Assembly (NCBI GenBank): GCA_030529625.1
Contig: JAUMWN010000005.1
Coordinates: forward strand, 1-61,447
DNA from: Coriobacteriales bacterium
GTDB lineage: Bacteria; Actinomycetota; Coriobacteriia; Coriobacteriales; Atopobiaceae
Direction: 5' to 3'
DNA length: 61,447 nucleotides
In this document: piece after piece, positions 1 through 61,447 of the stretch
Layout of the letters: every line of letters begins with the position of its first letter
Numbering within the stretch: position 1 is the stretch's first letter
The notes under the pieces: generated by a model
The model's database searches: none
Seen by the model: the letters and a program-made list of their open reading frames with translations, nothing else
What the model was told of the DNA's origin: nothing
Made by a program: the position numbers and the translations under genes

Positions 1-458
1 ACGCCCGTGAGCTTGAACGCCTTGAGCGCCTTGGTGTACATGAGGTGCGGTCCCACGCACATGTCCACGTACTCGCCCTGCTTGTAGAAGGTGATGCGGG
101 CGTCGGGGTCCAGGTCGCCAATGTGCTCGACCTTGTACTTCTCTCCCCGCTCCTGCATGTGGGCGATGGCCTCCTCGCGCGGAAGCTCGTAGGTTTGGAA
201 CTTGAGGTTCTCCTTGCAGATCTTGCGCATCTCGGCCTCGATGGCGGGGAAGTCGTCCTCGCTCACCTTGGTGCCCTCGGGCAGGTCCACGTCGTAATAA
301 AAGCCGTTGTCGGTGGCGGGACCGTAGGCGAAGTCTGCCTCGGGATACAGGCGCTTTATGGCCTGCGCAAGAATGTGCGCGGCGCTATGACGGATAACGT
401 GCAGCTCCTCAGCCTCATCGATGGCATCCACGTGCCCGTCGTTGAACAGTACCTTCAT
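1..458 (-). CDS. thrS: threonyl-tRNA synthetase, N-terminal part (runs off the left edge)
   Basis: Charges tRNA-Thr with threonine in the cytoplasm. The reverse-strand product begins MKVLFNDGHVDAI and carries the HIRHSAAHILAQAIKRL segment of the ThrRS editing/second additional domain, followed by FYYDVDLPEGTKVSEDDFP and the CVGPHL motif near the truncated end. About 152 codons are visible, so only the N-terminal and editing region lies in the window and the catalytic core is outside. An AGAGGAG ribosome site sits 6-8 nt before the ATG at 456-458. A TAGACT -10-like hexamer at 490-495 is the nearest promoter candidate. No T-box leader motif was found upstream. Confidence 0.93.
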   Translation of the reverse strand, partial: MKVLFNDGHVDAIDEAEELHVIRHSAAHILAQAIKRLYPEADFAYGPATDNGFYYDVDLPEGTKVSEDDFPAIEAEMRKICKENLKFQTYELPREEAIAHMQERGEKYKVEHIGDLDPDARITFYKQGEYVDMCVGPHLMYTKALKAFKLTG

Positions 459-560
459 GTTTTTCTCCTCTACGTGCGGAAACTGTTACAGTCTACCGCA
501 AATCGCTCACCTCATGGCAGGCAAACATCAGACTTGTGAAGGATGGCGCAAATGCGCCTG

Positions 561-766
561 TGCGACTCTCGTGGCAATCAAACGAAATCACGAGTCGCAC
601 CACGGGACGAACGGTTTTAGCTGGGATGGCGAGTGGTGCCATGGCGGACGGGCGCTTTCTGCTGGGATAGCGAGTGGTGCGACAAAATCTGTCAAGAATG
701 CGAGTGGTGACAGGCACGACTCGCATTCTCGGCAGATTTGGTGGCACGACTCGCGATCACAGCAGA
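561..766. repeat. nested palindromic repeat, copy 1
   Basis: The divergent thrS/DUF2804 spacer (459-955) is largely filled by an imperfect palindrome centred near 713. The left arm has about four units of the form CTGCTGGGAT + GCGAGTGGTG. The right arm has two units in reverse complement, GCACGACTCGCATTCTCGGCAGA and GTGGCACGACTCGCGATC-ACAGCAGA. The innermost stem (about 688-734) pairs AATGCGAGT with ACTCGCATT. A separate small hairpin, TGCGACTC...GAGTCGCA, lies at 561-600. The centre (GAGTGGTGAC-R-GGCAC) is shared with the copy at 57060-57250. No ORF here looks real. Function is unknown. Confidence 0.75.
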
Positions 767-955
767 TGCCCGTGTTCCAGCCGCTGAGACTGCGCTTCAT
801 GAAGCGGAGTTAGGGTTTGAGAGAACAAGTTGTACCAGAGGTTTTTGCCTGGGCACACGCTTGGGCGCATACGGCAGGCGATGCCTTACGCTCAGGTCGC
901 AAGCCTTGGCGTATACTCAAAGTAAATACGAGCAATCGTCCACAAGGAGGGCGCC

Positions 956-1999
956 ATGAGCACCAATCACCTCATCACCGGAAGCGGATCCCTGTTGGAC
1001 GAGGAGGGCCGGCTGAGGGAGGCCGGATATGCGCTCCAGCCTCCGTTTGAGTACTCCCATGAGCGCATCGCCGCACATCCCATGCGCATAAAGGATTGGG
1101 ACTATTATCTGGTTCAGGACGCAGAGTACGCCGTGGCCCTCACCTTTTCGGACTTGGGCTACATTGGGCTTGTCTCGGCCAGCGTGATGCACTTCCCCAC
1201 TCGCACGTTTAAGACCACGAGCGAGCTTGTGCTCATGCCCCTTGGTAGCATGGGCCTGCCCACGAGCTCGAACGAGGGAGACGTGGTATGGTCCAACAAA
1301 CGCTGCCGCGTGTCGTTTGCGCACGTGCCTGGCGGGCGTCGGCTCTCGTTCTTTATGGCACGCTTTGACAAGGACCAGGATCTGGACGTGGAGCTGTATC
1401 TTGACCAGGTGCCACAGGACTCAATGGTTATTTGCACCCCATGGCCCAATAATCCCAAAGCGTTCTACTACAACCAAAAGATCCTGGGCATGCGTGCACG
1501 AGGCGGCTTTAGGCGTGGTGCCGAGTTCCATGAGTTCTGTGCGGACGAGGCGCTGGGGCTGCTTGACTGGGGTCGTGGCGTGTGGACCTACGACAACGTG
1601 TGGTACTGGGCAGCGGCCCAGGGGCATGTGGACGGGCACGTGGTGGCGCTCAACCTGGGATATGGCTTTGGCGACACGACCGCCGCAAGCGAGAACATGG
1701 CCTTTGTGGATGGCGTCGCTCATAAGCTGGGACGTGTTGACTTTGGCATTCCATGCTCAGACGGCGAGGGCTACGCATACCTGGACCCCTGGCACGTCAC
1801 CGACGACGAGGGCCGCCTGGACCTGCGGTTTGACCCCACCATCGATCGTGTGGACACCATAAACGTGGTGGGTGTCGTGCAGAGCGACCAGCATCAGGTG
1901 TTTGGCGCGCTCACGGGTACTATCGTGCTGGATGACGGTACCGCGTTGCACGTGGAAGGCCTGCCAGCCTCGGCCGAGCACATACACAACCGCTACTAG
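956..1999 (+). CDS. DUF2804 family protein
   Basis: Uncharacterised cytoplasmic protein of 347 residues, the usual length for DUF2804 proteins. Family-like features are the GLLDWGRGVWTYDNVWYWA block around residues 200-220 and a C-terminal run of beta-strand-rich sequence with WHVTDDEGRLDLRFDP. It has no signal peptide and no membrane segment. The start is fixed by a strong AAGGAGG 6 nt before the ATG. A TATACT -10-like box at 912-917 could drive it. The next gene follows 58 nt downstream on the same strand. No enzymatic role can be assigned from sequence. Confidence 0.8.
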   Translation: MSTNHLITGSGSLLDEEGRLREAGYALQPPFEYSHERIAAHPMRIKDWDYYLVQDAEYAVALTFSDLGYIGLVSASVMHFPTRTFKTTSELVLMPLGSMGLPTSSNEGDVVWSNKRCRVSFAHVPGGRRLSFFMARFDKDQDLDVELYLDQVPQDSMVICTPWPNNPKAFYYNQKILGMRARGGFRRGAEFHEFCADEALGLLDWGRGVWTYDNVWYWAAAQGHVDGHVVALNLGYGFGDTTAASENMAFVDGVAHKLGRVDFGIPCSDGEGYAYLDPWHVTDDEGRLDLRFDPTIDRVDTINVVGVVQSDQHQVFGALTGTIVLDDGTALHVEGLPASAEHIHNRY

Positions 2000-2057
2000 T
2001 GAACATGAGCGCTAAAGCAAAGGAAGCAATCGGGGCACCTTGACCTTGGAAAGGACT

Positions 2058-2843
2058 ATGAGTATGGATCGACAACGGGCGCAAGCGACGTTTAACGAGT
2101 ACGTGAGCGCCTATGATCCTCACAACCCGCGCATTGCACTCAAGGTTGCCCACACGCTGCGCGTGGCACAACTGTGCGACATCATAGCGAAGGCATGCGG
2201 GCCGGATGAGGCAAACCTCGCAAACAAGGATGTGGACCTTGCCTGGCTGTGCGGAATCCTTCATGACATTGGCCGCTTCGAGCAGGTGCGACGCTACGAC
2301 ACATTTAACGACGCGATGTCGGTGAGCCATGCGACTCTGGGCATAGAGGTCCTGTTTGCCAGCGATGCGGACTTGTTGCGACGCTTCGTGCGCGATGACT
2401 CACATGACGAGCTCATCCGCGACGTGGTGGCAACGCACAGCGACTATCGCCTGCCAAATACGTTCGACGAGCGCACGACAACCTTTTGCAACGTACTTCG
2501 CGATGCAGACAAGATTGACATCCTCAAGGTCAACTGCATCTGCCCCATTCAGGACATATATGGCGTGAGCGAATGGGACATGGAGCACAGCGAGCTCTCC
2601 CCTGCCGTAATTGATGCGTTCTACGAGCGACGCACGGTTCCCAGGGACATTCGACAGTATCCGGCCGACATCCTAGTAGGGCACATCTGCTTTGCGTGGG
2701 AGCTGGTGTTTGAGCAGAGCCGTCGGGTGATGCGCGAACAGGGCTACCTCGCGCAAATGCTTTCGCGCCGGTTCGCCAACGAGCGAACACGGCGCGAGTT
2801 TGCCAGCATGGCGCAGTTTATGCGCGCAGAGCTCAATATGTAG
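2058..2843 (+). CDS. HD-domain phosphohydrolase
   Basis: Predicted metal-dependent phosphohydrolase of 261 residues. The HD signature is present: the first His lies in VAHTLRVAQLC, the central HD pair in GILHDIGRFEQVRRYD, and a downstream Asp in NVLRDADKIDILKVN. The substrate (nucleotide or other phosphoester) is not evident, and there is no synthetase or RelA partner domain. GGAAAGG at 2048-2054 precedes ATGs at 2058 and 2064, and either could be used. A TTG at 2040 is a less likely start. It probably shares a transcript with the DUF2804 gene and ends 12 nt from the convergent zinc-ribbon gene. Confidence 0.8.
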   Translation: MSMDRQRAQATFNEYVSAYDPHNPRIALKVAHTLRVAQLCDIIAKACGPDEANLANKDVDLAWLCGILHDIGRFEQVRRYDTFNDAMSVSHATLGIEVLFASDADLLRRFVRDDSHDELIRDVVATHSDYRLPNTFDERTTTFCNVLRDADKIDILKVNCICPIQDIYGVSEWDMEHSELSPAVIDAFYERRTVPRDIRQYPADILVGHICFAWELVFEQSRRVMREQGYLAQMLSRRFANERTRREFASMAQFMRAELNM

Positions 2844-2855
2844 GACGTACAGAGC

Positions 2856-3287
2856 CTACTGTATGCGCGTGCGGCAGTAGGGGCACACCTTCCAGTCGGC
2901 GTTGAGCGGACGATGACAGGTGGGGCACACGTTGCGCACCTGGGTGTTGCAGATGGGGCACACCACAAAGTCACGGTCAATCGACGCGCCACACTTAGGG
3001 CACAGACCATAGTGCGAGAGCTGATGCTCTCGCAGGGCAATGTCCAAGTCCTGTTCCTCACGGTCAATGAGATAGGAGCTTGGGCGCAGAATGACATACG
3101 CCAATATGCCCACGATGGGTACCACGGCAATGATGGCCCACAGCCATCTGGGCTCAGCACCCCTGCGAGCCGCGTCGCGAATAACATAAATAATAGACAA
3201 GAGATAGACTGATACCACGCACACCACCATGAGAATAAGTACCATGGTGACCTCTGGCGTAATGAGCTGCTTAAACAGTTCGCTCAT
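2856..3287 (-). CDS. membrane protein with PLDc_N-like hairpin and C-terminal double zinc ribbon
   Basis: The 143-residue product has two predicted membrane helices (about residues 13-36 and 46-67) of the PLDc_N type seen in cardiolipin synthase-like proteins. A hydrophilic cytoplasmic tail follows with four CxxC knuckles: CPKCG, CPICN, CPTCH and CPYCR. These can form two zinc ribbons. No HKD catalytic motif is present, so it is not a phospholipase. It may anchor a zinc-ribbon interaction module at the membrane. AAAGGAG lies 10 nt before the ATG. It is convergent with the HD-domain gene. Confidence 0.75.
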   Translation of the reverse strand: MSELFKQLITPEVTMVLILMVVCVVSVYLLSIIYVIRDAARRGAEPRWLWAIIAVVPIVGILAYVILRPSSYLIDREEQDLDIALREHQLSHYGLCPKCGASIDRDFVVCPICNTQVRNVCPTCHRPLNADWKVCPYCRTRIQ

Positions 3288-3405
3288 GGGTTGTGGCTCC
3301 TTTGTCCTGCGTTTTAACTACATGATTATGGGGTCGATTGTACTACACCCCACAGGACTTGTGGATGAGAACCTCACACTTTGCATCATGGGGCACGGTC
3401 CCGGG

Positions 3406-3504
3406 GTGTCCCTTAGGGAAGAGGCGCCTTTGTGACACTTGGCAAGACATGCCGTGGCTCGAGGGTTACCTGACGTGTCCCAAAGGTTCTTCCCTAAGGG
3501 ACAC
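3406..3504. repeat. GTGTCC/GGGAAGAGG inverted-repeat element, copy A
   Basis: A 99-bp palindromic element. Its terminal arms, GTGTCCCTTAGGGAAGA... and ...TCTTCCCTAAGGGACAC, flank a central stretch of about 36 nt. Compared with copy B at 12178-12279 the centre matches only as reverse complement (shared GCCACGGCATG and AACCCT), so this copy is inserted in the opposite orientation. It sits in the spacer between two divergent genes. No ORF or transposase is inside. Confidence 0.75.
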
Positions 3505-3576
3505 ACGAAGCGAACGTCCTATCTGTGTTTGTTATACTTTCCCCATAGGTAGACGCTGCCGTTGTGAGGAAATGCC

Positions 3577-5340
3577 ATGCGCGAGGGACTCATTTACACG
3601 AACGACAATTGCATTGGGTGCAATAAGTGCGTGCGCATTTGCAGCTCGTTTGGCGCAAGCGTGTCCAAGCAAGGGCCGGATAAGACAGCCATACGAATAA
3701 ACAGCGATCGATGCATCGTATGTGGGGCGTGTGTGGACGTATGTGGCCATGAGGCGCGGCAGTATTTGGATGACACGGAGCGGTTCTTCTGTGACCTTGC
3801 CAACGGCGAGCCCATATCCGTTCTCGTCGCGCCGGCATTTGCCGCGAAGTACCCCAACAGCTATCGCAATATGCTGGGGACCCTGCGGCGCATGGGAGTA
3901 AAACAGGTGATTCCCGTCTCGCTTGGAGCCGACATCTGTACCTGGGCATACATCAAGTGCATGCAGGACAACGCGGAATCGTCACTCATCTCGACCTCGT
4001 GTCCTGTGGTCGTCTCGTACATCGAGCATTGGATGCCTAGCCTTATTTCCCGTCTTATGCCCGTAAAGAGCCCGCTCATGTGCATCGCCACATATTGCAG
4101 GGAAGAGCTGGGCATTACCGACAGGCTTGCATTTGTGGGTCCCTGCATCGCAAAGTCGCTGGAAACGCAGCGCTATCCTGACCTCGTACAGTACAACGTC
4201 ACGTTTCCCAAGCTCATCGAACGTTTGGAGAACGAGGAGCGCGGCGACGTCAGCGACTTCGACGACATCCCGTACGGCTTGGGATCGTACTATCCCGCCC
4301 CAGGTGGCCTTGCCGACAACGTGCGCTGGCTGTTGGGGGACGACGTCTCGGTGCGTGTGGTGTCGGGAAAGACCTACCTGTACGAGCGTTTTGAGCGCGG
4401 CAGACACGGAATTTTCTCGCAGGGGCTTCCCTACGCGCTGGTCGACGCACTCAACTGCACTGAAGGCTGCATTGAGGGAACGGCACGGCTCCGGTACGAG
4501 AGTGACGAGGTAGGCCTTGCGCACATCCAACGCATTCGCTCCGGGAGCAAGAGCACAGACCCTGACTCGCCATGGAATCCCAACCTCACTCCGCAAGAGC
4601 GCCTAGAACGCCTCAATGCCCAGTTTGCCAATCTGAGCTTGGACTCCTACAGGGCTCACTTCGTGGATCAAGGCGATCTGTGTGCAGTTCAGGTGCCCAG
4701 CGAGGAGGAACTGCAGGAGGTCTTTCGCACGTTGCACAAGACCGACGAGCCCTCACAACAAATCAACTGCTCGGCCTGCGGGTACGAGACGTGCATGGAA
4801 ATGGCGGTGGCCATACACAATGGGTTCAACAGCCGCTACAACTGCGTGTACTTCGAGAAGGAGGAGTCAATACGCCTCACGCGCATGTCCTACACAGACC
4901 AGCTCACCGGCGTGCTCAACCGCAACGCGCTCGAGTCCATTGGCACCGAACTCTATGGTAAGGGCCACTCCCTCGCCCTTGTCGTAACCGACGTGAACGG
5001 GCTCAAGCGGGAGAACGACACGAAAGGCCATGGGGCAGGTGACCGTATGATCGTGTCTACGGCGCGTGCGTTGGCAAACTGCTTTGGGTGTGATCGCGTG
5101 TTTAGGACGGGCGGCGACGAGTTCCTGGCAATCCTGCAGGACCACGCCAAGAACGAGGTCGAGGAAGGCATCGACGAGGTTAAGGCGCACCTCGCCACAT
5201 TGGACATAAGCGCATCGATGGGCATGGCGTATGAGGAAGCGTTCTCGGGAGCGTTCGACCCCCTGCTCAAGCTGGCTGACTCCCGCATGTACGAGGACAA
5301 GGCGCGTTACTACAAGGAGCACGGCAGCGCCCGTGGATAG
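3577..5340 (+). CDS. [FeFe]-hydrogenase-like iron-sulfur sensor fused to a GGDEF diguanylate cyclase
   Basis: 587 residues with four parts. (1) Two ferredoxin-type 4Fe-4S sites, C12-C15-C18-C22 and C46-C49-C52-C56. (2) A hydrogenase large-subunit-like domain (about 80-340) with the four H-cluster-type cysteines: C142 in TSCPVV, C190 in GPCIAK, and C294/C298 in NCTEGCIEG. (3) An FeS domain with C398-x2-C401-x4-C406-x16-C423. (4) A GGDEF domain (about 440-585) with DQLTGVLNR, TDVNGLKREND and intact RTGGDEF (512-516). The upstream part resembles HsfB-type sensory hydrogenase homologues. The output would be cyclic di-GMP made from GTP. The usual RxxD inhibitory site before GGDEF is absent (FGCD instead). 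It is a soluble protein with no membrane segment. Confidence 0.85.
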   Translation: MREGLIYTNDNCIGCNKCVRICSSFGASVSKQGPDKTAIRINSDRCIVCGACVDVCGHEARQYLDDTERFFCDLANGEPISVLVAPAFAAKYPNSYRNMLGTLRRMGVKQVIPVSLGADICTWAYIKCMQDNAESSLISTSCPVVVSYIEHWMPSLISRLMPVKSPLMCIATYCREELGITDRLAFVGPCIAKSLETQRYPDLVQYNVTFPKLIERLENEERGDVSDFDDIPYGLGSYYPAPGGLADNVRWLLGDDVSVRVVSGKTYLYERFERGRHGIFSQGLPYALVDALNCTEGCIEGTARLRYESDEVGLAHIQRIRSGSKSTDPDSPWNPNLTPQERLERLNAQFANLSLDSYRAHFVDQGDLCAVQVPSEEELQEVFRTLHKTDEPSQQINCSACGYETCMEMAVAIHNGFNSRYNCVYFEKEESIRLTRMSYTDQLTGVLNRNALESIGTELYGKGHSLALVVTDVNGLKRENDTKGHGAGDRMIVSTARALANCFGCDRVFRTGGDEFLAILQDHAKNEVEEGIDEVKAHLATLDISASMGMAYEEAFSGAFDPLLKLADSRMYEDKARYYKEHGSARG

Positions 5341-5347
5341 CGCTCAA

Positions 5348-5418
5348 CTGAGAAAAGGGGCCAAAACCCCTTTTCTCAGTATTGGCACAGAATGGGAAAA
5401 GGGGTTTGGCCCCTTTTC
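5348..5418. terminator. paired convergent terminator hairpins
   Basis: Two near-copies of one palindrome lie between convergent genes. CTGAGAAAAGGGG pairs with CCCCTTTTCTCAG at 5348-5379, and GAAAAGGGG pairs with CCCCTTTTC at 5396-5418. The A-rich and T-rich flanks give a U-run in both directions. The second hairpin ends directly against the queD stop codon. They very likely terminate both the sensor gene and the folate operon. Confidence 0.8.
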
Positions 5419-5847
5419 TCATCGCGCCGCAGGTTTGTAGATTGCGCAGTTGTTGGGGGTCTCGTACAGGTCCACCTGCGACACGGGCAGGCCATCGCTG
5501 GTGAGCCGATCGCACACGTAGCGGGCGAGGTTCTCGGCTGTGGTGCGAAACGGCAGGACGGTGAGCGAGAAGCCCTCTTGCTTCAGGCAGTCCATGGTCT
5601 GTTGGGACAGCGAGCCCTCCTCCACGAGGAAGGTGTGGTCAAGCTCCTTGGCAATGGCACGAACCGTGCGCTTGAACACGCCAAAGTCAATCACCATGTC
5701 GCGCATGGTTCCTTCTGCCTGCAACTGCTCCTGCTCAACGTACACCACCATGCGCCAGCGGTGGCCATGGAGGTTCTCGCATTTGCCGTAGTAGTCGGTG
5801 AGGAAGTGCGCGCTGTCAAAGCTCGCCTCCGTCTTGAGCCCGAACAT
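5419..5847 (-). CDS. queD: 6-carboxytetrahydropterin synthase (QueD / PTPS family)
   Basis: Tunnel-fold enzyme acting on the GTP cyclohydrolase product 7,8-dihydroneopterin triphosphate. QueD makes 6-carboxytetrahydropterin for queuosine. Zinc ligands are the His in DSAHFL and both His of LHGH. The catalytic Cys lies in GKCENLHGH, and the conserved ETPNN closes the protein. The residue after the Cys is Glu, and folate-branch PTPS-III enzymes are known to use Glu at this site. The start at 5847 is chosen because GGAGGA lies 5 nt upstream. An in-frame ATG at 5880 lacks a site. It is the last gene of the folate operon, 39 nt after folC. Confidence 0.88.
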   Translation of the reverse strand: MFGLKTEASFDSAHFLTDYYGKCENLHGHRWRMVVYVEQEQLQAEGTMRDMVIDFGVFKRTVRAIAKELDHTFLVEEGSLSQQTMDCLKQEGFSLTVLPFRTTAENLARYVCDRLTSDGLPVSQVDLYETPNNCAIYKPAAR

Positions 5848-5886
5848 ATCTCCTCCAAATCGTTGGGTGGAAAGACGCACTTGGCA

Positions 5887-7296
5887 TCATCTATACAGGG
5901 CGGCAACCTCACCGGCCGTGGTGATGGAGCCGCAGGCCACGAAGGGTTCGTGCTCGAGCAGCCCAACCGCCTCCTCCAGGCGCTCGCACACCGCCTTGGG
6001 CTCCACGCCATGGGCCCTAAACGCCTGGGCGAGCGAATGTGCCGAGCATGCGCGTGCCGACGACGTTCGGGTAACGACGACATGGGGAAACGCAGGTGCG
6101 AGCAGGGACACGATGCCATCCACGTCCTTGTCGGCGAGCACGGCACAGAGCAGGGTGGGACGCCGCTCCACGTTAGGCTCCATGGCATCTATTGCCTCAA
6201 GGAACACTCCCACCGACTGCGGATTGTGGCAGGCGTCCACAAGACCTAATGGGTTGTCTCGCACGACGTCGAACCTGCCGGGCGTGGGACACGAGCGAAT
6301 CGACTCGACGAGCTGTACCGCGTCAAGCGCATGGCCTACATACGATTCGGCCAATGCGACCGCACAGGCAATGTTTGCCGCTTGGTAGGCGGGCTTGATG
6401 GCACGAAGGCTTACGTAGGTGGCGTGCGGTGTGCGCACGGTAAGCTCCAGGGGCGTACCTAGGCTCGCGGGCCGAGCGGTGATGGCAAACGTCGCACACG
6501 CAAGGTCGTCATGAGTTCGCGGTGCGCCAGGATGCACGATCGAGCGTACGTCCTGCTCGTGGGTCGCGCGCACGAGCAACGGCCGCACGTCCTGCTCACG
6601 CGCCTGGTCCAAGAACACGTCCTCCACCGATGGCGGCGTGCAGGTACCCACACCGAGCACGCAGGTCCTGCCGTTGCGAATCACGGCGGCCTTCTCGTGA
6701 GCGATCTGCTCGAGCGTGTCTCCCAGAATGCGGGTATGGTCAAGGCCGATGCCCGTGACCGCGACGGAGCGTATGGACTTTGCGGCGCTCGTGGCGTCCC
6801 ACCTGCCGCCCATACCCACCTCAAGTACCGCGACGTCTATGCCGCGCAACGCATACACCACACATGCGGCTACCGTGAGCGTGTCGAACTCGGTTACGTC
6901 GTAGGGCGTAAGGCCCTGCTGCGCTCGTCGACGGTTGATGCGCTCCCCCGCCTCGCATGCCGCGGCGACCCCCAGTGCAAAGTCCTCGCGGCTGACGGGC
7001 GATCCGCCAATTTCCATGCGCTCGGTGTAGTCGATGAGCTGAGGGCTGGTGTAGAGACCCACGCGCCTGCCCTCGCCGGTAAGTATGCGAGCCGTGTAGC
7101 GTGCCGTGGAGGTCTTGCCATTGGTGCCAGCTATCTGCACGCAGTCATAGCAGAGGTCGGGGTCGCCAAGCTCGGCAAGCATCTCCTCCACCGTCTCCAG
7201 CAACGGACAGATGCCCAATACGACAAGACCATTTACGTACGCAAGAGCTTCGTCGTAGGTGAGCCGGGGTATCTCAAAGGGTATGGTGTAGGCCAT
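5887..7296 (-). CDS. folC: bifunctional folylpolyglutamate synthase / dihydrofolate synthase
   Basis: Mur-ligase-family enzyme that adds glutamate to dihydropteroate and to folates, using ATP. The 469-residue product has the P-loop GTNGKT at residues 57-62, the downstream FDTLTVAA and VLEVGMGGRWDAT blocks, and LGLDHT-like GIGLDHTRILGDTLEQIA. These are typical of FolC. The start at 7296 (MAYTIPFEIPRL) has AAAGGA upstream. The open frame extends further back to 7410, into the folE 3' end, but that part is not family-like. It lies between folE and queD, so folate synthesis and polyglutamylation are co-expressed. Confidence 0.93.
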   Translation of the reverse strand: MAYTIPFEIPRLTYDEALAYVNGLVVLGICPLLETVEEMLAELGDPDLCYDCVQIAGTNGKTSTARYTARILTGEGRRVGLYTSPQLIDYTERMEIGGSPVSREDFALGVAAACEAGERINRRRAQQGLTPYDVTEFDTLTVAACVVYALRGIDVAVLEVGMGGRWDATSAAKSIRSVAVTGIGLDHTRILGDTLEQIAHEKAAVIRNGRTCVLGVGTCTPPSVEDVFLDQAREQDVRPLLVRATHEQDVRSIVHPGAPRTHDDLACATFAITARPASLGTPLELTVRTPHATYVSLRAIKPAYQAANIACAVALAESYVGHALDAVQLVESIRSCPTPGRFDVVRDNPLGLVDACHNPQSVGVFLEAIDAMEPNVERRPTLLCAVLADKDVDGIVSLLAPAFPHVVVTRTSSARACSAHSLAQAFRAHGVEPKAVCERLEEAVGLLEHEPFVACGSITTAGEVAALYR

Positions 7297-7348
7297 ACTG
7301 GGTCCTTTCAAAGCATGAGAAGCACGCAGGTTATTTCCTGGCGCTTCC

Positions 7349-7936
7349 TTAGAGCCCAATGAGTCGCAGCGCCTCCTCGCGCGCCTTGAGGTCGGTCTCG
7401 AACCAGCCACGCACTGCCGAGGTGACGGTCTTTGAGCCTGCGGCGCGCACGCCTCGCATGTTCATGCATGAGTGCTCGGCCTCAAGTACCACCAGCACGC
7501 CGTGCGGCTTGAGTCGGTCTTGCATCGCGTCGGCAATCTGCTGGGTAAGGCGCTCCTGAAGTTGCGGTCGCTGTGCGTAGCCGCGCACGCACCGGGCTAT
7601 CTTGGAAAGCCCGGTGATCCTCCCGTTCTGCGGTAGGTAGCACACGTGGGCGAGGCCGGTAAACGGCAACAGGTGGTGCTCGCACATGGAGGCGAAGGGG
7701 ATGTCCTTCACAATTACCATGTCCTCGTTTCCTGGCTCGTTAAACTTCTTGAGCAGATGTTGCGACGGGTCCTCCTGCATGCCGCCAAAGATCTCCTGGC
7801 AGGCGCGCGCCACTCGGTCGGGCGTGTCCAGCAGGCCCTCGCGGTTTGGGTCGTCCCCAATGGCACTCAACAATTCACGAACCGCACGAACGACGCGGTC
7901 GTAGTCCAGATTTCCGTAGTCGAGTTGCTCGCTCAT
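7349..7936 (-). CDS. folE: GTP cyclohydrolase I
   Basis: Converts GTP to 7,8-dihydroneopterin triphosphate, the first pterin intermediate for folate and queuosine. The 195-residue protein shows the zinc/catalytic signature [12 protein letters not shown], a C-terminal Cys in HSCMNMRGV as the other zinc ligand, and [15 protein letters not shown]. This is the zinc-dependent type IA enzyme, not FolE2. The ATG overlaps the folD stop by 4 nt (ATGA) and GAGGAGG lies 10 nt upstream. The longer frame starting at 7966 is rejected. Confidence 0.95.
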
Positions 7937-8811
7937 GCGTCGTCTGCCTCCTCGTCGCCGGCACACAGTCGCTCGGCCGCCTCAATAACATGCTTTGCCA
8001 GGATGGCGGTTGTCACTGAGCCCACTCCGCCCGGTACGGGAGTGATGGCGTCCACGATGGGCTCTACCTTCTCGAATACCACGTCGCCGCACAGCCGCTG
8101 CGCTCGCTCGTCCCAGTTAATGCCCACGTCCAAGACCACCTGACCGGGACGTACCGCATCATCACCCAAGACTCCTGCATGCCCGGCAGCCACCACCAAC
8201 ACGTCTGCCTCACGGGCGCGGCGCGAGAGGTCACGGGTGTGCGTGTGACACACCGTCACCGTTGCATTGCGCGCCATAAGCATTGCCGCGACAGGTCTGC
8301 CGATGACCAGGGAACGTCCCACGACCACGACGTCAGCACCGTCTAGCGCAATGCCGTAGTGATCGAGTAGCGCGATGCATGCCTCGGCCGTGCAGGGAGG
8401 AAAACCCACCGGTTGGTTGGCGAAGACGCCATAGAGCGAAGCCGCCGTTGAGCAGTCCACATCCTTAGCGGTATCCAATGCGGCACAGGCGGCCTCCTCA
8501 TCCAGGTGTTTGGGTAACGGTCGGAACATGAGGCAACCGTGAATTGACGGGTTGGCATTCACCTGGGTTATCACATCCAACAGCTCACCCTGGATGCAGT
8601 CTGCTTCCAAGACGAATGACTTGGTGCGTATGCCCACCGCCGCACAGCGCTTGAGAGCGGCACGCTCGTATGTCAGGTCGTCCTCCCGCTCACCCACGCG
8701 CACGATGGCAAGCGTTGGGGTTATGCCACGCTCCTCAAGCGATCGTGCGCGTCCGCACAGTTCTTGCGTGAGGGCCTTCGCTACGGGAAGTCCTTTGAGC
8801 AATACGGCCAT
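7933..8811 (-). CDS. folD: bifunctional methylene-THF dehydrogenase / methenyl-THF cyclohydrolase
   Basis: Interconverts 5,10-methylene-, methenyl- and 10-formyl-tetrahydrofolate using NAD(P). The 292-residue protein has the TYERAALKR segment carrying the Tyr and catalytic Lys six residues apart. [12 protein letters not shown] stands in place of the classical QLPLP. The Rossmann stretch [15 protein letters not shown] and the C-terminal [11 protein letters not shown] are canonical. The altered N-terminal motifs match the clostridial-type FolD branch. It lies 3 nt after fchA and overlaps folE, so it is translationally coupled. Confidence 0.93.
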
Positions 8812-8814
8812 AGG

Positions 8815-9447
8815 TCACGACACCCCCCTCACGCGCTTACTCACCTGTGCCGCGCACCGCTCGGCACGCTCGACGTAGGTGGCAAGCATCTGGTCCACCT
8901 CAGCCTCTAGTGTCTGGGCAAACTCGCGGTCTGCAAGCGTCTTGGTGTTTACGTATACGTTGAGGCTGGCGGCTTCCAGTGCCGCACGGCACAGGTAAAG
9001 GCCACACCCTACGTCCGAGAGGAGCATGCGCGAGCCCTTCTGGCCCATCTCTTCGAGCAGGTCTATGGCCTCGCACACCTGCCGCATCATCTCGAGAGGA
9101 GCTGCGCAGGCACGCTTGGTGGCCTCCTCGAGCAGGGCGGCACGCCTTGGGTCATCCCTGGGGATGGCATATGCCTGAGAGAGGGGCAAAAACGCCTCGG
9201 CATCCTCGCGTATGAGCTGGAGCAGGCGGCTGCGCACATCCTTGGCCTGCTCAAGCATGCGCTGGATGTCGGGCTCCACACTTGCATAGGCCTTCTTGCC
9301 CGTGGTGTAGTTGCCCACCATGGAGCACAGCGCCACGCCCAGCGCACCAGCCAGAGCCGCAGCTCCCCCACCTCCAGGCACAGGTTCCTTGGCAGCGAGC
9401 ACGTTCACGAAGTCGGGAAACGTGCCGCGCATCATAGTGTCAATCAT
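8815..9447 (-). CDS. fchA: methenyltetrahydrofolate cyclohydrolase / formimino-THF cyclodeaminase family protein
   Basis: All-helical FTCD_C-family enzyme of 210 residues. It probably hydrolyses methenyl-THF to 10-formyl-THF. The diagnostic N-terminal EPVPGGGGAAALAGALG and SMVGNYT motifs are intact, and SDVGCGLYLCRAALEAA is near the C-terminus. It overlaps in function with FolD's cyclohydrolase half and with histidine-degradation FtcD, but the placement between fhs and folD favours the C1 pathway role. The start at 9447 has GAGAGG 6 nt upstream. Upstream in-frame ATGs at 9465 and 9486 are less likely. Confidence 0.85.
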   Translation of the reverse strand: MIDTMMRGTFPDFVNVLAAKEPVPGGGGAAALAGALGVALCSMVGNYTTGKKAYASVEPDIQRMLEQAKDVRSRLLQLIREDAEAFLPLSQAYAIPRDDPRRAALLEEATKRACAAPLEMMRQVCEAIDLLEEMGQKGSRMLLSDVGCGLYLCRAALEAASLNVYVNTKTLADREFAQTLEAEVDQMLATYVERAERCAAQVSKRVRGVS

Positions 9448-9498
9448 TCGCATCCTCTCTTGCATAGGGCGAACACGTGACTGCATACTGCCGTGCTG

Positions 9499-11166
9499 CT
9501 AGAACAGCCCCACGATGCGCCCGTCCTCGGCAACATCGATCTTCTCGGCAGCAGGCACCTTGGGAAGACCGGGCATGGTCATGATGTCGCCTGTGAGGGC
9601 AACCACGAAGCCCGCACCGGCGGCTACGCGCAGGTTGCGAACCGTAATGCGGAATCCGTCTGGAGCACCCAGCTTGGTCTGGTCGTCGCTAAACGAGTAC
9701 TGCGTCTTTGCCACGCAGATGGGCAGCCCGCCAAAGCCCAGCTCCTCCAACTGTGCCAACTGCGTCCTGGCCGGACCCACCAGGTCCACGCCGTCCGCGT
9801 GATAGACGCGCGTGGCGATGGCGTTGAGCTTGTCCTCGATGCTCGCATCGAGCTCGTAGGAAAAGCGCAACGTGGACGCCTGGTCGCACAGGCGCACGAC
9901 CTCGTTGGCAAGGTCTATGCCACCGGCAGATCCCTTTGCCCACACCTGGGAGATTGCCACGTTCACGCCGAGTGCGTGGCAGGCCTCCTCCACCAGCGAG
10001 AGCTCTTCGGCGGTATCGGTGGGAAACGCGTTGACTGCCACGACGCAGGGGAGGCCGTACACCTGGGTGAGGTTGCGCACGTGACGCTCTAGGTTGGGCA
10101 TGCCCGCCCTGAGCGCCTCAAGGTTTGGCTTGCCGAGGTCAGCCTTGGCAACGCCTCCGTTGTATTTGAGCGCGCGTACGGTGGCAACCAGCACCACGGC
10201 CGAGGGGGCCAGGCCGGTGGCTCGACACTTGATGTCCAGGAACTTCTCGGCACCCAGGTCGGCACCGAATCCAGCCTCGGTGACCACGTAGTCTGCCATC
10301 TTCATGGCCGTGGTGGTGGCCATAACGGAGTTGCATCCATGCGCGATGTTCGCAAACGGCCCGCCGTGCACAAACGCGGGATTGTTCTCCAGCGTCTGCA
10401 CCAGGTTTGGCTTGATGGCATCCTTGAGCAGCGCCGTCATGGCACCCTCGGCATGGATGTGCGCCACGGTGACGGGCTTGCGATCGTAGGTATAGGCGAT
10501 TACCATGCGTGCTAGGCGTGCCTTGAGGTCCATGAGGTCGCTGGCAAGGCAGAATGCCGCCATCACCTCCGATGCCACGGTGATGTCGAACCCGTCCTGG
10601 CGCGGCATGCCGTCTGCCACGCCGCCCAAACCGTCCACCACGTTGCGTAGCTGACGGTCGTTCATGTCTACGCAGCGCTTCCATACGACGCGCCTGGGGT
10701 CTATGCCCAGATCGTTGCCCTGCTTTATGTGGTTGTCCAGCATGGCGGCGCACAGGTTGTTGGCCGCGCCAATGGCATGGAAGTCGCCGGTAAAGTGCAG
10801 GTTGATGTCCTCCATGGGGACAACCTGTGCGTAGCCGCCTCCAGCGGCGCCGCCCTTTATGCCAAACACGGGTCCCAGGCTTGGCTCGCGCAGACAAAGC
10901 ATGGTTTGCCTGCCCGTGCGGTTGAGTGCGTCGGCAAGACCCACCGAGGTGGTGGTCTTGCCCTCGCCCGCCGGAGTGGGGTTGATGGCGGTTACCAATA
11001 CGAGCTTTGCCTTGCTGGGTGCCTCTCGCAGGGAGTTGATGTCGACCTTAGCCTTTGTTCGGCCATAGTACTCCAGCTGGTCCTCCGAAAGACCCGCCTT
11101 TGCGGCGACCTGAGCTATGGGGAGGAGGTTTGCCTCCTGCGCTATCTGGATGTCTGACTTACACAC
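9499..11166 (-). CDS. fhs: formate-tetrahydrofolate ligase
   Basis: ATP-dependent formation of 10-formyl-THF from formate and THF, the entry step of the methyl branch. It can run backwards to make ATP in anaerobes. The 555-residue protein, standard for Fhs, has the P-loop-like [17 protein letters not shown]-type segment (here [13 protein letters not shown]) and the conserved [24 protein letters not shown]. The start codon is GTG at 11166 with GGAAGGA 7 nt upstream. It is the first gene of fhs-fchA-folD-folE-folC-queD. The 126-nt upstream spacer should hold the promoter, but no convincing -35/-10 pair was seen. Confidence 0.96.
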
Positions 11167-11292
11167 GACAGGTTCCTTCCGCTCGCGTGCTGCACTTCTG
11201 TTACATGCGTATGGTATGCCAACTCTCTAGGTAAAACGCCCGCATGCCGCACACAACGTCAAATTACCAACTGGCACGCAGGGCCGACCATC

Positions 11293-12078
11293 TTAGCGTA
11301 CGCCCAACGTGTTAAGGAAAACGTTCTCGAGGGGCTCCCATGAGTGGCTCTGGGCCTCGAGGTCGTTTGCCACCTGCCGGTACGTCTTGAGGGCGCTTGC
11401 GATAAATGCGTCTATGTCGGGGATTCTTGGCCCCTCGTCCTTCTCGCTCATGGTTACCTTGGCAGCGAGCAGCTCGTCAATGGCGGGTAGCAGCAACTCG
11501 TCTGCGGCCGAGGCAACCAGCTCGCCAAAGTCCACTGGGGGAATGGTGCCCTGTTGGGCGATGTGCTTGCATGCCAACAACGGACGCAGTGCGTACAGGT
11601 ACTTCTTGTATCGCACACGATCGCCTTGGAGGAACTCCTCGTTGGTGTTGTGCGCTATGCCCAGGTAGCTGTGCATAGCCGCCTTTGGCGAGAAGTACGG
11701 GCGGACCACCTCCCAAATGCCCCGCCACTCCTTGGTGGTAAGGTACAGCACCGGAGAGTTCGCCCACTCAAAGAGGAACAGGTTACCCTTATGTGCCAGC
11801 TGCAGCGTCTTGGAGAGGTCCCAGCCACATACGTCCAGCGTCTCGTCCACCACCCACTCTATGGTGTCCTTGCGACGAGGCTTGAGCGTGAGGTAGTCCC
11901 GTTCGTTGCGTACATAGATAAAGCGCACGTCGTAGTCGCTGTCCGGTGAGGCAAAGCCCCAGGCACGGCTGCCGCTCTCCACCGCATACAGCACCCGTAC
12001 GTCCTGCGCCCGCTCGACCTCTTCGAGCGTGGACAGGATCAGGTCTGTGGCGTCGCCTTCAAAGTCCTTGTATTGCAT
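11293..12078 (-). CDS. RlaP-like nucleotidyltransferase-superfamily protein
   Basis: 261-residue member of the DNA polymerase beta-like nucleotidyltransferase superfamily (COG3541 / RlaP Pfam family). The minimal-fold motif GSRAWGFASPDSDYDVRFIYV carries the G-S...D-x-D metal-binding pattern. A helical C-terminal domain includes VRYKKYLYALRPLLACKHI. RlaP proteins are sometimes linked to RNA repair. No RNA ligase or Hen1 neighbour is present here, so the substrate is unknown. CAGGTGAAAC precedes the ATG. It stands apart from the fhs operon (126-nt gap) and has repeat element B upstream. Confidence 0.82.
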   Translation of the reverse strand: MQYKDFEGDATDLILSTLEEVERAQDVRVLYAVESGSRAWGFASPDSDYDVRFIYVRNERDYLTLKPRRKDTIEWVVDETLDVCGWDLSKTLQLAHKGNLFLFEWANSPVLYLTTKEWRGIWEVVRPYFSPKAAMHSYLGIAHNTNEEFLQGDRVRYKKYLYALRPLLACKHIAQQGTIPPVDFGELVASAADELLLPAIDELLAAKVTMSEKDEGPRIPDIDAFIASALKTYRQVANDLEAQSHSWEPLENVFLNTLGVR

Positions 12079-12177
12079 GTTTCACCTGCCAAGGTACGGG
12101 GTTTGCTCCCCAACAATGTTGAGCCATCGCCACGATTTGCGCAAGGGCTTTGGTAGCGCGTGTGTAGCTGATGAGTC

Positions 12178-12279
12178 GTGTCCATTTGGGAAGAGGTACC
12201 TTTGGGACACGTCCGGCAACCCTTGTGCCACGGCATGCCCTACCGAGTGTCCCAAAGGTACCTCTTCCCAAATGGACAC
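12178..12279. repeat. GTGTCC/GGGAAGAGG inverted-repeat element, copy B
   Basis: 102-bp element with perfectly matched 33-nt terminal inverted repeats (12178-12210 and 12247-12279, beginning GTGTCCATTTGGGAAGAGG). They flank a 36-nt centre. It is the best preserved of three copies. It lies between the cyclo-ligase 3' end and the nucleotidyltransferase start. As RNA it would form a very long hairpin. No coding capacity. Confidence 0.85.
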
Positions 12280-12309
12280 AGGCTGCATACACCGTTGTGT
12301 GGATGTGTG

Positions 12310-12912
12310 TCATTGCACGCGTGCAAACTCGGTGACCACGAGGGAAACCGGCACGTCGTGCGGCTCCACCACGCCAAGGGCGCGCAGGTCGTCCATCACC
12401 AGTTCCTCCCGGCACAGGCCCACCGAGCAGCCGTCAAAGCCCTGCAGGAACCGGTCGTAGAATCCCCCACCGTAGCCAATGCGCATGCCCAGTCTGTCGA
12501 AGGCAAGTCCCGGCACGAGCGCCAGGGGGCTTAGTGCGTCGCGCGGGTTCACGAGGGTGGTTGGGTTGTCTGGCGGCTCAGGCACGCCAAACGAGCTTCT
12601 CAGCAGATGTTTGAGCGAGTCCACGCGGTGCCACGCCATGGTGTGGTCTGTCATGTGACAGCGTGGCAGCGCCACCACCTTGCCGCTTTCCCATGCCGTC
12701 GCAATGAGGTCGTATGTGCTCACCTCCGAGCCTATGCTCGCATACGAGAGCACTAGGTCTGCCTGGGCGAATTGTGCAAGACCGCTTACGCATGCCGTGA
12801 TGCGCGCATCGATTGCCGCCCGCTGTGTGCGGCCCATGTTGTCGCGCCGCTCACGGCAGTGCTTCCTCAGTGCGGCCTTTGCCTGCGGCAAGCCTGTGTC
12901 GCCTATCGCCAT
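12310..12912 (-). CDS. 5-formyltetrahydrofolate cyclo-ligase
   Basis: ATP-dependent conversion of 5-formyl-THF (folinate) to 5,10-methenyl-THF, which clears an inhibitory folate by-product. The 200-residue product has the family signature VPGLAFDRLGMRIGYGGGFYDRFL near residues 130-155 and a basic N-terminal KAALRKHCRERR segment. The start at 12912 overlaps the ATPase stop by 10 nt and gives the normal family length. The frame continues open to 13083, but that part lies within the ATPase gene. It complements the folate operon a few kb away. Confidence 0.9.
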   Translation of the reverse strand: MAIGDTGLPQAKAALRKHCRERRDNMGRTQRAAIDARITACVSGLAQFAQADLVLSYASIGSEVSTYDLIATAWESGKVVALPRCHMTDHTMAWHRVDSLKHLLRSSFGVPEPPDNPTTLVNPRDALSPLALVPGLAFDRLGMRIGYGGGFYDRFLQGFDGCSVGLCREELVMDDLRALGVVEPHDVPVSLVVTEFARVQ

Positions 12913-15209
12913 TGCAGCTTGCCCCGTATATAGGCGAGCAGGATGCTCAGAATTTGGAGCACGCCAACTTCGGCAAAGGCAAATACCGCGCAGAGCACCC
13001 AGGCACGCATGGACATGTTGTTGATGTCGAACAGGCGCCAAAAGAACCCGCAACCACCAATAAAGCCCAGGGAACAGATGCACAGCACCATAATCCTGTA
13101 CATGTTGGGCGGTTGGATGAGCCGTATCAGTATGAGAAATCCAACCACCGAGAGCAGATAGGTACTCGCCGTTGCCACGTCTGCTTGCGATATCTCGAAC
13201 AGCCTGGCAAACACCATCATAAAGGCGATGGCCACAAACGACGTGAGGGCCGCTGGCAGAGAGCGAAGCAGCACCTCCGCCACGAATCGACCCTTCTGCT
13301 TCGCGTCGTTGGGCTCGAAGGCCAGCAGGAACGCCGGGAGCCCAATGTTGAAGAACGAGATGAGGGCGACCTGGTTGGGTGTGAGCGGATAGGTGAACGC
13401 ACCAAAGATGGCGAACAGTGCCATCGAGAGCGAGAAGATGTTCTTGTACAAAAACAGGGTCGCCGACCTCGTGATGTTGTTGATGTCGCGCCTGCCCTCA
13501 AAAACGATGTCGTTCATGCTGGCAAAGTCGTTGTCGAGCAACACCACCTGTGCGGCCTGGCGAGCCGCGTCGCTGCCGCTGCCCATGGCGATGGAGCAGT
13601 CGGCCTCCTTCATGGCAAGGATGTCGTTGACGCCGTCTCCGGTCATCGCCACCAACAGGCCCTCATCTTTGAGCGCGAGCACGAGCTCCTTCTTTTGCTC
13701 GGGCGTCACGCGTCCAAACACCGTGTAGGTGCGCACGGCGTCGCGCATCTTCTGGGGCGAGTCAAGCTCGGTGGCACTCACGTAGCTCGACGCGTTCTTT
13801 ATACCCGCCTGCTGCGCCACCTTGGACACCGTTACGGGATTGTCTCCGCTTATCACCTTTATACCCACGTCCTGGCGTGCGAACTCGGCAAACGTAGCCG
13901 CTGCGTCGGGTCGTATCTCGTTGCGTAGACACACGTGCAGCAGCGCATGGCATGCCTCCTCTGTGCCTTGCGCAAACGTGATCACGCGCATGCCGGCCTC
14001 GGCTCGCTCGTCCAGCATTGGACGGCATGTCTCGAGTTCCTGCGGCCCCAGCACCATCTCGGGCGCGCCGAGTCGATAGACTACGTCCCCGCTCACCACC
14101 TGGGAGTACTTGAGCTTGGACGAGAACGGCGTTACCTCCGCGTCTGGGAGCTCGTGAGCCGATCCCACATAGGATCGAAGCGCGTTGATGGTGGCGTTGG
14201 CGTCGGAGACGGTCGCGACGTAGGAGGAAAGCAGGCCGAGCGCGTCATCTCGCACCTGTTCGCCATCACGCGCGTCGAGCAACTCCTCAACCACCATGTC
14301 GCCACTGGTTATGGTGCCGGTCTTGTCCACGCACAGCACGTCGACTCGCGCCAGCGTCTCGATGCTGCGCATGTCGTGGAGCAGCACCGACTTCTTGGCG
14401 AGCCGCATGGCCGAAAGAGCGAGTGCTATGGTTACCAGCAGATACAGTCCCTCGGGTATCATGCCAACCACGGCGCTCACCATGGAGGTGATGGCGTCGG
14501 AAAACGGAACGCCCTGGGAAATCGCACGCCAATACAGTAGGCCTCCCACCGGTATGATTATGATGCCTGCCGCAAGGATTATGCGATCGATGTCGGCCAC
14601 CATCTGAGACTTCTTGTCCTTGACTTCCTTGGCCTGTGCGGTAAGCCGGGCGGCATACGAATCGGCCCCCACGTGCGTGAGGCGCGCCACAATTCGGCCT
14701 GCCACCACGAAGCTGCCCGACATGAGCTCGGAGCCCACGCTCTTTTGCACCTCGTCCTGCTCGCCGGTGAGCAATGATTCGTTGACGCCGGCCTCACCCT
14801 CCAACACGACGGCGTCGGCAGGGATCTGCTGTCCGGCCTCGAGCACCACGACGTCGCCCAGCACCAGGTCGGGCATGGGTACCAAGACGTCCTGGCCGTC
14901 TCTCACGGCAGTGTAGGACGACACGTCGAGCAGTGCCAGCTTGTCGAGGACCTGCTTTGCGCGCAGCTGCTGCACGATGCCGATTATCATGTTGGCCACG
15001 ATCACGGGCAATATGGTGAGGTTCTTGTACGAGCCCGCCACCACCAGAAGCACTGCCAGCAGGACAAAGATGCCGTTAAAATAGGTGAACACGTTGGATG
15101 CCACGATGGCAGCTACGCTCGTGCCCGACTTGGTGGGCATGGCATTGGACTTGCCGTTCCGCGCCAGCTGCGCTGCCTCCTCGCCTGTGAGGCCCTTCCA
15201 TGTGGCCAT
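12903..15209 (-). CDS. cation-translocating P-type ATPase, CtpE-like
   Basis: 768-residue membrane pump. It has the phosphorylation motif DKTGTITSG (Asp near residue 295), actuator loop LLTGEQDEV, and hinge MTGDGVNDILAMKEADCSIAMGSGSDAA. Membrane-helix pairs lie near residues 35-80 and 220-290, with a C-terminal helical cluster from about 560. There is no N-terminal heavy-metal (CxxC) domain. The GVNDILA and LLDNDFASM blocks resemble mycobacterial CtpE, a proposed Ca2+ exporter. The cation is therefore inferred and not shown. It is the first gene of a pair with the cyclo-ligase and is divergent from the phosphatase gene. Confidence 0.88.
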   Translation of the reverse strand: MATWKGLTGEEAAQLARNGKSNAMPTKSGTSVAAIVASNVFTYFNGIFVLLAVLLVVAGSYKNLTILPVIVANMIIGIVQQLRAKQVLDKLALLDVSSYTAVRDGQDVLVPMPDLVLGDVVVLEAGQQIPADAVVLEGEAGVNESLLTGEQDEVQKSVGSELMSGSFVVAGRIVARLTHVGADSYAARLTAQAKEVKDKKSQMVADIDRIILAAGIIIIPVGGLLYWRAISQGVPFSDAITSMVSAVVGMIPEGLYLLVTIALALSAMRLAKKSVLLHDMRSIETLARVDVLCVDKTGTITSGDMVVEELLDARDGEQVRDDALGLLSSYVATVSDANATINALRSYVGSAHELPDAEVTPFSSKLKYSQVVSGDVVYRLGAPEMVLGPQELETCRPMLDERAEAGMRVITFAQGTEEACHALLHVCLRNEIRPDAAATFAEFARQDVGIKVISGDNPVTVSKVAQQAGIKNASSYVSATELDSPQKMRDAVRTYTVFGRVTPEQKKELVLALKDEGLLVAMTGDGVNDILAMKEADCSIAMGSGSDAARQAAQVVLLDNDFASMNDIVFEGRRDINNITRSATLFLYKNIFSLSMALFAIFGAFTYPLTPNQVALISFFNIGLPAFLLAFEPNDAKQKGRFVAEVLLRSLPAALTSFVAIAFMMVFARLFEISQADVATASTYLLSVVGFLILIRLIQPPNMYRIMVLCICSLGFIGGCGFFWRLFDINNMSMRAWVLCAVFAFAEVGVLQILSILLAYIRGKLQWR

Positions 15210-15356
15210 CCGTTTTCCCCCTCACGTATCAATGCCTCTATTGTGACAGATTGGTCGACGTCTGTGGTTCAGCGATGCGCTCGTCCCCGAGTTTGGCCAA
15301 AACTCAAAAACGCCTTGCATGCGATTCGACATGCGAAAACCAAGGAGCCGTTCTGC

Positions 15357-15362
15357 GATAAT
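15357..15362 (+). promoter_or_regulatory. candidate extended -10 promoter for the SpoIIE-type phosphatase gene
   Basis: TGCGATAAT (extended -10, TGn + GATAAT) lies 33 nt before the ATG at 15395. No good -35 hexamer is visible 16-18 nt upstream. The same 185-nt spacer must also carry the promoter of the divergent P-type ATPase. Confidence 0.4.
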
Positions 15363-15394
15363 GGCATTGAGTCAACTGGACGAAAGGTGTTGGT

Positions 15395-17695
15395 ATGTCC
15401 ATCGCAAGACGCATTGGCGGACTGTTTGAGTGGAAGGGCCTACTCGGTGCCATGGAGCGCCGCAAGCGCATCATGGCCGTAGTCACCTTGGTCGTCATGC
15501 AAGTCTGTCTTACCTTTACGCAGATGGGCTTTGTGTACAACGGGCTGGATGTGCCGTTTTCTGCCTACGTTGTAGTGCTGCTCATGCCCGTTGCTGCCTC
15601 CGCCCTTCTGCTCGGCACGATGTGGGGGGCCTTGCTTGGCCTGAGTGCGGGCACGTTGCTCTTTGTACATGCCAGATTCCTGCCTCTCGACTTCCACGAG
15701 CTCGTTTTCGTGACGCCAGGCACCTCAATCATCATGCTGTGCGTAAGTGGGCTACTGTTGGGCCTCTTTTTTGGTATTGGCCTACCTTTGGCGCGCGGGC
15801 CCATGCAAGGCCTCGTGCGCATTGCCATTCCCTGCGTTGTGGTCTCCTTTCTCTACACCATCACGGCAAACGCAATAGCCTTCAATGCCATAGTCAGTGA
15901 CTTTGCCTCCGAGGCCTCAGCAAATCTTACACAAGAGCAGTTCATGATCCGCTTCTCAACAGAGATTGCGCTCATGACGTCGCGCCTGGGAAGTCTGCTT
16001 GGTCAAGCGCTTACCGATGCACTGCTCATGATCGTAGTGTGCTGTGCCTTGAATTGTTTTGTGCGCATCGTGCACACCCATGGCAACAACATGGGTGTGC
16101 GTACCCTCTTTTGCATCTGGCTCGTCGACATCGTCTCCATCGTGTTTATGCTTGGCGCGACCGTCTGTTTTTTGGGGTCGACGGTCTACGAGTTCCAAAA
16201 GGGATCTGCTTCCACGAACACCGAGGTGGACTACATATTTGGCCAAATTGATGCAGCGCGCGAGCGCAACGCAACGATTGAACAACTGGTGGGTTCGCTG
16301 GACGCAAACAATGGAGACCTCAGTCAGGAGCAGAAAGACGATTTTTACGTAGCGACCCATCCACTTGGCAGCATCCTCAACGGCTACACTCTAAACGAGA
16401 CGGGCTATGTGGCAATCTTGGAGAACGACCACATAGTTATGAGCAACGACAAGTCCCTGCCTGAGGGCCGCAACATAGACGAGGTCCTCGAAATTGGTGG
16501 CATGCGTGCGCTTAACAAGAGCCTGCAAAGCGGCGCCATGGAGCGATTCCTCCTGGACGAGATCTACACGGACGCGTATGGCAAGACCACGGCCAGCTCC
16601 ACACAAATCGCCTACCTGCTCGCCAGGCAGCAGGGCGCCTACACCGTACTCATAATGCAGACGTCCGACAGCATCTTCAAGGACAGGGTAACCACCATGC
16701 TGGGCGTGTACTTTGTCACCCTCATGATGTTCCTCTCGGTAATAGGACTTGTGACGTATCTGTTGTCAACCGTGGTGGGTCGGCGCATTGACTACATCGA
16801 CCACACGCTTGGGCGCATCACCCAGGGCGACTTGGAGGCCCGTGCCAACGTTTCTGGCACAAGGGAGTTCAAGTCGCTGTCGTCAGGCATCAACTACACC
16901 GTGGACGTACTCAAGGGATGGATCGCCGAGGCCGAGTCGCGCATAGACGCCGAGCTGGCCGCAGCCCGTGCCATCCAGGAGTCTGCCCTGCCCACCACGT
17001 TTCCCGCCTTTCCTCACATACGCAAGTTTGCGCTGTATGCCTCCATGGACCCTGCCAAGCAGGTTGGCGGTGACTTCTATGACTTCTTCCTCCTAGACGG
17101 TTCGGGCGAGGACGATGGACGCGTGTGCTTCGTGATTGCTGACGTTTCGGGCAAGGGCATACCCGCTGCCCTCTTTATGATGAAGGCCAAGGCACTCCTT
17201 CGCGAGAGCATGGAGCAGGGTGCCGGGCTCGTGGACGCCGTGGCAAACACAAACCGCCAACTGTGCGACGGAAACTCAAAGATGATGTTTGTAACCGCGT
17301 GGATTGGCGTGCTCGACTACGGTACGGGTCGCGTGGAGTATGTGAATGCGGGGCACAACCTCCCACTCTTCCGTGCGTGCGACGGCTCGCTCAACTGGGT
17401 GGAGTGCGTCGCGGAGCCACCCCTGGGGATACTGGACGGCTACCGGCATACGTTGCATGAGCTTGCTTGGCAGCCGCAAGACAAGCTCCTGTTGTACACG
17501 GACGGCGTGACCGAGGCCATGAACGTACGCGACGAACTGTACGGCGAGGACCGGCTTGAAGACGTGATTCGCGCCAACGGCACGCTGGAACCCCAACCGC
17601 TCATCGAGGCGATACGTGCCAGCGTGGCAGACTACGCCACCGGCGCCGAGCAGTCCGACGACATCACCATGCTCTCAATCGAGATGTGCGACTGA
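15395..17695 (+). CDS. membrane-bound SpoIIE/RsbU-type PP2C phosphatase with HAMP and sensor region
   Basis: 766 residues. The N-terminal part has about six to seven membrane helices (residues 25-300, resembling ABC-ECF-type integral sensors). An extracytoplasmic region (about 305-445) follows, containing VAILENDHIVMSND, a cache/PAS-like pattern. Then come another helix (about 450-472), a HAMP linker (YIDHTLGRITQGDLEARA) and a SpoIIE phosphatase domain. That domain has GGDFYDFF, ADVSGKGIPAALFM, NAGHNLPL and YTDGVTEA...SDDITML metal-binding acidic residues. Such enzymes dephosphorylate STAS anti-anti-sigma factors. No STAS, anti-sigma kinase or sigma partner gene lies nearby. GAAAGG precedes the ATG. 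Confidence 0.87.
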   Translation: MSIARRIGGLFEWKGLLGAMERRKRIMAVVTLVVMQVCLTFTQMGFVYNGLDVPFSAYVVVLLMPVAASALLLGTMWGALLGLSAGTLLFVHARFLPLDFHELVFVTPGTSIIMLCVSGLLLGLFFGIGLPLARGPMQGLVRIAIPCVVVSFLYTITANAIAFNAIVSDFASEASANLTQEQFMIRFSTEIALMTSRLGSLLGQALTDALLMIVVCCALNCFVRIVHTHGNNMGVRTLFCIWLVDIVSIVFMLGATVCFLGSTVYEFQKGSASTNTEVDYIFGQIDAARERNATIEQLVGSLDANNGDLSQEQKDDFYVATHPLGSILNGYTLNETGYVAILENDHIVMSNDKSLPEGRNIDEVLEIGGMRALNKSLQSGAMERFLLDEIYTDAYGKTTASSTQIAYLLARQQGAYTVLIMQTSDSIFKDRVTTMLGVYFVTLMMFLSVIGLVTYLLSTVVGRRIDYIDHTLGRITQGDLEARANVSGTREFKSLSSGINYTVDVLKGWIAEAESRIDAELAAARAIQESALPTTFPAFPHIRKFALYASMDPAKQVGGDFYDFFLLDGSGEDDGRVCFVIADVSGKGIPAALFMMKAKALLRESMEQGAGLVDAVANTNRQLCDGNSKMMFVTAWIGVLDYGTGRVEYVNAGHNLPLFRACDGSLNWVECVAEPPLGILDGYRHTLHELAWQPQDKLLLYTDGVTEAMNVRDELYGEDRLEDVIRANGTLEPQPLIEAIRASVADYATGAEQSDDITMLSIEMCD

Positions 17696-17704
17696 CGCGT
17701 CTCG

Positions 17705-17759
17705 TATGCACTGGGGGGGACTGTCCCCTAAACACAGGGGACTGTCCCCCCAGTGCATA
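17705..17759. repeat. GGGGACWGTCCCC hairpin between convergent genes
   Basis: Outer arms TATGCACTGGGGGG and CCCCCCAGTGCATA enclose two tandem core palindromes (GGGGACTGTCCCC) separated by TAAACACA. It lies between the convergent phosphatase and cellulase genes and could terminate either transcript. A U-run is weak, so its role as a simple terminator is uncertain. Confidence 0.75.
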
Positions 17760-17764
17760 TGCGA

Positions 17765-19918
17765 TTACTTCTTGCCCTTTTGTGCGAAGGCGCGCCACAC
17801 GTTTTGGTTCACGCCCATAAACGAGGTGCCAGGACCGCTCTGGCCTTTGGGCACGAGCACGATCTGGATGCCCTCCAGTCGTCGCGAGTAGCCAGCTGAG
17901 CCAGAGCGCTCGCCGTTCTTGGCCCAGCCCATCCAGCCAAAGCGTTGGCAATGCACGCGGTAGTACACGTCGTAGCGGCTTGCCATGTCGCCGTAGAGTT
18001 TAATTTGGATGGCCTCCAGGCGAAGACTCTTGCCCGAGGTTCCGCTCATCTTGCCGTCCTTGCGCCAACCCTGCCAACCCATGCGCTGCACGTGCGTGCG
18101 ATACTGGATGCCCCCCGAGCAGGGCAGGCCCCCAAGCGCAACCTTTATGCCCTCAAGGCGCTTTGACTTGCCCGTCGTGCCGCTCATGGTACCGTTGCGC
18201 ACGTACTTCTGCCATCCGTACTTCTGCACATGGGTGCGATACGACACCCATGGGTCTCCTGTCGTCGTGGCTGCAGGAGACGATCCCCCGGCAGCGCTTA
18301 CCTGAAACCCTATGCCCGAGACGGTGCCGCCCGCAGCGATGCTTCCGTTGTAGCTCATGCTGCAGGCCACAAGATTGCACCCTTGCACCGCATACGTGGC
18401 GTTCCAGCCGTTCACAAACGAAATGTCACGCGTAAAGGGGATGCTCACGCTCCACGACGAGCATGCCGGTCCTGTGTTGTGGATGGACAGGTCGTACTGG
18501 TAGCAGGTTCTTCCGCCTCCTGCGTCCCACGAGTTGGTGAGCGCGAGGGTGCATGAGAAGTTTCCCGACTGGAACGTGGTAGCGCCACCGGTTGGGTCGG
18601 CGCCGCCGCCTGAGTCATCGTTGGTGCCTGGCGGCAGGGTGCCATTGAGTGCCTTGAGCAGCCATTGTCCCGACGTGCTGAGGTCGCCGTACCTAAAACC
18701 ACTGGTCGCGTTGCAGGAGCTCTTGAGGATGGAGGCCGACTCGGCCTTGTTGCACAGGCTCCACATGCACCAGCTCACACCAAGGTCGTTTATGGTGGAC
18801 ATCCATGAGTTTGCGGAGGCCTGGTCTATGGAACCATTGCCGCTTGCGTCGCAGATACCAAACTCGCTCACGAACACGGGCAGGCCACCGCGCACGACAC
18901 TGCTCAGGCGACTTCTCAAATCAGCCTTGTGCGTTGCGGCATAAAAGTGCAGTGCGTACATCACATTGCCCTGCGACAGGGGGCTGGCTGCAGCCTTGTC
19001 TATCTCCTGCGACCATGTGGGCGTCCCTACGATTATTACGGCATCGGGATCGTTCTTGCGGATTACCGGAATCACCTGATTGGCATACTGTTTTATGTCG
19101 TTCCATGAGGTACCGCCGTTGGGCTCGTTGCATATCTCGTACAGTACGTTGGTGTTGTTCCTAAACGTACTGGAGATGTCGGCAAAGAACGCCTTGGCCT
19201 CTGCCACATGCATGTTGGGGTTGTTGTCCGATAGGATGTGCCAGTCCACGATGGCGTATAGGTCGTTATTGGCCGCTAGGCGCACGCCCTTCTTTACGAG
19301 CTCGGTGAGCTCGCCCTTGTTGCCTCCCGAGCAATAGCCTCCATACTCTGCCGTATACATGGTAAGCCGCACCACGTTGGCATTCCATTCCGAGCGAAGC
19401 TGCCTAAAGCAGGCGTCGTTCACATAGTCGGGATACCACGCAAGGCCATGCGTGCTCACCCCACGCAGTTGTATGGGCGTGCCGTTCTTGTCAACGAGCC
19501 TGTTGCCGCTTACCCGCAACGCCCCGGCAGAGTTGGGACCGCGTGATGAGGCGCCTTGCACCTCCAGCGCCACATCGTCTTGCGCCCCGTCCGTCGACTG
19601 TATGGATGCGGCTGGGGCGTCTGTGGTCTGTGTGGGCGCCTCCTCCATTTGCAAGCCTTGGCCATTGGGCTCCGGCTCCACGACTACCTCAGGCTCCTCC
19701 CCTAACACCTCTTCGGAAGCAATCACTTCTGCCGATTCGCCTGCAGATGCCTCCTCGCCCTGTGTTGGCACCACCTGCACAGAGTTCTCAACCACCACGT
19801 CGCCCTCTTGCGCCGCAGCTGGTACCCCACCCAGCAGCACGGCACAGGCGAGCATGATGAGAATTGCGATTCCGCACCTGCCCAATACGGTGACCTTTGA
19901 TGCGTCTGTGCGTCCCAT
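17765..19918 (-). CDS. secreted GH5 endoglucanase with CBM2-like and three ChW repeats
   Basis: 717-residue secreted modular cellulase. Parts in order: signal peptide (about 1-38, cleavage near PAAA-QEG); acidic Pro/Glu/Thr-rich linker (about 40-130); GH5 catalytic domain (about 135-430) with acid/base E265 in CNEPNG and nucleophile E352 in VSEFG; CBM2-like domain (about 450-545); three C-terminal ChW repeats, each with YRTHVQ..GW, NG..SGT.G.S and RLEGI..L. The first domain hydrolyses beta-1,4-glucan and the ChW repeats probably hold the enzyme at the surface. The start at 19918 has GAGGAG upstream and gives a proper signal peptide. An in-frame ATG at 19984 is possible. Confidence 0.88.
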   Translation of the reverse strand: MGRTDASKVTVLGRCGIAILIMLACAVLLGGVPAAAQEGDVVVENSVQVVPTQGEEASAGESAEVIASEEVLGEEPEVVVEPEPNGQGLQMEEAPTQTTDAPAASIQSTDGAQDDVALEVQGASSRGPNSAGALRVSGNRLVDKNGTPIQLRGVSTHGLAWYPDYVNDACFRQLRSEWNANVVRLTMYTAEYGGYCSGGNKGELTELVKKGVRLAANNDLYAIVDWHILSDNNPNMHVAEAKAFFADISSTFRNNTNVLYEICNEPNGGTSWNDIKQYANQVIPVIRKNDPDAVIIVGTPTWSQEIDKAAASPLSQGNVMYALHFYAATHKADLRSRLSSVVRGGLPVFVSEFGICDASGNGSIDQASANSWMSTINDLGVSWCMWSLCNKAESASILKSSCNATSGFRYGDLSTSGQWLLKALNGTLPPGTNDDSGGGADPTGGATTFQSGNFSCTLALTNSWDAGGGRTCYQYDLSIHNTGPACSSWSVSIPFTRDISFVNGWNATYAVQGCNLVACSMSYNGSIAAGGTVSGIGFQVSAAGGSSPAATTTGDPWVSYRTHVQKYGWQKYVRNGTMSGTTGKSKRLEGIKVALGGLPCSGGIQYRTHVQRMGWQGWRKDGKMSGTSGKSLRLEAIQIKLYGDMASRYDVYYRVHCQRFGWMGWAKNGERSGSAGYSRRLEGIQIVLVPKGQSGPGTSFMGVNQNVWRAFAQKGKK

Positions 19919-20112
19919 GCCTCGTAGCTCCTCTGCGACCATGGCATAGATAGTTGCATTCATTGTAGCGCCTCGGAGTCCCACGACACAAACGGTTAAA
20001 GTCCTACGCTACCCACATGTTATTCGGCATCGGCACATGGAACAGCACCCTCCCATACGCGCGGCATTCGAATGTCAAGACTTGTCCAGAGACAAGAAGC
20101 AGCGACACGCTC

Positions 20113-21207
20113 CTATGTATGGAGGTCGCGCAAATACTCGTCGAGGAGGGGCATCTCAAACTCGACCTGTCCCATGCGGACCTCACGGATCACACCGTGC
20201 TCAATAAGACGGCGACGGAGATTCGACGCGTTAGTCATGCTTATGCCCATGCGTCGCGCAATCTCGCTGGTGGAGCTTGGGCCTTCGTCTTGCAGCATGG
20301 CATACAGGTACTCGATCTCGCGGGGCCTGAGCTCACGCAGCGTTGGGATGAACACGGACCTCTCCATCTCGGCCCGTGCGCCCTTTATCGCTCGTCTTGC
20401 TTGCGTGATGTCGAAGCGCTGGGAATACGAACCTTCCCTCCACAGGTAGTAGCCAATGAGCTGTATGGCAAACGCGAATCCGCCCGTGGCTTCTGCGACC
20501 GTCGCGAGCGCGTCCTACTCGATGGTCTTGCCGTTCTGCTCAATGGTATCTGCTATTGCCTGCTCTACTTCCACTATGGGAATCATGTCGAGCGGACGTT
20601 GGAACGCCCGGCGGATGAACGATATGCCATCGTCGGAAATAAGAATAGAGACGTGGCTGGGCAAGCCGGCAATGATCAGGGCGACGTCAAGGTCGTTGCG
20701 CATAAAGAACTGGTACAGGTCAACGAAGTCGCAGAAATCGGTGCATCTGGCGTCAACCTCGTCCACGGTAAAGAGAACGCTCGAGCCGTTGTTGCAGAGA
20801 AACTCGACCTCATCCTCGATTCGCTGCAGTGCACTCGGAACAGGGCCATCTTGCAACTCACGCGTGACGCCCACTGGTTCAAACTGTACGCCCACGACAT
20901 GTGACGTTGGCTTCGCTTCCAGAAGGTGGGCAGCGTTCTTTTCCAGGCGCCTCGCAATCGTATTGAGCATTCCCGCACGTGCCGACGAATCCACGCATAT
21001 CCAACCGACGGAGGAGGCCTCACGCGCAATAGTGGTAAGGAGCACCGTCTTGCCAGAGCCTCGTGGTCCCACGAAGACGGTGGTCCTGTTTGGGTCTCCT
21101 GGTCCGTTTGCCAATCCGCCCACGACATCATCGATGTAGTCCTCTCGGCCCGCGAGGGCAAAGGGCACATGGCCGAATGTGGGAGTAAAGGGATTGCCTT
21201 TACGCAT
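20113..21207 (-). pseudogene. AAA/STAND-like ATP-binding protein interrupted by an in-frame TAG
   Basis: One continuous frame of 364 codons is broken only by TAG at 20515-20517 (context GAG-TAG-GAC). The N-terminal 230 residues hold a P-loop (FVGPRGSGKTVLL), a Walker B-like VLFTVDEVD and sensor-like LIIAGLPSH, as in small archaeal-type ATPases. Beyond the stop the frame continues with ATGGFAFAIQLIGYYLWREG and a winged-helix DNA-binding region (SEIARRMGISMTNASNLRRRLIEHGVI). AAAGGAG precedes the ATG. It may be a recent nonsense mutation, a sequencing error, or a truncated ATPase made on purpose. The target is unknown. Confidence 0.78.
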
Positions 21208-21280
21208 AGTCTGACGCTCCTTTCGCTAGCCACATCGTAACAGATTCACAAAGATTCACATTCACTCACATCCCGCGCAT

Positions 21281-23662
21281 TCACTCCTCAAACGGCAAAA
21301 GACTTGAGGACTGTGTGCGCACCGTTGGCCCCGTTATCCCGGGCGTGACCTCGACGTCGCCTACGTCCTTGGTGCACAGGAAGAGTGACCCGACATCTTC
21401 GAGGGCCTCTACGCACGCTCGCGTGGGATGGCCATACCTGTTGTGCTCACCAGCGCTGGCAACGCTCACTTCGGGATCTAGCTGCCTGGCCTGCTCAGGG
21501 AGGATGGAGACAGACGACCCATGGTGGCCCACTTTAAGGAAATCTATGTCGCCTACGTCATTGTGATTAATGAGCTCGGCCAGTTGCTCCTGCTCGGCGT
21601 CACCCGTGAGCAGCCCACAGAGCGAACCGTCGCCACCTTGGTAGTCGATGTAGAGCTGTATGGAGTCGGCGTTGGTGGTGCCGTCTGTCTTGCGCGTTGG
21701 CCATACCATGCGTAGTGAGAACGCTCCCACATGTAGCGTGTCCCCGTACGCCATCTCTTCAACGGGAATGTCTCCCAGTGCGTTGATGGTCTGCATTAGC
21801 TCGGCGGGCAAGTGCCCCTTCACACCGGCACCCACATACACCGCGTCGCAGTCCACCAACCCAACAAGGCCCTGCATGCCTCCATAGTGATCGTCGTGCA
21901 TGTGCGTGATCACCACGGCATCCAGATGCAACACGCCGTTTCTGGCAAGCGCGTTCGACGTCGCATCATCTGCCCCTGCGTCGACCAGCAGAGTTGACGA
22001 CCCATCCTGAACAAGAATCGCATCTCCCTGACCAACGTTGAGCACGCATATGCGCGCGTGCGACCCCATTTCTTGACGCAGGGTTACCACAACGAACAAA
22101 ACGGCCAGTGCCCCCAGGCAAGCACCCGCCCTTCGCGTGGTTACGCGGGGCCAGAACACGAATAGGGCCAGGGCCAGCAGGCACACAAGGATGGTCACTC
22201 GTTCGCCCCATCCTTGGGTTGGCAGGGACGCATATGGGACGCCCGCCACCAGCCGCATGGCAGCGAGCACCACATGCGCTACGGTATCGCAGGCCGCAAG
22301 GGCACACCTTCCTACGATTGGCACCCGCACAAGCGGAATGGACAGCACGCCAAGGAACATGAGCGCGGGAAAGGGCACGCATAAGACGATGCTGGCAACA
22401 GGTCCCACCAGCGAGACGCGACCAAACGACTGCGCAACCAGCGGCATGGTCGCACACGAGGCCACAAGCGAGGCCGAGAAGGACTCGACAATGGCATCCC
22501 TTGCCCCATGCAGGCGTCTTCTTAATGCCTTGGGAACCCTTCGTGGCACGCGTATCCCATCGGCAAACGACGCGCACACGACCGTTGCATATGGCCCAAA
22601 CAGGCACAGGGCGCTCACCGAGCACACCGATAGCACAAATCCCAATTGTCCGCATACCGGCGGATCTGCAAGCGCCATCACAAGCGCGGTAATGCTTACC
22701 GCCGAGAGACCATACGATCGGCGTCCGGCAGTGCCTGCCACACTTGCCATCGACGCCATCACCCATGCGCGCACAGCCGACACCGGCATGCCGCAAAACA
22801 GCACATAGATGCCGCTGGCCATCAAGAGCAGGACGGTGGCGCGTGTCCTTCGCAACCGCATGCGCCCTAATAAGGCGCCCACGAGCATCGTAACAATGGA
22901 CAGGTGGCTTCCCGACACGGCGACCAGGTGCGCAGTGCCCGTTGTCGCGAACAGCTCGTCAAGACCGCGATCTCGAAGCGCACCTCTCCATCCGCACACG
23001 CACCCGGCAAGCAGCGCCCGCTCGTCGCTTTCCTGGGGGCAAAGGGCCTCGAGGGTCGCCTGGCGAGCACGCAACACGATGGAAAGCGGTCCTTCCTGCG
23101 ACCAAGACTCCAGCACCCGAGAAGCCCGTACGCTGCCAACAATGCCCTGCATGCGAGCCGAGACTCCCCACTCATCATCGTCGTTGGGGTGATAAGTGCC
23201 CACGCACCTCAGCACGGCTCCCCGATCGGGGCGGGTGGGACACACAAGCCACACACTACCCAAAGATGACCCATCCAGCATGACCCGAGCACGGCAGCGG
23301 TATCCGCGCTCCCCTTCTGTTGGGTCACTCTCCACCTCTAGGGTCATACGCGACACGGGCGTGTGCGAAAGCCGTTTCTCGTGTACCTGCGCAACCTCAA
23401 GCGCCCGCGTAGTCACCAGGCTGGCGATCACCAGTGCAGCAGCCACCACGAGCAGGCCATAGGGTCGCATGTCCTTGCGAGCGAGCCGCATGACGACAAA
23501 CGCTGCGACGCACAGGCAGGACAGCAGGAGCGCCGCTCGCCCCACGTTGCCGTCCATCCATCCCCTGCCCTCCCGTAAGATCTGGCGCACCACAGCCAGA
23601 ACGCACACCATGGCAGCAAACGAGGCTGGCACATAGGGTCGTCGTACGTCTTTTGTGCTCAT
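21281..23662 (-). CDS. comEC: DNA-uptake channel ComEC/Rec2
   Basis: 793-residue competence protein that moves single-stranded DNA across the membrane. N-terminal membrane helices and a ComEC-type soluble segment (about 1-210) come first. The competence core of about eight helices (about 215-500) contains TGTAHLVAVSGSHLSIV. A C-terminal metallo-beta-lactamase-like domain (from about 535) has NVGQGDAILVQDG and HMHDDHYGG, proposed to degrade the non-transported strand. The ATG overlaps the comEA stop (ATGA), so the two are co-translated. Confidence 0.93.
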   Translation of the reverse strand: MSTKDVRRPYVPASFAAMVCVLAVVRQILREGRGWMDGNVGRAALLLSCLCVAAFVVMRLARKDMRPYGLLVVAAALVIASLVTTRALEVAQVHEKRLSHTPVSRMTLEVESDPTEGERGYRCRARVMLDGSSLGSVWLVCPTRPDRGAVLRCVGTYHPNDDDEWGVSARMQGIVGSVRASRVLESWSQEGPLSIVLRARQATLEALCPQESDERALLAGCVCGWRGALRDRGLDELFATTGTAHLVAVSGSHLSIVTMLVGALLGRMRLRRTRATVLLLMASGIYVLFCGMPVSAVRAWVMASMASVAGTAGRRSYGLSAVSITALVMALADPPVCGQLGFVLSVCSVSALCLFGPYATVVCASFADGIRVPRRVPKALRRRLHGARDAIVESFSASLVASCATMPLVAQSFGRVSLVGPVASIVLCVPFPALMFLGVLSIPLVRVPIVGRCALAACDTVAHVVLAAMRLVAGVPYASLPTQGWGERVTILVCLLALALFVFWPRVTTRRAGACLGALAVLFVVVTLRQEMGSHARICVLNVGQGDAILVQDGSSTLLVDAGADDATSNALARNGVLHLDAVVITHMHDDHYGGMQGLVGLVDCDAVYVGAGVKGHLPAELMQTINALGDIPVEEMAYGDTLHVGAFSLRMVWPTRKTDGTTNADSIQLYIDYQGGDGSLCGLLTGDAEQEQLAELINHNDVGDIDFLKVGHHGSSVSILPEQARQLDPEVSVASAGEHNRYGHPTRACVEALEDVGSLFLCTKDVGDVEVTPGITGPTVRTQSSSLLPFEE

Positions 23663-24393
23663 ACGCAAATGTGATCGCGAATCTTTGAGAACTTCTTCTC
23701 ACCGATGCCAGACACGCGCATGAGGTCCTCGGGCGAGGTAAACGGACCCTGCGACTCCCTATCCTCTATGATCGCGGCAGCCGTGGCATCGCCCACGCCA
23801 CTCAGGGACTTGAGCTCATCTGCATTTGCGGTGTTGATGTTTATCAAGCCAGCATTATTGTCTTGGGTGAATTGGCTCTGGGATGTCTGGACCGCGGTTT
23901 GTGCTGCCTGAGGCTGCAATTGAGCTTCCTCGCCATCGCAGGGAATGTGTACCTTCTCGCCGTCAGTGATGGGAGAAGCTAGGTTCACCGCACTGGTGTC
24001 TGCCTCATCAGAAAGACCACCTGCCTGCTCAACCGCATCCATCACCCGAGGCGTTTCGTCCTCGATGGCATAGACGCCTGGGTTGTGCACTGCGCCATCC
24101 ACATGCACTACCACGCAAGTTGGGGTTGGGCTTGAGGCCGACGTCTGTTTCTCTTGTGGTTTGTCGCCATCTTGGGCGCGCCCTCCGTCGTCTGTAGGGG
24201 ATTCGTCCTCCCCTGCCTCTTGGTCACGTTCGAGGTGCACCACTCCCGCATCTTTGGTGTAAAGCCAATACACGCCTGCAGCGCCCAGCATTACGCATAT
24301 ACCCACGCAAGCGACGATTGCCTTCATCGAGACGCCGTAGCGACGCATTGCCTTGCGCACACCATTGCGCATACTTGCCGATTCCTGTGCCAC
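23659..24393 (-). CDS. comEA: competence DNA-binding protein ComEA
   Basis: Membrane-anchored double-stranded-DNA receptor of natural transformation. The 244-residue protein has an N-terminal helix (about residues 22-44), a low-complexity acidic linker, and an SLBB-like domain (VVVHVDGAVHNPGVYAI). A C-terminal helix-hairpin-helix pair follows (ININTANADELKSLSGVGDATAAAII, then LMRVSGIGEKKFSKI). The start is taken as GTG at 24393, placed correctly after GGGAGGTGATC. An in-frame GTG at 24402 sits inside that site. Its Shine-Dalgarno can pair with an upstream copy (see 24398-24439). Confidence 0.9.
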   Translation of the reverse strand: MAQESASMRNGVRKAMRRYGVSMKAIVACVGICVMLGAAGVYWLYTKDAGVVHLERDQEAGEDESPTDDGGRAQDGDKPQEKQTSASSPTPTCVVVHVDGAVHNPGVYAIEDETPRVMDAVEQAGGLSDEADTSAVNLASPITDGEKVHIPCDGEEAQLQPQAAQTAVQTSQSQFTQDNNAGLININTANADELKSLSGVGDATAAAIIEDRESQGPFTSPEDLMRVSGIGEKKFSKIRDHICV

Positions 24394-24397
24394 AACG

Positions 24398-24439
24398 ATC
24401 ACCTCCCAAACCTGGCCCTATCATGTCACGAGGAGGTGA
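24398..24439 (-). promoter_or_regulatory. possible Shine-Dalgarno-sequestering hairpin before comEA
   Basis: On the reverse strand TCACCTCC (24432-24439) is perfectly complementary to the comEA ribosome site GGAGGTGA (24399-24406), with a loop of about 25 nt. A smaller alternative hairpin, GTCAC-CTCCTC-GTGAC, uses the same upstream arm. This pattern would hold comEA, and through coupling comEC, translationally closed unless the hairpin is opened. Only the complementarity is seen. The regulation is inferred. Confidence 0.4.
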
Positions 24440-24665
24440 CGCGCAAAGGTTTAGGTATGTATGTGACAACAACCTTACGCATATCTTGCAGCAATTGCGC
24501 AGTTCATCGCGTTTGCGCAGGTAGGACGTACGCACCCAAGTCGAATCGGTCGCATTCGAGGATGAAGAAGCCATGAAGGGCAACAAAAACCGCAGATGGA
24601 CCGATGCAACGAAGTTCTTTTATACAGAAAGGCAATTCAGATGAAAGTGGTGTTGCGTGAGGCAA

Positions 24666-24745
24666 GTGTGTACGATTAGGAAGAGGTTACGTTGGGTCAT
24701 GTTGGTGCACAAGTGCCAAAGGTTACACTTCCTAATAGGACACAC
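24666..24745. repeat. GTGTCC/GGGAAGAGG inverted-repeat element, copy C (degenerate)
   Basis: 80-bp palindrome in the 379-nt comEA-thiI spacer. GTGTGTACGATTAGGAAGAGG on the left and CTTCCTAATAGGACACAC on the right pair with several mismatches around a shortened centre. It is related to copies A and B by the GTGT...TAGGAAG and CCAAAGGT segments. The rest of this spacer (24440-24665) shows no gene. Confidence 0.6.
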
Positions 24746-24772
24746 TGTGGGCGTGTGTCACGAAGCAGTGTG

Positions 24773-26014
24773 CTATAGGGAATATGCTGGTGCAAGCTCG
24801 TGATGGCGAGCGCGCAGCTGCTTTGGCGGCTTGTATGCCTTGCACTGGTCGAAGTCCACGTACTCCATAGTCTCCACCAGCTCGTCTATCATGGACTCGT
24901 GGTCGAAGAGCTCCCACGCTTCAAGAATCTGATCCAGGCGCGCATGGGTCTCGGGACGACGGGGCATAAACAGCGTACAGCAGTCCGGAGCGTCCAGTGA
25001 GCTTATGTCATAGGTGCCCAGGTCCCTAGCCCTGCTCATAATCTCCTGCTTGTCCGAGCCAATCAGCGGTCGTAGCACCGGCATCGAAACACACTCGTTT
25101 ACCACCGAGATGTTCTCCAAGGTCTGCGACGCCACTTGACCAAGCGACTCACCGGTAACGAGCGCCTTTGCGTCCTCTAGGGCGGCAATGCGCTCGGCGA
25201 CCCTAAACATCACACGCCTATACATGAGCACGCGTAGGCTCTGCGGTACCACGAGTGATATCTGACGCTGGTGTTCCCCAAAGGGCACCACATACAGCCG
25301 TCCCACTATGCCCGAGGGAGCCATGGCACGTATGAGGTCCTGGCACAGCCATTCGCTCTCATCGGAGGTGACCGGCCTGCCCGAAAAATGCACAGGGACG
25401 CATACCGCACCGCGTCTGCCCACCATCCACGTGGCAACGGGTGAGTCGAACCCACTCGAGAACAGCGAGACAACCTTGCCGGCGGTCCCAACGGGCAATC
25501 CGCCCACACCCGGGCCGGAGTCCACGTACACATACACCGACCCCTGCACCACATGCACCATCACCGTGCAGTCGGGACCGTGCATGAGTACCTTCTTTTG
25601 GGGAAACGCGGCACACAGCTCCGCGCCAACAATCTGATTGAGCTCCAGAGTGTGCAACGGGTAGTCAGTGGACGATCGCCGGGCATGAACCTTAAACGTC
25701 TCCCATGGCTCGGGAGCCTCGCCCAAGGCCTTTACCGCCAAGGCGCAAAATGCCTGCTCGTCCAGTCCGCACCTATAGGCGAGCGACACCCGCGCCACGC
25801 CCGGCACGCGTGAGATGGCATGGGCCATGTCGCTCGTAGCCATGCCATCTCCCGATTCCACGAGCAGATGACCAGAAATCCTGCACACACGAGACACGTC
25901 CATGTCGCGCAACGCATGCGACAGGTTGGCGATCAGTCGGTTCTCGAACGTTGCACGGTTCTTGCCCTTAAGCCCGATCTCGTGATAGTGGACCAGGCAT
26001 ACGCGCTCCGTCAT
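24773..26014 (-). CDS. thiI: tRNA 4-thiouridine synthetase ThiI, without rhodanese domain
   Basis: Transfers sulfur to U8 of tRNA, and in some species also serves thiazole synthesis. The 413-residue protein has an N-terminal ferredoxin-like segment and a THUMP domain (VPGVARVSLAYRCGLDEQAF onward). An adenylation domain with PP-loop SSGFDSPVA follows, plus the DCCTLFMPRRP motif containing the conserved Cys. The C-terminal rhodanese-like domain of the E. coli enzyme is absent, as in most Gram-positives, so sulfur must come directly from a cysteine desulfurase. The ATG overlaps the rpoZ stop by 4 nt. Confidence 0.93.
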   Translation of the reverse strand: MTERVCLVHYHEIGLKGKNRATFENRLIANLSHALRDMDVSRVCRISGHLLVESGDGMATSDMAHAISRVPGVARVSLAYRCGLDEQAFCALAVKALGEAPEPWETFKVHARRSSTDYPLHTLELNQIVGAELCAAFPQKKVLMHGPDCTVMVHVVQGSVYVYVDSGPGVGGLPVGTAGKVVSLFSSGFDSPVATWMVGRRGAVCVPVHFSGRPVTSDESEWLCQDLIRAMAPSGIVGRLYVVPFGEHQRQISLVVPQSLRVLMYRRVMFRVAERIAALEDAKALVTGESLGQVASQTLENISVVNECVSMPVLRPLIGSDKQEIMSRARDLGTYDISSLDAPDCCTLFMPRRPETHARLDQILEAWELFDHESMIDELVETMEYVDFDQCKAYKPPKQLRARHHELAPAYSL

Positions 26015-26304
26015 GAGTTCTGCTGCACCCGAATGTTGGAACCGCGAATGGCCTCGTCGAACTCCTCCTGCACGAAGCCAAGAACGCCGTCGTTGATCTC
26101 CTGCATTGCGGTGGACACCGAGTCCTCGCCCGAGACCATGGTGGTGATATCGTCGAAGTCTTGAATTGCGGTCACGCGAAGGTGCTGGCCACGAAGCATG
26201 TTGTTAATGTCGCATGCGCGCTTGGATGCTATGGAGCACAGCAAAAACGGGTTCTGCTCGGTCTTTGAGAGCAGGGTGTCAATCTCGGGGCTGGTAATCG
26301 ACAT
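26011..26304 (-). CDS. rpoZ: RNA polymerase omega subunit
   Basis: Small RNA polymerase assembly subunit, 97 residues. The conserved core is LLSKTEQNPFLLCSIASKRACDINNMLRG (omega has the pattern NRYxLVxxAxKRARxL). An acidic C-terminal tail follows, with an actinobacterial-like extra AMQEINDG segment. It is 14 nt downstream of gmk, the usual actinobacterial neighbour, and overlaps thiI. AGGCAATC precedes the ATG. Confidence 0.88.
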   Translation of the reverse strand: MSITSPEIDTLLSKTEQNPFLLCSIASKRACDINNMLRGQHLRVTAIQDFDDITTMVSGEDSVSTAMQEINDGVLGFVQEEFDEAIRGSNIRVQQNS

Positions 26305-26318
26305 GTGATTGCCTTTCT

Positions 26319-26885
26319 CTATTGGGACTCATACTGCGCTATGGTTTGCGAGAGCTCGGCAACTGCTGCGTCGAGGTCGTCGTTAACAATGCGAACGTCG
26401 TAGGTGCCTGCCAAGGTGAGCTCCTTGCGAGCGGTTTTGAGCCTCAGGGCCAGTGATTGCGCGGACTCGGTACCCCTACCCTCAAGTCGGCTCACGAGCA
26501 CGTCCCACGAGGGCGGCTCTATAAAGATGCGCACGCAATCGGGGTATACCTTGCGTACGTTGTTGCCACCCTGAACGTCTATCTCCAGAATCACAGACTC
26601 ACCGCGCTGCAGGCAGGCGTCAACCTCGCTTCGCAGCGTGCCATATCGATGGTCGTGGACCTGAGCCCACTCCAGGAACTCCCCACGCTCCACGCGTGCC
26701 GAGAACTCATCGTCGGTGAGAAAGTGATACGAAACGCCATCCCGCTCGCCAGGACGAGCGCTGCGCGTTGTGGCAGAAACGGGCAAACCAATGTTGGGAC
26801 GCTCGTCGCGCACTCGCGCGACAAGCGTCCCCTTGCCTACACCGGCAGGCCCAGATACCACAAAAAGCCGAGGTCGATTCGCCAC
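26319..26885 (-). CDS. gmk: guanylate kinase
   Basis: Phosphorylates GMP to GDP with ATP. 188 residues with P-loop VVSGPAGVGKGTLVARV, the GMP-binding TTRSARPGERDGVSYHF and EFLEWAQVHDHRYGT, and VILEIDVQGGNNV. All are standard for Gmk. The start codon is GTG at 26885, overlapping the last base of the mihF TAG stop, so expression is coupled. It is followed by rpoZ. Confidence 0.95.
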   Translation of the reverse strand: MANRPRLFVVSGPAGVGKGTLVARVRDERPNIGLPVSATTRSARPGERDGVSYHFLTDDEFSARVERGEFLEWAQVHDHRYGTLRSEVDACLQRGESVILEIDVQGGNNVRKVYPDCVRIFIEPPSWDVLVSRLEGRGTESAQSLALRLKTARKELTLAGTYDVRIVNDDLDAAVAELSQTIAQYESQ

Positions 26886-27193
26886 TATTTTGCGAGGGCC
26901 TCAAGAAGCTGCTCGCGCTGACGGGCGCCCAGGCCCTTGACGCGACGAGAGGGCGAGATGCCCAGATCCTCCATGATCTTGGCAGCCTTAGCCTTGCCAT
27001 AGCCGGGCAGCGACTCGATGAGCGCGGAGACCTTCATGCGGTTGGCAATGGGATCCTCGGAATCGAGTACCTGTTCAACCGTCATGCTTCCAGACTTGAT
27101 CTTCTCACGAAGCTCGGCACGTGCGTGGCGTGCCGCAGCGGCCTTCTCCAGCGCAGCCTTGCGCTGCTCATCGGTAAGCTGAGGTAACGGCAT
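26885..27193 (-). CDS. mihF: actinobacterial-type integration host factor (MIHF)
   Basis: Nucleoid-associated DNA-binding protein of 102 residues. It has a long N-terminal helix (LTDEQRKAALEKAAAARHARAELREKIKSG) and a helix-two-turn-helix-like C-terminal half (LIESLPGYGKAKAAKIMEDLGISPSRRVKGLG). This matches mycobacterial IHF, where the gene also precedes gmk. The ATG at 27193 has GGAGGAAAT directly before it. Five upstream in-frame codons (to 27208) would overlap this site and are rejected. It is the first gene of mihF-gmk-rpoZ-thiI. Confidence 0.92.
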   Translation of the reverse strand: MPLPQLTDEQRKAALEKAAAARHARAELREKIKSGSMTVEQVLDSEDPIANRMKVSALIESLPGYGKAKAAKIMEDLGISPSRRVKGLGARQREQLLEALAK

Positions 27194-27272
27194 ATTTCCT
27201 CCAAACACATTCGTTCCTAAGAGCGTGCACCCTCTAGCGATTTACTTACAGCTCGCCCAAAAGTGCATAGCC

Positions 27273-27301
27273 ATAGTGGTACATTACCTGCTATTTTACA
27301 A
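27273..27301 (-). promoter_or_regulatory. candidate promoter of mihF-gmk-rpoZ-thiI
   Basis: On the reverse strand TTGTAA (27296-27301) and CACTAT (27273-27278) are separated by 17 nt and lie about 80 nt before the mihF ATG. The match to the housekeeping consensus is moderate. Confidence 0.4.
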
Positions 27302-27415
27302 CCATCAGGCACCGTCTTGGCAACAATCCAACATGCTTCCTACACAACCGATGCCGTTGTGCGGGTCGGCGGTGTCTCGACCAACCCCTCCCTAACAGCC
27401 GAGGAGTCATAAGAG

Positions 27416-27460
27416 ATGCACTCAGGGACCGTCTGCACGGAGGACAGTCTCTGAGTGCAT
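27416..27460. repeat. hairpin with degenerate GGGACNGTC core, downstream of pyrF
   Basis: Arms ATGCACTCAG and CTGAGTGCAT enclose two degenerate cores (GGGACCGTC and GGACAGTC). It lies just past the 3' end of the pyr operon in the reading direction and probably serves as or near its terminator. It belongs to the same family as the other GGGGACWGTCCCC hairpins. Confidence 0.65.
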
Positions 27461-27472
27461 ATACGGGTCCGC

Positions 27473-28204
27473 CTACGCTCCCACCAGCTCGTTGACGATG
27501 GCATCGAACGCTGCCACGGGATCTTCTGCCTGCGTTATGGGGCGTCCCACAACCAGCTTGGATGCGCCGGCGGCAATGGCGGCCGCCGGTGTGGACACGC
27601 GCTTTTGGTCGGCAAGGTCGGCGCCGGCAGGGCGAATGCCCGGGGTTACGATAAGGGCCTCGTCGCCCAAAAGTGCCCGCATGGAGGCGGCCTCCTGCGG
27701 CGAGCACACGATGCCGTCGGAGCCTGCGCCCACCGCCAGGCTCGCCAATCGTGCCACCTCGTCGGCCACGGGACTGGTCACGCCAATCGACTCGAGCGCC
27801 TCCTGATCCATGCTAGTGAGAACCGATATAGCCACGAGCTTGGTGCGCTCGCCGCCGCGTGCCTCGCTCTGCGCCGCAGCCTCAACGCCCTTACGGCCGC
27901 CCGCGATCATGGCCGCGCCACCCAGACCGTGAATGGAGAGGATGTCGGCCCCCACCAGGGATGCCGCCTGAGCTGCCCCCTCGATCTGGAACGGAATGTC
28001 GTGCAGCTTGAGGTCCAAAAACACCTTGTAGCCCATCTCGCGCATCTTTGCGACGATGGACGGGCCACAAGCGTAGTACAGGGTCATGCCCACCTTTACC
28101 CACACTGCCTTGCCGCTGAGCCGCGCACACAGCTCCAGGGCCTCCTCCTCGCCCATGTCCAAGGCAATAATGATCGCATCTCGTGCCTGTTGGTTGGTTA
28201 GCAT
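27473..28204 (-). CDS. pyrF: orotidine-5'-phosphate decarboxylase
   Basis: Last step of UMP synthesis: decarboxylation of OMP. The 243-residue TIM-barrel protein has IIIALDMG at strand one and the catalytic K/D tetrad in VFLDLKLHDIPFQI. GIVCSPQEA and the phosphate-binding TPGIRP follow, with VVGRPITQAEDP at the end. It is the short, type-1 form. The ATG overlaps the pyrD stop by 7 nt. It is the last gene of the pyr operon. Confidence 0.95.
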   Translation of the reverse strand: MLTNQQARDAIIIALDMGEEEALELCARLSGKAVWVKVGMTLYYACGPSIVAKMREMGYKVFLDLKLHDIPFQIEGAAQAASLVGADILSIHGLGGAAMIAGGRKGVEAAAQSEARGGERTKLVAISVLTSMDQEALESIGVTSPVADEVARLASLAVGAGSDGIVCSPQEAASMRALLGDEALIVTPGIRPAGADLADQKRVSTPAAAIAAGASKLVVGRPITQAEDPVAAFDAIVNELVGA

Positions 28205-29127
28205 TCAAACGCTCCTATCAGCTCGGTAACGGATGAGACGCCCTGCCCGGACGCCCAGTCTTGCAGTTCTTCCACGACTATCTTGGAGGCCATGGGATCG
28301 GTGAGGTTTGCGGTCCCCACCGAGACGGCCGTCGCTCCCGCAAGAATCATCTCCGCCGCGTCGGCTCCGCTGGCAACGCCTCCAATGCCGCACAGGGGGA
28401 TGCTCACGGCCTGTGCGCACTCCCACACCATGCGCACCGCTATGGCGTGGATGGCCGGACCCGATACGCCGGCCGTGGGACGGGCAACCCGGCTCCGGCG
28501 CGTGTTGACGTCAATGGCCATGCCTGGGATGGTGTTTATGAGCGAGAGGGCGTTAGCGCCCTCGGCCTCTAGCGCACGGCCAATCTCTGCCACGTCGTGC
28601 GGTGCCATCTTGACCACGATGGGGCGCTTGGTGAGCGGGCGCACGGCACGCATCACTGCCGCCGCATCCTCCGGCGTGCCGCCCATGGCCGCGCCGCCCT
28701 TTGCGATGTTAGGACAGCTTATGTTTATCTCGAATCCCGACGCGAACGGCGCAAGCTCCTCAAACAGCTCGAGCGCACGCGCATACTCGTCGATGGAGTG
28801 GCCCGCAACCTGGCAGATAACCGCACATCCTCGGTCCCTGAGGCTTTGCAGGTAGTCTCCATAGGTCTGTACGAAGGCCTCGACGCCGGGGTTTTGCAGA
28901 CCCACAGAGTTCATTATGGCCGAAGGCAACTCGGCAATTCGCGGGGCGGCGTTGCCCTGCCATGGCTCGGCAGCGACGCCCTTGCAGGTGATGGCACCAA
29001 GCGTGGCGCCCACGTCGTAGAAGCCCTCGAACTGCCGACCGTTGCCAAACGTACCCGACGCCGTGTTGATGGGGTTGCGCATGGGAATGCCACCCAGATT
29101 AACGGCCATGTCCACTACGCCTGCCAT
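28198..29127 (-). CDS. pyrD: dihydroorotate dehydrogenase, class 1B catalytic subunit
   Basis: Oxidises dihydroorotate to orotate with FMN. With PyrK it forms an NAD+-dependent heterotetramer. 309 residues; the flavin-barrel motifs are NPINTASGTFG, LQNPGVEAF, INISCPNIAKGG (Cys as catalytic base, which marks class 1), GVSGPAIHAIA and GIGGVASGADAAEMI. The start at 29127 has GAGGAGGG upstream and overlaps pyrK by 13 nt. The longer frame to 29169 is rejected. It depends on PyrK for electron transfer. Confidence 0.95.
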   Translation of the reverse strand: MAGVVDMAVNLGGIPMRNPINTASGTFGNGRQFEGFYDVGATLGAITCKGVAAEPWQGNAAPRIAELPSAIMNSVGLQNPGVEAFVQTYGDYLQSLRDRGCAVICQVAGHSIDEYARALELFEELAPFASGFEINISCPNIAKGGAAMGGTPEDAAAVMRAVRPLTKRPIVVKMAPHDVAEIGRALEAEGANALSLINTIPGMAIDVNTRRSRVARPTAGVSGPAIHAIAVRMVWECAQAVSIPLCGIGGVASGADAAEMILAGATAVSVGTANLTDPMASKIVVEELQDWASGQGVSSVTELIGAFEC

Positions 29128-29942
29128 AGAACCCTCCTCGCGTCGAACACGGGACCGTCGGTGCAGCACAGGGCCTGCGTACCGTCCACCAGCGCCACGT
29201 TGCAGCAGCTGCAGGCGCCAAACCCGCAGCCCATCATGCGCTCAAGAGACACCTGGCAGGCGGTGGCCGACCCTTCAGCTAGCCTTGCGACGCCTGCCAT
29301 CATAACGTTGGGTCCACACGTATACACCTGCGCGTATGTGTGCTCTGCCAGCAGGTTCTCCATGGCTTGTGTTACGAACCCGCGTATGCCCATCGTACCG
29401 TCGTCTGTGGTGAGGATTACTTTGCGAGCGCAGTCGCATCCTTGCGCGATGCCTATGGAGCGCAGCTCGTCTATGTAGCCCAAGCAGTGGCGCGTTGCCG
29501 TCTGTGCGCCCACGACGACGTCGAATCCCACACCCGCACGCGCGAGCATGGAGGCGCAGGCCACCACAGGTGGCAAGCCAACACCGCCAGCCACCAGCAG
29601 CGCACGTCCCTCTAGCTGAGGAAGGTGCCATCCGTTGCCACAAGGACCCACCATGGTGGACGACGCACCTGAGGTCATGTTGCTCAGCCTGCGCGTGCCT
29701 TCCCCCACGACGGCATACACGATGTCGAGCTCTTCGGTCCGAGCGTCGGCACGGGCAAACGAGAGCGGGATGCGCAGGATGTGCGATCCATCTGCGGGTA
29801 CGCCCACCTGCACGAACTGTCCGGGAGCAAGTTGTGCTGCCAACGGAGTGGTGCAGCGCATGCGCCACAGTCCCTCGGCCACTGGCTCGTTTTCCTGCAC
29901 GACGAACTCGTGCAGGGACGTCTTGGCACCCAACACACTCAC
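29115..29942 (-). CDS. pyrK: dihydroorotate dehydrogenase electron-transfer subunit
   Basis: FAD and [2Fe-2S] subunit passing electrons from PyrD to NAD+. 275 residues: FAD-binding RIPLSFARAD (RxxS/T type), NAD-binding LLVAGGVGLPPV, and a C-terminal cluster with MMGCGFGACSCCNVAL and ALCCTDGPVFDA that supplies four cysteines. GTG at 29942 overlaps the pyrC stop (G-GTGA) and has GAGGTGAGG just upstream. The frame remains open far upstream inside pyrC, but only the part from 29942 is family-like. Confidence 0.93.
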   Translation of the reverse strand: MSVLGAKTSLHEFVVQENEPVAEGLWRMRCTTPLAAQLAPGQFVQVGVPADGSHILRIPLSFARADARTEELDIVYAVVGEGTRRLSNMTSGASSTMVGPCGNGWHLPQLEGRALLVAGGVGLPPVVACASMLARAGVGFDVVVGAQTATRHCLGYIDELRSIGIAQGCDCARKVILTTDDGTMGIRGFVTQAMENLLAEHTYAQVYTCGPNVMMAGVARLAEGSATACQVSLERMMGCGFGACSCCNVALVDGTQALCCTDGPVFDARRVLWQA

Positions 29943-31234
29943 CGTGGCCTCACCTCGCCGTCCACGAGCACGTGCCTGCCCTCCACGAACACGTCGCAGG
30001 CGCAGCCCTTGAGCGTGAGGCCCAGGAAGGCCGAGTTCTTGGACTTGCTCTGCAGATATTCCGGGGTGATGTGCACAACGCGGTTTGGATCGACCAACGT
30101 GATGTTGGCGACAGAACCCTCTGCCATACGCACCGGTTCCAGTCGAAGGATGCGGCGCGGGTTGATGGCCATCACCTCCACCAGACGGCTCCAGCTTATC
30201 CTGCCCGAAAGGACCATGTTGGCCAGCATGAGCGGCAGCGACGTCTCCAGTCCCACACAGCCAAAGTACGAGATCTCCCACTCGCAGTCCTTCTCATGCG
30301 CCGCGTGCGGGGCGTGATCGGTGACGATGCAGTCTATGGTGCCGTCTATTACGCCCTGGCGCATGGCCGCTGCGTCCTGGGAGGTGCGCAGTGGCGGGTT
30401 CATCTTGAGGTTGGTGTCATAGGAGTCGGTGATGTCGTCCTCGCACAGGAACAGGTGATGGGGCGTGACCTCACAGGTTACGGGAAGGCCCTCGGCCTTG
30501 GCACGGCGCACGTACTCAAGCCCCTTTGCCGTGGAGATGTGGCACACGTGGAAGTCGCAGCCCGTGAGTCGCGCAAGCTCTATGTCGCGCAGTATCTCGA
30601 GCTCCTCTCCCAGGGCGGGCCAGCCAAACATGCCCAGGCGCGTACTTGCCCGGCCCTCGTTGATCACGCCGTTGGCGGTGAGGCTCTCCACCTCGCAGTG
30701 CGCACACACCGTGCGGTCGAACTGGCTCACGTACTCCATGCAGGTGCGCATCATTCCGGCGCTCTGCACGCCATGGCCGTCGTCGGAGAAGGCGCAGGCG
30801 CCCTCGACCACCATATCACCAATCTCGGCCAGCGCCTCGCCCTTTTGTTCTGCCGTGAGCGCGCCCATCGGGTGCACCAGACAAAGTCCAGCGGCCTTCG
30901 CCTGGTCGATCTGGTAGCGAACCTCGGCGCCCGAGTCGGTTACCGGCTTGGTGTTTGGCATGGTGGCGACGTCGGTGAATCCACCGTGCACCGCAGCGGC
31001 CGCACCGGTGCGTATGGTCTCCTTGTACTCGAACCCCGGATCCCTAAAGTGCACGTGCATGTCCACCAAGCCGGGGATGAGATACTTCCCCTCGCCGTTC
31101 ACGATCTTTGCGTCCCCGGGCTCCAGGCCCCTGCCCACCTGCTTTATCCTGTTGTCCTCAATGAGGACGTCACACACGGTGTCCAATCCTACTTGCGGGT
31201 CCACCACATGAGCAGCACTAATCAGATATGCCAT
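29939..31234 (-). CDS. pyrC: dihydroorotase
   Basis: Zinc amidohydrolase cyclising carbamoyl-aspartate to dihydroorotate. 431 residues of the long class I type: DMHVHFRDPG metal site, ATMPNTKPVTDS, AHCEVESLT, CHISTAKGLE, CEVTPHHLFL, and the Asp-containing IVTDHAPH. The start at 31234 has GGGAGGAGAGAACA upstream and lies inside the pyrB 3' end (17-nt overlap). This fixes it over the ATG at 31285. Confidence 0.95.
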   Translation of the reverse strand: MAYLISAAHVVDPQVGLDTVCDVLIEDNRIKQVGRGLEPGDAKIVNGEGKYLIPGLVDMHVHFRDPGFEYKETIRTGAAAAVHGGFTDVATMPNTKPVTDSGAEVRYQIDQAKAAGLCLVHPMGALTAEQKGEALAEIGDMVVEGACAFSDDGHGVQSAGMMRTCMEYVSQFDRTVCAHCEVESLTANGVINEGRASTRLGMFGWPALGEELEILRDIELARLTGCDFHVCHISTAKGLEYVRRAKAEGLPVTCEVTPHHLFLCEDDITDSYDTNLKMNPPLRTSQDAAAMRQGVIDGTIDCIVTDHAPHAAHEKDCEWEISYFGCVGLETSLPLMLANMVLSGRISWSRLVEVMAINPRRILRLEPVRMAEGSVANITLVDPNRVVHITPEYLQSKSKNSAFLGLTLKGCACDVFVEGRHVLVDGEVRPR

Positions 31235-32156
31235 TGTTCTCTCCTCCCAGCAGCAGGTACATCTCGGCCATGCGCGTGGCGACACCGGCGGTTACCTGGT
31301 CCAGAATGCGCGAACGGTCGCTGTCGGCAACCTCGGTGTTTATCTCCATGCCGCGGTTCATGGGGCCGGGATGGCAGATGATCGCGTTCTCCTTCATCAT
31401 GGACTGGCGCCTCACGTCCAGGCCATAGAGGCGGTTGTACTCGCGCTTGCTGGGTATGGCAGCACCCTCCATGCGCTCGAGCTGCACGCGCAGCATGTAC
31501 ACGACGTCCATGTCGGGCAGGATGGAGTCGAAGTCCGACGTTTGCGGGCAGCGGTAATAGGTGGGGTCGTCAACGAGGAAGGTGGGCGGTCCCACCAGGG
31601 TGACGTTTGCCCCCATGGTGGTGAGCGCCGGCGCCAGAGAGCCACATACACGGCTGTGGGCCAGGTCGCCAACGATAGCGACGTTGAGGCCGTCCAGATG
31701 GCCAAAGTGCTCGCGAATGGTGTAGAGGTCCAGCATTGCCTGCGTTGGATGCTGGTGCTTTCCATCACCGGCGTTTATCACGATTGCGTCGGTGTTCTCG
31801 GTCACCTTCTTGGGCGTTCCGGCAAGGCGTGCACGCACCACGAACATATCCACGTTCATGGCGTCGATGGTTTGTATGGTGTCGGCGAGGCTCTCGCCCT
31901 TTACCACCGAGCTGGTGGAGCCGCCCATATTGAGCGTGTCTGCCGAGAGGCGCTTCTCCGCAAGCTCGAAGGAGCTGCGCGTGCGCGTGGAGGGCTCCAA
32001 GAAGAGGTTGACGATGGTGCGGCCGCGCAAGGCGGGCACCTTCTTGATGCCTTTTCGGGAGTTGATCTCGGCAAACGAGCGCGCCGTGTCAAGAATCTGT
32101 GTGATGTCGTCGGCCGTGAGGCTTGTGGTGTCGAGCAAATGCTTAACCGATAGCAT
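31218..32156 (-). CDS. pyrB: aspartate carbamoyltransferase catalytic subunit
   Basis: Condenses carbamoyl phosphate and aspartate. 312 residues with carbamoyl-phosphate loop EPSTRTRSSFE, VKGESLADTIQTI, the HPTQAMLDLYT block, and the C-terminal HPGPMNRGMEI. No regulatory PyrI gene is next to it, as is usual outside enterobacteria. AGGAGG 7 nt before the ATG overlaps the end of pyrR. Control is expected through the PyrR leader upstream. Confidence 0.96.
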   Translation of the reverse strand: MLSVKHLLDTTSLTADDITQILDTARSFAEINSRKGIKKVPALRGRTIVNLFLEPSTRTRSSFELAEKRLSADTLNMGGSTSSVVKGESLADTIQTIDAMNVDMFVVRARLAGTPKKVTENTDAIVINAGDGKHQHPTQAMLDLYTIREHFGHLDGLNVAIVGDLAHSRVCGSLAPALTTMGANVTLVGPPTFLVDDPTYYRCPQTSDFDSILPDMDVVYMLRVQLERMEGAAIPSKREYNRLYGLDVRRQSMMKENAIICHPGPMNRGMEINTEVADSDRSRILDQVTAGVATRMAEMYLLLGGENNGISD

Positions 32157-32160
32157 GCGC

Positions 32161-32721
32161 CTACCTCCTCCTTTGCGCGTTGCGGTCCCAGATGGTCACG
32201 GAGTTCTCGCCGTCAATCTCCTTGAGGCGCACCCGCACGTCCTCGGTGTGCGACGAGGGTACGTTCTTGCCCACGTAGTCCGCGCGTATGGGAAGCTCCC
32301 TGTGACCGCGGTCCACCATCACGGCAAGCTGCACCGACTTTGGGCGCCCTAGGTCCATGAGGGCGTCTAGGGCCGAGCGTACCGTGCGGCCGGTGTAGAG
32401 CACGTCGTCCACCAAAACGATGTCGCGCCGATCTATGTTGAAGGGAATGTTTGTGGCATGGAGCACGGGCGCAATAGACCGGGAGATGTCGTCGCGGTAG
32501 AAGCTGATGTCCAGCTGGCCAACCGGTGGGCATACGCCCTCAATCTCGCCAATCTGATTGCTCAGGATCTCGGCGAGCGGCACTCCCCTACTCACAATGC
32601 CAACGATGCCAATACCAGCGGCACCCTCATTGCGCTCCAGTATCTCATGCGCGATGCGCGTGAGCGCCCGTCGCATGGCGGAGCCGTCCATGATGGTTGC
32701 CTTGGGCTCGTACGTCTCCAT
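32161..32721 (-). CDS. pyrR: bifunctional pyr operon regulator / uracil phosphoribosyltransferase
   Basis: 186-residue phosphoribosyltransferase-fold RNA-binding regulator. It has [15 protein letters not shown], the PRPP loop [22 protein letters not shown], and [23 protein letters not shown]. With UMP it binds the pyr leader RNA and favours termination. GGGAGGAG precedes the ATG at 32721. The extra upstream codons to 32772 would run through the leader terminator and are rejected. It is the first gene of pyrR-B-C-K-D-F. Confidence 0.95.
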
Positions 32722-32737
32722 ATCACTCCTCCCACAC

Positions 32738-32823
32738 AAAAAAGACACCCGTGCACGGCACAGGTGTCGCAATCCAAACTCAAATCACAATCCTTGCCGG
32801 CATCCCGTACCGCGCTTAAAGGC
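32738..32823 (-). promoter_or_regulatory. pyr operon leader: PyrR-type binding site and intrinsic terminator
   Basis: In the pyr transcript CCTTTAAGCGCGGTACGGG followed by ATGCCGGCAAGG (32789-32823) resembles the PyrR-binding stem-loop. It keeps the conserved UUUAA and AAGG flanks that pair around a purine-rich loop. It is followed by GACACC-TGTGCCGTGCAC-GGGTGTC and six U residues (32738-32768), a complete terminator placed just before the pyrR ribosome site. This is the expected layout for UMP-responsive attenuation. The antiterminator pairing was not computed. Confidence 0.75.
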
Positions 32824-32830
32824 TAACTAC

Positions 32831-32839
32831 AGTGTAGCA
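32831..32839 (-). promoter_or_regulatory. candidate extended -10 of the pyr promoter
   Basis: Reverse-strand TGCTACACT (TGn plus TACACT) lies just upstream of the leader described at 32738-32823. No clear -35 is present because the GGGGACWGTCCCC hairpin begins about 10 nt further upstream. Confidence 0.45.
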
Positions 32840-32847
32840 GATACGCA

Positions 32848-32901
32848 GTATATATTGGGGGGACTGTCCCCTGAGTTTAGGGGACAGTCCCCCCAGTACA
32901 T
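32848..32901. repeat. GGGGACWGTCCCC double hairpin upstream of the pyr promoter
   Basis: Two core palindromes (GGGGACTGTCCCC and GGGGACAGTCCCC) separated by TGAGTTTA, with short outer arms TATTGG and CCAGTA. It sits between the divergent pyr operon and tRNA-Asn promoters, so here it cannot be acting as a simple terminator of an upstream gene. Confidence 0.75.
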
Positions 32902-32929
32902 GGTGGTTCAAAAAAAGCCAAAATAGTTC

Positions 32930-32958
32930 TTGCACCAATCAAAGACCTCGTGTATAGT
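32930..32958 (+). promoter_or_regulatory. promoter of tRNA-Asn
   Basis: TTGCAC (32930-32935), a 17-nt spacer and TATAGT (32953-32958). The mature tRNA begins 25 nt after the -10. This is the closest match to the housekeeping consensus seen in the window. Confidence 0.75.
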
Positions 32959-32982
32959 GTTTTGACGTGCTGAGGCACCTAT

Positions 32983-33057
32983 TCCCCGGTGGCGCAGTGG
33001 TAGCGCAGTGGACTGTTAATCCATGTGTCGCTGGTTCGAATCCAGCCCGGGGAGCCA
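32983..33057 (+). tRNA. tRNA-Asn(GTT)
   Basis: 75 nt including an encoded CCA. Acceptor TCCCCGG pairs with CCGGGGA. The D arm GCGC-AGTGGTA-GCGC, anticodon loop CTGTTAA (anticodon GTT at 33015-33017) and T arm CTGGTTCGAATCCAG are complete. It decodes AAC and AAU. Confidence 0.97.
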
Positions 33058-33066
33058 GATTATTCG

Positions 33067-33093
33067 CAACCCACCTTCTCGGTGGGTTGTTTT
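33067..33093 (+). terminator. intrinsic terminator of tRNA-Asn
   Basis: CAACCCACC, loop TTCTC, GGTGGGTTG, then TTTT, starting 10 nt after the tRNA. It separates the tRNA from the exporter genes that begin at 33116. Confidence 0.9.
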
Positions 33094-33115
33094 GTATACA
33101 GCTGCATTTGGAGGC

Positions 33116-33940
33116 ATGTTGGAAGAGGCAACGCAACCCGTACTCAACGATGCGCGCGACGCGTGGAGCTCCGATCGAGACAAGTCGTTGTTTATCCTTC
33201 GCCAGCTCGTGCTTCGCGACTTTAAGCTCAAGTATCGCAGGAGCTTCCTTGGCGTGGCGTGGAGCGTGCTCAACCCCCTGTTCATGATGATCGTTATGGC
33301 CGCGGTCTTCTCCATGTTCATGCGGTTCTCGTCCGACAGCATTCCCAGCTACCCCCTCTACATTATCCTGGGCAACGTGACCTTCTCACTTATGGCCGAC
33401 TCTACGAGCCAGGGCATGGGATCCATTCTTGGTGCCGCGTCGCTGCTCAAGAAGGTCCGCATCCGCCGCTGGCTGTTCCCGGTGGAGAAGGTGCTCTTTG
33501 CCGTGGTCAACTTTGCCATATCGCTCATTGCAGTGCTTATCGTCATGATTGCCGTTGGCGTCCACCCCACCTGGACGGCCCTGCTGCTGCCGCTGTTTTT
33601 GGTGTACCTGGGCATGTTTTGCGTGGGTCTGTCTATGTTGTTGTCGTCGGTGTCGGTGTTCTTTCGCGACGTGATGCACATGTGGTCGGTAATCCTCACC
33701 GCATGGACCTACGCCACGCCGCTGTTCTATCCCGCCGAGATTCTTCCCAGCTGGATGATGACGCTCGAGCGATTTAACCCCATGTTCCACTATGTGGCGT
33801 ACATTCGCGAGCTCTTGCTCTACCAGCGATTGCCTTCGCTTCAGCTCAATGCGGCCTGTCTTGCATGTGGCGTGATTATGCTTGTGGTGGGCCTGATCGT
33901 GTTTCGCAAGTCCGAGCACAAGTTCATTCTGTTTATATAG
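33116..33940 (+). CDS. ABC-2 type polysaccharide exporter permease (TagG/Wzm-like)
   Basis: 274-residue membrane component with about six helices. The LVLRDFKLKYRRSFLGVAWSVLNPLFMMIV start and the C-terminal WTYATPLFYPAEILPSWM segment are typical of TagG/Wzm/RfbA permeases that export teichoic acid or O-antigen-like chains. It pairs with the ATPase 12 nt downstream. GGAGG lies only 1 nt before the ATG at 33116, so a TTG at 33119 is an alternative start. The open frame back to 33023 overlaps the tRNA and is rejected. Confidence 0.88.
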   Translation: MLEEATQPVLNDARDAWSSDRDKSLFILRQLVLRDFKLKYRRSFLGVAWSVLNPLFMMIVMAAVFSMFMRFSSDSIPSYPLYIILGNVTFSLMADSTSQGMGSILGAASLLKKVRIRRWLFPVEKVLFAVVNFAISLIAVLIVMIAVGVHPTWTALLLPLFLVYLGMFCVGLSMLLSSVSVFFRDVMHMWSVILTAWTYATPLFYPAEILPSWMMTLERFNPMFHYVAYIRELLLYQRLPSLQLNAACLACGVIMLVVGLIVFRKSEHKFILFI

Positions 33941-33952
33941 GGGCGAAGACGT

Positions 33953-35041
33953 ATGGCAAACTCGAAGTCCGAAGAACGGCACGTGTGGACCCCCGTTGCG
34001 AGCCTTAACTACGATCCCCTAGAAGAGGATGGGTTCGTAAACCTGTGCATCGACATAAAGGGCGACTTTCCCGGAAAGCCCCATTACGTGTACAAGTGGA
34101 AGAGCCGCTACGGCACCGAGGGCGGAGACACCCGTCGACAGACGTTTCCCACCTTCTCGTTTATCCCTCCCCACGACGGACGCTTTTACCTGAGCGCCGA
34201 CGTGGATGATGAGAACGGCTACACACAAACGGTTGGTCTGTGGGCCGACATTGGTGAGGTGATAGAGGACAACTTTACCCGGCCGGAGATCCCCGACGAG
34301 TCGGTTGAGTCGGTGGTGACGGTGGATGACGTGTCCATGATCTTTAACATGGCCTCCGAGCAGTACAACTCGCTCAAGGAGTACTTTATTGCAGCGGCGC
34401 GGCGCGAGCTCAACTTCAAGCCGTTTCGCGCCCTGGACCACATCTCGTTTACGGTGCGCAAGGGCGAGGCGTTCGGCCTGGTGGGAACCAACGGATCGGG
34501 CAAGTCCACCATGCTCAAGATCATTGCGGGCGTGTTGGAGGCCAGCGAGGGCGAGTGTACGGTGAATGGCTCTATCGCACCGCTCATCGAGCTGGGCGCA
34601 GGCTTCGACATTGACCTTACCGCAAAGGAGAACATCTACCTCAACGGTGCCCTGCTGGGCTATCGCAAGGAGTTCATCGACGAGCACTTTGATGACATCG
34701 TCGCCTTTGCCGAGCTGGAGGACTTCCTGGACCTTCCGCTCAAGAACTACTCGTCGGGCATGGTCGCCCGCATCGCCTTTGCCATTGCCACGGCCGCCGA
34801 GCCCGACATCCTCATCGTGGACGAGACGCTTTCGGTGGGAGACTTCCTGTTCCAGCAAAAGTGTGAGCGCCGCATTCAAGACCTCATTGGCTCCGGCAAC
34901 GTCACGGTGCTCTTGGTGAGCCACAGCATGGATCTGGTGGAGCGCATGTGCGACCGCGTGTGCTGGATCGAGAAGGGCAAGCAGCGCATGCTTGGCCCCA
35001 CCGACGAGGTGTGCGAGGCATATAGAAACCTGGGGGCATAG
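33953..35041 (+). CDS. polysaccharide ABC exporter ATPase (TagH/Wzt-like) with an N-terminal extra domain
   Basis: 362 residues. Residues about 125-360 form the ATPase: LVGTNGSGKSTMLKIIAG (Walker A), NYSSGMVARIAFAIA (signature), PDILIVDETLSVGD (Walker B) and an H-loop in LLVSHSMDLVE. SLKEYFI just before the domain is typical of TagH. The first 110 residues are atypical. A Trp/Tyr-rich, beta-strand-like segment (VYKWKSRYGTEGG ... GRFYLSADVDDENGYTQ) resembles Ig-like modules normally found outside the cell. Wzt proteins carry sugar-binding domains at the C-terminus instead. It energises export by the upstream permease. Confidence 0.87.
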   Translation: MANSKSEERHVWTPVASLNYDPLEEDGFVNLCIDIKGDFPGKPHYVYKWKSRYGTEGGDTRRQTFPTFSFIPPHDGRFYLSADVDDENGYTQTVGLWADIGEVIEDNFTRPEIPDESVESVVTVDDVSMIFNMASEQYNSLKEYFIAAARRELNFKPFRALDHISFTVRKGEAFGLVGTNGSGKSTMLKIIAGVLEASEGECTVNGSIAPLIELGAGFDIDLTAKENIYLNGALLGYRKEFIDEHFDDIVAFAELEDFLDLPLKNYSSGMVARIAFAIATAAEPDILIVDETLSVGDFLFQQKCERRIQDLIGSGNVTVLLVSHSMDLVERMCDRVCWIEKGKQRMLGPTDEVCEAYRNLGA

Positions 35042-35043
35042 CA

Positions 35044-36171
35044 ATGAGTGAGCACATTGACGTTTCGGTAATCGTTCCCTGCTACAACACGGAGCGCTTC
35101 CTGGACCAGGCGCTCACGTCCGCCGAGCAAAACGGACGCTGTTCGCTGGAGATTATCGTGCTCAACGACGGCTCCACCGACGATTCGCTGGACATCATGC
35201 GCTCGCATGCCAGCAGAGACGAGCGCGTGCGCATAATCGACAAGCGCAACCAAGGCTATGGCGCCACCGTCAACCGTGGGTTTGACGAGGCACGGGGCAC
35301 CTATGTCGCCATTCTCGAGCCAGACGACTGGGTACAGCCAAATATGTACGACGATCTGTTCGAGTACGCCACGAGCTTTGCCAACGACGAGGCGGAGCTT
35401 CCCGACATCGTGAAGACGCCATACTGGCGCGTATGGATGCCCACCACGCCTCGTGAGCGGCTGCTTCACTGCTCCTACTACCAGCGCATAAATGTCGATC
35501 ACCAGCCGTTCACGCTCAGTGAGTGCCCACGGCTGGTGCAGCACCACCCGTCCATCTGGTCGGCCATCTATCGCACAGACTTCCTGCGCACGCGCAACAT
35601 TCGCATGCGCGAGGTGCCCGGAGCCGGTTGGGTGGACAACCCGTTTTTGTTCGAGACCATGTGTCAGGCGCAGTCCATCGTGTACCTGGACAGGCCATAC
35701 TATTGCTATAGGGAGGACCTGCCGGGGTCCTCGTCGGCCACTCGCGTGCTCAAGCTCTCGCTGGAGCGCTGGCACGACATGGCCGACATCGTGGATCGCC
35801 TATGCCCCGACGACGATGGCATACGCTACGCTCTCACCGTTATTGGGTTTCGTTACGCCGGCGAGGCCATCGGGCGCGGCGCGCTCGAGGACGAGGAGCT
35901 GCACGCCATGCTGGAGTCGGTCTTCTCCCGCATGCGGACCGAAGATATCCTTGCGTTGGAGAACGTCTCGCCGCAGCTGCGCAGGCTCGCCTTCGAGCTC
36001 TCCAACCGTGAGGTGCCCAAGATCAGTGGAAGGGGTTATGCGCAGGCGCTCATCAATGAGTTTGGGTACTCCATTGGCACCAACGGCGTAGGATTTGCCT
36101 TGGTGAGGACCGGCGTGTATATGGAACGCCGCAAACGCCAGGATAAGCGCTCCGCCGACTACGTGGGATAG
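35044..36171 (+). CDS. family 2 glycosyltransferase
   Basis: 375 residues. A GT-A domain has VSVIVPCYNTERFLDQAL at the start, LNDGSTDDS, and the DxD-like LEPDDWV. The middle part includes YRTDFLRTRNIRMREVPGAGWVDNPFLFE, common in cell-wall glycan synthases. There are no clear membrane helices, so it is cytoplasmic or peripheral. It starts 2 nt after the ATPase stop. Together the three genes suggest synthesis and export of one surface polysaccharide. Sugar specificity cannot be told. Confidence 0.88.
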   Translation: MSEHIDVSVIVPCYNTERFLDQALTSAEQNGRCSLEIIVLNDGSTDDSLDIMRSHASRDERVRIIDKRNQGYGATVNRGFDEARGTYVAILEPDDWVQPNMYDDLFEYATSFANDEAELPDIVKTPYWRVWMPTTPRERLLHCSYYQRINVDHQPFTLSECPRLVQHHPSIWSAIYRTDFLRTRNIRMREVPGAGWVDNPFLFETMCQAQSIVYLDRPYYCYREDLPGSSSATRVLKLSLERWHDMADIVDRLCPDDDGIRYALTVIGFRYAGEAIGRGALEDEELHAMLESVFSRMRTEDILALENVSPQLRRLAFELSNREVPKISGRGYAQALINEFGYSIGTNGVGFALVRTGVYMERRKRQDKRSADYVG

Positions 36172-36192
36172 CGGGTGTACTAAGAGTATGAT

Positions 36193-36229
36193 GAGGTGTA
36201 CTGAGGGACGGTCTCCGGGGCACATCTCA
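36193..36229. repeat. degenerate GGGACGGTC hairpin
   Basis: GAGGTGT...ACATCTC arms around GAGGGACGGTCTCC. It is a weak relative of the GGGGACWGTCCCC family, lying directly before a well-preserved member. Confidence 0.4.
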
Positions 36230-36233
36230 CAAC

Positions 36234-36266
36234 AGCTGCACTAAGGGGACAGTCCCCTTAGTGCAG

Positions 36267-36268
<2 letters not shown>
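36234..36268. repeat. perfect 35-nt palindrome with GGGGACAGTCCCC core, at the rpoD 3' end
   Basis: AGCTGCACTAAGGGGAC, one central A, then the exact complement (17-1-17). Its last two bases are part of the rpoD stop codon. It lies between the convergent glycosyltransferase gene and rpoD and is the likely terminator of the superoperon, although no U-run follows. Confidence 0.8.
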
Positions 36269-37622
<1,354 letters not shown>

Positions 37623-37667
37623 AGGCTTCCTTTCGACGCATAGCTCAAGAGATTCTACCCGATTTTG

Positions 37668-39599
37668 TTACGCTCTAGTCCCAGAAAGACGTTGAGCAAG
37701 AATATTTGACTTTTGCTGCAAACGAGTGGCCTCTGCAAACAGTTGAGAGGCGTCCTGCGACCCGTCACGCATGAGCGCTCGCAGCTCGCGAATCTGCCTC
37801 CTCGTTGAGTACAACTCCACTACGTCCAACACGAATGCGACCTTTTGCGCGTCGTCCATGTCTTGCGTGGATACGACCTCTCCCGACGCCAGGATGTGGG
37901 CGGCATCGTCCACCACAGCCATAGCGGCCTGCACCAGCTGGTCGGGAGTCGCGTCGTCTGGCGTCGCAAGCATGGCCCATGCCATGGCCTCGTGCCTGCC
38001 GTCGGCCCAGCTAAAGGTGGCTATGCGGTTGGCATGGGGCTTTACCAGGTCGGGCTTTGCCGCCAACAGGGACAGTAACTCGCGTTCCGCGCGAATCTGC
38101 ATGCGCTCGTCGGCAGACACGCCCATGGGCGCGGTTGAAGGTTTGGCAACGACCGGTTCGTAATAGGCTCCGGTAGGCTCCTGCGCCTCGGCGGGCAGAT
38201 AGTCGGCCGGCACCTGTGCATCGCTGTACGCATCGCCGTACGGTACATCTGGCTGCGCGTATGCCACGCCACCTGCAGACGGCGTCGTAGGCCGGTTGGA
38301 CCGTACCGCCTGCTTGTGCGCGGGCCGGTTGCGTATGGCCTGCTTGACGTCCTCCACCGTAAAGCCCAGGCGATCGGCCACCTCGCGCGCATACGCGTCG
38401 AACGCATACGAGTCCTTGAGCGGTGCCAACACGCCGGCCAGATCATTGAGCGTGGACACCCTCAGACCCACCGGAGAGCTGGGGCTCACCTGTGCCAGGC
38501 GGTTGTCTATCACAAAGCTCATGAGTGGCTGTGCGTTGGCAAGGATTGGCTCGAGCTCTGCGCTTCTGTGCGTCGCGAGAAACTCGGCGGGGTCCTGCCC
38601 GTTGGGAAGCACCACGCACCTGAGGTCTGCCTCGGACTTGTCGAGGTATTGGATGGCTCGGTCTGCCGCACGCTGTCCCGCGGCGTCACCGTCGAACATG
38701 CATATGATCCGCTTTGCGAAGCGAGCCAGCAGCTTTACGTGGTCTATTGAGAAGGACGTGCCAAGCGCCGCCACGGCAAAGGGATAGCCCGCCTCGTGCA
38801 GGGCAATCACGTCGGTGTAGCCCTCGCATACGATGGCCTCCCCCCGCGCGACGATGTGCTCCTTGGCCTTATCAAACCCAAACAGATGCTTGCTCTTGTG
38901 GAAGATGGGCGTTTCCTTGGTGTTGAGGTACTTGGGTTTCGCGTCGGTGAGCACGCGCCCGCCAAACGCTATGGTGCGTCCCTGCTCATCTTTTATGGGA
39001 AACATTACGCGGTCGTAGAAGCGGTCGGCAGGACGATTGTTGCGCAGGACCGCAAGGTCTGCCGTTGTCATCTCCTCCGGCGTAAAGCCCTTGGACCGCA
39101 GGTGTGCCACCAGCATGCCATGGCCTGGCGCATACCCGAGCCCCCACTTGCGACACACAGACGAGCCGTACCCGCGATTTGAGAGGTACGTACGACCGTC
39201 GGCAGGACCACGGCCCCTGCCCCGGTTGAGGATGGTGGAGTAATACTGCTCGGCAGCCTCCATGCACTCCTTGAGGCGATTGCGCTTTGGACCGCGACGG
39301 GCACCGCGCTCCTCCACCAGCTCGATGCCGGCACGATCGGCCAAAAAGCGTATGGAGTCGGGAAACTCCAGGTTCTCGCGCTTCATCACGTAATCGAACA
39401 CGTCGCCACCTAAACCGCAGCCAAAGCACTTCCAGAGCCCCGTGCTGGGGTTTATCTTGAATGAGGGGGTCTTTTCGTGATGGAACGGGCAGCAGCCCCA
39501 AAAATCGGATCCGCGCTGTCGCAGCTCCACGGTTTCGCTCACGAGCTGTTGGAAGTCCGTCGCCTGCCGCACGCGCTCCTTGTCCTCGTCGGTAATCAT
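37668..39599 (-). CDS. dnaG: DNA primase
   Basis: Makes RNA primers for replication. 643 residues: CHC2 zinc-binding domain (CCPFHHEKTPSFKIN...CFGCG), toprim catalytic core with VCEGYTDVIALHEAG and MFDGDAAGQRAADRAI, and a C-terminal helicase-binding region after a Pro/Ala/Tyr-rich linker (about 455-520). The ATG at 39599 overlaps the ribF stop (ATGA) with GGAGG upstream. The open frame back to 39731 inside ribF is rejected. The classical rpsU is missing from this dnaG-rpoD pair. Confidence 0.96.
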   Translation of the reverse strand: MITDEDKERVRQATDFQQLVSETVELRQRGSDFWGCCPFHHEKTPSFKINPSTGLWKCFGCGLGGDVFDYVMKRENLEFPDSIRFLADRAGIELVEERGARRGPKRNRLKECMEAAEQYYSTILNRGRGRGPADGRTYLSNRGYGSSVCRKWGLGYAPGHGMLVAHLRSKGFTPEEMTTADLAVLRNNRPADRFYDRVMFPIKDEQGRTIAFGGRVLTDAKPKYLNTKETPIFHKSKHLFGFDKAKEHIVARGEAIVCEGYTDVIALHEAGYPFAVAALGTSFSIDHVKLLARFAKRIICMFDGDAAGQRAADRAIQYLDKSEADLRCVVLPNGQDPAEFLATHRSAELEPILANAQPLMSFVIDNRLAQVSPSSPVGLRVSTLNDLAGVLAPLKDSYAFDAYAREVADRLGFTVEDVKQAIRNRPAHKQAVRSNRPTTPSAGGVAYAQPDVPYGDAYSDAQVPADYLPAEAQEPTGAYYEPVVAKPSTAPMGVSADERMQIRAERELLSLLAAKPDLVKPHANRIATFSWADGRHEAMAWAMLATPDDATPDQLVQAAMAVVDDAAHILASGEVVSTQDMDDAQKVAFVLDVVELYSTRRQIRELRALMRDGSQDASQLFAEATRLQQKSNILAQRLSGTRA

Positions 39600-40621
39600 G
39601 CCATTACCTCCGTCTCGCCCTCGCCCAGGTTGCGTCGTACCCAGTCTATGTTGCCCAGCACGACCTCCGAAAGCTCTTCCACGCTTGAGAACGACCTGGA
39701 GGCGCGCAACCAGGCCACGAACGACACGCACACCTCACGTCCGTACAGGTCGCCCTCAAAGCCCACGAGGGTGGCCTCCAGGAACAGGGACTTGTGCTTG
39801 CCAAACGTGGGAGGTGCGCCCACGTTTGCCGCCGCGGGCCACGCACGGTCCTGGCAGATCACGTAGCAGGCATACACGCCCTCGGCCGGCATGCAGGTGT
39901 TTGTCTCGCACGCGACATTGGCCGTGGGGAATCCAAACCCCGTACCCTGCCCTCTGCCGTGCTCCACCACCCCACGCACATAGTGGCAGCGGCCAAGCAA
40001 CGCGTTTGCCTCGTCCAGCCGTCCTTCTGCCAGCAGGCGGCGGACGCGCGTGGCCGAGACCACCTTGCCATCTAGACGCTCCAGCTTATGAGTGACCACA
40101 GAGAATCCCAGGCGCGCTCCCATGCGCTCCAACAGCGCGGCATCGCCCGAGCCGCCCCTCCCATATCGAAAGTTCGCGCCCACGAATACCGACATGGGGT
40201 TGACAGAGGCAAGCAACCTGTCGTGCACGAACTGTTGGGGCTCAAGAGCCGCAAACTCGTGGGTGAATCCAAACACCAGCACCACGTCTACACCCATGGC
40301 AAGGAGCCCCTGAACGCGGTCGACGCAAGACAGCAAGCGCGTGGCATCCTCGTCCCTTCCCAGCACCTCGCTGGGATCGGGATCGAACGTCACCACCACG
40401 CAGGGAACCTGCGCATCGCGTGCCTGCGCCAAGGCGTCATCCAGCAGGCGACGATGCCCCACATGAATGCCGTCGAACACACCACACACCACAACGCTTG
40501 GATCTCGCGCGTCCATCACGCGTGTGATGGACGCGACGTCTTGTGCATAGGCCATGCCGTTGGCAAAGCTACGCGCGCACACGTTGTCGCAACGCAGCGG
40601 CGCCCATTGCAGACCACTCAT
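39596..40621 (-). CDS. ribF: bifunctional riboflavin kinase / FAD synthetase
   Basis: Converts riboflavin to FMN and then FAD. 341 residues. An N-terminal nucleotidyltransferase domain has GVFDGIHVGHRRLL and VTFDPDPSEVL. The C-terminal flavokinase barrel has GTGFGFPTANV and EGVYACYVI. It is the usual partner of truB, overlapping it by 4 nt upstream, and is coupled to dnaG downstream. Confidence 0.95.
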   Translation of the reverse strand: MSGLQWAPLRCDNVCARSFANGMAYAQDVASITRVMDARDPSVVVCGVFDGIHVGHRRLLDDALAQARDAQVPCVVVTFDPDPSEVLGRDEDATRLLSCVDRVQGLLAMGVDVVLVFGFTHEFAALEPQQFVHDRLLASVNPMSVFVGANFRYGRGGSGDAALLERMGARLGFSVVTHKLERLDGKVVSATRVRRLLAEGRLDEANALLGRCHYVRGVVEHGRGQGTGFGFPTANVACETNTCMPAEGVYACYVICQDRAWPAAANVGAPPTFGKHKSLFLEATLVGFEGDLYGREVCVSFVAWLRASRSFSSVEELSEVVLGNIDWVRRNLGEGETEVMA

Positions 40622-41538
40622 GCGCGCACCCCACAGATTCCCTGCGGGAAGTTAACATGAGGAGAGAGCCTGTTGCCGCTGCGACGCCAAATGCCCCATA
40701 GTTTGTCCTCGGCAACCATGCATACGCTGGCACCATTGCACGCGTCCATATCGCCTAGCATGATGGGCGTTCCGCTCTTCACACGTCTGAGCTCCTTGGC
40801 GGCAAGCGGACGCACCGGCAAGCCAAGGGCACGAACTGGGTCGAGTGCGGCCTGTGTCGCATCCTGCCCGCCCAGCTCTTCCAGCACGTCGAGCGATATG
40901 CAGTCGCGCAGGGTGATGGGGCCCGACGCCGTGCGTCGTAGCTGGCAGAGGTGTGCGGCATTTTGTGCCTCAAGGCCGATGTCGCGTGCCAGCGCCCTCA
41001 CATACGTGCCCTTGGACACCCTAAAGGCGCAGTCCCACCGTACCGTTGCATCATCCACTTGAATGGACAGCAGATCGGCGTCGTAAACCGTAATGGCACG
41101 GGCCGGCAGATCGACCGCCTCGCCGGCACGTGCCCGCGCATAAGCACGCCTGCCGTCTACCGATATGGCGGAGTAGGCGGGCGGGACCTGCATCTGCTCG
41201 CCGCGCAGGCCCGTGAGCAGCTCACGGGCATACTCCTCGCGCGCGAGCTCCTCTCCTGCAGGCATCTGACGAACTACCTCGCCTTCCGCGTCGTCGGTGG
41301 TGGTCTGTGTGCCAAACTCGATGGTGGCGATATATGACTTTTGGTCTGCTGTGAGATGGCCCATCAGCCTGGTTCCCTGGCCCACTCCCAGAAGCAGCAC
41401 GCCTGTTGCCGCAGGATCCAGCGTCCCAGCATGGCCTACCCTGCGCTCGCCGAGCGCACGCCGTGCCCGGTTTACCACGTCATGGCTTGTCATGCCCTGC
41501 GGCTTGTCCACCGCAATGAGCATGTTGAGGCCGCTCAT
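40618..41538 (-). CDS. truB: tRNA pseudouridine-55 synthase
   Basis: Isomerises U55 in the T loop of tRNAs. 306 residues with catalytic Asp in VGHAGTLDPAATGVLLLGVG, plus the GLRGEQMQVPPAYSAISVDGRRAYARAR thumb region. SKGTYVRALARDIG and a short C-terminal PUA-like stretch follow. The ATG at 41538 follows GAAGCGAGG closely. A downstream ATG at 41523 (MLIAVDKPQGMTSHD) is an alternative with better spacing. Confidence 0.95.
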   Translation of the reverse strand: MSGLNMLIAVDKPQGMTSHDVVNRARRALGERRVGHAGTLDPAATGVLLLGVGQGTRLMGHLTADQKSYIATIEFGTQTTTDDAEGEVVRQMPAGEELAREEYARELLTGLRGEQMQVPPAYSAISVDGRRAYARARAGEAVDLPARAITVYDADLLSIQVDDATVRWDCAFRVSKGTYVRALARDIGLEAQNAAHLCQLRRTASGPITLRDCISLDVLEELGGQDATQAALDPVRALGLPVRPLAAKELRRVKSGTPIMLGDMDACNGASVCMVAEDKLWGIWRRSGNRLSPHVNFPQGICGVRA

Positions 41539-41546
41539 GCCTCGCT

Positions 41547-42632
41547 TCACTGCGCACCGTCCTGGACGGTTTGCCCGGACTGGCATTCGCCATCCTCGTC
41601 TTGCCCGTGCAACAGCTTCCTCAGCGAGGGCAGGACGCTCACCAGCGCCTCGTCAACGCTTCCCTCGAAGGTGAAGCCCGCGGCTGCCTTATGGCCTCCC
41701 CCACCCATCATCTGGGCCACGCACGACACATCGTGGTCACCCTTGGAGCGAAGGTTGCCCCGCACTTTTCCGCCAGGGACCGCCTTGAGGAACAGGGCGA
41801 TCTGCGACCCCTCCACGCTGCGCACCGCATCGATGAGGCCGTCACACTCGTCTAGGTTTGCCCCGGTCCGCTCAAAGTCGCTCTGAGTGGCATAGCTGTA
41901 GGCGATGCGCCCCTGCTCGAACGTGGTAATGCGACCGAGCACCAGCGACTTGAGATGCAGGAAGGGCAAGCCAAAGCTCTCGTACACGTGAAGCGATATC
42001 TGCGAGGGCGAGGCGCCGCTGTCTACCAGCAGGCTTGCCGCCCTAAATGCCTCTCCGTCGGCGTTCTGGTACTGGAACCTGCCCGTGTCGGTGACGATCG
42101 CACACATGAGGTTTTGCGCGATGTCGGGCGTGAGCTCCACGCCAGCAAACAGGGCGAGCTCTGCGATGATCACACCAACTGCCGCAGCACCAGTGCGCAC
42201 CACCTTCGCGTCGCCAAACCCCTCAACTGGAGGATGGTGGTCAATCACGACCACCTTGCCCGCGCGCTCACACACGGCTTGTGCCTCATGCAGACGGCGA
42301 GGATCCGAGAGGTCCACGGCAACGAACACGTCGGGATCGTCCTCATAGGCGCTGGGCTGCTCAAGGCGTTCGAAGCCTGGCAGGAACGAGTAGATGTGCG
42401 GTGCTGGCCGTTCGTCGGCGAGCAGCACGCGCACCTCCGTCTGTGGCCAAAGCGCCTCGATGATGAGCGCAAGCCCAAGCTGGGACCCCAACGCATCGCC
42501 GTCTGGCGACGTATGCGCGCATATGGCAATGGTACGCGCCTTGGCCAAGGTTGCCATTATGCTGGCAAACCCCGCCTCCTGTTGTGCGTACTCCTCTGCG
42601 CTGGCAGGTCCCAGCCGCACCTTACTCTCCAT
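41547..42632 (-). CDS. nrnA: DHH/DHHA1 phosphoesterase, NrnA-like oligoribonuclease / pAp phosphatase
   Basis: Degrades nano-RNA and 3'-phosphoadenosine-5'-phosphate. 361 residues: HTSPDGDALGSQLGL, VAVDLSDPRRL, the DHH motif VVIDHHPPVEGFG, and VTDTGRFQYQN. The DHHA1 domain ends MMGGGGHKAAAGF. The start at 42632 follows GAGG with 9-nt spacing and lies within the rbfA 3' end. An ATG at 42641 is possible. Its position between rbfA and truB is typical of Gram-positive and actinobacterial genomes. Confidence 0.93.
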   Translation of the reverse strand: MESKVRLGPASAEEYAQQEAGFASIMATLAKARTIAICAHTSPDGDALGSQLGLALIIEALWPQTEVRVLLADERPAPHIYSFLPGFERLEQPSAYEDDPDVFVAVDLSDPRRLHEAQAVCERAGKVVVIDHHPPVEGFGDAKVVRTGAAAVGVIIAELALFAGVELTPDIAQNLMCAIVTDTGRFQYQNADGEAFRAASLLVDSGASPSQISLHVYESFGLPFLHLKSLVLGRITTFEQGRIAYSYATQSDFERTGANLDECDGLIDAVRSVEGSQIALFLKAVPGGKVRGNLRSKGDHDVSCVAQMMGGGGHKAAAGFTFEGSVDEALVSVLPSLRKLLHGQDEDGECQSGQTVQDGAQ

Positions 42633-43029
42633 CTGCCCCATCCTCTTCTGCGGCTATGGGATACCCAAACTCGTCCTTCTCAACCGAGAGCGTTGGCGGC
42701 ACGTCCTCCAGCGCTTGCGCTATGCGCTCGGCTTCGTCGGTTGTCGTGTCTATTACGAACACGATGTCGGGTGTGACCCGCCAGCCAAGCGAGTGTCCCA
42801 GCTTTGAGCGGATGCGTCCCTTGGCGCGTTCCAAGGCCTGAGACACCTTGTGATAGCGCGACTTCTCGCAGCTTATGTAGGCTCGCATCATGGACTTGTC
42901 CATGCTCACCTCAACGCCCGTGAGCGTTATGAGCCGCAGGGCCGGGTCGGACATCTCAAACAGCAGGATGTACCCAAGCTTCTCGCGGGCGAGCTCGCCC
43001 ATGCGACGAGAGTTGCTGTTCTGCTTCAT
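42622..43029 (-). CDS. rbfA: ribosome-binding factor A
   Basis: Small KH-like 30S maturation factor, 135 residues. It has SRRMGELAREKLGYILLFEMSDPAL at the start, VEVSMDKSMMRAYISCEK in the middle and GWRVTPDIVFVIDTTTDEAERI, followed by an acidic tail. It lies 10 nt after infB. GGGGTGCGCG precedes the ATG. Confidence 0.94.
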   Translation of the reverse strand: MKQNSNSRRMGELAREKLGYILLFEMSDPALRLITLTGVEVSMDKSMMRAYISCEKSRYHKVSQALERAKGRIRSKLGHSLGWRVTPDIVFVIDTTTDEAERIAQALEDVPPTLSVEKDEFGYPIAAEEDGADGE

Positions 43030-43039
43030 CGCGCACCCC

Positions 43040-45681
43040 CTACTCGGTACGGGCTACCTGCTCTATGCGATAGGACTCGATCACGTCGCCAGGGTGGATG
43101 TCCTGGTAGTTCTCCAGGCCAACGCCGCACTCAAAGCCGGCCTTCACGCTCTTCACGTCGTCCTTGTAACGCCTGAGTGAGGCGACCTTGCCCTCGTACA
43201 CCACGATGCCGTCGCGTACCAGGCGCACCATGTCGTCCCGGTTGATCTCGCCCTCCTGGACCATGCAGCCGGCGGCAATGCCAACCTTGGGCACCTTGAA
43301 GGTGTCGCGGACCTCGACCTGGGCGGTCTGCACCTCGACCTCGGTGGGCTTGAGCATGCCAATGCGGGCAGCGTCGATGTCCTCCATGGCCTTGTAGATA
43401 ACGCTGTAGGTACGAATCTCCACGCCGTCGCGCTCGGCAGCCGTGCGGGCCTTTGCGTCGGGGCGCACGCCAAAGCCAATAATGATCGCGTTGGAGGCGT
43501 CGGCGAGCAGCACGTCCGCCTCGGAGATGGCGCCCACAGCGGAGCGGATCACGTTTATGCGCACCTCGGACTGGTCCATCTTGGCCAGAGAGTCCTCCAA
43601 GGCCTCGATCGAACCCATCACGTCGGCCTTGATGATGAGGTTGAGCTCCTTGACCTCGGCGTCCTCCATCGTGGCGAATAGGTTCTCCAGCGTGATGTGC
43701 TTGGCCTTGTTCTGCTCCTCGATGCGGGCCTTGAGCGCGCGCTCGTCGGCGAGGCTGCGCGCGTCGCGGTCGTCCTGGAACACGCGGAACTCGTCGCCAG
43801 CCATGGGCACGCTCTGCAGACCCAGAATCTCCACGGGATAGCTCGGGGTCGCCGTGCGCACGTTGCGGCCCTTTGGGTCGACCATGGCGCGCACCTTGCC
43901 GTACGACATGCCCGCCACGAGCGCATCGCCCACATGCAGCGTGCCGCGCGTTACCAGGACGGTGGCCACAGAGCCGCGTCCGCGGTCCAGCTTGGCCTCC
44001 AGCACGTTGCCCGAGGCAAAGGTGTCGGGGTTGGCCTTGAGCTCGAGCACGTCGGCCTCGAGCAGGACGCTTTCCAGAAGGTCGTCTATGCCAATCTTCT
44101 TCTTGGCCGAGATGTCCACGAACATGTTGTCGCCGCCCCAGTCCTCGGGGATGATGCCATACTCGGTGAGCTCCTGGCGCACGCGCGTGGGGTCGGCACC
44201 GGGTTTGTCGATCTTGTTGACCGCCACGATTATGGGCACGTCAGCGGCCTTGGCGTGGTCGATGGACTCGATGGTCTGGGGCATCACGCCGTCGTCGGCA
44301 GCGACGATGAGGATGACGATGTCGGTGACCTTGGCTCCGCGGGCACGCATGGCCGTAAACGTCTCGTGACCCGGCGTGTCGATGAAGGTGATAATGCGGT
44401 CGTTGATTTTTACCTGAGAGGCGCCGATGGCCTGCGTGATGCCGCCGGCCTCGCCCTCGGCCACACCCGTGTGACGGATGGCGTCCAGAAGCGACGTCTT
44501 GCCGTGGTCGACGTGGCCCATTACGGTGACCACGGGCGGGCGCGGCTTGAGGTCGGCCTCGTCGTCGTAGAAGGTGAAGGAGTTCTCCTCCTCCTTGGTC
44601 ATAATCTTTACGTCGCGGCCCAGGTCGTCGGCAACGAGCTCGATCTGGTCGTCGCTCATACTCTGGGTTACCGTAAGGGCCTCGCCCAACAGGAACATGC
44701 GCTTAATGATTTCGGTGGGGGCCACGCCGAGCAGCTGGGCATACTCTGCCACACTGGACCCTTGTGGCACGCGAATGGTGTCGAGTTGCGAGAGGTCCTG
44801 GTCATTGGCAATCGCCTGCTCGATGCGCTGCTGCTCCGCGGCGGCCTCGGCCTGCTGGCGCCTGCGCTCCTTGCGCTTGCGGCGCCTGCCGGTGGACTCC
44901 TTGTTTGCCTCGCGCACGGCGGCACGGGCGTCGGCCAACACGCGCTCGCGGTTGTACTCTTCGGCCTCCCGCGCCATGCGGCTGTAGCGATCCTCCTGGT
45001 CCTGCCTATTTCCCCTACCCTTGCGGTTGCGCCCACGCGCCGAGGCGGTCTCGGGGTCGGGCTGGGCGGCGGCCATCTCCGCGGGAGTCACGCGCGGTGC
45101 GGCAGGGCCAGACGGGCGACGACTACGGTTTGCCGATGCGCGCTGCTCACGCTCGCGCTGCTCCCGCTGCTCGCGCTTCTGCTGCTCCTCGGCGCGTTTG
45201 CGCTCCTTGGCCTCTTCCTCCTGCCGCTTCATGATCTCGTCCTGCTGGGCAATCTGCTCGAGCAGACTCGTAAACGACGGGACGGACTTGGGGGCGTTGT
45301 CGCGCACGCGGTTGCGCTCGGCCTCCTCGGCCGCAAGGCGCTCCTGCTCCTTGCGCTCCTCCTCGGCCTTCTTGCGTGCCGCCTCGGCAGCAGCACGACG
45401 CCGCTCGTCCTCCTCGCGCTCCTTGCGCCTGCGTTCCTCGGCGGCAATGCGCTCGGCCTCCGCCTTGGCGCGTGCCTCAGCCTCGGCCTTGGCACGGCTA
45501 TCTCGGCCGCCCTGGCCTCCATAATGGGCTTGAGCCTCTTGCGGATGATGGACACGTACGCGTCCTCGAGCGTGGAGGAAGCCGACTTCGCGGGAATCTT
45601 CATCTCGTGGAGGTGACCAAGCATCTCCTTGCTGCTCATGCCATATTCCTTGGCCAAGTCATGAACTCGCGTCTTTGCCAT
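43040..45681 (-). CDS. infB: translation initiation factor IF-2, with apparent 1-nt frameshift near codon 60
   Basis: Initiator-tRNA-binding GTPase. The N-terminal IF2_N domain ([24 protein letters not shown], start 45681, GAAAGG upstream) is in one frame to about 45502. A charged Ala/Glu/Arg linker and the rest are in the -1 frame. These are a second IF2-N-like motif ([24 protein letters not shown]), the G domain ([26 protein letters not shown]) and the C-terminal domains to 43040. The span of 2642 nt is one short of a multiple of three, and adding one base near GAGAT (45500-45504) gives an intact 880-residue protein. A GTG at 45307 could start a shorter, functional form. The gene is essential, so a sequence error is a strong possibility. 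Confidence 0.88.
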
Positions 45682-45720
45682 GAAACACCTTTCTGCGATG
45701 GTCGTTGCCAGGCCAGTCGA

Positions 45721-46974
45721 CTAGATCAAAGAGTCGGGGTCGTTGGATACGGGAACTTCCTCCGCGTTGGCAAGCCCCTCGTGGAGCCCGCAGTACACGG
45801 AGCCGGGACGCGCCATGTTGCGGCACTGCATGCCCGTGGGGCCAACGTACTCGCAACGATGCTCTCCCTCGGGCACCTCAACCTTTGCCTCCTCGCTCAC
45901 CACTACGGGCATGTCGCGCAGGATCTCGCGGGCGAGAGACTCATTCTTGATGTCGATGTGATATCCGGTAAGTCGAGCGGCCAGGCGGGCGTTCTGACCC
46001 TCCTTGCCAATGGCCAGAGACAGCTGGTCGTCGGGCACGATTACTGTGGCGTAGTTGTTCTCGGCGTCCACGATCACGCGCGAGACCTTTGCCGGGGACA
46101 GGGCGTTGGCGACGCGCCTGCCGGGGTCCTCGCTCCACAGCACCACGTCCACGCGCTCGCCGCGCAGCTCACTCACAACCGTGCGCACGCGACTACCCTT
46201 GGGTCCCACGCAAGCGCCCACTGGATCGAGCTTGTCGTCGATGGACGAGACGGCCACCTTGGAGCGCACTCCCGGCTCGCGTGCCACCGAGCACACCTCC
46301 ACCACGCCGTCGTACACCTCGGGAACCTCAAGCTCGAACAGGCGACGAATGAGGTCGGGGTGCGTGCGGCTAATAACGATGGGTGGCCTCTGGCGCTCGC
46401 CACGCACCGGCTGCTGGGTGCTGTTGGGGTCGCGCACGTCGATGATAATGGCCTTAAGCCGCTGGTTGTGCATGTAGCGCTCGCCCAGCGGGCGCTCGTT
46501 GCGCTCGTCTGGGAAACGGCGCTGGTCGAAGTGCGGAAGCTCCGCCTCCACGCCGTCGCGAATCTTTACGATCTCGAAGTCAGGGGTGGACTGCAGCACC
46601 GTGCCGGTTATGATGTCGCCGATGCGGCCACTGAACTCCTCAAAGATCTGCTGCCGCGCCGCATTGCGCACGATCGCGCGAATCTCGATCTTGGCCTGCT
46701 GTGCGGCGATGCGGCTCGTGCCCTTGGGCGTGACGTCCACCTCGTCAAACTCCTCGTACTCGCCCTCCTCGTTGGGCTCCCCCACGGGGACGAGCTTGTA
46801 TACGTATACCTTGCCCGTGGCACGGTCTATGGTCACCTTTGCGCCATACTCCAGGTGCAGCACGTCCGCATAGCTCTTTGCCAGCGACTGCTCGAGCCTG
46901 TCGAGCAGGTACAGCTCGTCTATGTGCCGCTCCTGACAAAGGACCATGAGGGCTTCCATCATCTCTGATGCCAT
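45721..46974 (-). CDS. nusA: transcription termination/antitermination factor NusA with extra C-terminal Cys/His tail
   Basis: 417 residues. N-terminal RNA-polymerase-binding domain (1-130), S1 domain (RIGDIITGTVLQSTPDFEIVKIRDGVEAELPHF), KH1 (GVRSKVAVSS...DPVGACVGPKGSRV) and KH2 (LSLAIGKEGQNARLAARLTGYHIDI). After KH2 a 48-residue tail carries C374, C384, C395 and H398 (HRCEYVGPTGMQC ... GSVYCGLHEG), a possible zinc-binding finger not part of standard NusA. The ylxR gene that normally follows nusA is missing. It lies 9 nt after rimP. Confidence 0.94.
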   Translation of the reverse strand: MASEMMEALMVLCQERHIDELYLLDRLEQSLAKSYADVLHLEYGAKVTIDRATGKVYVYKLVPVGEPNEEGEYEEFDEVDVTPKGTSRIAAQQAKIEIRAIVRNAARQQIFEEFSGRIGDIITGTVLQSTPDFEIVKIRDGVEAELPHFDQRRFPDERNERPLGERYMHNQRLKAIIIDVRDPNSTQQPVRGERQRPPIVISRTHPDLIRRLFELEVPEVYDGVVEVCSVAREPGVRSKVAVSSIDDKLDPVGACVGPKGSRVRTVVSELRGERVDVVLWSEDPGRRVANALSPAKVSRVIVDAENNYATVIVPDDQLSLAIGKEGQNARLAARLTGYHIDIKNESLAREILRDMPVVVSEEAKVEVPEGEHRCEYVGPTGMQCRNMARPGSVYCGLHEGLANAEEVPVSNDPDSLI

Positions 46975-46983
46975 CTAATTCCC

Positions 46984-47514
46984 CTATCCTCTCTGCTTCT
47001 TTGCGGAACGCCTGCTCTTGGGCGCACCCTCGTTGCTAAAGTCCGGACGAATCTTGCAGGTCTTGATGTTGTCCAGCGGCCAGGCAAACTCGCCCTCGTC
47101 GGTGACGAGGCTCACCTGTCCGTCCACAAGCCCCACGAGCCGTCCCGTGTAGCGCAGCCTGCCGGAGTCGCCAACCAGCGTGAGCGAGACGTCGCTTCCG
47201 GCAAATCGCTCGAAGTCTGCCGTCTTTCTCAGTGGGCGGGACATTCCCGGAGACGAGACCTCCAGCGTAAACTGACCATCTATGGGATCCAGCTCGTCCA
47301 GCAGGTCCGATATCCAGCCCGTTTGTGCGCTCACCTCGTCAAGCGTGATTGGCTGGTCGCCGGCCTCCGCATGGTCTATGCGCACCCGCACCGTGGGGTT
47401 CTTTTGCGCACCGACCACCTCGACGTCCACGATGTCCACGCCGTGAGTCACGGCCGCGGCCTCTAGGGCGTCCAGGAGCTCGTCTCTCAGCGACGCACGA
47501 GAATCCGTTTCCAC
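46984..47514 (-). CDS. rimP: ribosome maturation factor RimP
   Basis: 30S assembly factor of 176 residues. The N-terminal RimP domain contains GVDIVDVEVVGAQKNPTVRVRIDH and the FTLEVSSPGMSRPLRKTADFERF signature. The C-terminal SH3-like domain ends in basic KSRRSAKKQRG. The GTG start at 47514 has GAGGTGAAAG upstream. It is the first gene of the nusA-infB superoperon. Confidence 0.95.
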   Translation of the reverse strand: METDSRASLRDELLDALEAAAVTHGVDIVDVEVVGAQKNPTVRVRIDHAEAGDQPITLDEVSAQTGWISDLLDELDPIDGQFTLEVSSPGMSRPLRKTADFERFAGSDVSLTLVGDSGRLRYTGRLVGLVDGQVSLVTDEGEFAWPLDNIKTCKIRPDFSNEGAPKSRRSAKKQRG

Positions 47515-47544
47515 CTTTCACCTCTTCCACGCGACAGACATAAA

Positions 47545-47578
47545 AGGAAGCGGGGCGAAACGATCCACCCCACTTCCT
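47545..47578 (-). terminator. terminator-like hairpin in the rimP-nusA leader
   Basis: Reverse strand: AGGAAGTGGGGTG, loop GATCGTTT, CGCCCCGCTTCCT then TTTTAT, ending about 25 nt before the rimP start. It lies downstream of the promoter at 47604-47633, so it is in the 5' leader of the superoperon and could act as an attenuator. It may also stop readthrough from leuS. Confidence 0.7.
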
Positions 47579-47603
47579 CGAAACAGCTACGATTACGTGC
47601 CTA

Positions 47604-47633
47604 ACGATATCAGAACACCACATATTGGGTCAA
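47604..47633 (-). promoter_or_regulatory. candidate promoter of the rimP-nusA-infB superoperon
   Basis: Reverse strand TTGACC (47628-47633), an 18-nt spacer and TATCGT (47604-47609). It lies in the 190-nt leuS-rimP spacer, upstream of the leader hairpin. Confidence 0.5.
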
Positions 47634-47704
47634 CTGCGTTCGCCAACCCTACACAAGCCACCACTTACTTACAGTGTGTCCGCGTGCGGCTCGCGTGTCG
47701 CTCG

Positions 47705-50272
47705 CTAGTTCGCCACGATGTTTACCAGGCGTCCTGGAACCACAATCACCTTGCGAACCGTCTTGCCCGCAAGCTGTGCGGCCAGCGCCTCGCGGGCCGC
47801 GGACTCGATCTCGTCCTTGGAGGCGTCTGCGGCAACGTCGATGCGCGCGCGCACCTTGCCCATGAGCTGGACGGCCAGCTCGACCGTGGCGGCCTTTGCT
47901 GCGTCTGCGTCGAACTCAGGCCAGGGCTCCTCGTACACCGAGCCCTCCATGCCCAGCGCCTCGTGGTACAGCTCCTCGCCCCAGTGCGGGCAGATGGGAC
48001 TGAGCATGGCCACGATGGTGCGCGCCACCGCAAAGCACAGCGCGGGGTCGCGCTTTTCGGCGGCAACGTTGTTGAGGTAGCCGCTCGCGTCGTTCACCAG
48101 CTCCATCACCGCCGAGATGGCCGTGTTGAACTGCGCGCGGTCAAAGTCCGTCGTGCAGCGAATGCCCAGCTCATGCATGCGGCGATACAGCTCTGCGGCC
48201 TGCTTGTCCAGCGCCTTTGGCGAGAGCTTCGCACCTGCGTCGGCGGTTTGGGAAAGGCTCCACACTACGCGCCACGCGCGCTTGATAAAGCGGTTTGCCC
48301 CGGCTACGACCTCCTCGTCCCAGTTGAAGTCCTTCTCGGATGGAGCGATAAAGAGGATGGCCAGACGCATGGTGTCGGCGCCATAGGGGCCAATCACGCT
48401 GGAGGGAGGCACCACGTTGCCCTTGGACTTGCTCATGGTGTCGCCGTTGGCGTCCTTTACCATGCCCTGGCACAGCAGGTTGGTAAAGGGCTCGTCGATG
48501 CCAATGAGGCCCAGGTCACGCATCACCTTGGTCCAGAAGCGCGAGTACAGCAGGTGCAGAATGGCGTGCTCGATGCCGCCAATGTAGTTGTCCACCGGCA
48601 TCCAGCGATCAACGGACTCACGGGAGAAGGGCATGGTCGTGTTGTGCGGGTCGCAGTAGCGCAGGAAATACCAGCTGGAGCACGTAAAGGTGTCCATGGT
48701 GTCGGTTATGCGCTTGGCGGGCTTGCCGCACACCGGGCAGGTCGTGGCATAGAACTGCTCGCACTCGGCAAGCGTCTCGCCCGCGCCCAAGTCCAGGTCC
48801 TCAGGCAGCGTCACGGGCAGGTCCTCGTAGGGCACCGGCACGTCGCCACAGTCGTCGCAGTGAATCATGGGAATGGGGTTGCCCCAGTAACGCTGGCGGC
48901 TGATGAGCCAATCGCGCAGTCGGAACTGCACGGTTTTGCGGCCCACGCCGCGCTCGCCCAGGTAGTCTATGATGGCGTCCACGGCCTGGGAGTGCTTGCC
49001 GCCCTGCATGCCGGTAAACGGGCCGGACTGGATGAGGTAGCCCTCGGCGTCCATGGCATGGTCCCAGTCCACGTTGGTCACGCGCATGCCCTGCTCGTCC
49101 TTGAGCTCCTCGTACAGCGGGTCCTCCTTGCGCGCGATGATGGGCGGGATGGGCAGGTCGTACTTGCGCGCGAACTCAAAGTCGCGCTGGTCGCCAGAAG
49201 GTACGCCCATCACGGCACCGGTACCGTAGTCCAGCAGGATGTAGTCGGCCACCCAAATGGGGGCGGGCACGCCCGTGAGCGGGTTGATTACGTAGCGGCC
49301 GGTAAACACGCCGTGCTTCTCGCGCTCCGAGCCCTGACGGTCCACGCTGGAGACCTGTTCTACCGACTTGCGCAGCGCGAGGAACTCCTCCTCGTGCTCC
49401 GTTCCGGCCACCAGCTCCGCGGCAAGCGGACTCTCGGGCGGCAGCAGGAAGAACGAAACGCCGTACAGCGTGTCGGGGCGCGTAGTAAACACGGTGATGA
49501 GACGGTCGGTGGGCGTGACGCCGTCTTCGGCCGCAAGCGCGAAGTCGATCTCGGCGCCCTCCGAGCGGCCGATCCAGTTGCGCTGCTGCGCCTTTACGTT
49601 CTCGGGCCAGCCGGTGAGCGTGTCCAGGTCGTCCAGGAGCTCCTGGGCATAGTCGGTAATGCGCAGGTACCACTGCGAGAGCTCACGCTTCTCGGGAACG
49701 CTGCCGCAGCGCCAGCACTTGCCGTCCACCACCTGCTCGTTGGCGAGCACGGTGTTGCAGCTGGGGCACCAGTTGACCGGAGAGGTGGCACGGTATGCCA
49801 GGCCCTTCTCCCACATCTTGAGAAACGCCCACTGGCCCCACTTGTAGTACTCGGGGTCGCAGGTGCGCACCAGGCGATCGTAGTCGTATGAGAAACCCAT
49901 GCGCTTCATGGTGCGAACTGCCTGGTCCATGTTGGCGTAGGTCCACTTGCCGGCCTGCGTGTTGTGCTTGATGGCCGCGTTCTCGGCCGGCAGGCCGAAG
50001 GCGTCGAAGCCCATGGGATGCAGGACCTCGAATCCGCGCATGCGGGCCTGGCGCGCCATGGCATCGCCAATGGTGTAGTTGCGCGCATGGCCCATGTGCA
50101 GGTCGCCCGAAGGATACGGGAACATCTCCAGCACGTACTTCTTGGGACGCGTGGAATCCTCGTTCGCCCTAAACGTGCCGTTTGCCTCCCACACGTCCTG
50201 CCACTTGGTCTCTATGGCCTCCGCGTCGTACACAGGAATCCCGTCTCGACGCACCTCCGCATTGCTAGCCAT
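47705..50272 (-). CDS. leuS: leucyl-tRNA synthetase
   Basis: Class I synthetase of 855 residues. HIGH-type [21 protein letters not shown] is near the N-terminus, with a zinc-finger [22 protein letters not shown]. The CP1 editing domain contains [12 protein letters not shown] second zinc-like CPVCGKPA precedes [20 protein letters not shown] is present as [12 protein letters not shown]-terminal anticodon-binding domain ends the protein. GGGAGGAG precedes the ATG. A TATACT -10-like box at 50309-50314 is upstream. Confidence 0.97.
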
Positions 50273-50383
50273 GGCTTAACTCCTCCCGCCAAATCACATA
50301 ACCGCGTAAGTATAGCCCAAATCGCACAACACGTTCGCGTAAGACCAATCCACAAAGACAAAATGCCGCACCGTCGCAAGCAG

Positions 50384-50437
50384 GTTGCGCTCGGGGGACT
50401 GTCCCCTGTGCACGGGGGACAGTCCCCCGAGTGCAAC
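50384..50437. repeat. GGGGACWGTCCCC double hairpin in the pckA-leuS spacer
   Basis: Outer arms GTTGCGCTCGGGG and CCCCGAGTGCAAC enclose two cores (GGGGGACTGTCCCC and GGGGGACAGTCCCCC) separated by TGTGCAC. It lies upstream of leuS and past the pckA terminator. The 344-nt spacer 50273-50616 holds this element, the pckA terminator and the leuS promoter region. Confidence 0.75.
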
Positions 50438-50527
50438 CCTTCTAAAAGCCGTGCGAAGCACGGCACTAACTTACTTCCCGCCAGCGAAGCCGCAAGCAGT
50501 TCACCCCAAGCAGGTGCCCACACAAAA

Positions 50528-50597
50528 GGCCGCCCGCCTCTTCTCTCAGCGAGTTCTGCAAGGCAGCTGTTTGAGCTGAGAGAAGAGGCGGGCGGCC
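50528..50597 (-). terminator. strong intrinsic terminator of pckA
   Basis: A perfect 23-bp stem (arms 50528-50550 and 50575-50597, GGCCGCCCGCCTC.../...GAGGCGGGCGGCC) with a 24-nt loop. On the reverse strand it is followed by TTTTGTG. It begins 19 nt past the pckA stop. Confidence 0.9.
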
Positions 50598-50616
50598 AAA
50601 CGTTATAAGCGGGCAC

Positions 50617-52209
50617 CTACTTGGAGTGCGGTCCTGCCTTGCGGACTGCCTCATCCATGTTGGGGTACTTCTTTGCTGCGTTATCCTCGAACATGGCAGC
50701 CAGGCGCCTTGCCTGCTCGTCGTACTCTGCCGCATCCCTCCACGTCTTGTGGGGGTTGAGCACGATGTCGGGCACGCCGTCTATGTGCTGCGGCACGTCT
50801 ACGTTAAAGATATCGTGGTGCACGAACTGGGTCTTCTCGATGTCACCATTGAGCGCGGCCGTAACCATGGCGCGTGTGTAGGGCAGGTCGATGCGCTTGC
50901 CCTCGCCGTAGGCGCCACCGGTCCAGCCGGTGTTGATGAGATACACGCGGGTGCCGTAGCGCTCCATGCGCTCGCCAAACATCTTTGCGTAGTACATGGG
51001 GTCAAGCGGCATGAAGGGCTCGCCAAACAGCGTTGAGAACGTGGGCGTAGGCTCGGTGATGCCGCGCTCGGTGCCAGCAACCTTGCTGGTAAAGCCGCTC
51101 ACGAAGTGGTACATGGCGGCGTCACGGCTGAGGCGTGAAATGGGAGGCAGCACGCCAAACGCGTCGGCCGTAAGCATGATTACCACCTTGGGCGCTCCGC
51201 CATAGCCCAGAAGCTGGGCGTTGCTGATGTACTCCACCGGATAGGCCACGCGGGTGTTCTCGGTGTACTGTTCGTCAAAGTAGTCGGGCACGCGGGAGCC
51301 AGGTGCGAGCACGACGTTTTCCACCACCGAGCCAAATCGGATGGCCTGGAAGATCTCGGGCTCAGTGACGTACGAGATGCGGATAGCCTTGGCGTAGCAG
51401 CCGCCCTCAAAGTTGAACACGCCGTCGTCGGACCAGCCATGCTCGTCGTCGCCGATGAGCGAGCGGTTGGGGTCGGCCGAGAGCGTGGTCTTGCCCGTGC
51501 CCGAGAGGCCAAAGAACACGGCCGTGTCACCCGACACCGGGTCCATGTTGCATGAGGAGTGCATGGGCAGGACGCCCTCCTCAATGGGCATGAGGTAGTT
51601 CATAACCGAGAAGATGCCCTTTTTGATCTCGCCGGAGTAGCCCGTGCCCGCGATTACGATCTTGCGGTCCTCGAAGTTGATGAGCACCACGGCCTCGGAG
51701 TGCGTTCCGTACACCTCGGGGTCAAGTTTGAGGTTGGGTGCCGAGAGCACGATGAAGTCGGGATCGCCGTACTCCTCCATCTCCTTCTTTGAGGGACGAA
51801 CGAGCATCTGGGTGGTAAAGAGCGCCTGGCTCGCCAGCTCGGTGATAACCGTGAACTTGCGCGAGTACTTGCGCTGGGCGCCGGCCATGCCATGGACCAC
51901 AAAGATGTCGTGGTGGGCCAGGTGCTCGCACACGGCAGCCTTGATCTTGTTGTAGCCCTCCTCGGGGAACGGCTTGTTTACCGCGCCCCAGGCAATCTGG
52001 TCGTGCACGACGGGGGTGTCCACAATAAAGCGGTCCTCGGGCGAACGCCCCGTGTACTTGCCGGTCTTTACGCGCAGCGCTCCGGTGTCGGTGAGCTTTC
52101 CCTCGCGCCGGGAGAGCGCCTTTTCCACGAGTTTCGCAGGGCTTCCATCGATGAGCACGGCACCGGTGCGGTTGCGAATGCCACACCTTGTGAGCTGGTC
52201 GTCGATCAT
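50617..52209 (-). CDS. pckA: phosphoenolpyruvate carboxykinase (ATP)
   Basis: Interconverts oxaloacetate and PEP with ATP/ADP. In fermenters it often runs towards oxaloacetate. 530 residues, the usual length: GRSPEDRFIVDT substrate site, the kinase loop FFGLSGTGKTTLSADPNRSLIGDDEHGW, CYAKAI with the metal-binding region, and DPMYYAKMFGERM. GAGGAGG precedes the ATG. It is monocistronic, with its own terminator and a long leader. Confidence 0.97.
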   Translation of the reverse strand: MIDDQLTRCGIRNRTGAVLIDGSPAKLVEKALSRREGKLTDTGALRVKTGKYTGRSPEDRFIVDTPVVHDQIAWGAVNKPFPEEGYNKIKAAVCEHLAHHDIFVVHGMAGAQRKYSRKFTVITELASQALFTTQMLVRPSKKEMEEYGDPDFIVLSAPNLKLDPEVYGTHSEAVVLINFEDRKIVIAGTGYSGEIKKGIFSVMNYLMPIEEGVLPMHSSCNMDPVSGDTAVFFGLSGTGKTTLSADPNRSLIGDDEHGWSDDGVFNFEGGCYAKAIRISYVTEPEIFQAIRFGSVVENVVLAPGSRVPDYFDEQYTENTRVAYPVEYISNAQLLGYGGAPKVVIMLTADAFGVLPPISRLSRDAAMYHFVSGFTSKVAGTERGITEPTPTFSTLFGEPFMPLDPMYYAKMFGERMERYGTRVYLINTGWTGGAYGEGKRIDLPYTRAMVTAALNGDIEKTQFVHHDIFNVDVPQHIDGVPDIVLNPHKTWRDAAEYDEQARRLAAMFEDNAAKKYPNMDEAVRKAGPHSK

Positions 52210-52583
52210 GGGTCCTCCTCACATACATGGCGGCAGACCTGTGCAGACAGCACCTTTGTGTGGAATTCACGCCGCCAAACAAAACCTTGGTCAATGTGCT
52301 GCATCGACCACGGATTCCATAACCTCACGTTAATCGGACACCCAACAGGGTTTTTGTCGTAGCTACTTTATTGGAATCGCTGCTCTTTGGCGAAGAATCA
52401 CACGCAGTTAGCACAATTTTTCCCGTTTTCCAACAAAAAATCCGCATATGGTTGCCCATAACCGTTCGCGGGACCCAACACTTACATACCAAAATGGGAC
52501 AGTCCGCGGAAGCGTGGCCGTGTCCTTTGCGCATTTGTGCCACAGTGAGAATGGTATGGCAACTCTTCGAGAGAGGAAGCAGC
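52210..52583. other. divergent pckA / epimerase spacer, no gene
   Basis: 374 nt without a credible gene. It contains an A/T-rich stretch (about 52405-52445) and a GGCGGC...GCCGCC pairing near 52228-52275 in the pckA leader. A faint relic of the GGGACAGTCC core lies near 52495. Promoters for both neighbours must be here, but no hexamer pair is convincing. Confidence 0.5.
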
Positions 52584-53468
52584 ATGAGCGAAATTGTCAC
52601 CATTGGCCTTGAGGGGCTTTGTGCCAGCATCGACACCGCCGGCGCCCAGCTTATGAGCCTAAAGAAGGATGGTGGAGAGTACCTGTGGCAGCGCGATCCC
52701 AAGTGGTGGCCCCGCTGCGCTCCCGTTCTGTTCCCCATCGTTGGCAACATTCGAGACGACCGCGCCGACTCCGCGCAAGGAGAGATTCGCTTTGGTCGCC
52801 ATGGACTCGCACGCAACTACGAGTTCGAGGTCACCCAAAAGACCGATAGCGCGGTAACCATGTCTCTGTCGTCCAACGACGACACGCGTGCCAAATTCCC
52901 CTTCGACTTTAGGCTGGACATGACCTACGCCTGCACGGCCGACGCCCTGGAGCAGCGCTTTACCGTAACCAACACCGGCAACGTGACGCTTCCCTTCGTG
53001 GTGGGAGGACATCCCGCCTTCAACGTTCCCGCACCGGGTGCCGAGGGCGAGGACTTTGGCGACTACGTGCTCAAGTTTGCCGAGCCGTGGACCTATGCCT
53101 CCCCCACCATCAACACCACCACTGGTCTGATCGACTATCAAACGCGCTTCTCGCTGCTTGAGGACTCCGATACGCTCGAGCTCTCGCATCGCCTATTCGA
53201 CGTGGATACCCTCATCTTTGAGGACGTACCTCAGCGCACGGTGAGCCTTGTGGGTCCGTCGGGCCACGGCATGCGCGTTGACTTTGAGGGCTTCGACTAT
53301 CTGGGCGTGTGGAGCGCGGCAAACGACGCGCCGTTCGTGGCGCTCGAGCCTTGGCGTGGCACCGCTACGGGAACCGACGAGGACGACAACTTTGAGTCCA
53401 AGCGTGGCATGGACTTCCTCGAGCCCGGCGAGAGCGCCGAGTACGCCTTCTTCATGCGTCCGCTGTAG
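52584..53468 (+). CDS. aldose 1-epimerase family protein (LacX/GalM-like)
   Basis: 294-residue beta-sandwich sugar mutarotase homologue. It has AGAQLMSLKKDGGEYLWQRDPKWWPRCAPVLFPIVGNI near the start, the His-containing FGRHGLAR, and VGGHPAFNVP. A late acidic segment with FVALEPWRG is also present. These place it in the LacX branch of the galactose mutarotase-like superfamily, whose substrate is not firmly known. The ATG at 52584 follows GAGAGGAAG. The open frame back to 52371 is rejected. It stands alone, not in a gal or lac operon. Confidence 0.88.
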   Translation: MSEIVTIGLEGLCASIDTAGAQLMSLKKDGGEYLWQRDPKWWPRCAPVLFPIVGNIRDDRADSAQGEIRFGRHGLARNYEFEVTQKTDSAVTMSLSSNDDTRAKFPFDFRLDMTYACTADALEQRFTVTNTGNVTLPFVVGGHPAFNVPAPGAEGEDFGDYVLKFAEPWTYASPTINTTTGLIDYQTRFSLLEDSDTLELSHRLFDVDTLIFEDVPQRTVSLVGPSGHGMRVDFEGFDYLGVWSAANDAPFVALEPWRGTATGTDEDDNFESKRGMDFLEPGESAEYAFFMRPL

Positions 53469-53489
53469 GCGTAAGACAAGACGGTGAAC

Positions 53490-53530
53490 TGGGGCCGGAC
53501 AAAGGGGGCAATCCCCCGAGTTCGGCCCCA
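53490..53530. repeat. hairpin with AGGGGGCAATCCCCC core
   Basis: Arms TGGGGCCG and CGGCCCCA surround a variant core (GGGGGCAATCCCCC). It is the first of three adjacent family members in the spacer between the convergent epimerase and ackA genes. Confidence 0.65.
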
Positions 53531-53552
53531 TGCACAGGTCTGCGGTTAGGAC

Positions 53553-53632
53553 GAGGCCGGACTCGGGGGACAGTCCCCTTTGTCCGGCCTCTTCGCGTTG
53601 TACCCGGGGGACTGTCCCCTGAGTCCGGCATT
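53553..53632. repeat. pair of GGGGACWGTCCCC hairpins before the ackA stop
   Basis: First hairpin 53553-53591: GAGGCCGGAC and GTCCGGCCTC around TCGGGGGACAGTCCCCTTT. The second core lies at about 53606-53619. Its flank GAGTCCGGC can pair with GCCGGACTC of the first hairpin, so the two may also fold as one composite structure. They probably end both convergent transcripts. Confidence 0.75.
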
Positions 53633-53645
53633 ATTGTCTTAGGCT

Positions 53646-54818
53646 CTAGCCCAGCAGCTCGGCGACGTCGAGTGCGATCATGTACTCCTCGTTGGTGGGG
53701 ACCACCAGAACGCGCACGGAGCTGTTTGCGCCGGAGATGTCGCGGACCTCGTCGGAGCGCACGGCGTTCTTCTCATCGTCAATGCAGACGCCCATCCACG
53801 CGAGCTTCTTGATGACCTCAGCGCGCATCCTGGCGGAGTTCTCGCCAATGCCGGCCGAGAAGGCGATGGTGTCCATGCCCTCGTTGGCCTGCGCCATCTC
53901 CATGATGAGCTGGGCGGTGCGATAGGCAAACATCTCGATGGCCATGGCGCAGAACTCGTCGCCGTTGTCGGCCGCCTGCTCGATGTCGCGGGAGTCGGAG
54001 CTGATGGCAGACAGGGCCAGCAAGCCGGACTGCTTGTTCATCATGGTGTCCACGTCGTCCACGGAGTAACCGCCCTCACGCTGGAGGTATACCACGGTCG
54101 CGGGGTCGATGGTGCCGCAACGGGTGCCCATAATGAGGCCGTCGAGCGGGGTAAGGCCCATGGTGGTGTCCATGTCCTTGCCGTCTGTGATGCCGGCGAG
54201 CGAGGCGCCCGAACCCAGGTGGCAGCTCACGAGCTTGTGCACGTCGTCACCCAAGAACTCCTTGGTGGCACGCCAGATGTAGCGATGGCTCGTGCCATGC
54301 GCGCCATACTTGCGAATGTGCAGCTTGTCCACCACGTCGCGCGGAAGCGCGTAGCGCCAGGCACGCTCGGGGATGTTGTAGTGGAACGAGGTGTCGGCCA
54401 CAATCACGTTGCCAATCTCGGGGAAGAGCTCGCGGCATATCTGGATTACGTCGGCCTCGGCATAGTTGTGCAGCGGAGCCAGGGGCGCAACCTCGCGCAC
54501 CCAACCCAGCGACTCGTCAGTGACAACCTTGCTCTCGGGGAAGTACCAACCACCCTGAACGACGCGGTGGCCAATGCCCACAAAGTCCTTGCCCGTGGCC
54601 TTGACGATGTCGAACACGTGCTTTACCGCGGTCTTGTGGTCGGGCAGGTCAACCTCAAGCGTTTGCTTGCCGTCGGCGACGCAGGACTCATAGCCAACAA
54701 ACGAGCCGTCGATGCCAATGCGCTCGCAATTGCCCTTTGCGTACACCTCGCGGGTGTCCACGTCGAGCAACTGGAACTTGAGCGATGAGCTACCTGCGTT
54801 GATGACCAGAACGTTCAT
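53646..54818 (-). CDS. ackA: acetate kinase
   Basis: Makes ATP from acetyl phosphate and ADP in fermentation. 390 residues: NVLVINAGSSSLKFQLL at the N-terminus, GIGHRVVQGG, VADTSFHYNIPERAW, YGAHGTSHRYI, SCHLGSGASLAGI, MGTRCGTIDPA and FSAGIGENSARMR. All are typical of the ASKHA-fold kinase. The start at 54818 gives the canonical MNVLVINAG, and GAGGGGA lies upstream. No pta is adjacent, so phosphotransacetylase must be elsewhere. Confidence 0.96.
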   Translation of the reverse strand: MNVLVINAGSSSLKFQLLDVDTREVYAKGNCERIGIDGSFVGYESCVADGKQTLEVDLPDHKTAVKHVFDIVKATGKDFVGIGHRVVQGGWYFPESKVVTDESLGWVREVAPLAPLHNYAEADVIQICRELFPEIGNVIVADTSFHYNIPERAWRYALPRDVVDKLHIRKYGAHGTSHRYIWRATKEFLGDDVHKLVSCHLGSGASLAGITDGKDMDTTMGLTPLDGLIMGTRCGTIDPATVVYLQREGGYSVDDVDTMMNKQSGLLALSAISSDSRDIEQAADNGDEFCAMAIEMFAYRTAQLIMEMAQANEGMDTIAFSAGIGENSARMRAEVIKKLAWMGVCIDDEKNAVRSDEVRDISGANSSVRVLVVPTNEEYMIALDVAELLG

Positions 54819-54904
54819 GAGTTGTACATCCCCTCTTCCAGGCGCATGGCGCCATCCGTTAGCTAACAACATGATACATGTTTTGTCCACGCATGGTGGA
54901 CTGC

Positions 54905-55243
54905 CTACATAAGGCCCTCGCCCATCTTCACGCCGCCAAGGACATGCCAGTGCAGGTGATGCACGGTCTGGCCGGCATCGTCTCCCGTGTTGGCGATCAC
55001 CCTAAATCCCGACTCGCGAATGCCCTTTGCCTTGGCAACCTCGTCCACCGCGTGCGCCATGGCCGCAAGCGTCTGTGCCGGGACGCCATCCACGATGTTG
55101 GCGTAATGGCTCTTGGGGACCACCAGCACGTGCACGGGAGCCTGGGGGTTGAGGTCGCCGAACGCGGCGACCAGCTCGTCCTCGTACACCATGGTGGTGG
55201 GGATTTCGTGGTTGGCTATCTTGCAAAAAATGCAGTCACTCAT
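54905..55243 (-). CDS. HIT-family protein (HinT-like purine-nucleoside phosphoramidase)
   Basis: 112-residue HIT protein with N-terminal Cys pair SDCIFCKI (possible zinc site) and FGDLNPQAPVHVLVVPKSH. The catalytic triad HHLHWHVLGG is near the C-terminus. HinT homologues hydrolyse AMP-lysine or AMP-phosphoramidates. It lies 24 nt after xseB and 86 nt before ackA on the same strand. Confidence 0.92.
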   Translation of the reverse strand: MSDCIFCKIANHEIPTTMVYEDELVAAFGDLNPQAPVHVLVVPKSHYANIVDGVPAQTLAAMAHAVDEVAKAKGIRESGFRVIANTGDDAGQTVHHLHWHVLGGVKMGEGLM

Positions 55244-55267
55244 GTGGGTTCCTCGCTTCCCTAGAGG

Positions 55268-55540
55268 TTATTCGTCCAAGAACTGCTGAGAAGGAGCGGC
55301 CGTGGTGTCTCCCACCACCACCTCCTGCGATGCGTCCAGCAGCACGCGCACCTTTTGCTCGGCTCCCGCCAAACGCTCGCGAAGGCTCTTGAGCAACTCC
55401 ACGCCCCTGGAGTAATGATCCAGTGCGTCCTCCAGCTCTAGGTCGCCGGCCTCCAATGCGCGTACGATCTGCTCAAGCTCGGTAGAGGCCTCCCGAAACG
55501 TCATCTCGTCTATGTTGGTACGTGCCACCTTGCTGTCCAT
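55268..55540 (-). CDS. xseB: exodeoxyribonuclease VII small subunit
   Basis: 90-residue helical subunit that stabilises XseA. The family pattern MTFREASTELEQIVRALEAGDLELEDALDHYSRGVELLKSLRERLAGAEQKV is complete. An extra 18-residue tail (DTTAAPSQQFLDE) follows. AGGAGGAG precedes the ATG. It lies 18 nt after xseA. Confidence 0.94.
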   Translation of the reverse strand: MDSKVARTNIDEMTFREASTELEQIVRALEAGDLELEDALDHYSRGVELLKSLRERLAGAEQKVRVLLDASQEVVVGDTTAAPSQQFLDE

Positions 55541-55558
55541 AACTCCTCCTAACTCGCT

Positions 55559-56950
55559 CTACATTGTAGGTGATTCGTTGGTGCCAAGCACCGACGCGGC
55601 AAACGATCCCGTGCCCAGGCGCACATCCACGTGCTGCCCGATGCTTAGGACAGACGCGTCTTGCACCACGCCCCCCTGATCGTCTCGAACGATGGCATAA
55701 CCACGTGCGAGCACCTTGAGCGGGGAAAGCGCCTCCAGAGATGCTGCAAGCGCCCGCATGGATGCCTGGTGCGGCGCCACGATCCTCTGTGCACAGCCTT
55801 CCAGGCGCTGTGCCAGCACCCGAGCGCTAAGCTCCTGGTTTGCCAACAGCCGCGGCATCGCGTCATGCAGGCGCTGCTCCGTTTGCATGACGTATATGGC
55901 GCGATCCTCCACGAAAGCGAACGGGTCCTCCAGGCACCTTCTGCGGGAGAGCGCGTCCAGGACCGCGCGCTCCCTTGCGATACGGCTCGAGATTGCCTGC
56001 GAGGCTCGCTCAAACGCCATGTCCGTGCGCGAGCGCTCCGCAGTTGTGAGGGCATGCAGCGCCGCACCCATGCGCTGCCGGCGACCCTCTATGGCATCCA
56101 CGATCTCGTCTATGGCGGGTGCGACGGACTCGGCGGCAGCCGTGGGTGTGGACGCCCGGCGGTCCGAGACCATGTCGCAGATTGAGGTGTCGGGCTCGTG
56201 GCCGATGCCGGTGATTACGGGAACCGGGCATGCGGCCACCGCACGCGCCAGGCGCTCGTCATTGAAGGTCATGAGGTCCTCGAACGACCCGCCACCGCGT
56301 ACGAGCAATATGGCCTCCGGCTGCGCCTGCGCTGCTACCGCGAGCGCCCGCATGATGGAGTCTACAGCGTAGGGCCCCTGCACCGCACACCCCACCACGT
56401 CTATGCTCACCAGCGGGTTTCTCCGCGCGAGCGTGCGCTTGACGTCGTCGATAACGCTTCCCGACGGCGAGGTGACCACGGCCACGTGCTCGCAGAAGCG
56501 CGGAATGCGCCGCTTGCGCTCTGCGGCCATAAGACCCTCGGCCTCCAGCTTGCGTGCCAGCGCCGCGACCTTTTGCCTGAGTGCGCCCTCGCCCGCGAGC
56601 TCGAGCCTTCGGGCAATGAACGACAATCTTCCCGTTCCCTTGTACACGTCGAACTTGCCATGCATCACGATGGTGGCACCGTCACGCAGCTCAACGCCCA
56701 GGGCGTTGTACACGTTGCGCCACACGATCACGTCCATGGCGGACTCATCGTCCTTTACCTGGAAGTAACAGTGGCCCGACCGCGCGTTTGGCCCGCGAAA
56801 GCCCGAGACCTCCCCCGTCACCACCAGCGTAGGCATACCGCCCACGCGCGCCTTGGCAAGCGAAATGGCATCGCTCACCGACAGCATGTCGCCGGACTCA
56901 TGCTCGTTTGCGTCTGTGCCTCCCGCGAGCGGGTTTCTTCCAACCGCCAT
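55559..56950 (-). CDS. xseA: exodeoxyribonuclease VII large subunit
   Basis: Single-strand-specific nuclease subunit of 463 residues. N-terminal OB-fold (TGEVSGFRGPNARSGHCYFQVKDDESAMDVIVWRN), then the catalytic core with VVTSPSGSVIDDVKRTLARRNP, ILLVRGGGSFEDLMTFNDERLARAV, PVITGIGHEPDTSICDMVSDRRASTPTAAAE. A coiled C-terminal region follows. The start at 56950 has GTGGAGGTGAGC upstream. Confidence 0.95.
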   Translation of the reverse strand: MAVGRNPLAGGTDANEHESGDMLSVSDAISLAKARVGGMPTLVVTGEVSGFRGPNARSGHCYFQVKDDESAMDVIVWRNVYNALGVELRDGATIVMHGKFDVYKGTGRLSFIARRLELAGEGALRQKVAALARKLEAEGLMAAERKRRIPRFCEHVAVVTSPSGSVIDDVKRTLARRNPLVSIDVVGCAVQGPYAVDSIMRALAVAAQAQPEAILLVRGGGSFEDLMTFNDERLARAVAACPVPVITGIGHEPDTSICDMVSDRRASTPTAAAESVAPAIDEIVDAIEGRRQRMGAALHALTTAERSRTDMAFERASQAISSRIARERAVLDALSRRRCLEDPFAFVEDRAIYVMQTEQRLHDAMPRLLANQELSARVLAQRLEGCAQRIVAPHQASMRALAASLEALSPLKVLARGYAIVRDDQGGVVQDASVLSIGQHVDVRLGTGSFAASVLGTNESPTM

Positions 56951-57025
56951 GCTCACCTCCACAACACTACTCGCCGTACCTCATGTTCTGTGAGTAGCAT
57001 ACCGCACCTGGTGGACAACAACGCC

Positions 57026-57059
57026 TGTCGTGCTCGGAGGACAGCCCCCGAGCACGACA
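57026..57059. repeat. hairpin with degenerate GAGGACAGCCCC core
   Basis: Arms TGTCGTGCTCGG and CCGAGCACGACA (12 bp perfect) around AGGACAGCCC. It is a member of the GGGGACWGTCCCC family and directly abuts the nested palindrome starting at 57060. Confidence 0.7.
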
Positions 57060-57250
57060 TCTGCTGGGATTGCGAGTTGTGCCACGGGACGAGGGGCAAA
57101 TCTGCTGAAAAAGCGAGTCGTGCCACAAAATCTGCTGGGATCTCGAGTGGTGACGGGCACAACTCGAGATGTCGACAGATTCCGTGGCACAACTCAAAAA
57201 TCCAGCAGAAAACGTCAGCACCCCGTGGCACGACTCGCAATCACAGCAGA
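57060..57250. repeat. nested palindromic repeat, copy 2
   Basis: A 191-bp palindrome centred at 57155, filling the rnd-xseA spacer. Each arm has three units. The unit is TCTGCTGGGAT + TGCGAGTTGTGCCAC + a variable GGGACGAGGGGCAAA-like filler. Outermost units pair almost perfectly (57060-57088 with 57221-57250), the middle units pair well, and the innermost stem is ATCTCGAGT/ACTCGAGAT. The symmetrical layout matches copy 1 (561-766), including the centre GAGTGGTGAC-R-GGCAC. No ORF inside is credible. Confidence 0.85.
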
Positions 57251-57290
57251 AAAGCCCGATCAGCCTTCCGCAACGAGCGTGCGCCAGAAT

Positions 57291-58421
57291 CTAGAGCATC
57301 TCGATGCGGCCATCCTTTACGGTGAGGCCCACCTCACCGGAGAGCAGGCCTTCCAAGTGACGACCTGCGACCTCGTAGCGCCAGCCGTCGCTCAGGGACG
57401 AGTGCTCATTCCCGGTTGCAAACGACGCAAGGTCTTGGCGCGTGGCGATGAGGGGCACCGCCACGCCACAACGGTCGGCAAGCACGCGAAGCATCGAGTA
57501 CATGAGGTCCAGCACGCTATCCAGGTCTGCGTTAGTGCGCGGCTTGTGCCGTATGTTGGGGTATCGCATGGGATCTTGCTCCACGCCCCGCGTGACAGCC
57601 TCCACAATCTGGGCCGCATCCCGGTTGGATATGCCGTCCAGCCCCCGAATCCTTCTCAGACGCTCGGGCGTCCGTGGCATCCTGCGACAGATCTCCACCA
57701 CGATTTCATCCTTCATCACCCACTTCTTGGGGATGTCACGCCGCGAGGCCGCCTCCTCACGCCATGCGCATACCTCGCGTGCGACGGAGAGCTGCTTGCG
57801 GGTGAGAGAAGCCGATCGCTTGAGGTGCAGGTAGGAGTTCTGCGGGTCGCGACGCTCCAGGACCGACTCTACGATGGCCTCGAGCTCGGGATCCATCCAG
57901 GCAAGACGACCTTTGCGCACGAGGGCGTCCATCATGCGGTCGTAGATTCGCGGCAGATAAATAACGTCTTCCTCGGCGTACTGCAGCTGCTCCGCGTCGA
58001 GCGGACGCTTGGACCAGTCGGTGAGGCCGTCCGCCTTGTTGAGGTGCACCCCCTCGTACGCCTGCACCAGCGCGCCATACCCCATCTGCATACGATATCC
58101 CAAAAACGACGCCGCAAGCTGCGTGTCGAACAAGGGGCGTGGCACACAACCCATGTGGTCCAGGATAACCTCCAAGTCCTGGTCGCAGGCGTGGAACACC
58201 TTGGTGATGGCGTCGTCCTCAAAGAGCTCCTGCAACGGCGACAGGTCCTCTATGCTCAGCGCATCTATGGCAGCAACCTCGTCGTGCGTGGCAACTTGGA
58301 TGAGACAGAGCTTGGGGTGATAGGTTCTCTCGCGCAGAAACTCCGTATCCACTGCCAACACCCGCGCGCCACGCATGCGCGTGCAGAACTCGTTGAGTTC
58401 GTCGTACGAAGAGAGGAACAT
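57291..58421 (-). CDS. rnd: ribonuclease D with HRDC domain
   Basis: 3'-5' exoribonuclease of 376 residues acting on tRNA precursors and stable RNA. The DEDD nuclease domain has LAVDTEFLRERTYHPKLCLIQ (Exo I), FHACDQDLEVI (Exo II) and YAEEDVIYLPRIYDRM (Exo III). An HRDC domain follows, containing LTRKQLSVAREVCAWREEAASRRDIPKKWVM. It is divergent from the lipid kinase gene (88-nt gap). It is followed by the two palindromic elements and then xseA. Confidence 0.93.
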   Translation of the reverse strand: MFLSSYDELNEFCTRMRGARVLAVDTEFLRERTYHPKLCLIQVATHDEVAAIDALSIEDLSPLQELFEDDAITKVFHACDQDLEVILDHMGCVPRPLFDTQLAASFLGYRMQMGYGALVQAYEGVHLNKADGLTDWSKRPLDAEQLQYAEEDVIYLPRIYDRMMDALVRKGRLAWMDPELEAIVESVLERRDPQNSYLHLKRSASLTRKQLSVAREVCAWREEAASRRDIPKKWVMKDEIVVEICRRMPRTPERLRRIRGLDGISNRDAAQIVEAVTRGVEQDPMRYPNIRHKPRTNADLDSVLDLMYSMLRVLADRCGVAVPLIATRQDLASFATGNEHSSLSDGWRYEVAGRHLEGLLSGEVGLTVKDGRIEML

Positions 58422-58509
58422 GTGTATCCCATTCGTTGTAGCCTTGCCCAGTAACCGCTACCATGGTAACGGAAGTGCCGCCATGATGGCTTGAGGTGTG
58501 GAGGTTGTA

Positions 58510-59487
58510 ATGCGCGTCCTCATAATACATAACGCCCGGTCGGGGTTTGGCTCGGATGCCATTTTTGAGTTCGAGCGTGCTCTGGTGCGCGAGGGTGACG
58601 AGTGCGTGCTGCGCGTTTTGGGCAAGGACACGCGCGAGTGGGAGTACGCCGTCCTTGCCGACGCCGAGCAGTTCGACCTCGTGGTGCTGTCGGGCGGTGA
58701 CGGTACAGTGGCGTCCCTGTTGTACCAATTGCGCGGGCGCAACATTCTCACCTGCGTCTTTCCCTCGGGAACCGCCAACCTCTTCTTTGCCAACCTGGGC
58801 AATGCGGCCGACCCTTATGCCCTCGCGCGCGCCTGCCGGGTGGGAAGGTCGGCCTCCACGGATCTGGGCGAGATTCACTGGCTGGACGAGGACGGCACAG
58901 ACCAAAGCCGAGGCTTCTCGCTGATGGCCGGCATTGGGTTCGACGCGCAAATAATGCAGGCAGCCATTCCAGCCAAGCGCGCCATGGGTCAGGCGGCCTA
59001 CTTTGCCGCCGCGATCGCCAACCTCAAGCCGCAAATACACGACTTCACCATTACGGTAGACGGACAGACGTACGAGCGCAGGGGCATAAGCTGCATCGTG
59101 GCAAACAATGCCATGATTCAGGGAGACATTGAGCTGGTACCCGGCTGCAGCATGACCGACGGCCTTCTGGACCTGCTTGTGGTGGAGGCCGACTACACGG
59201 CACAGCTCGTGCGTCCGCTCTTTGTGGGCCTAGTGGACCGAGATGGCAAGCGCATAGACCGACCGCGCCTGGAAACCTTTAGGGGCACCTCCATTACGGT
59301 GGAGACTAGGGAGCCCGCGCAGATGGAGGTAGATGGCGATCCGGTGGCCCAAGGTATCACACGCTACAGTGCGAGCATACTGCCCAACTCAAACAGGCTC
59401 ATCGTGGACGCACTGTCCCGATACGCCAAGGACGAGGATTCGGCGCCATTGTTTGGAGACACCGAGGATCGGGCATTTCCGCTATAG
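58510..59487 (+). CDS. diacylglycerol/lipid kinase family protein (DagK/YegS-like)
   Basis: 325 residues. DAGK catalytic signature LSGGDGTVASLLYQL near residue 60, FPSGTANLFFANLG, the GIGFDAQIM block and the C-terminal beta-domain with MTDGLLDLLVVE. It phosphorylates a lipid, probably diacylglycerol, for phospholipid turnover. GGAGG lies 5 nt before the ATG at 58510. An in-frame GTG at 58498 is less likely. It is followed 39 nt later by a large membrane protein gene, so the two may be co-transcribed. Confidence 0.9.
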   Translation: MRVLIIHNARSGFGSDAIFEFERALVREGDECVLRVLGKDTREWEYAVLADAEQFDLVVLSGGDGTVASLLYQLRGRNILTCVFPSGTANLFFANLGNAADPYALARACRVGRSASTDLGEIHWLDEDGTDQSRGFSLMAGIGFDAQIMQAAIPAKRAMGQAAYFAAAIANLKPQIHDFTITVDGQTYERRGISCIVANNAMIQGDIELVPGCSMTDGLLDLLVVEADYTAQLVRPLFVGLVDRDGKRIDRPRLETFRGTSITVETREPAQMEVDGDPVAQGITRYSASILPNSNRLIVDALSRYAKDEDSAPLFGDTEDRAFPL

Positions 59488-59526
59488 TCAGCTCGCCGAG
59501 TCAGAACGTACACAAAGGGGACAATC

Positions 59527-61299
59527 GTGACGGCACAGTCATTGGAGACAGACACGCCCATGGACCGAGGCGCCCGCCTGCGCCGTCTTGCCCTTGCGGC
59601 AGGCATACTCGTGTGTTGCTTTGCCCTGTGCGCCTGGCGCGGAGAGTTCCTGTACCTCACCAACGACGACGCCAGCGTTCAGTCGGCCATGGCAAGTGCC
59701 CTTGACGGAGGACCGCTGCCCCTTAACCTGGTGTCTAGGATCGTCTCCACCGCAATCGTCGCGCCCCTGTATATGGCTATTCCCACGGTGCAATGGTGGC
59801 ACGTGTATAGCGTTGCGCTTCTGGGCATGGGCGCGCTGCTGCTCACCTACGCTATCCTGCTCTTGTGCGGCACAAAAAAGACGGGGCTTGTCGCTGGAGC
59901 GCTGCTTGGCCTAGTGCTCAACCTGGTGCTCTTTGCGTTTCCGTTGTGCAGGGTGTCGTTTACCACCGTTCCGGCCGTTTTGGGTGCAGGTGTTCTGGCC
60001 TGGTACTTTGCCACGCCATATAGAGAAACCCTGCGCGTGCGCGTGGCATGCGTGGCGCTGTTCGTGCTCGCCATAAGCCACCGGCAGGCAAGCGGACTCG
60101 TGCCGCTCTGCTTCTTCGTCCTTGTCGTCGTGTATGCGGCCCTGCGCCAACATGGGTTTGCGCTCCGTTCCCTCGTCAAGGCGCTGCCGTTCCTGGCGGT
60201 CCTGGGATGTGTGGCCGCCATCATGGTCTTTGGCGGGCGTGCCCTCAACGCGCGTGTGAACTCCCCCGAGTTCCAGGAGTTCAACAGCGCGCGTATTCGC
60301 TACATGGACTATCCGCATGACTCCTATGAGCAGAACCCCGCGCTCTACGAAGAGGTGGGCTGGGACGAGACACTCTATCGCCTGGTGGACGACTGGTGCT
60401 TTATGGACGATCGCGTGAACGCCCAGACGCTTTCCCACCTCAGCAAGAACAGCACGGCGCGCTCAGGCGGAAGCCCGTCCCTCACAAACGTGCGGGAGGC
60501 CCTCGACGGCATACAGGACAACGACGTCCAGGCAAAGGTGTGCATTGCCGCGTGGGGCGTAACCACCCTGGTGGCGTTTGTCTCACTCGCCCTTGGCCGC
60601 GACCGGCTGGGTCTTGTCACGCTCCTGCTGTGCAGCCTGGCCACGCTCGCCCTGCTTGGGTACCAGTACGTGCAGGGCCGCATCCTGTATCGCTCTTTGT
60701 TCGTGATTCTTGCGCCATCCATTGCGGTTGGCGCGCTGTTGCTTGCCCGACGCATGCAGGATGCGAACCGCGCTCGCCTCTCATACGCTGCGGTTCTTGC
60801 GCTTTGCGTTCTGATGCTTCCCCTCGCCTTCCTCAGCCTGCGTGACACGTTTGACCGCGAATCAGCGGACCAGCTTATGGGCTCATCGGCCATTGAGGAG
60901 AACATCAACCGCTATGCCATCGCGCACAAGCCCACTGTGTTCGTGCGCCACATGGGCGTGGCGAGCTGTACCGATCCCGGCGCGCTGTATCCCTATGACA
61001 AGCCCACCAACGTGTTTCCGTGGGGCGGCTCGCAGTTTGGCTCGAACAGCTTTGAGGCCAAGCTCCAGAAGAACGACCTGGACGACCTAGACGGATCGGT
61101 GTTTAGGGACAAGGGCGCGCTGTTTGTGTCGAGTACCAACATCGACGAGCTGGACCCAACCGACGTCGATGAGTACGAGGACAACCTGCTGGTGCGCACG
61201 CTGCGCTGGCAGCAGGAGCGCTATGGCGCCACGGGAATGCACAAGGTGGATGACATCTGCGACGGCGCCTACGTGTACCAATTCGAGTTCGGGGAATAG
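59527..61299 (+). CDS. multi-spanning membrane protein, possibly GT-C-type glycosyltransferase
   Basis: 590 residues with about ten to eleven predicted membrane helices between residues 20 and 445, and a soluble C-terminal domain of about 140 residues. After the first helix comes an extracytoplasmic acidic motif, LTNDDASVQ. GT-C enzymes commonly have paired Asp or Glu in this first outer loop. The large loop between helices (about 245-340) is hydrophilic. There are no close family signatures beyond that, so function is unassigned. The start is GTG with AAAGGGG upstream. Confidence 0.7.
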   Translation: MTAQSLETDTPMDRGARLRRLALAAGILVCCFALCAWRGEFLYLTNDDASVQSAMASALDGGPLPLNLVSRIVSTAIVAPLYMAIPTVQWWHVYSVALLGMGALLLTYAILLLCGTKKTGLVAGALLGLVLNLVLFAFPLCRVSFTTVPAVLGAGVLAWYFATPYRETLRVRVACVALFVLAISHRQASGLVPLCFFVLVVVYAALRQHGFALRSLVKALPFLAVLGCVAAIMVFGGRALNARVNSPEFQEFNSARIRYMDYPHDSYEQNPALYEEVGWDETLYRLVDDWCFMDDRVNAQTLSHLSKNSTARSGGSPSLTNVREALDGIQDNDVQAKVCIAAWGVTTLVAFVSLALGRDRLGLVTLLLCSLATLALLGYQYVQGRILYRSLFVILAPSIAVGALLLARRMQDANRARLSYAAVLALCVLMLPLAFLSLRDTFDRESADQLMGSSAIEENINRYAIAHKPTVFVRHMGVASCTDPGALYPYDKPTNVFPWGGSQFGSNSFEAKLQKNDLDDLDGSVFRDKGALFVSSTNIDELDPTDVDEYEDNLLVRTLRWQQERYGATGMHKVDDICDGAYVYQFEFGE

Positions 61300-61308
61300 A
61301 AGGAGGCG

Positions 61309-61343
61309 GGCCGTACTCGGGGGACTGTCCCCTTTGTACGGCC
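61309..61343. repeat. GGGGACWGTCCCC hairpin between convergent genes
   Basis: Arms GGCCGTAC and GTACGGCC around TCGGGGGACTGTCCCCTTT. The inner part has the same bases as the one at 53553-53591, while the arms differ but still pair. It lies between the membrane-protein gene and the convergent GGDEF gene, a probable shared terminator region. Confidence 0.75.
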
Positions 61344-61353
61344 TCGAGATCTC

Positions 61354-61447
61354 TTAAGACTCCAAATTGGTATGGGTGCCCTTGCCCTGGTCCTTGCTGT
61401 GGTACATGGCCTCGTCGGCGACCTCGCGCAGGTCGTAAAAGGTGGCC
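61354..61447 (-). CDS. GGDEF-domain protein, C-terminal end (runs off the right edge)
   Basis: The last 30 codons of a reverse-strand gene read ATFYDLREVADEAMYHSKDQGKG and then THTNLES before TAA. ADEAMYHSKDQGKN-like sequence is the characteristic last helix of diguanylate cyclase GGDEF domains. The catalytic site and any sensor domain lie outside the window. Confidence 0.75.
   Translation of the reverse strand, partial: ATFYDLREVADEAMYHSKDQGKGTHTNLES

Follow-up and report, generated by a model that had tools for sequence, protein, structure and literature searches.

Domain layout of the fusion gene

The stretch of DNA analyzed here, 61,447 nucleotides from a Coriobacteriales bacterium (the window), encodes a protein, termed P0001, in which ferredoxin-type iron-sulfur motifs, a hydrogenase-like H-domain, a further FeS motif and a GGDEF domain follow one another in a single chain (Table 1). 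An earlier note on this sequence had described a 587-residue reading frame with two 4Fe-4S sites, an FeS motif and a GGDEF domain, all of which translation and Pfam bore out, with Fer4-type matches around aa 7-60 and the FeS-motif cysteines at 398/401/406/423. PAS domains were not matched by Pfam in P0001 or in the scanned relatives, including ten fusions outside the P0001 clade (P0001 and its full-length GGDEF-fusion relatives; 19 tree rows). The nearest hydrogenase model in NCBIfam was FeFe_hydrog_B1 at 119 bits, under the cut-off of 450; thus no named hydrogenase family claims P0001. Low dN/dS values of about 0.08-0.2 were found for both halves of the P0001-type gene, with many of the dS values near saturation. 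These ratios, the cysteines invariant in 50 relatives and the recurrence of the fusion in other genomes indicate that the observed architecture is not due to chance. Elsewhere in the window, a gene run of folate/C1 appearance was read from the sequence at 5419-11166 on the minus strand (QueD-like, FolC, FolE, FolD, cyclodeaminase and formate-THF ligase).

Table 1. Features of the P0001 gene, in window coordinates.
Feature	Position	Strand	Basis
Whole gene, hydrogenase-like sensor / predicted diguanylate cyclase	3577..5340	+	single 587-aa ORF by translation
Two ferredoxin-type 4Fe-4S motifs, C12,15,18,22 and C46,49,52,56	3595..3756	+	Pfam, alignments
Fe_hyd_lg_C H-domain, aa 80-301, with C142, C190, C294, C298 and K193	3814..4479	+	Pfam E 1.1e-24, profile alignment
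C-terminal FeS motif C-x2-C-x4-C-x16-C, aa 395-424	4759..4848	+	Pfam PF04060 E 1.7e-7
Short helical linker from FeS motif to GGDEF	4846..4890	+	structure model, spacing comparison
GGDEF domain, aa 439-576	4891..5304	+	Pfam E 1e-18
GGDEF active-site motif, aa 512-516; FGCD at 503-506 upstream replaces the RxxD I-site	5110..5124	+	translation, alignment

Predicted hydrogenase fold and putative H-cluster pocket

Structure prediction, as proposed in the earlier note, gave an AlphaFold2 model (50-row alignment; pLDDT 87.5, pTM 0.73) that matches [FeFe]-hydrogenases: its first 367 residues can be laid over CbA5H and CpI with Z of 33-35 and an rmsd of 3.0-3.2 over about 345 residues. The Pfam match and this model superposition place P0001 in the [FeFe]-hydrogenase superfamily by its predicted H-domain fold. 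The assignment of C142, C190, C294 and C298 as H-cluster-type cysteines also held, as these residues correspond in profile alignment to CpI C300/355/499/503 and, together with the eight N-terminal FeS cysteines, are invariant both among the 50 relatives and in an alignment of all sensor regions. Further pocket residues are equally conserved, including (i) the equivalents of CpI K358 and P354 (K193 and P189), invariant in the alignment of all sensor regions; and (ii) those of A230 and P231 (A85 and P86), invariant in the 50-row alignment and in 27 carriers. Invariance of the FeS-motif cysteines is taken from the 50-row alignment, since rows of the all-sensor-region alignment were chosen by presence of this motif. 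Nar1 retains a PCxxK motif as well, and K193 is therefore no proof of a [2Fe] site.

The proton-transfer residues of group A presented a different picture: CpI C299 is replaced by S141 and S319 by M161, while the E279/E282 segment has no counterpart. The C299 position holds Ser, Ala, Thr or Pro across the sensor family, and that of S319 is Met within the P0001 clade, except for Leu in two members. Beside the H-site, the clade differs from its relatives in having mostly Ser rather than Pro at 299 and Gly (G188) rather than Ser at 353. C169 is nearly invariant in the PAS-less sensor family and is Ala in all PAS-type proteins. Because the group A proton-path residues that were checked are lost, efficient hydrogenase activity is improbable for P0001; similar losses have been described for groups C and D (PMC8163306). 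The fold and the N-terminal electron-relay motifs would suit a protein that acts mainly as a hydrogenase catalyst and whose regulatory tail is incidental, but the missing proton path, the A3 and B hydrogenase genes already present in the host and the shuffling of the module only among signaling outputs render this reading highly improbable.

Distribution and exchange of output domains

The earlier note had called for a search for Fe_hyd_lg_C plus GGDEF architectures, and the combination was found to recur in genomes of the same Atopobiaceae genus and on eight Clostridia-labeled contigs. Within the genus, the full-length fusion was detected in 10 other genomes at 63-67% identity and as a fragment ending at a contig edge in an eleventh, while four genomes were without it; one contig, represented twice in the data set (L007 and L040), is from an Atopobiaceae bacterium of sheep jejunum. 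The Clostridia-labeled contigs (L041-L048), mostly from gut and rumen MAGs, carry the fusion at 48-59% identity. Elsewhere in Lachnospiraceae/Clostridia the PAS-less sensor is fused to MCP, to HisKA-HATPase-REC-Hpt, to GGDEF with an extension (L049-L051) or to GGDEF-EAL. This extension amounts to about 100 residues beyond the GGDEF domain, a part that in L049 has no Pfam match. A quick tree nested the P0001 clade (support 100) among Lachnospiraceae sensors, with MCP as the most frequent output on the deeper branches. Its occurrence in an Atopobiaceae genus suggests that the fusion was transferred between phyla, in either direction. The tree also suggests that the two GGDEF-only groups (the P0001 clade and L049-L051) may have arisen separately; a single origin of all GGDEF-only fusions was not rejected by topology test (p-AU 0.25).

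No conserved gene neighborhood of the fusion was found beyond an upstream DUF2804 gene shared by the window (956-1999) and L043 (6941-7966) at 43% identity. Among kinase-type copies, the sensor appears to be tied to cyclic di-GMP by a second route too, as in Lachnospiraceae XBB2008 (L081:7608-8945) the sensor gene shares a 4-base overlap with a REC-GGDEF gene, and on another contig (L082:5044-6207) it is preceded by a GGDEF gene at a distance of 30 bases. Two further copies were of unusual form: the MCP-type copy of Roseburia hominis An869 (L065/L128) is interrupted by an in-frame TGA, and a divergent GGDEF-EAL fusion of 861 aa (L130, G122), with GGVDF in place of GGDEF, occurs in a genome that also has a P0001-clade fusion.

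Cyclase motifs and coupling

The cyclase motifs of P0001 are complete (GGDEF at 512-516 and DVNGLKREND), and both GGDEF and D-x-(N/D)-G-L-K-x-x-N-D are intact in every member of its clade. The loss of the RxxD inhibitory site reported in the earlier note was confirmed and extends throughout the clade, while the site is kept in L049-L051. With the I-site gone, the GGDEF domain could be pictured as a binding or allosteric module that makes no cyclic di-GMP; however, the clade-wide integrity of the motifs and the purifying selection on the GGDEF half make this improbable. Spacing between sensor and output is fixed: the DxLT aspartate lies 18 residues past the final FeS cysteine in both the P0001 clade and L049-L051, and the phospho-His lies 34 residues past that cysteine in 32/34 of the kinase-type copies. 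MCP, kinase, GGDEF-EAL and GGDEF outputs usually signal via helical dimers. The FeS motif may accordingly lead directly into a helix that drives the output dimer.

Host genome context

The host genome encodes HydF and HydG together with an A3-type HydA, a short HydS-like protein whose gene adjoins the A3 operon, and a group B hydrogenase. The two maturases (HydG at 845 bits, HydF at 543 bits) are encoded on one contig, and 15/16 genomes of the genus scored above the HydF cut-off. An active cyclic di-GMP network in the host is suggested by its more than 20 EAL matches. Neither flagellin nor PilZ gave a match in this genome, which is about 90% complete, and a scan for the c-di-GMP-I riboswitch returned no match in the host or in its controls. 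The A3-type HydA (L001:1273-3027) has TSCSPGW at motif L1, with Ser in place of CpI ligand C300, and the same contig holds a GGDEF-containing frame of 770 aa close to both the A3 operon and the short HydS-like gene (L035, G000:C138, 14587-15072, and L003).

HydF co-occurrence and the nature of the signal

The association of the sensors with the H-cluster maturase HydF was examined in 391 Clostridia genomes, of which 18 carried the PAS-less sensor family, 37 the PAS-type only and 336 neither; the two types were split by match strength (gap from E 1e-89 to 1e-60), a division chosen after the scores had been seen. HydF was present in 11/18 PAS-less and 34/37 PAS-type carriers, compared with 216/336 (64%) genomes with neither. 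Thus, with relatedness uncorrected, the PAS-type sensors were enriched with HydF (p 0.0004), the PAS-less family was not (p 0.8), and the two rates differed from each other (Fisher p 0.0095). Further PAS-less carriers had a HydF match in 14 of 27-28 cases (one of them a contig-edge fragment), bringing the pooled comparison to 25/45 versus 34/37 (p 0.0004). Named isolates were among the PAS-less carriers without HydF over the cut-off (the genomes of L076 and L081).

As the family does not track HydF while the PAS-type sensors do, a serious rival to H2 sensing is an H-domain that holds a [4Fe-4S] cluster only, with no [2Fe] subcluster, in the manner of Nar1/NARF, and that senses redox, O2 or another ligand with the same coupling to GGDEF. 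The absence of the known proton-path residues would fit such a protein as well, and we regard it as a realistic, if somewhat less probable, explanation. Several observations stand against it: (i) the pocket (A85, P86, P189, K193 and the four cysteines) is equally invariant in HydF-positive and HydF-negative carriers; (ii) XBB2008, in which HydF was not found, still encodes a normal-looking group B hydrogenase with all H-cluster cysteines (L243:8189-9703); (iii) relatives in groups C and D bind an H-cluster although their pockets are altered (PMC8163306, PMC10055695); and (iv) the host of the window has both HydF and HydG. The group B gene renders the HydF absence in XBB2008 hard to interpret, and in about 2.33 of the 3.5 Mb of this genome no HydG-like or HydE-like match was detected. 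Given this isolate, the many MAGs and the uncorrected relatedness, the missing HydF association is not proof of an absent H-cluster. A broader proposal extends the [4Fe-4S] reading to the whole family, in which the PAS-less module would serve gut anaerobes widely as a plug-in sensor, a maturase-independent [4Fe-4S] redox or gas sensor exchanged among chemotaxis, kinase, cyclase and phosphodiesterase outputs and directly controlling cyclic di-GMP in an Atopobiaceae lineage with no detected flagellin gene; this we consider less likely than not. The H2 signal proposed in the earlier note therefore stands on less secure ground than was implied, as many genomes of the family have no detectable HydF, although the host itself is positive for HydF and HydG. 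The same result makes the identity of these proteins as H2 sensors a testable question.

A model for P0001

Our first choice is that P0001 senses H2 through an H-cluster, with [4Fe-4S] redox sensing a close second. In this model, to which we assign a probability of about 0.48, P0001 would be a soluble one-component protein in which H2, or the redox state of the H-cluster, switches cyclic di-GMP synthesis. Its sensor, a PAS-less [FeFe]-hydrogenase-like module, would take up the N-terminal two-thirds of the chain and the diguanylate cyclase the C-terminal third. HydEFG of the host would load the H-cluster; H2 binding or a change in H-cluster redox state would reshape the H-domain together with the C-terminal FeS domain; and the change would pass along the short helix of fixed length to the GGDEF dimer, where synthesis would be switched. 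With the I-site lost, this switch would presumably be free of product feedback. The model builds on the architecture, fold match, ligand conservation, exchangeable outputs, linker spacing and host HydF and HydG, all observed here; for P0001, we infer cofactor loading, dimerization, the H2 signal and its sign, and cyclase activity. A precedent for the conformational step is that H2 alters the secondary structure of group D HydS, while the C-terminal cluster stays unreduced (PMC13104023). Counter to the H2 reading are the family's co-occurrence with HydF, which does not exceed background, and the lack of counterparts to CpI C299, S319, E279 and E282; the fusion gene also has no conserved neighbors. 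For sensory hydrogenases of this kind, H2 sensing is itself proposed in the literature without proof.

Comparison with known systems

Sensory [FeFe] hydrogenases raise the question of how, or whether, an H2 signal reaches an output, and the characterized group D enzyme has no known partner. P0001 joins sensor and enzymatic output in one PAS-less chain of 587 aa, such that signal transfer could be read as cyclic di-GMP production. If the model is correct, the H2/redox economy of the rumen would be linked to biofilm-type signaling.

HydDB divides the relevant [FeFe] classes into C1 (histidine kinase-linked), C2 (chemotactic MCP-linked) and C3 (phosphatase), with C1 and C2 as putative sensory hydrogenases (PMC5037454); a 2022 study of acetogens dropped its own C2 predictions as not validated (PMC9431212). 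H2 sensing via kinase or MCP is proposed for C1/C2, and the relatives of the P0001 module that bear MCP or HisKA-REC-Hpt have C1/C2-like outputs, whereas the output of P0001 is GGDEF. The group C3/HsfB-type protein of Ruminococcus albus 7 (RUMAL_RS17375; PMC6776011; L123) resembles P0001 in its F-domain, H-domain, FeS motif and proposed H2 sensing. It differs in the PAS domain after the FeS motif, which marks C3/HsfB and is absent from P0001, and in its separate SpoIIE phosphatase gene, with about 26% identity between the two proteins; C3/PAS-type sensors, which track with HydF, also have for the most part Cys at position 299 and Ser at position 497. Group D HydS of Thermoanaerobacter mathranii (PMC8163306, PMC13104023) shares with the P0001 family the absence of PAS, Leu at 497 and a non-Cys residue at 299. 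Its Ser at 353 is common to most of the family, but the P0001 clade has Gly. In contrast to P0001, TamHydS is not fused to an output domain; its gene is next to one for a kinase-like ATPase, and a bifurcating hydrogenase is encoded downstream. The only diguanylate cyclase-linked class in HydDB is the putative [NiFe] group 2c, which has the same proposed H2-to-cyclic di-GMP logic in an unrelated enzyme class of other fold and cofactor (PMC5037454). A literature search for [FeFe] or Fe-only hydrogenases with GGDEF or diguanylate cyclase returned no description of such a fusion among the papers listed. The sensor module, however, is not unique to this fusion and belongs to a widespread PAS-less family also found on MCPs and hybrid kinases. 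Overall, we rate the GGDEF output as new for sensory [FeFe]-hydrogenase-like proteins, and the kind of sensor itself as already known.
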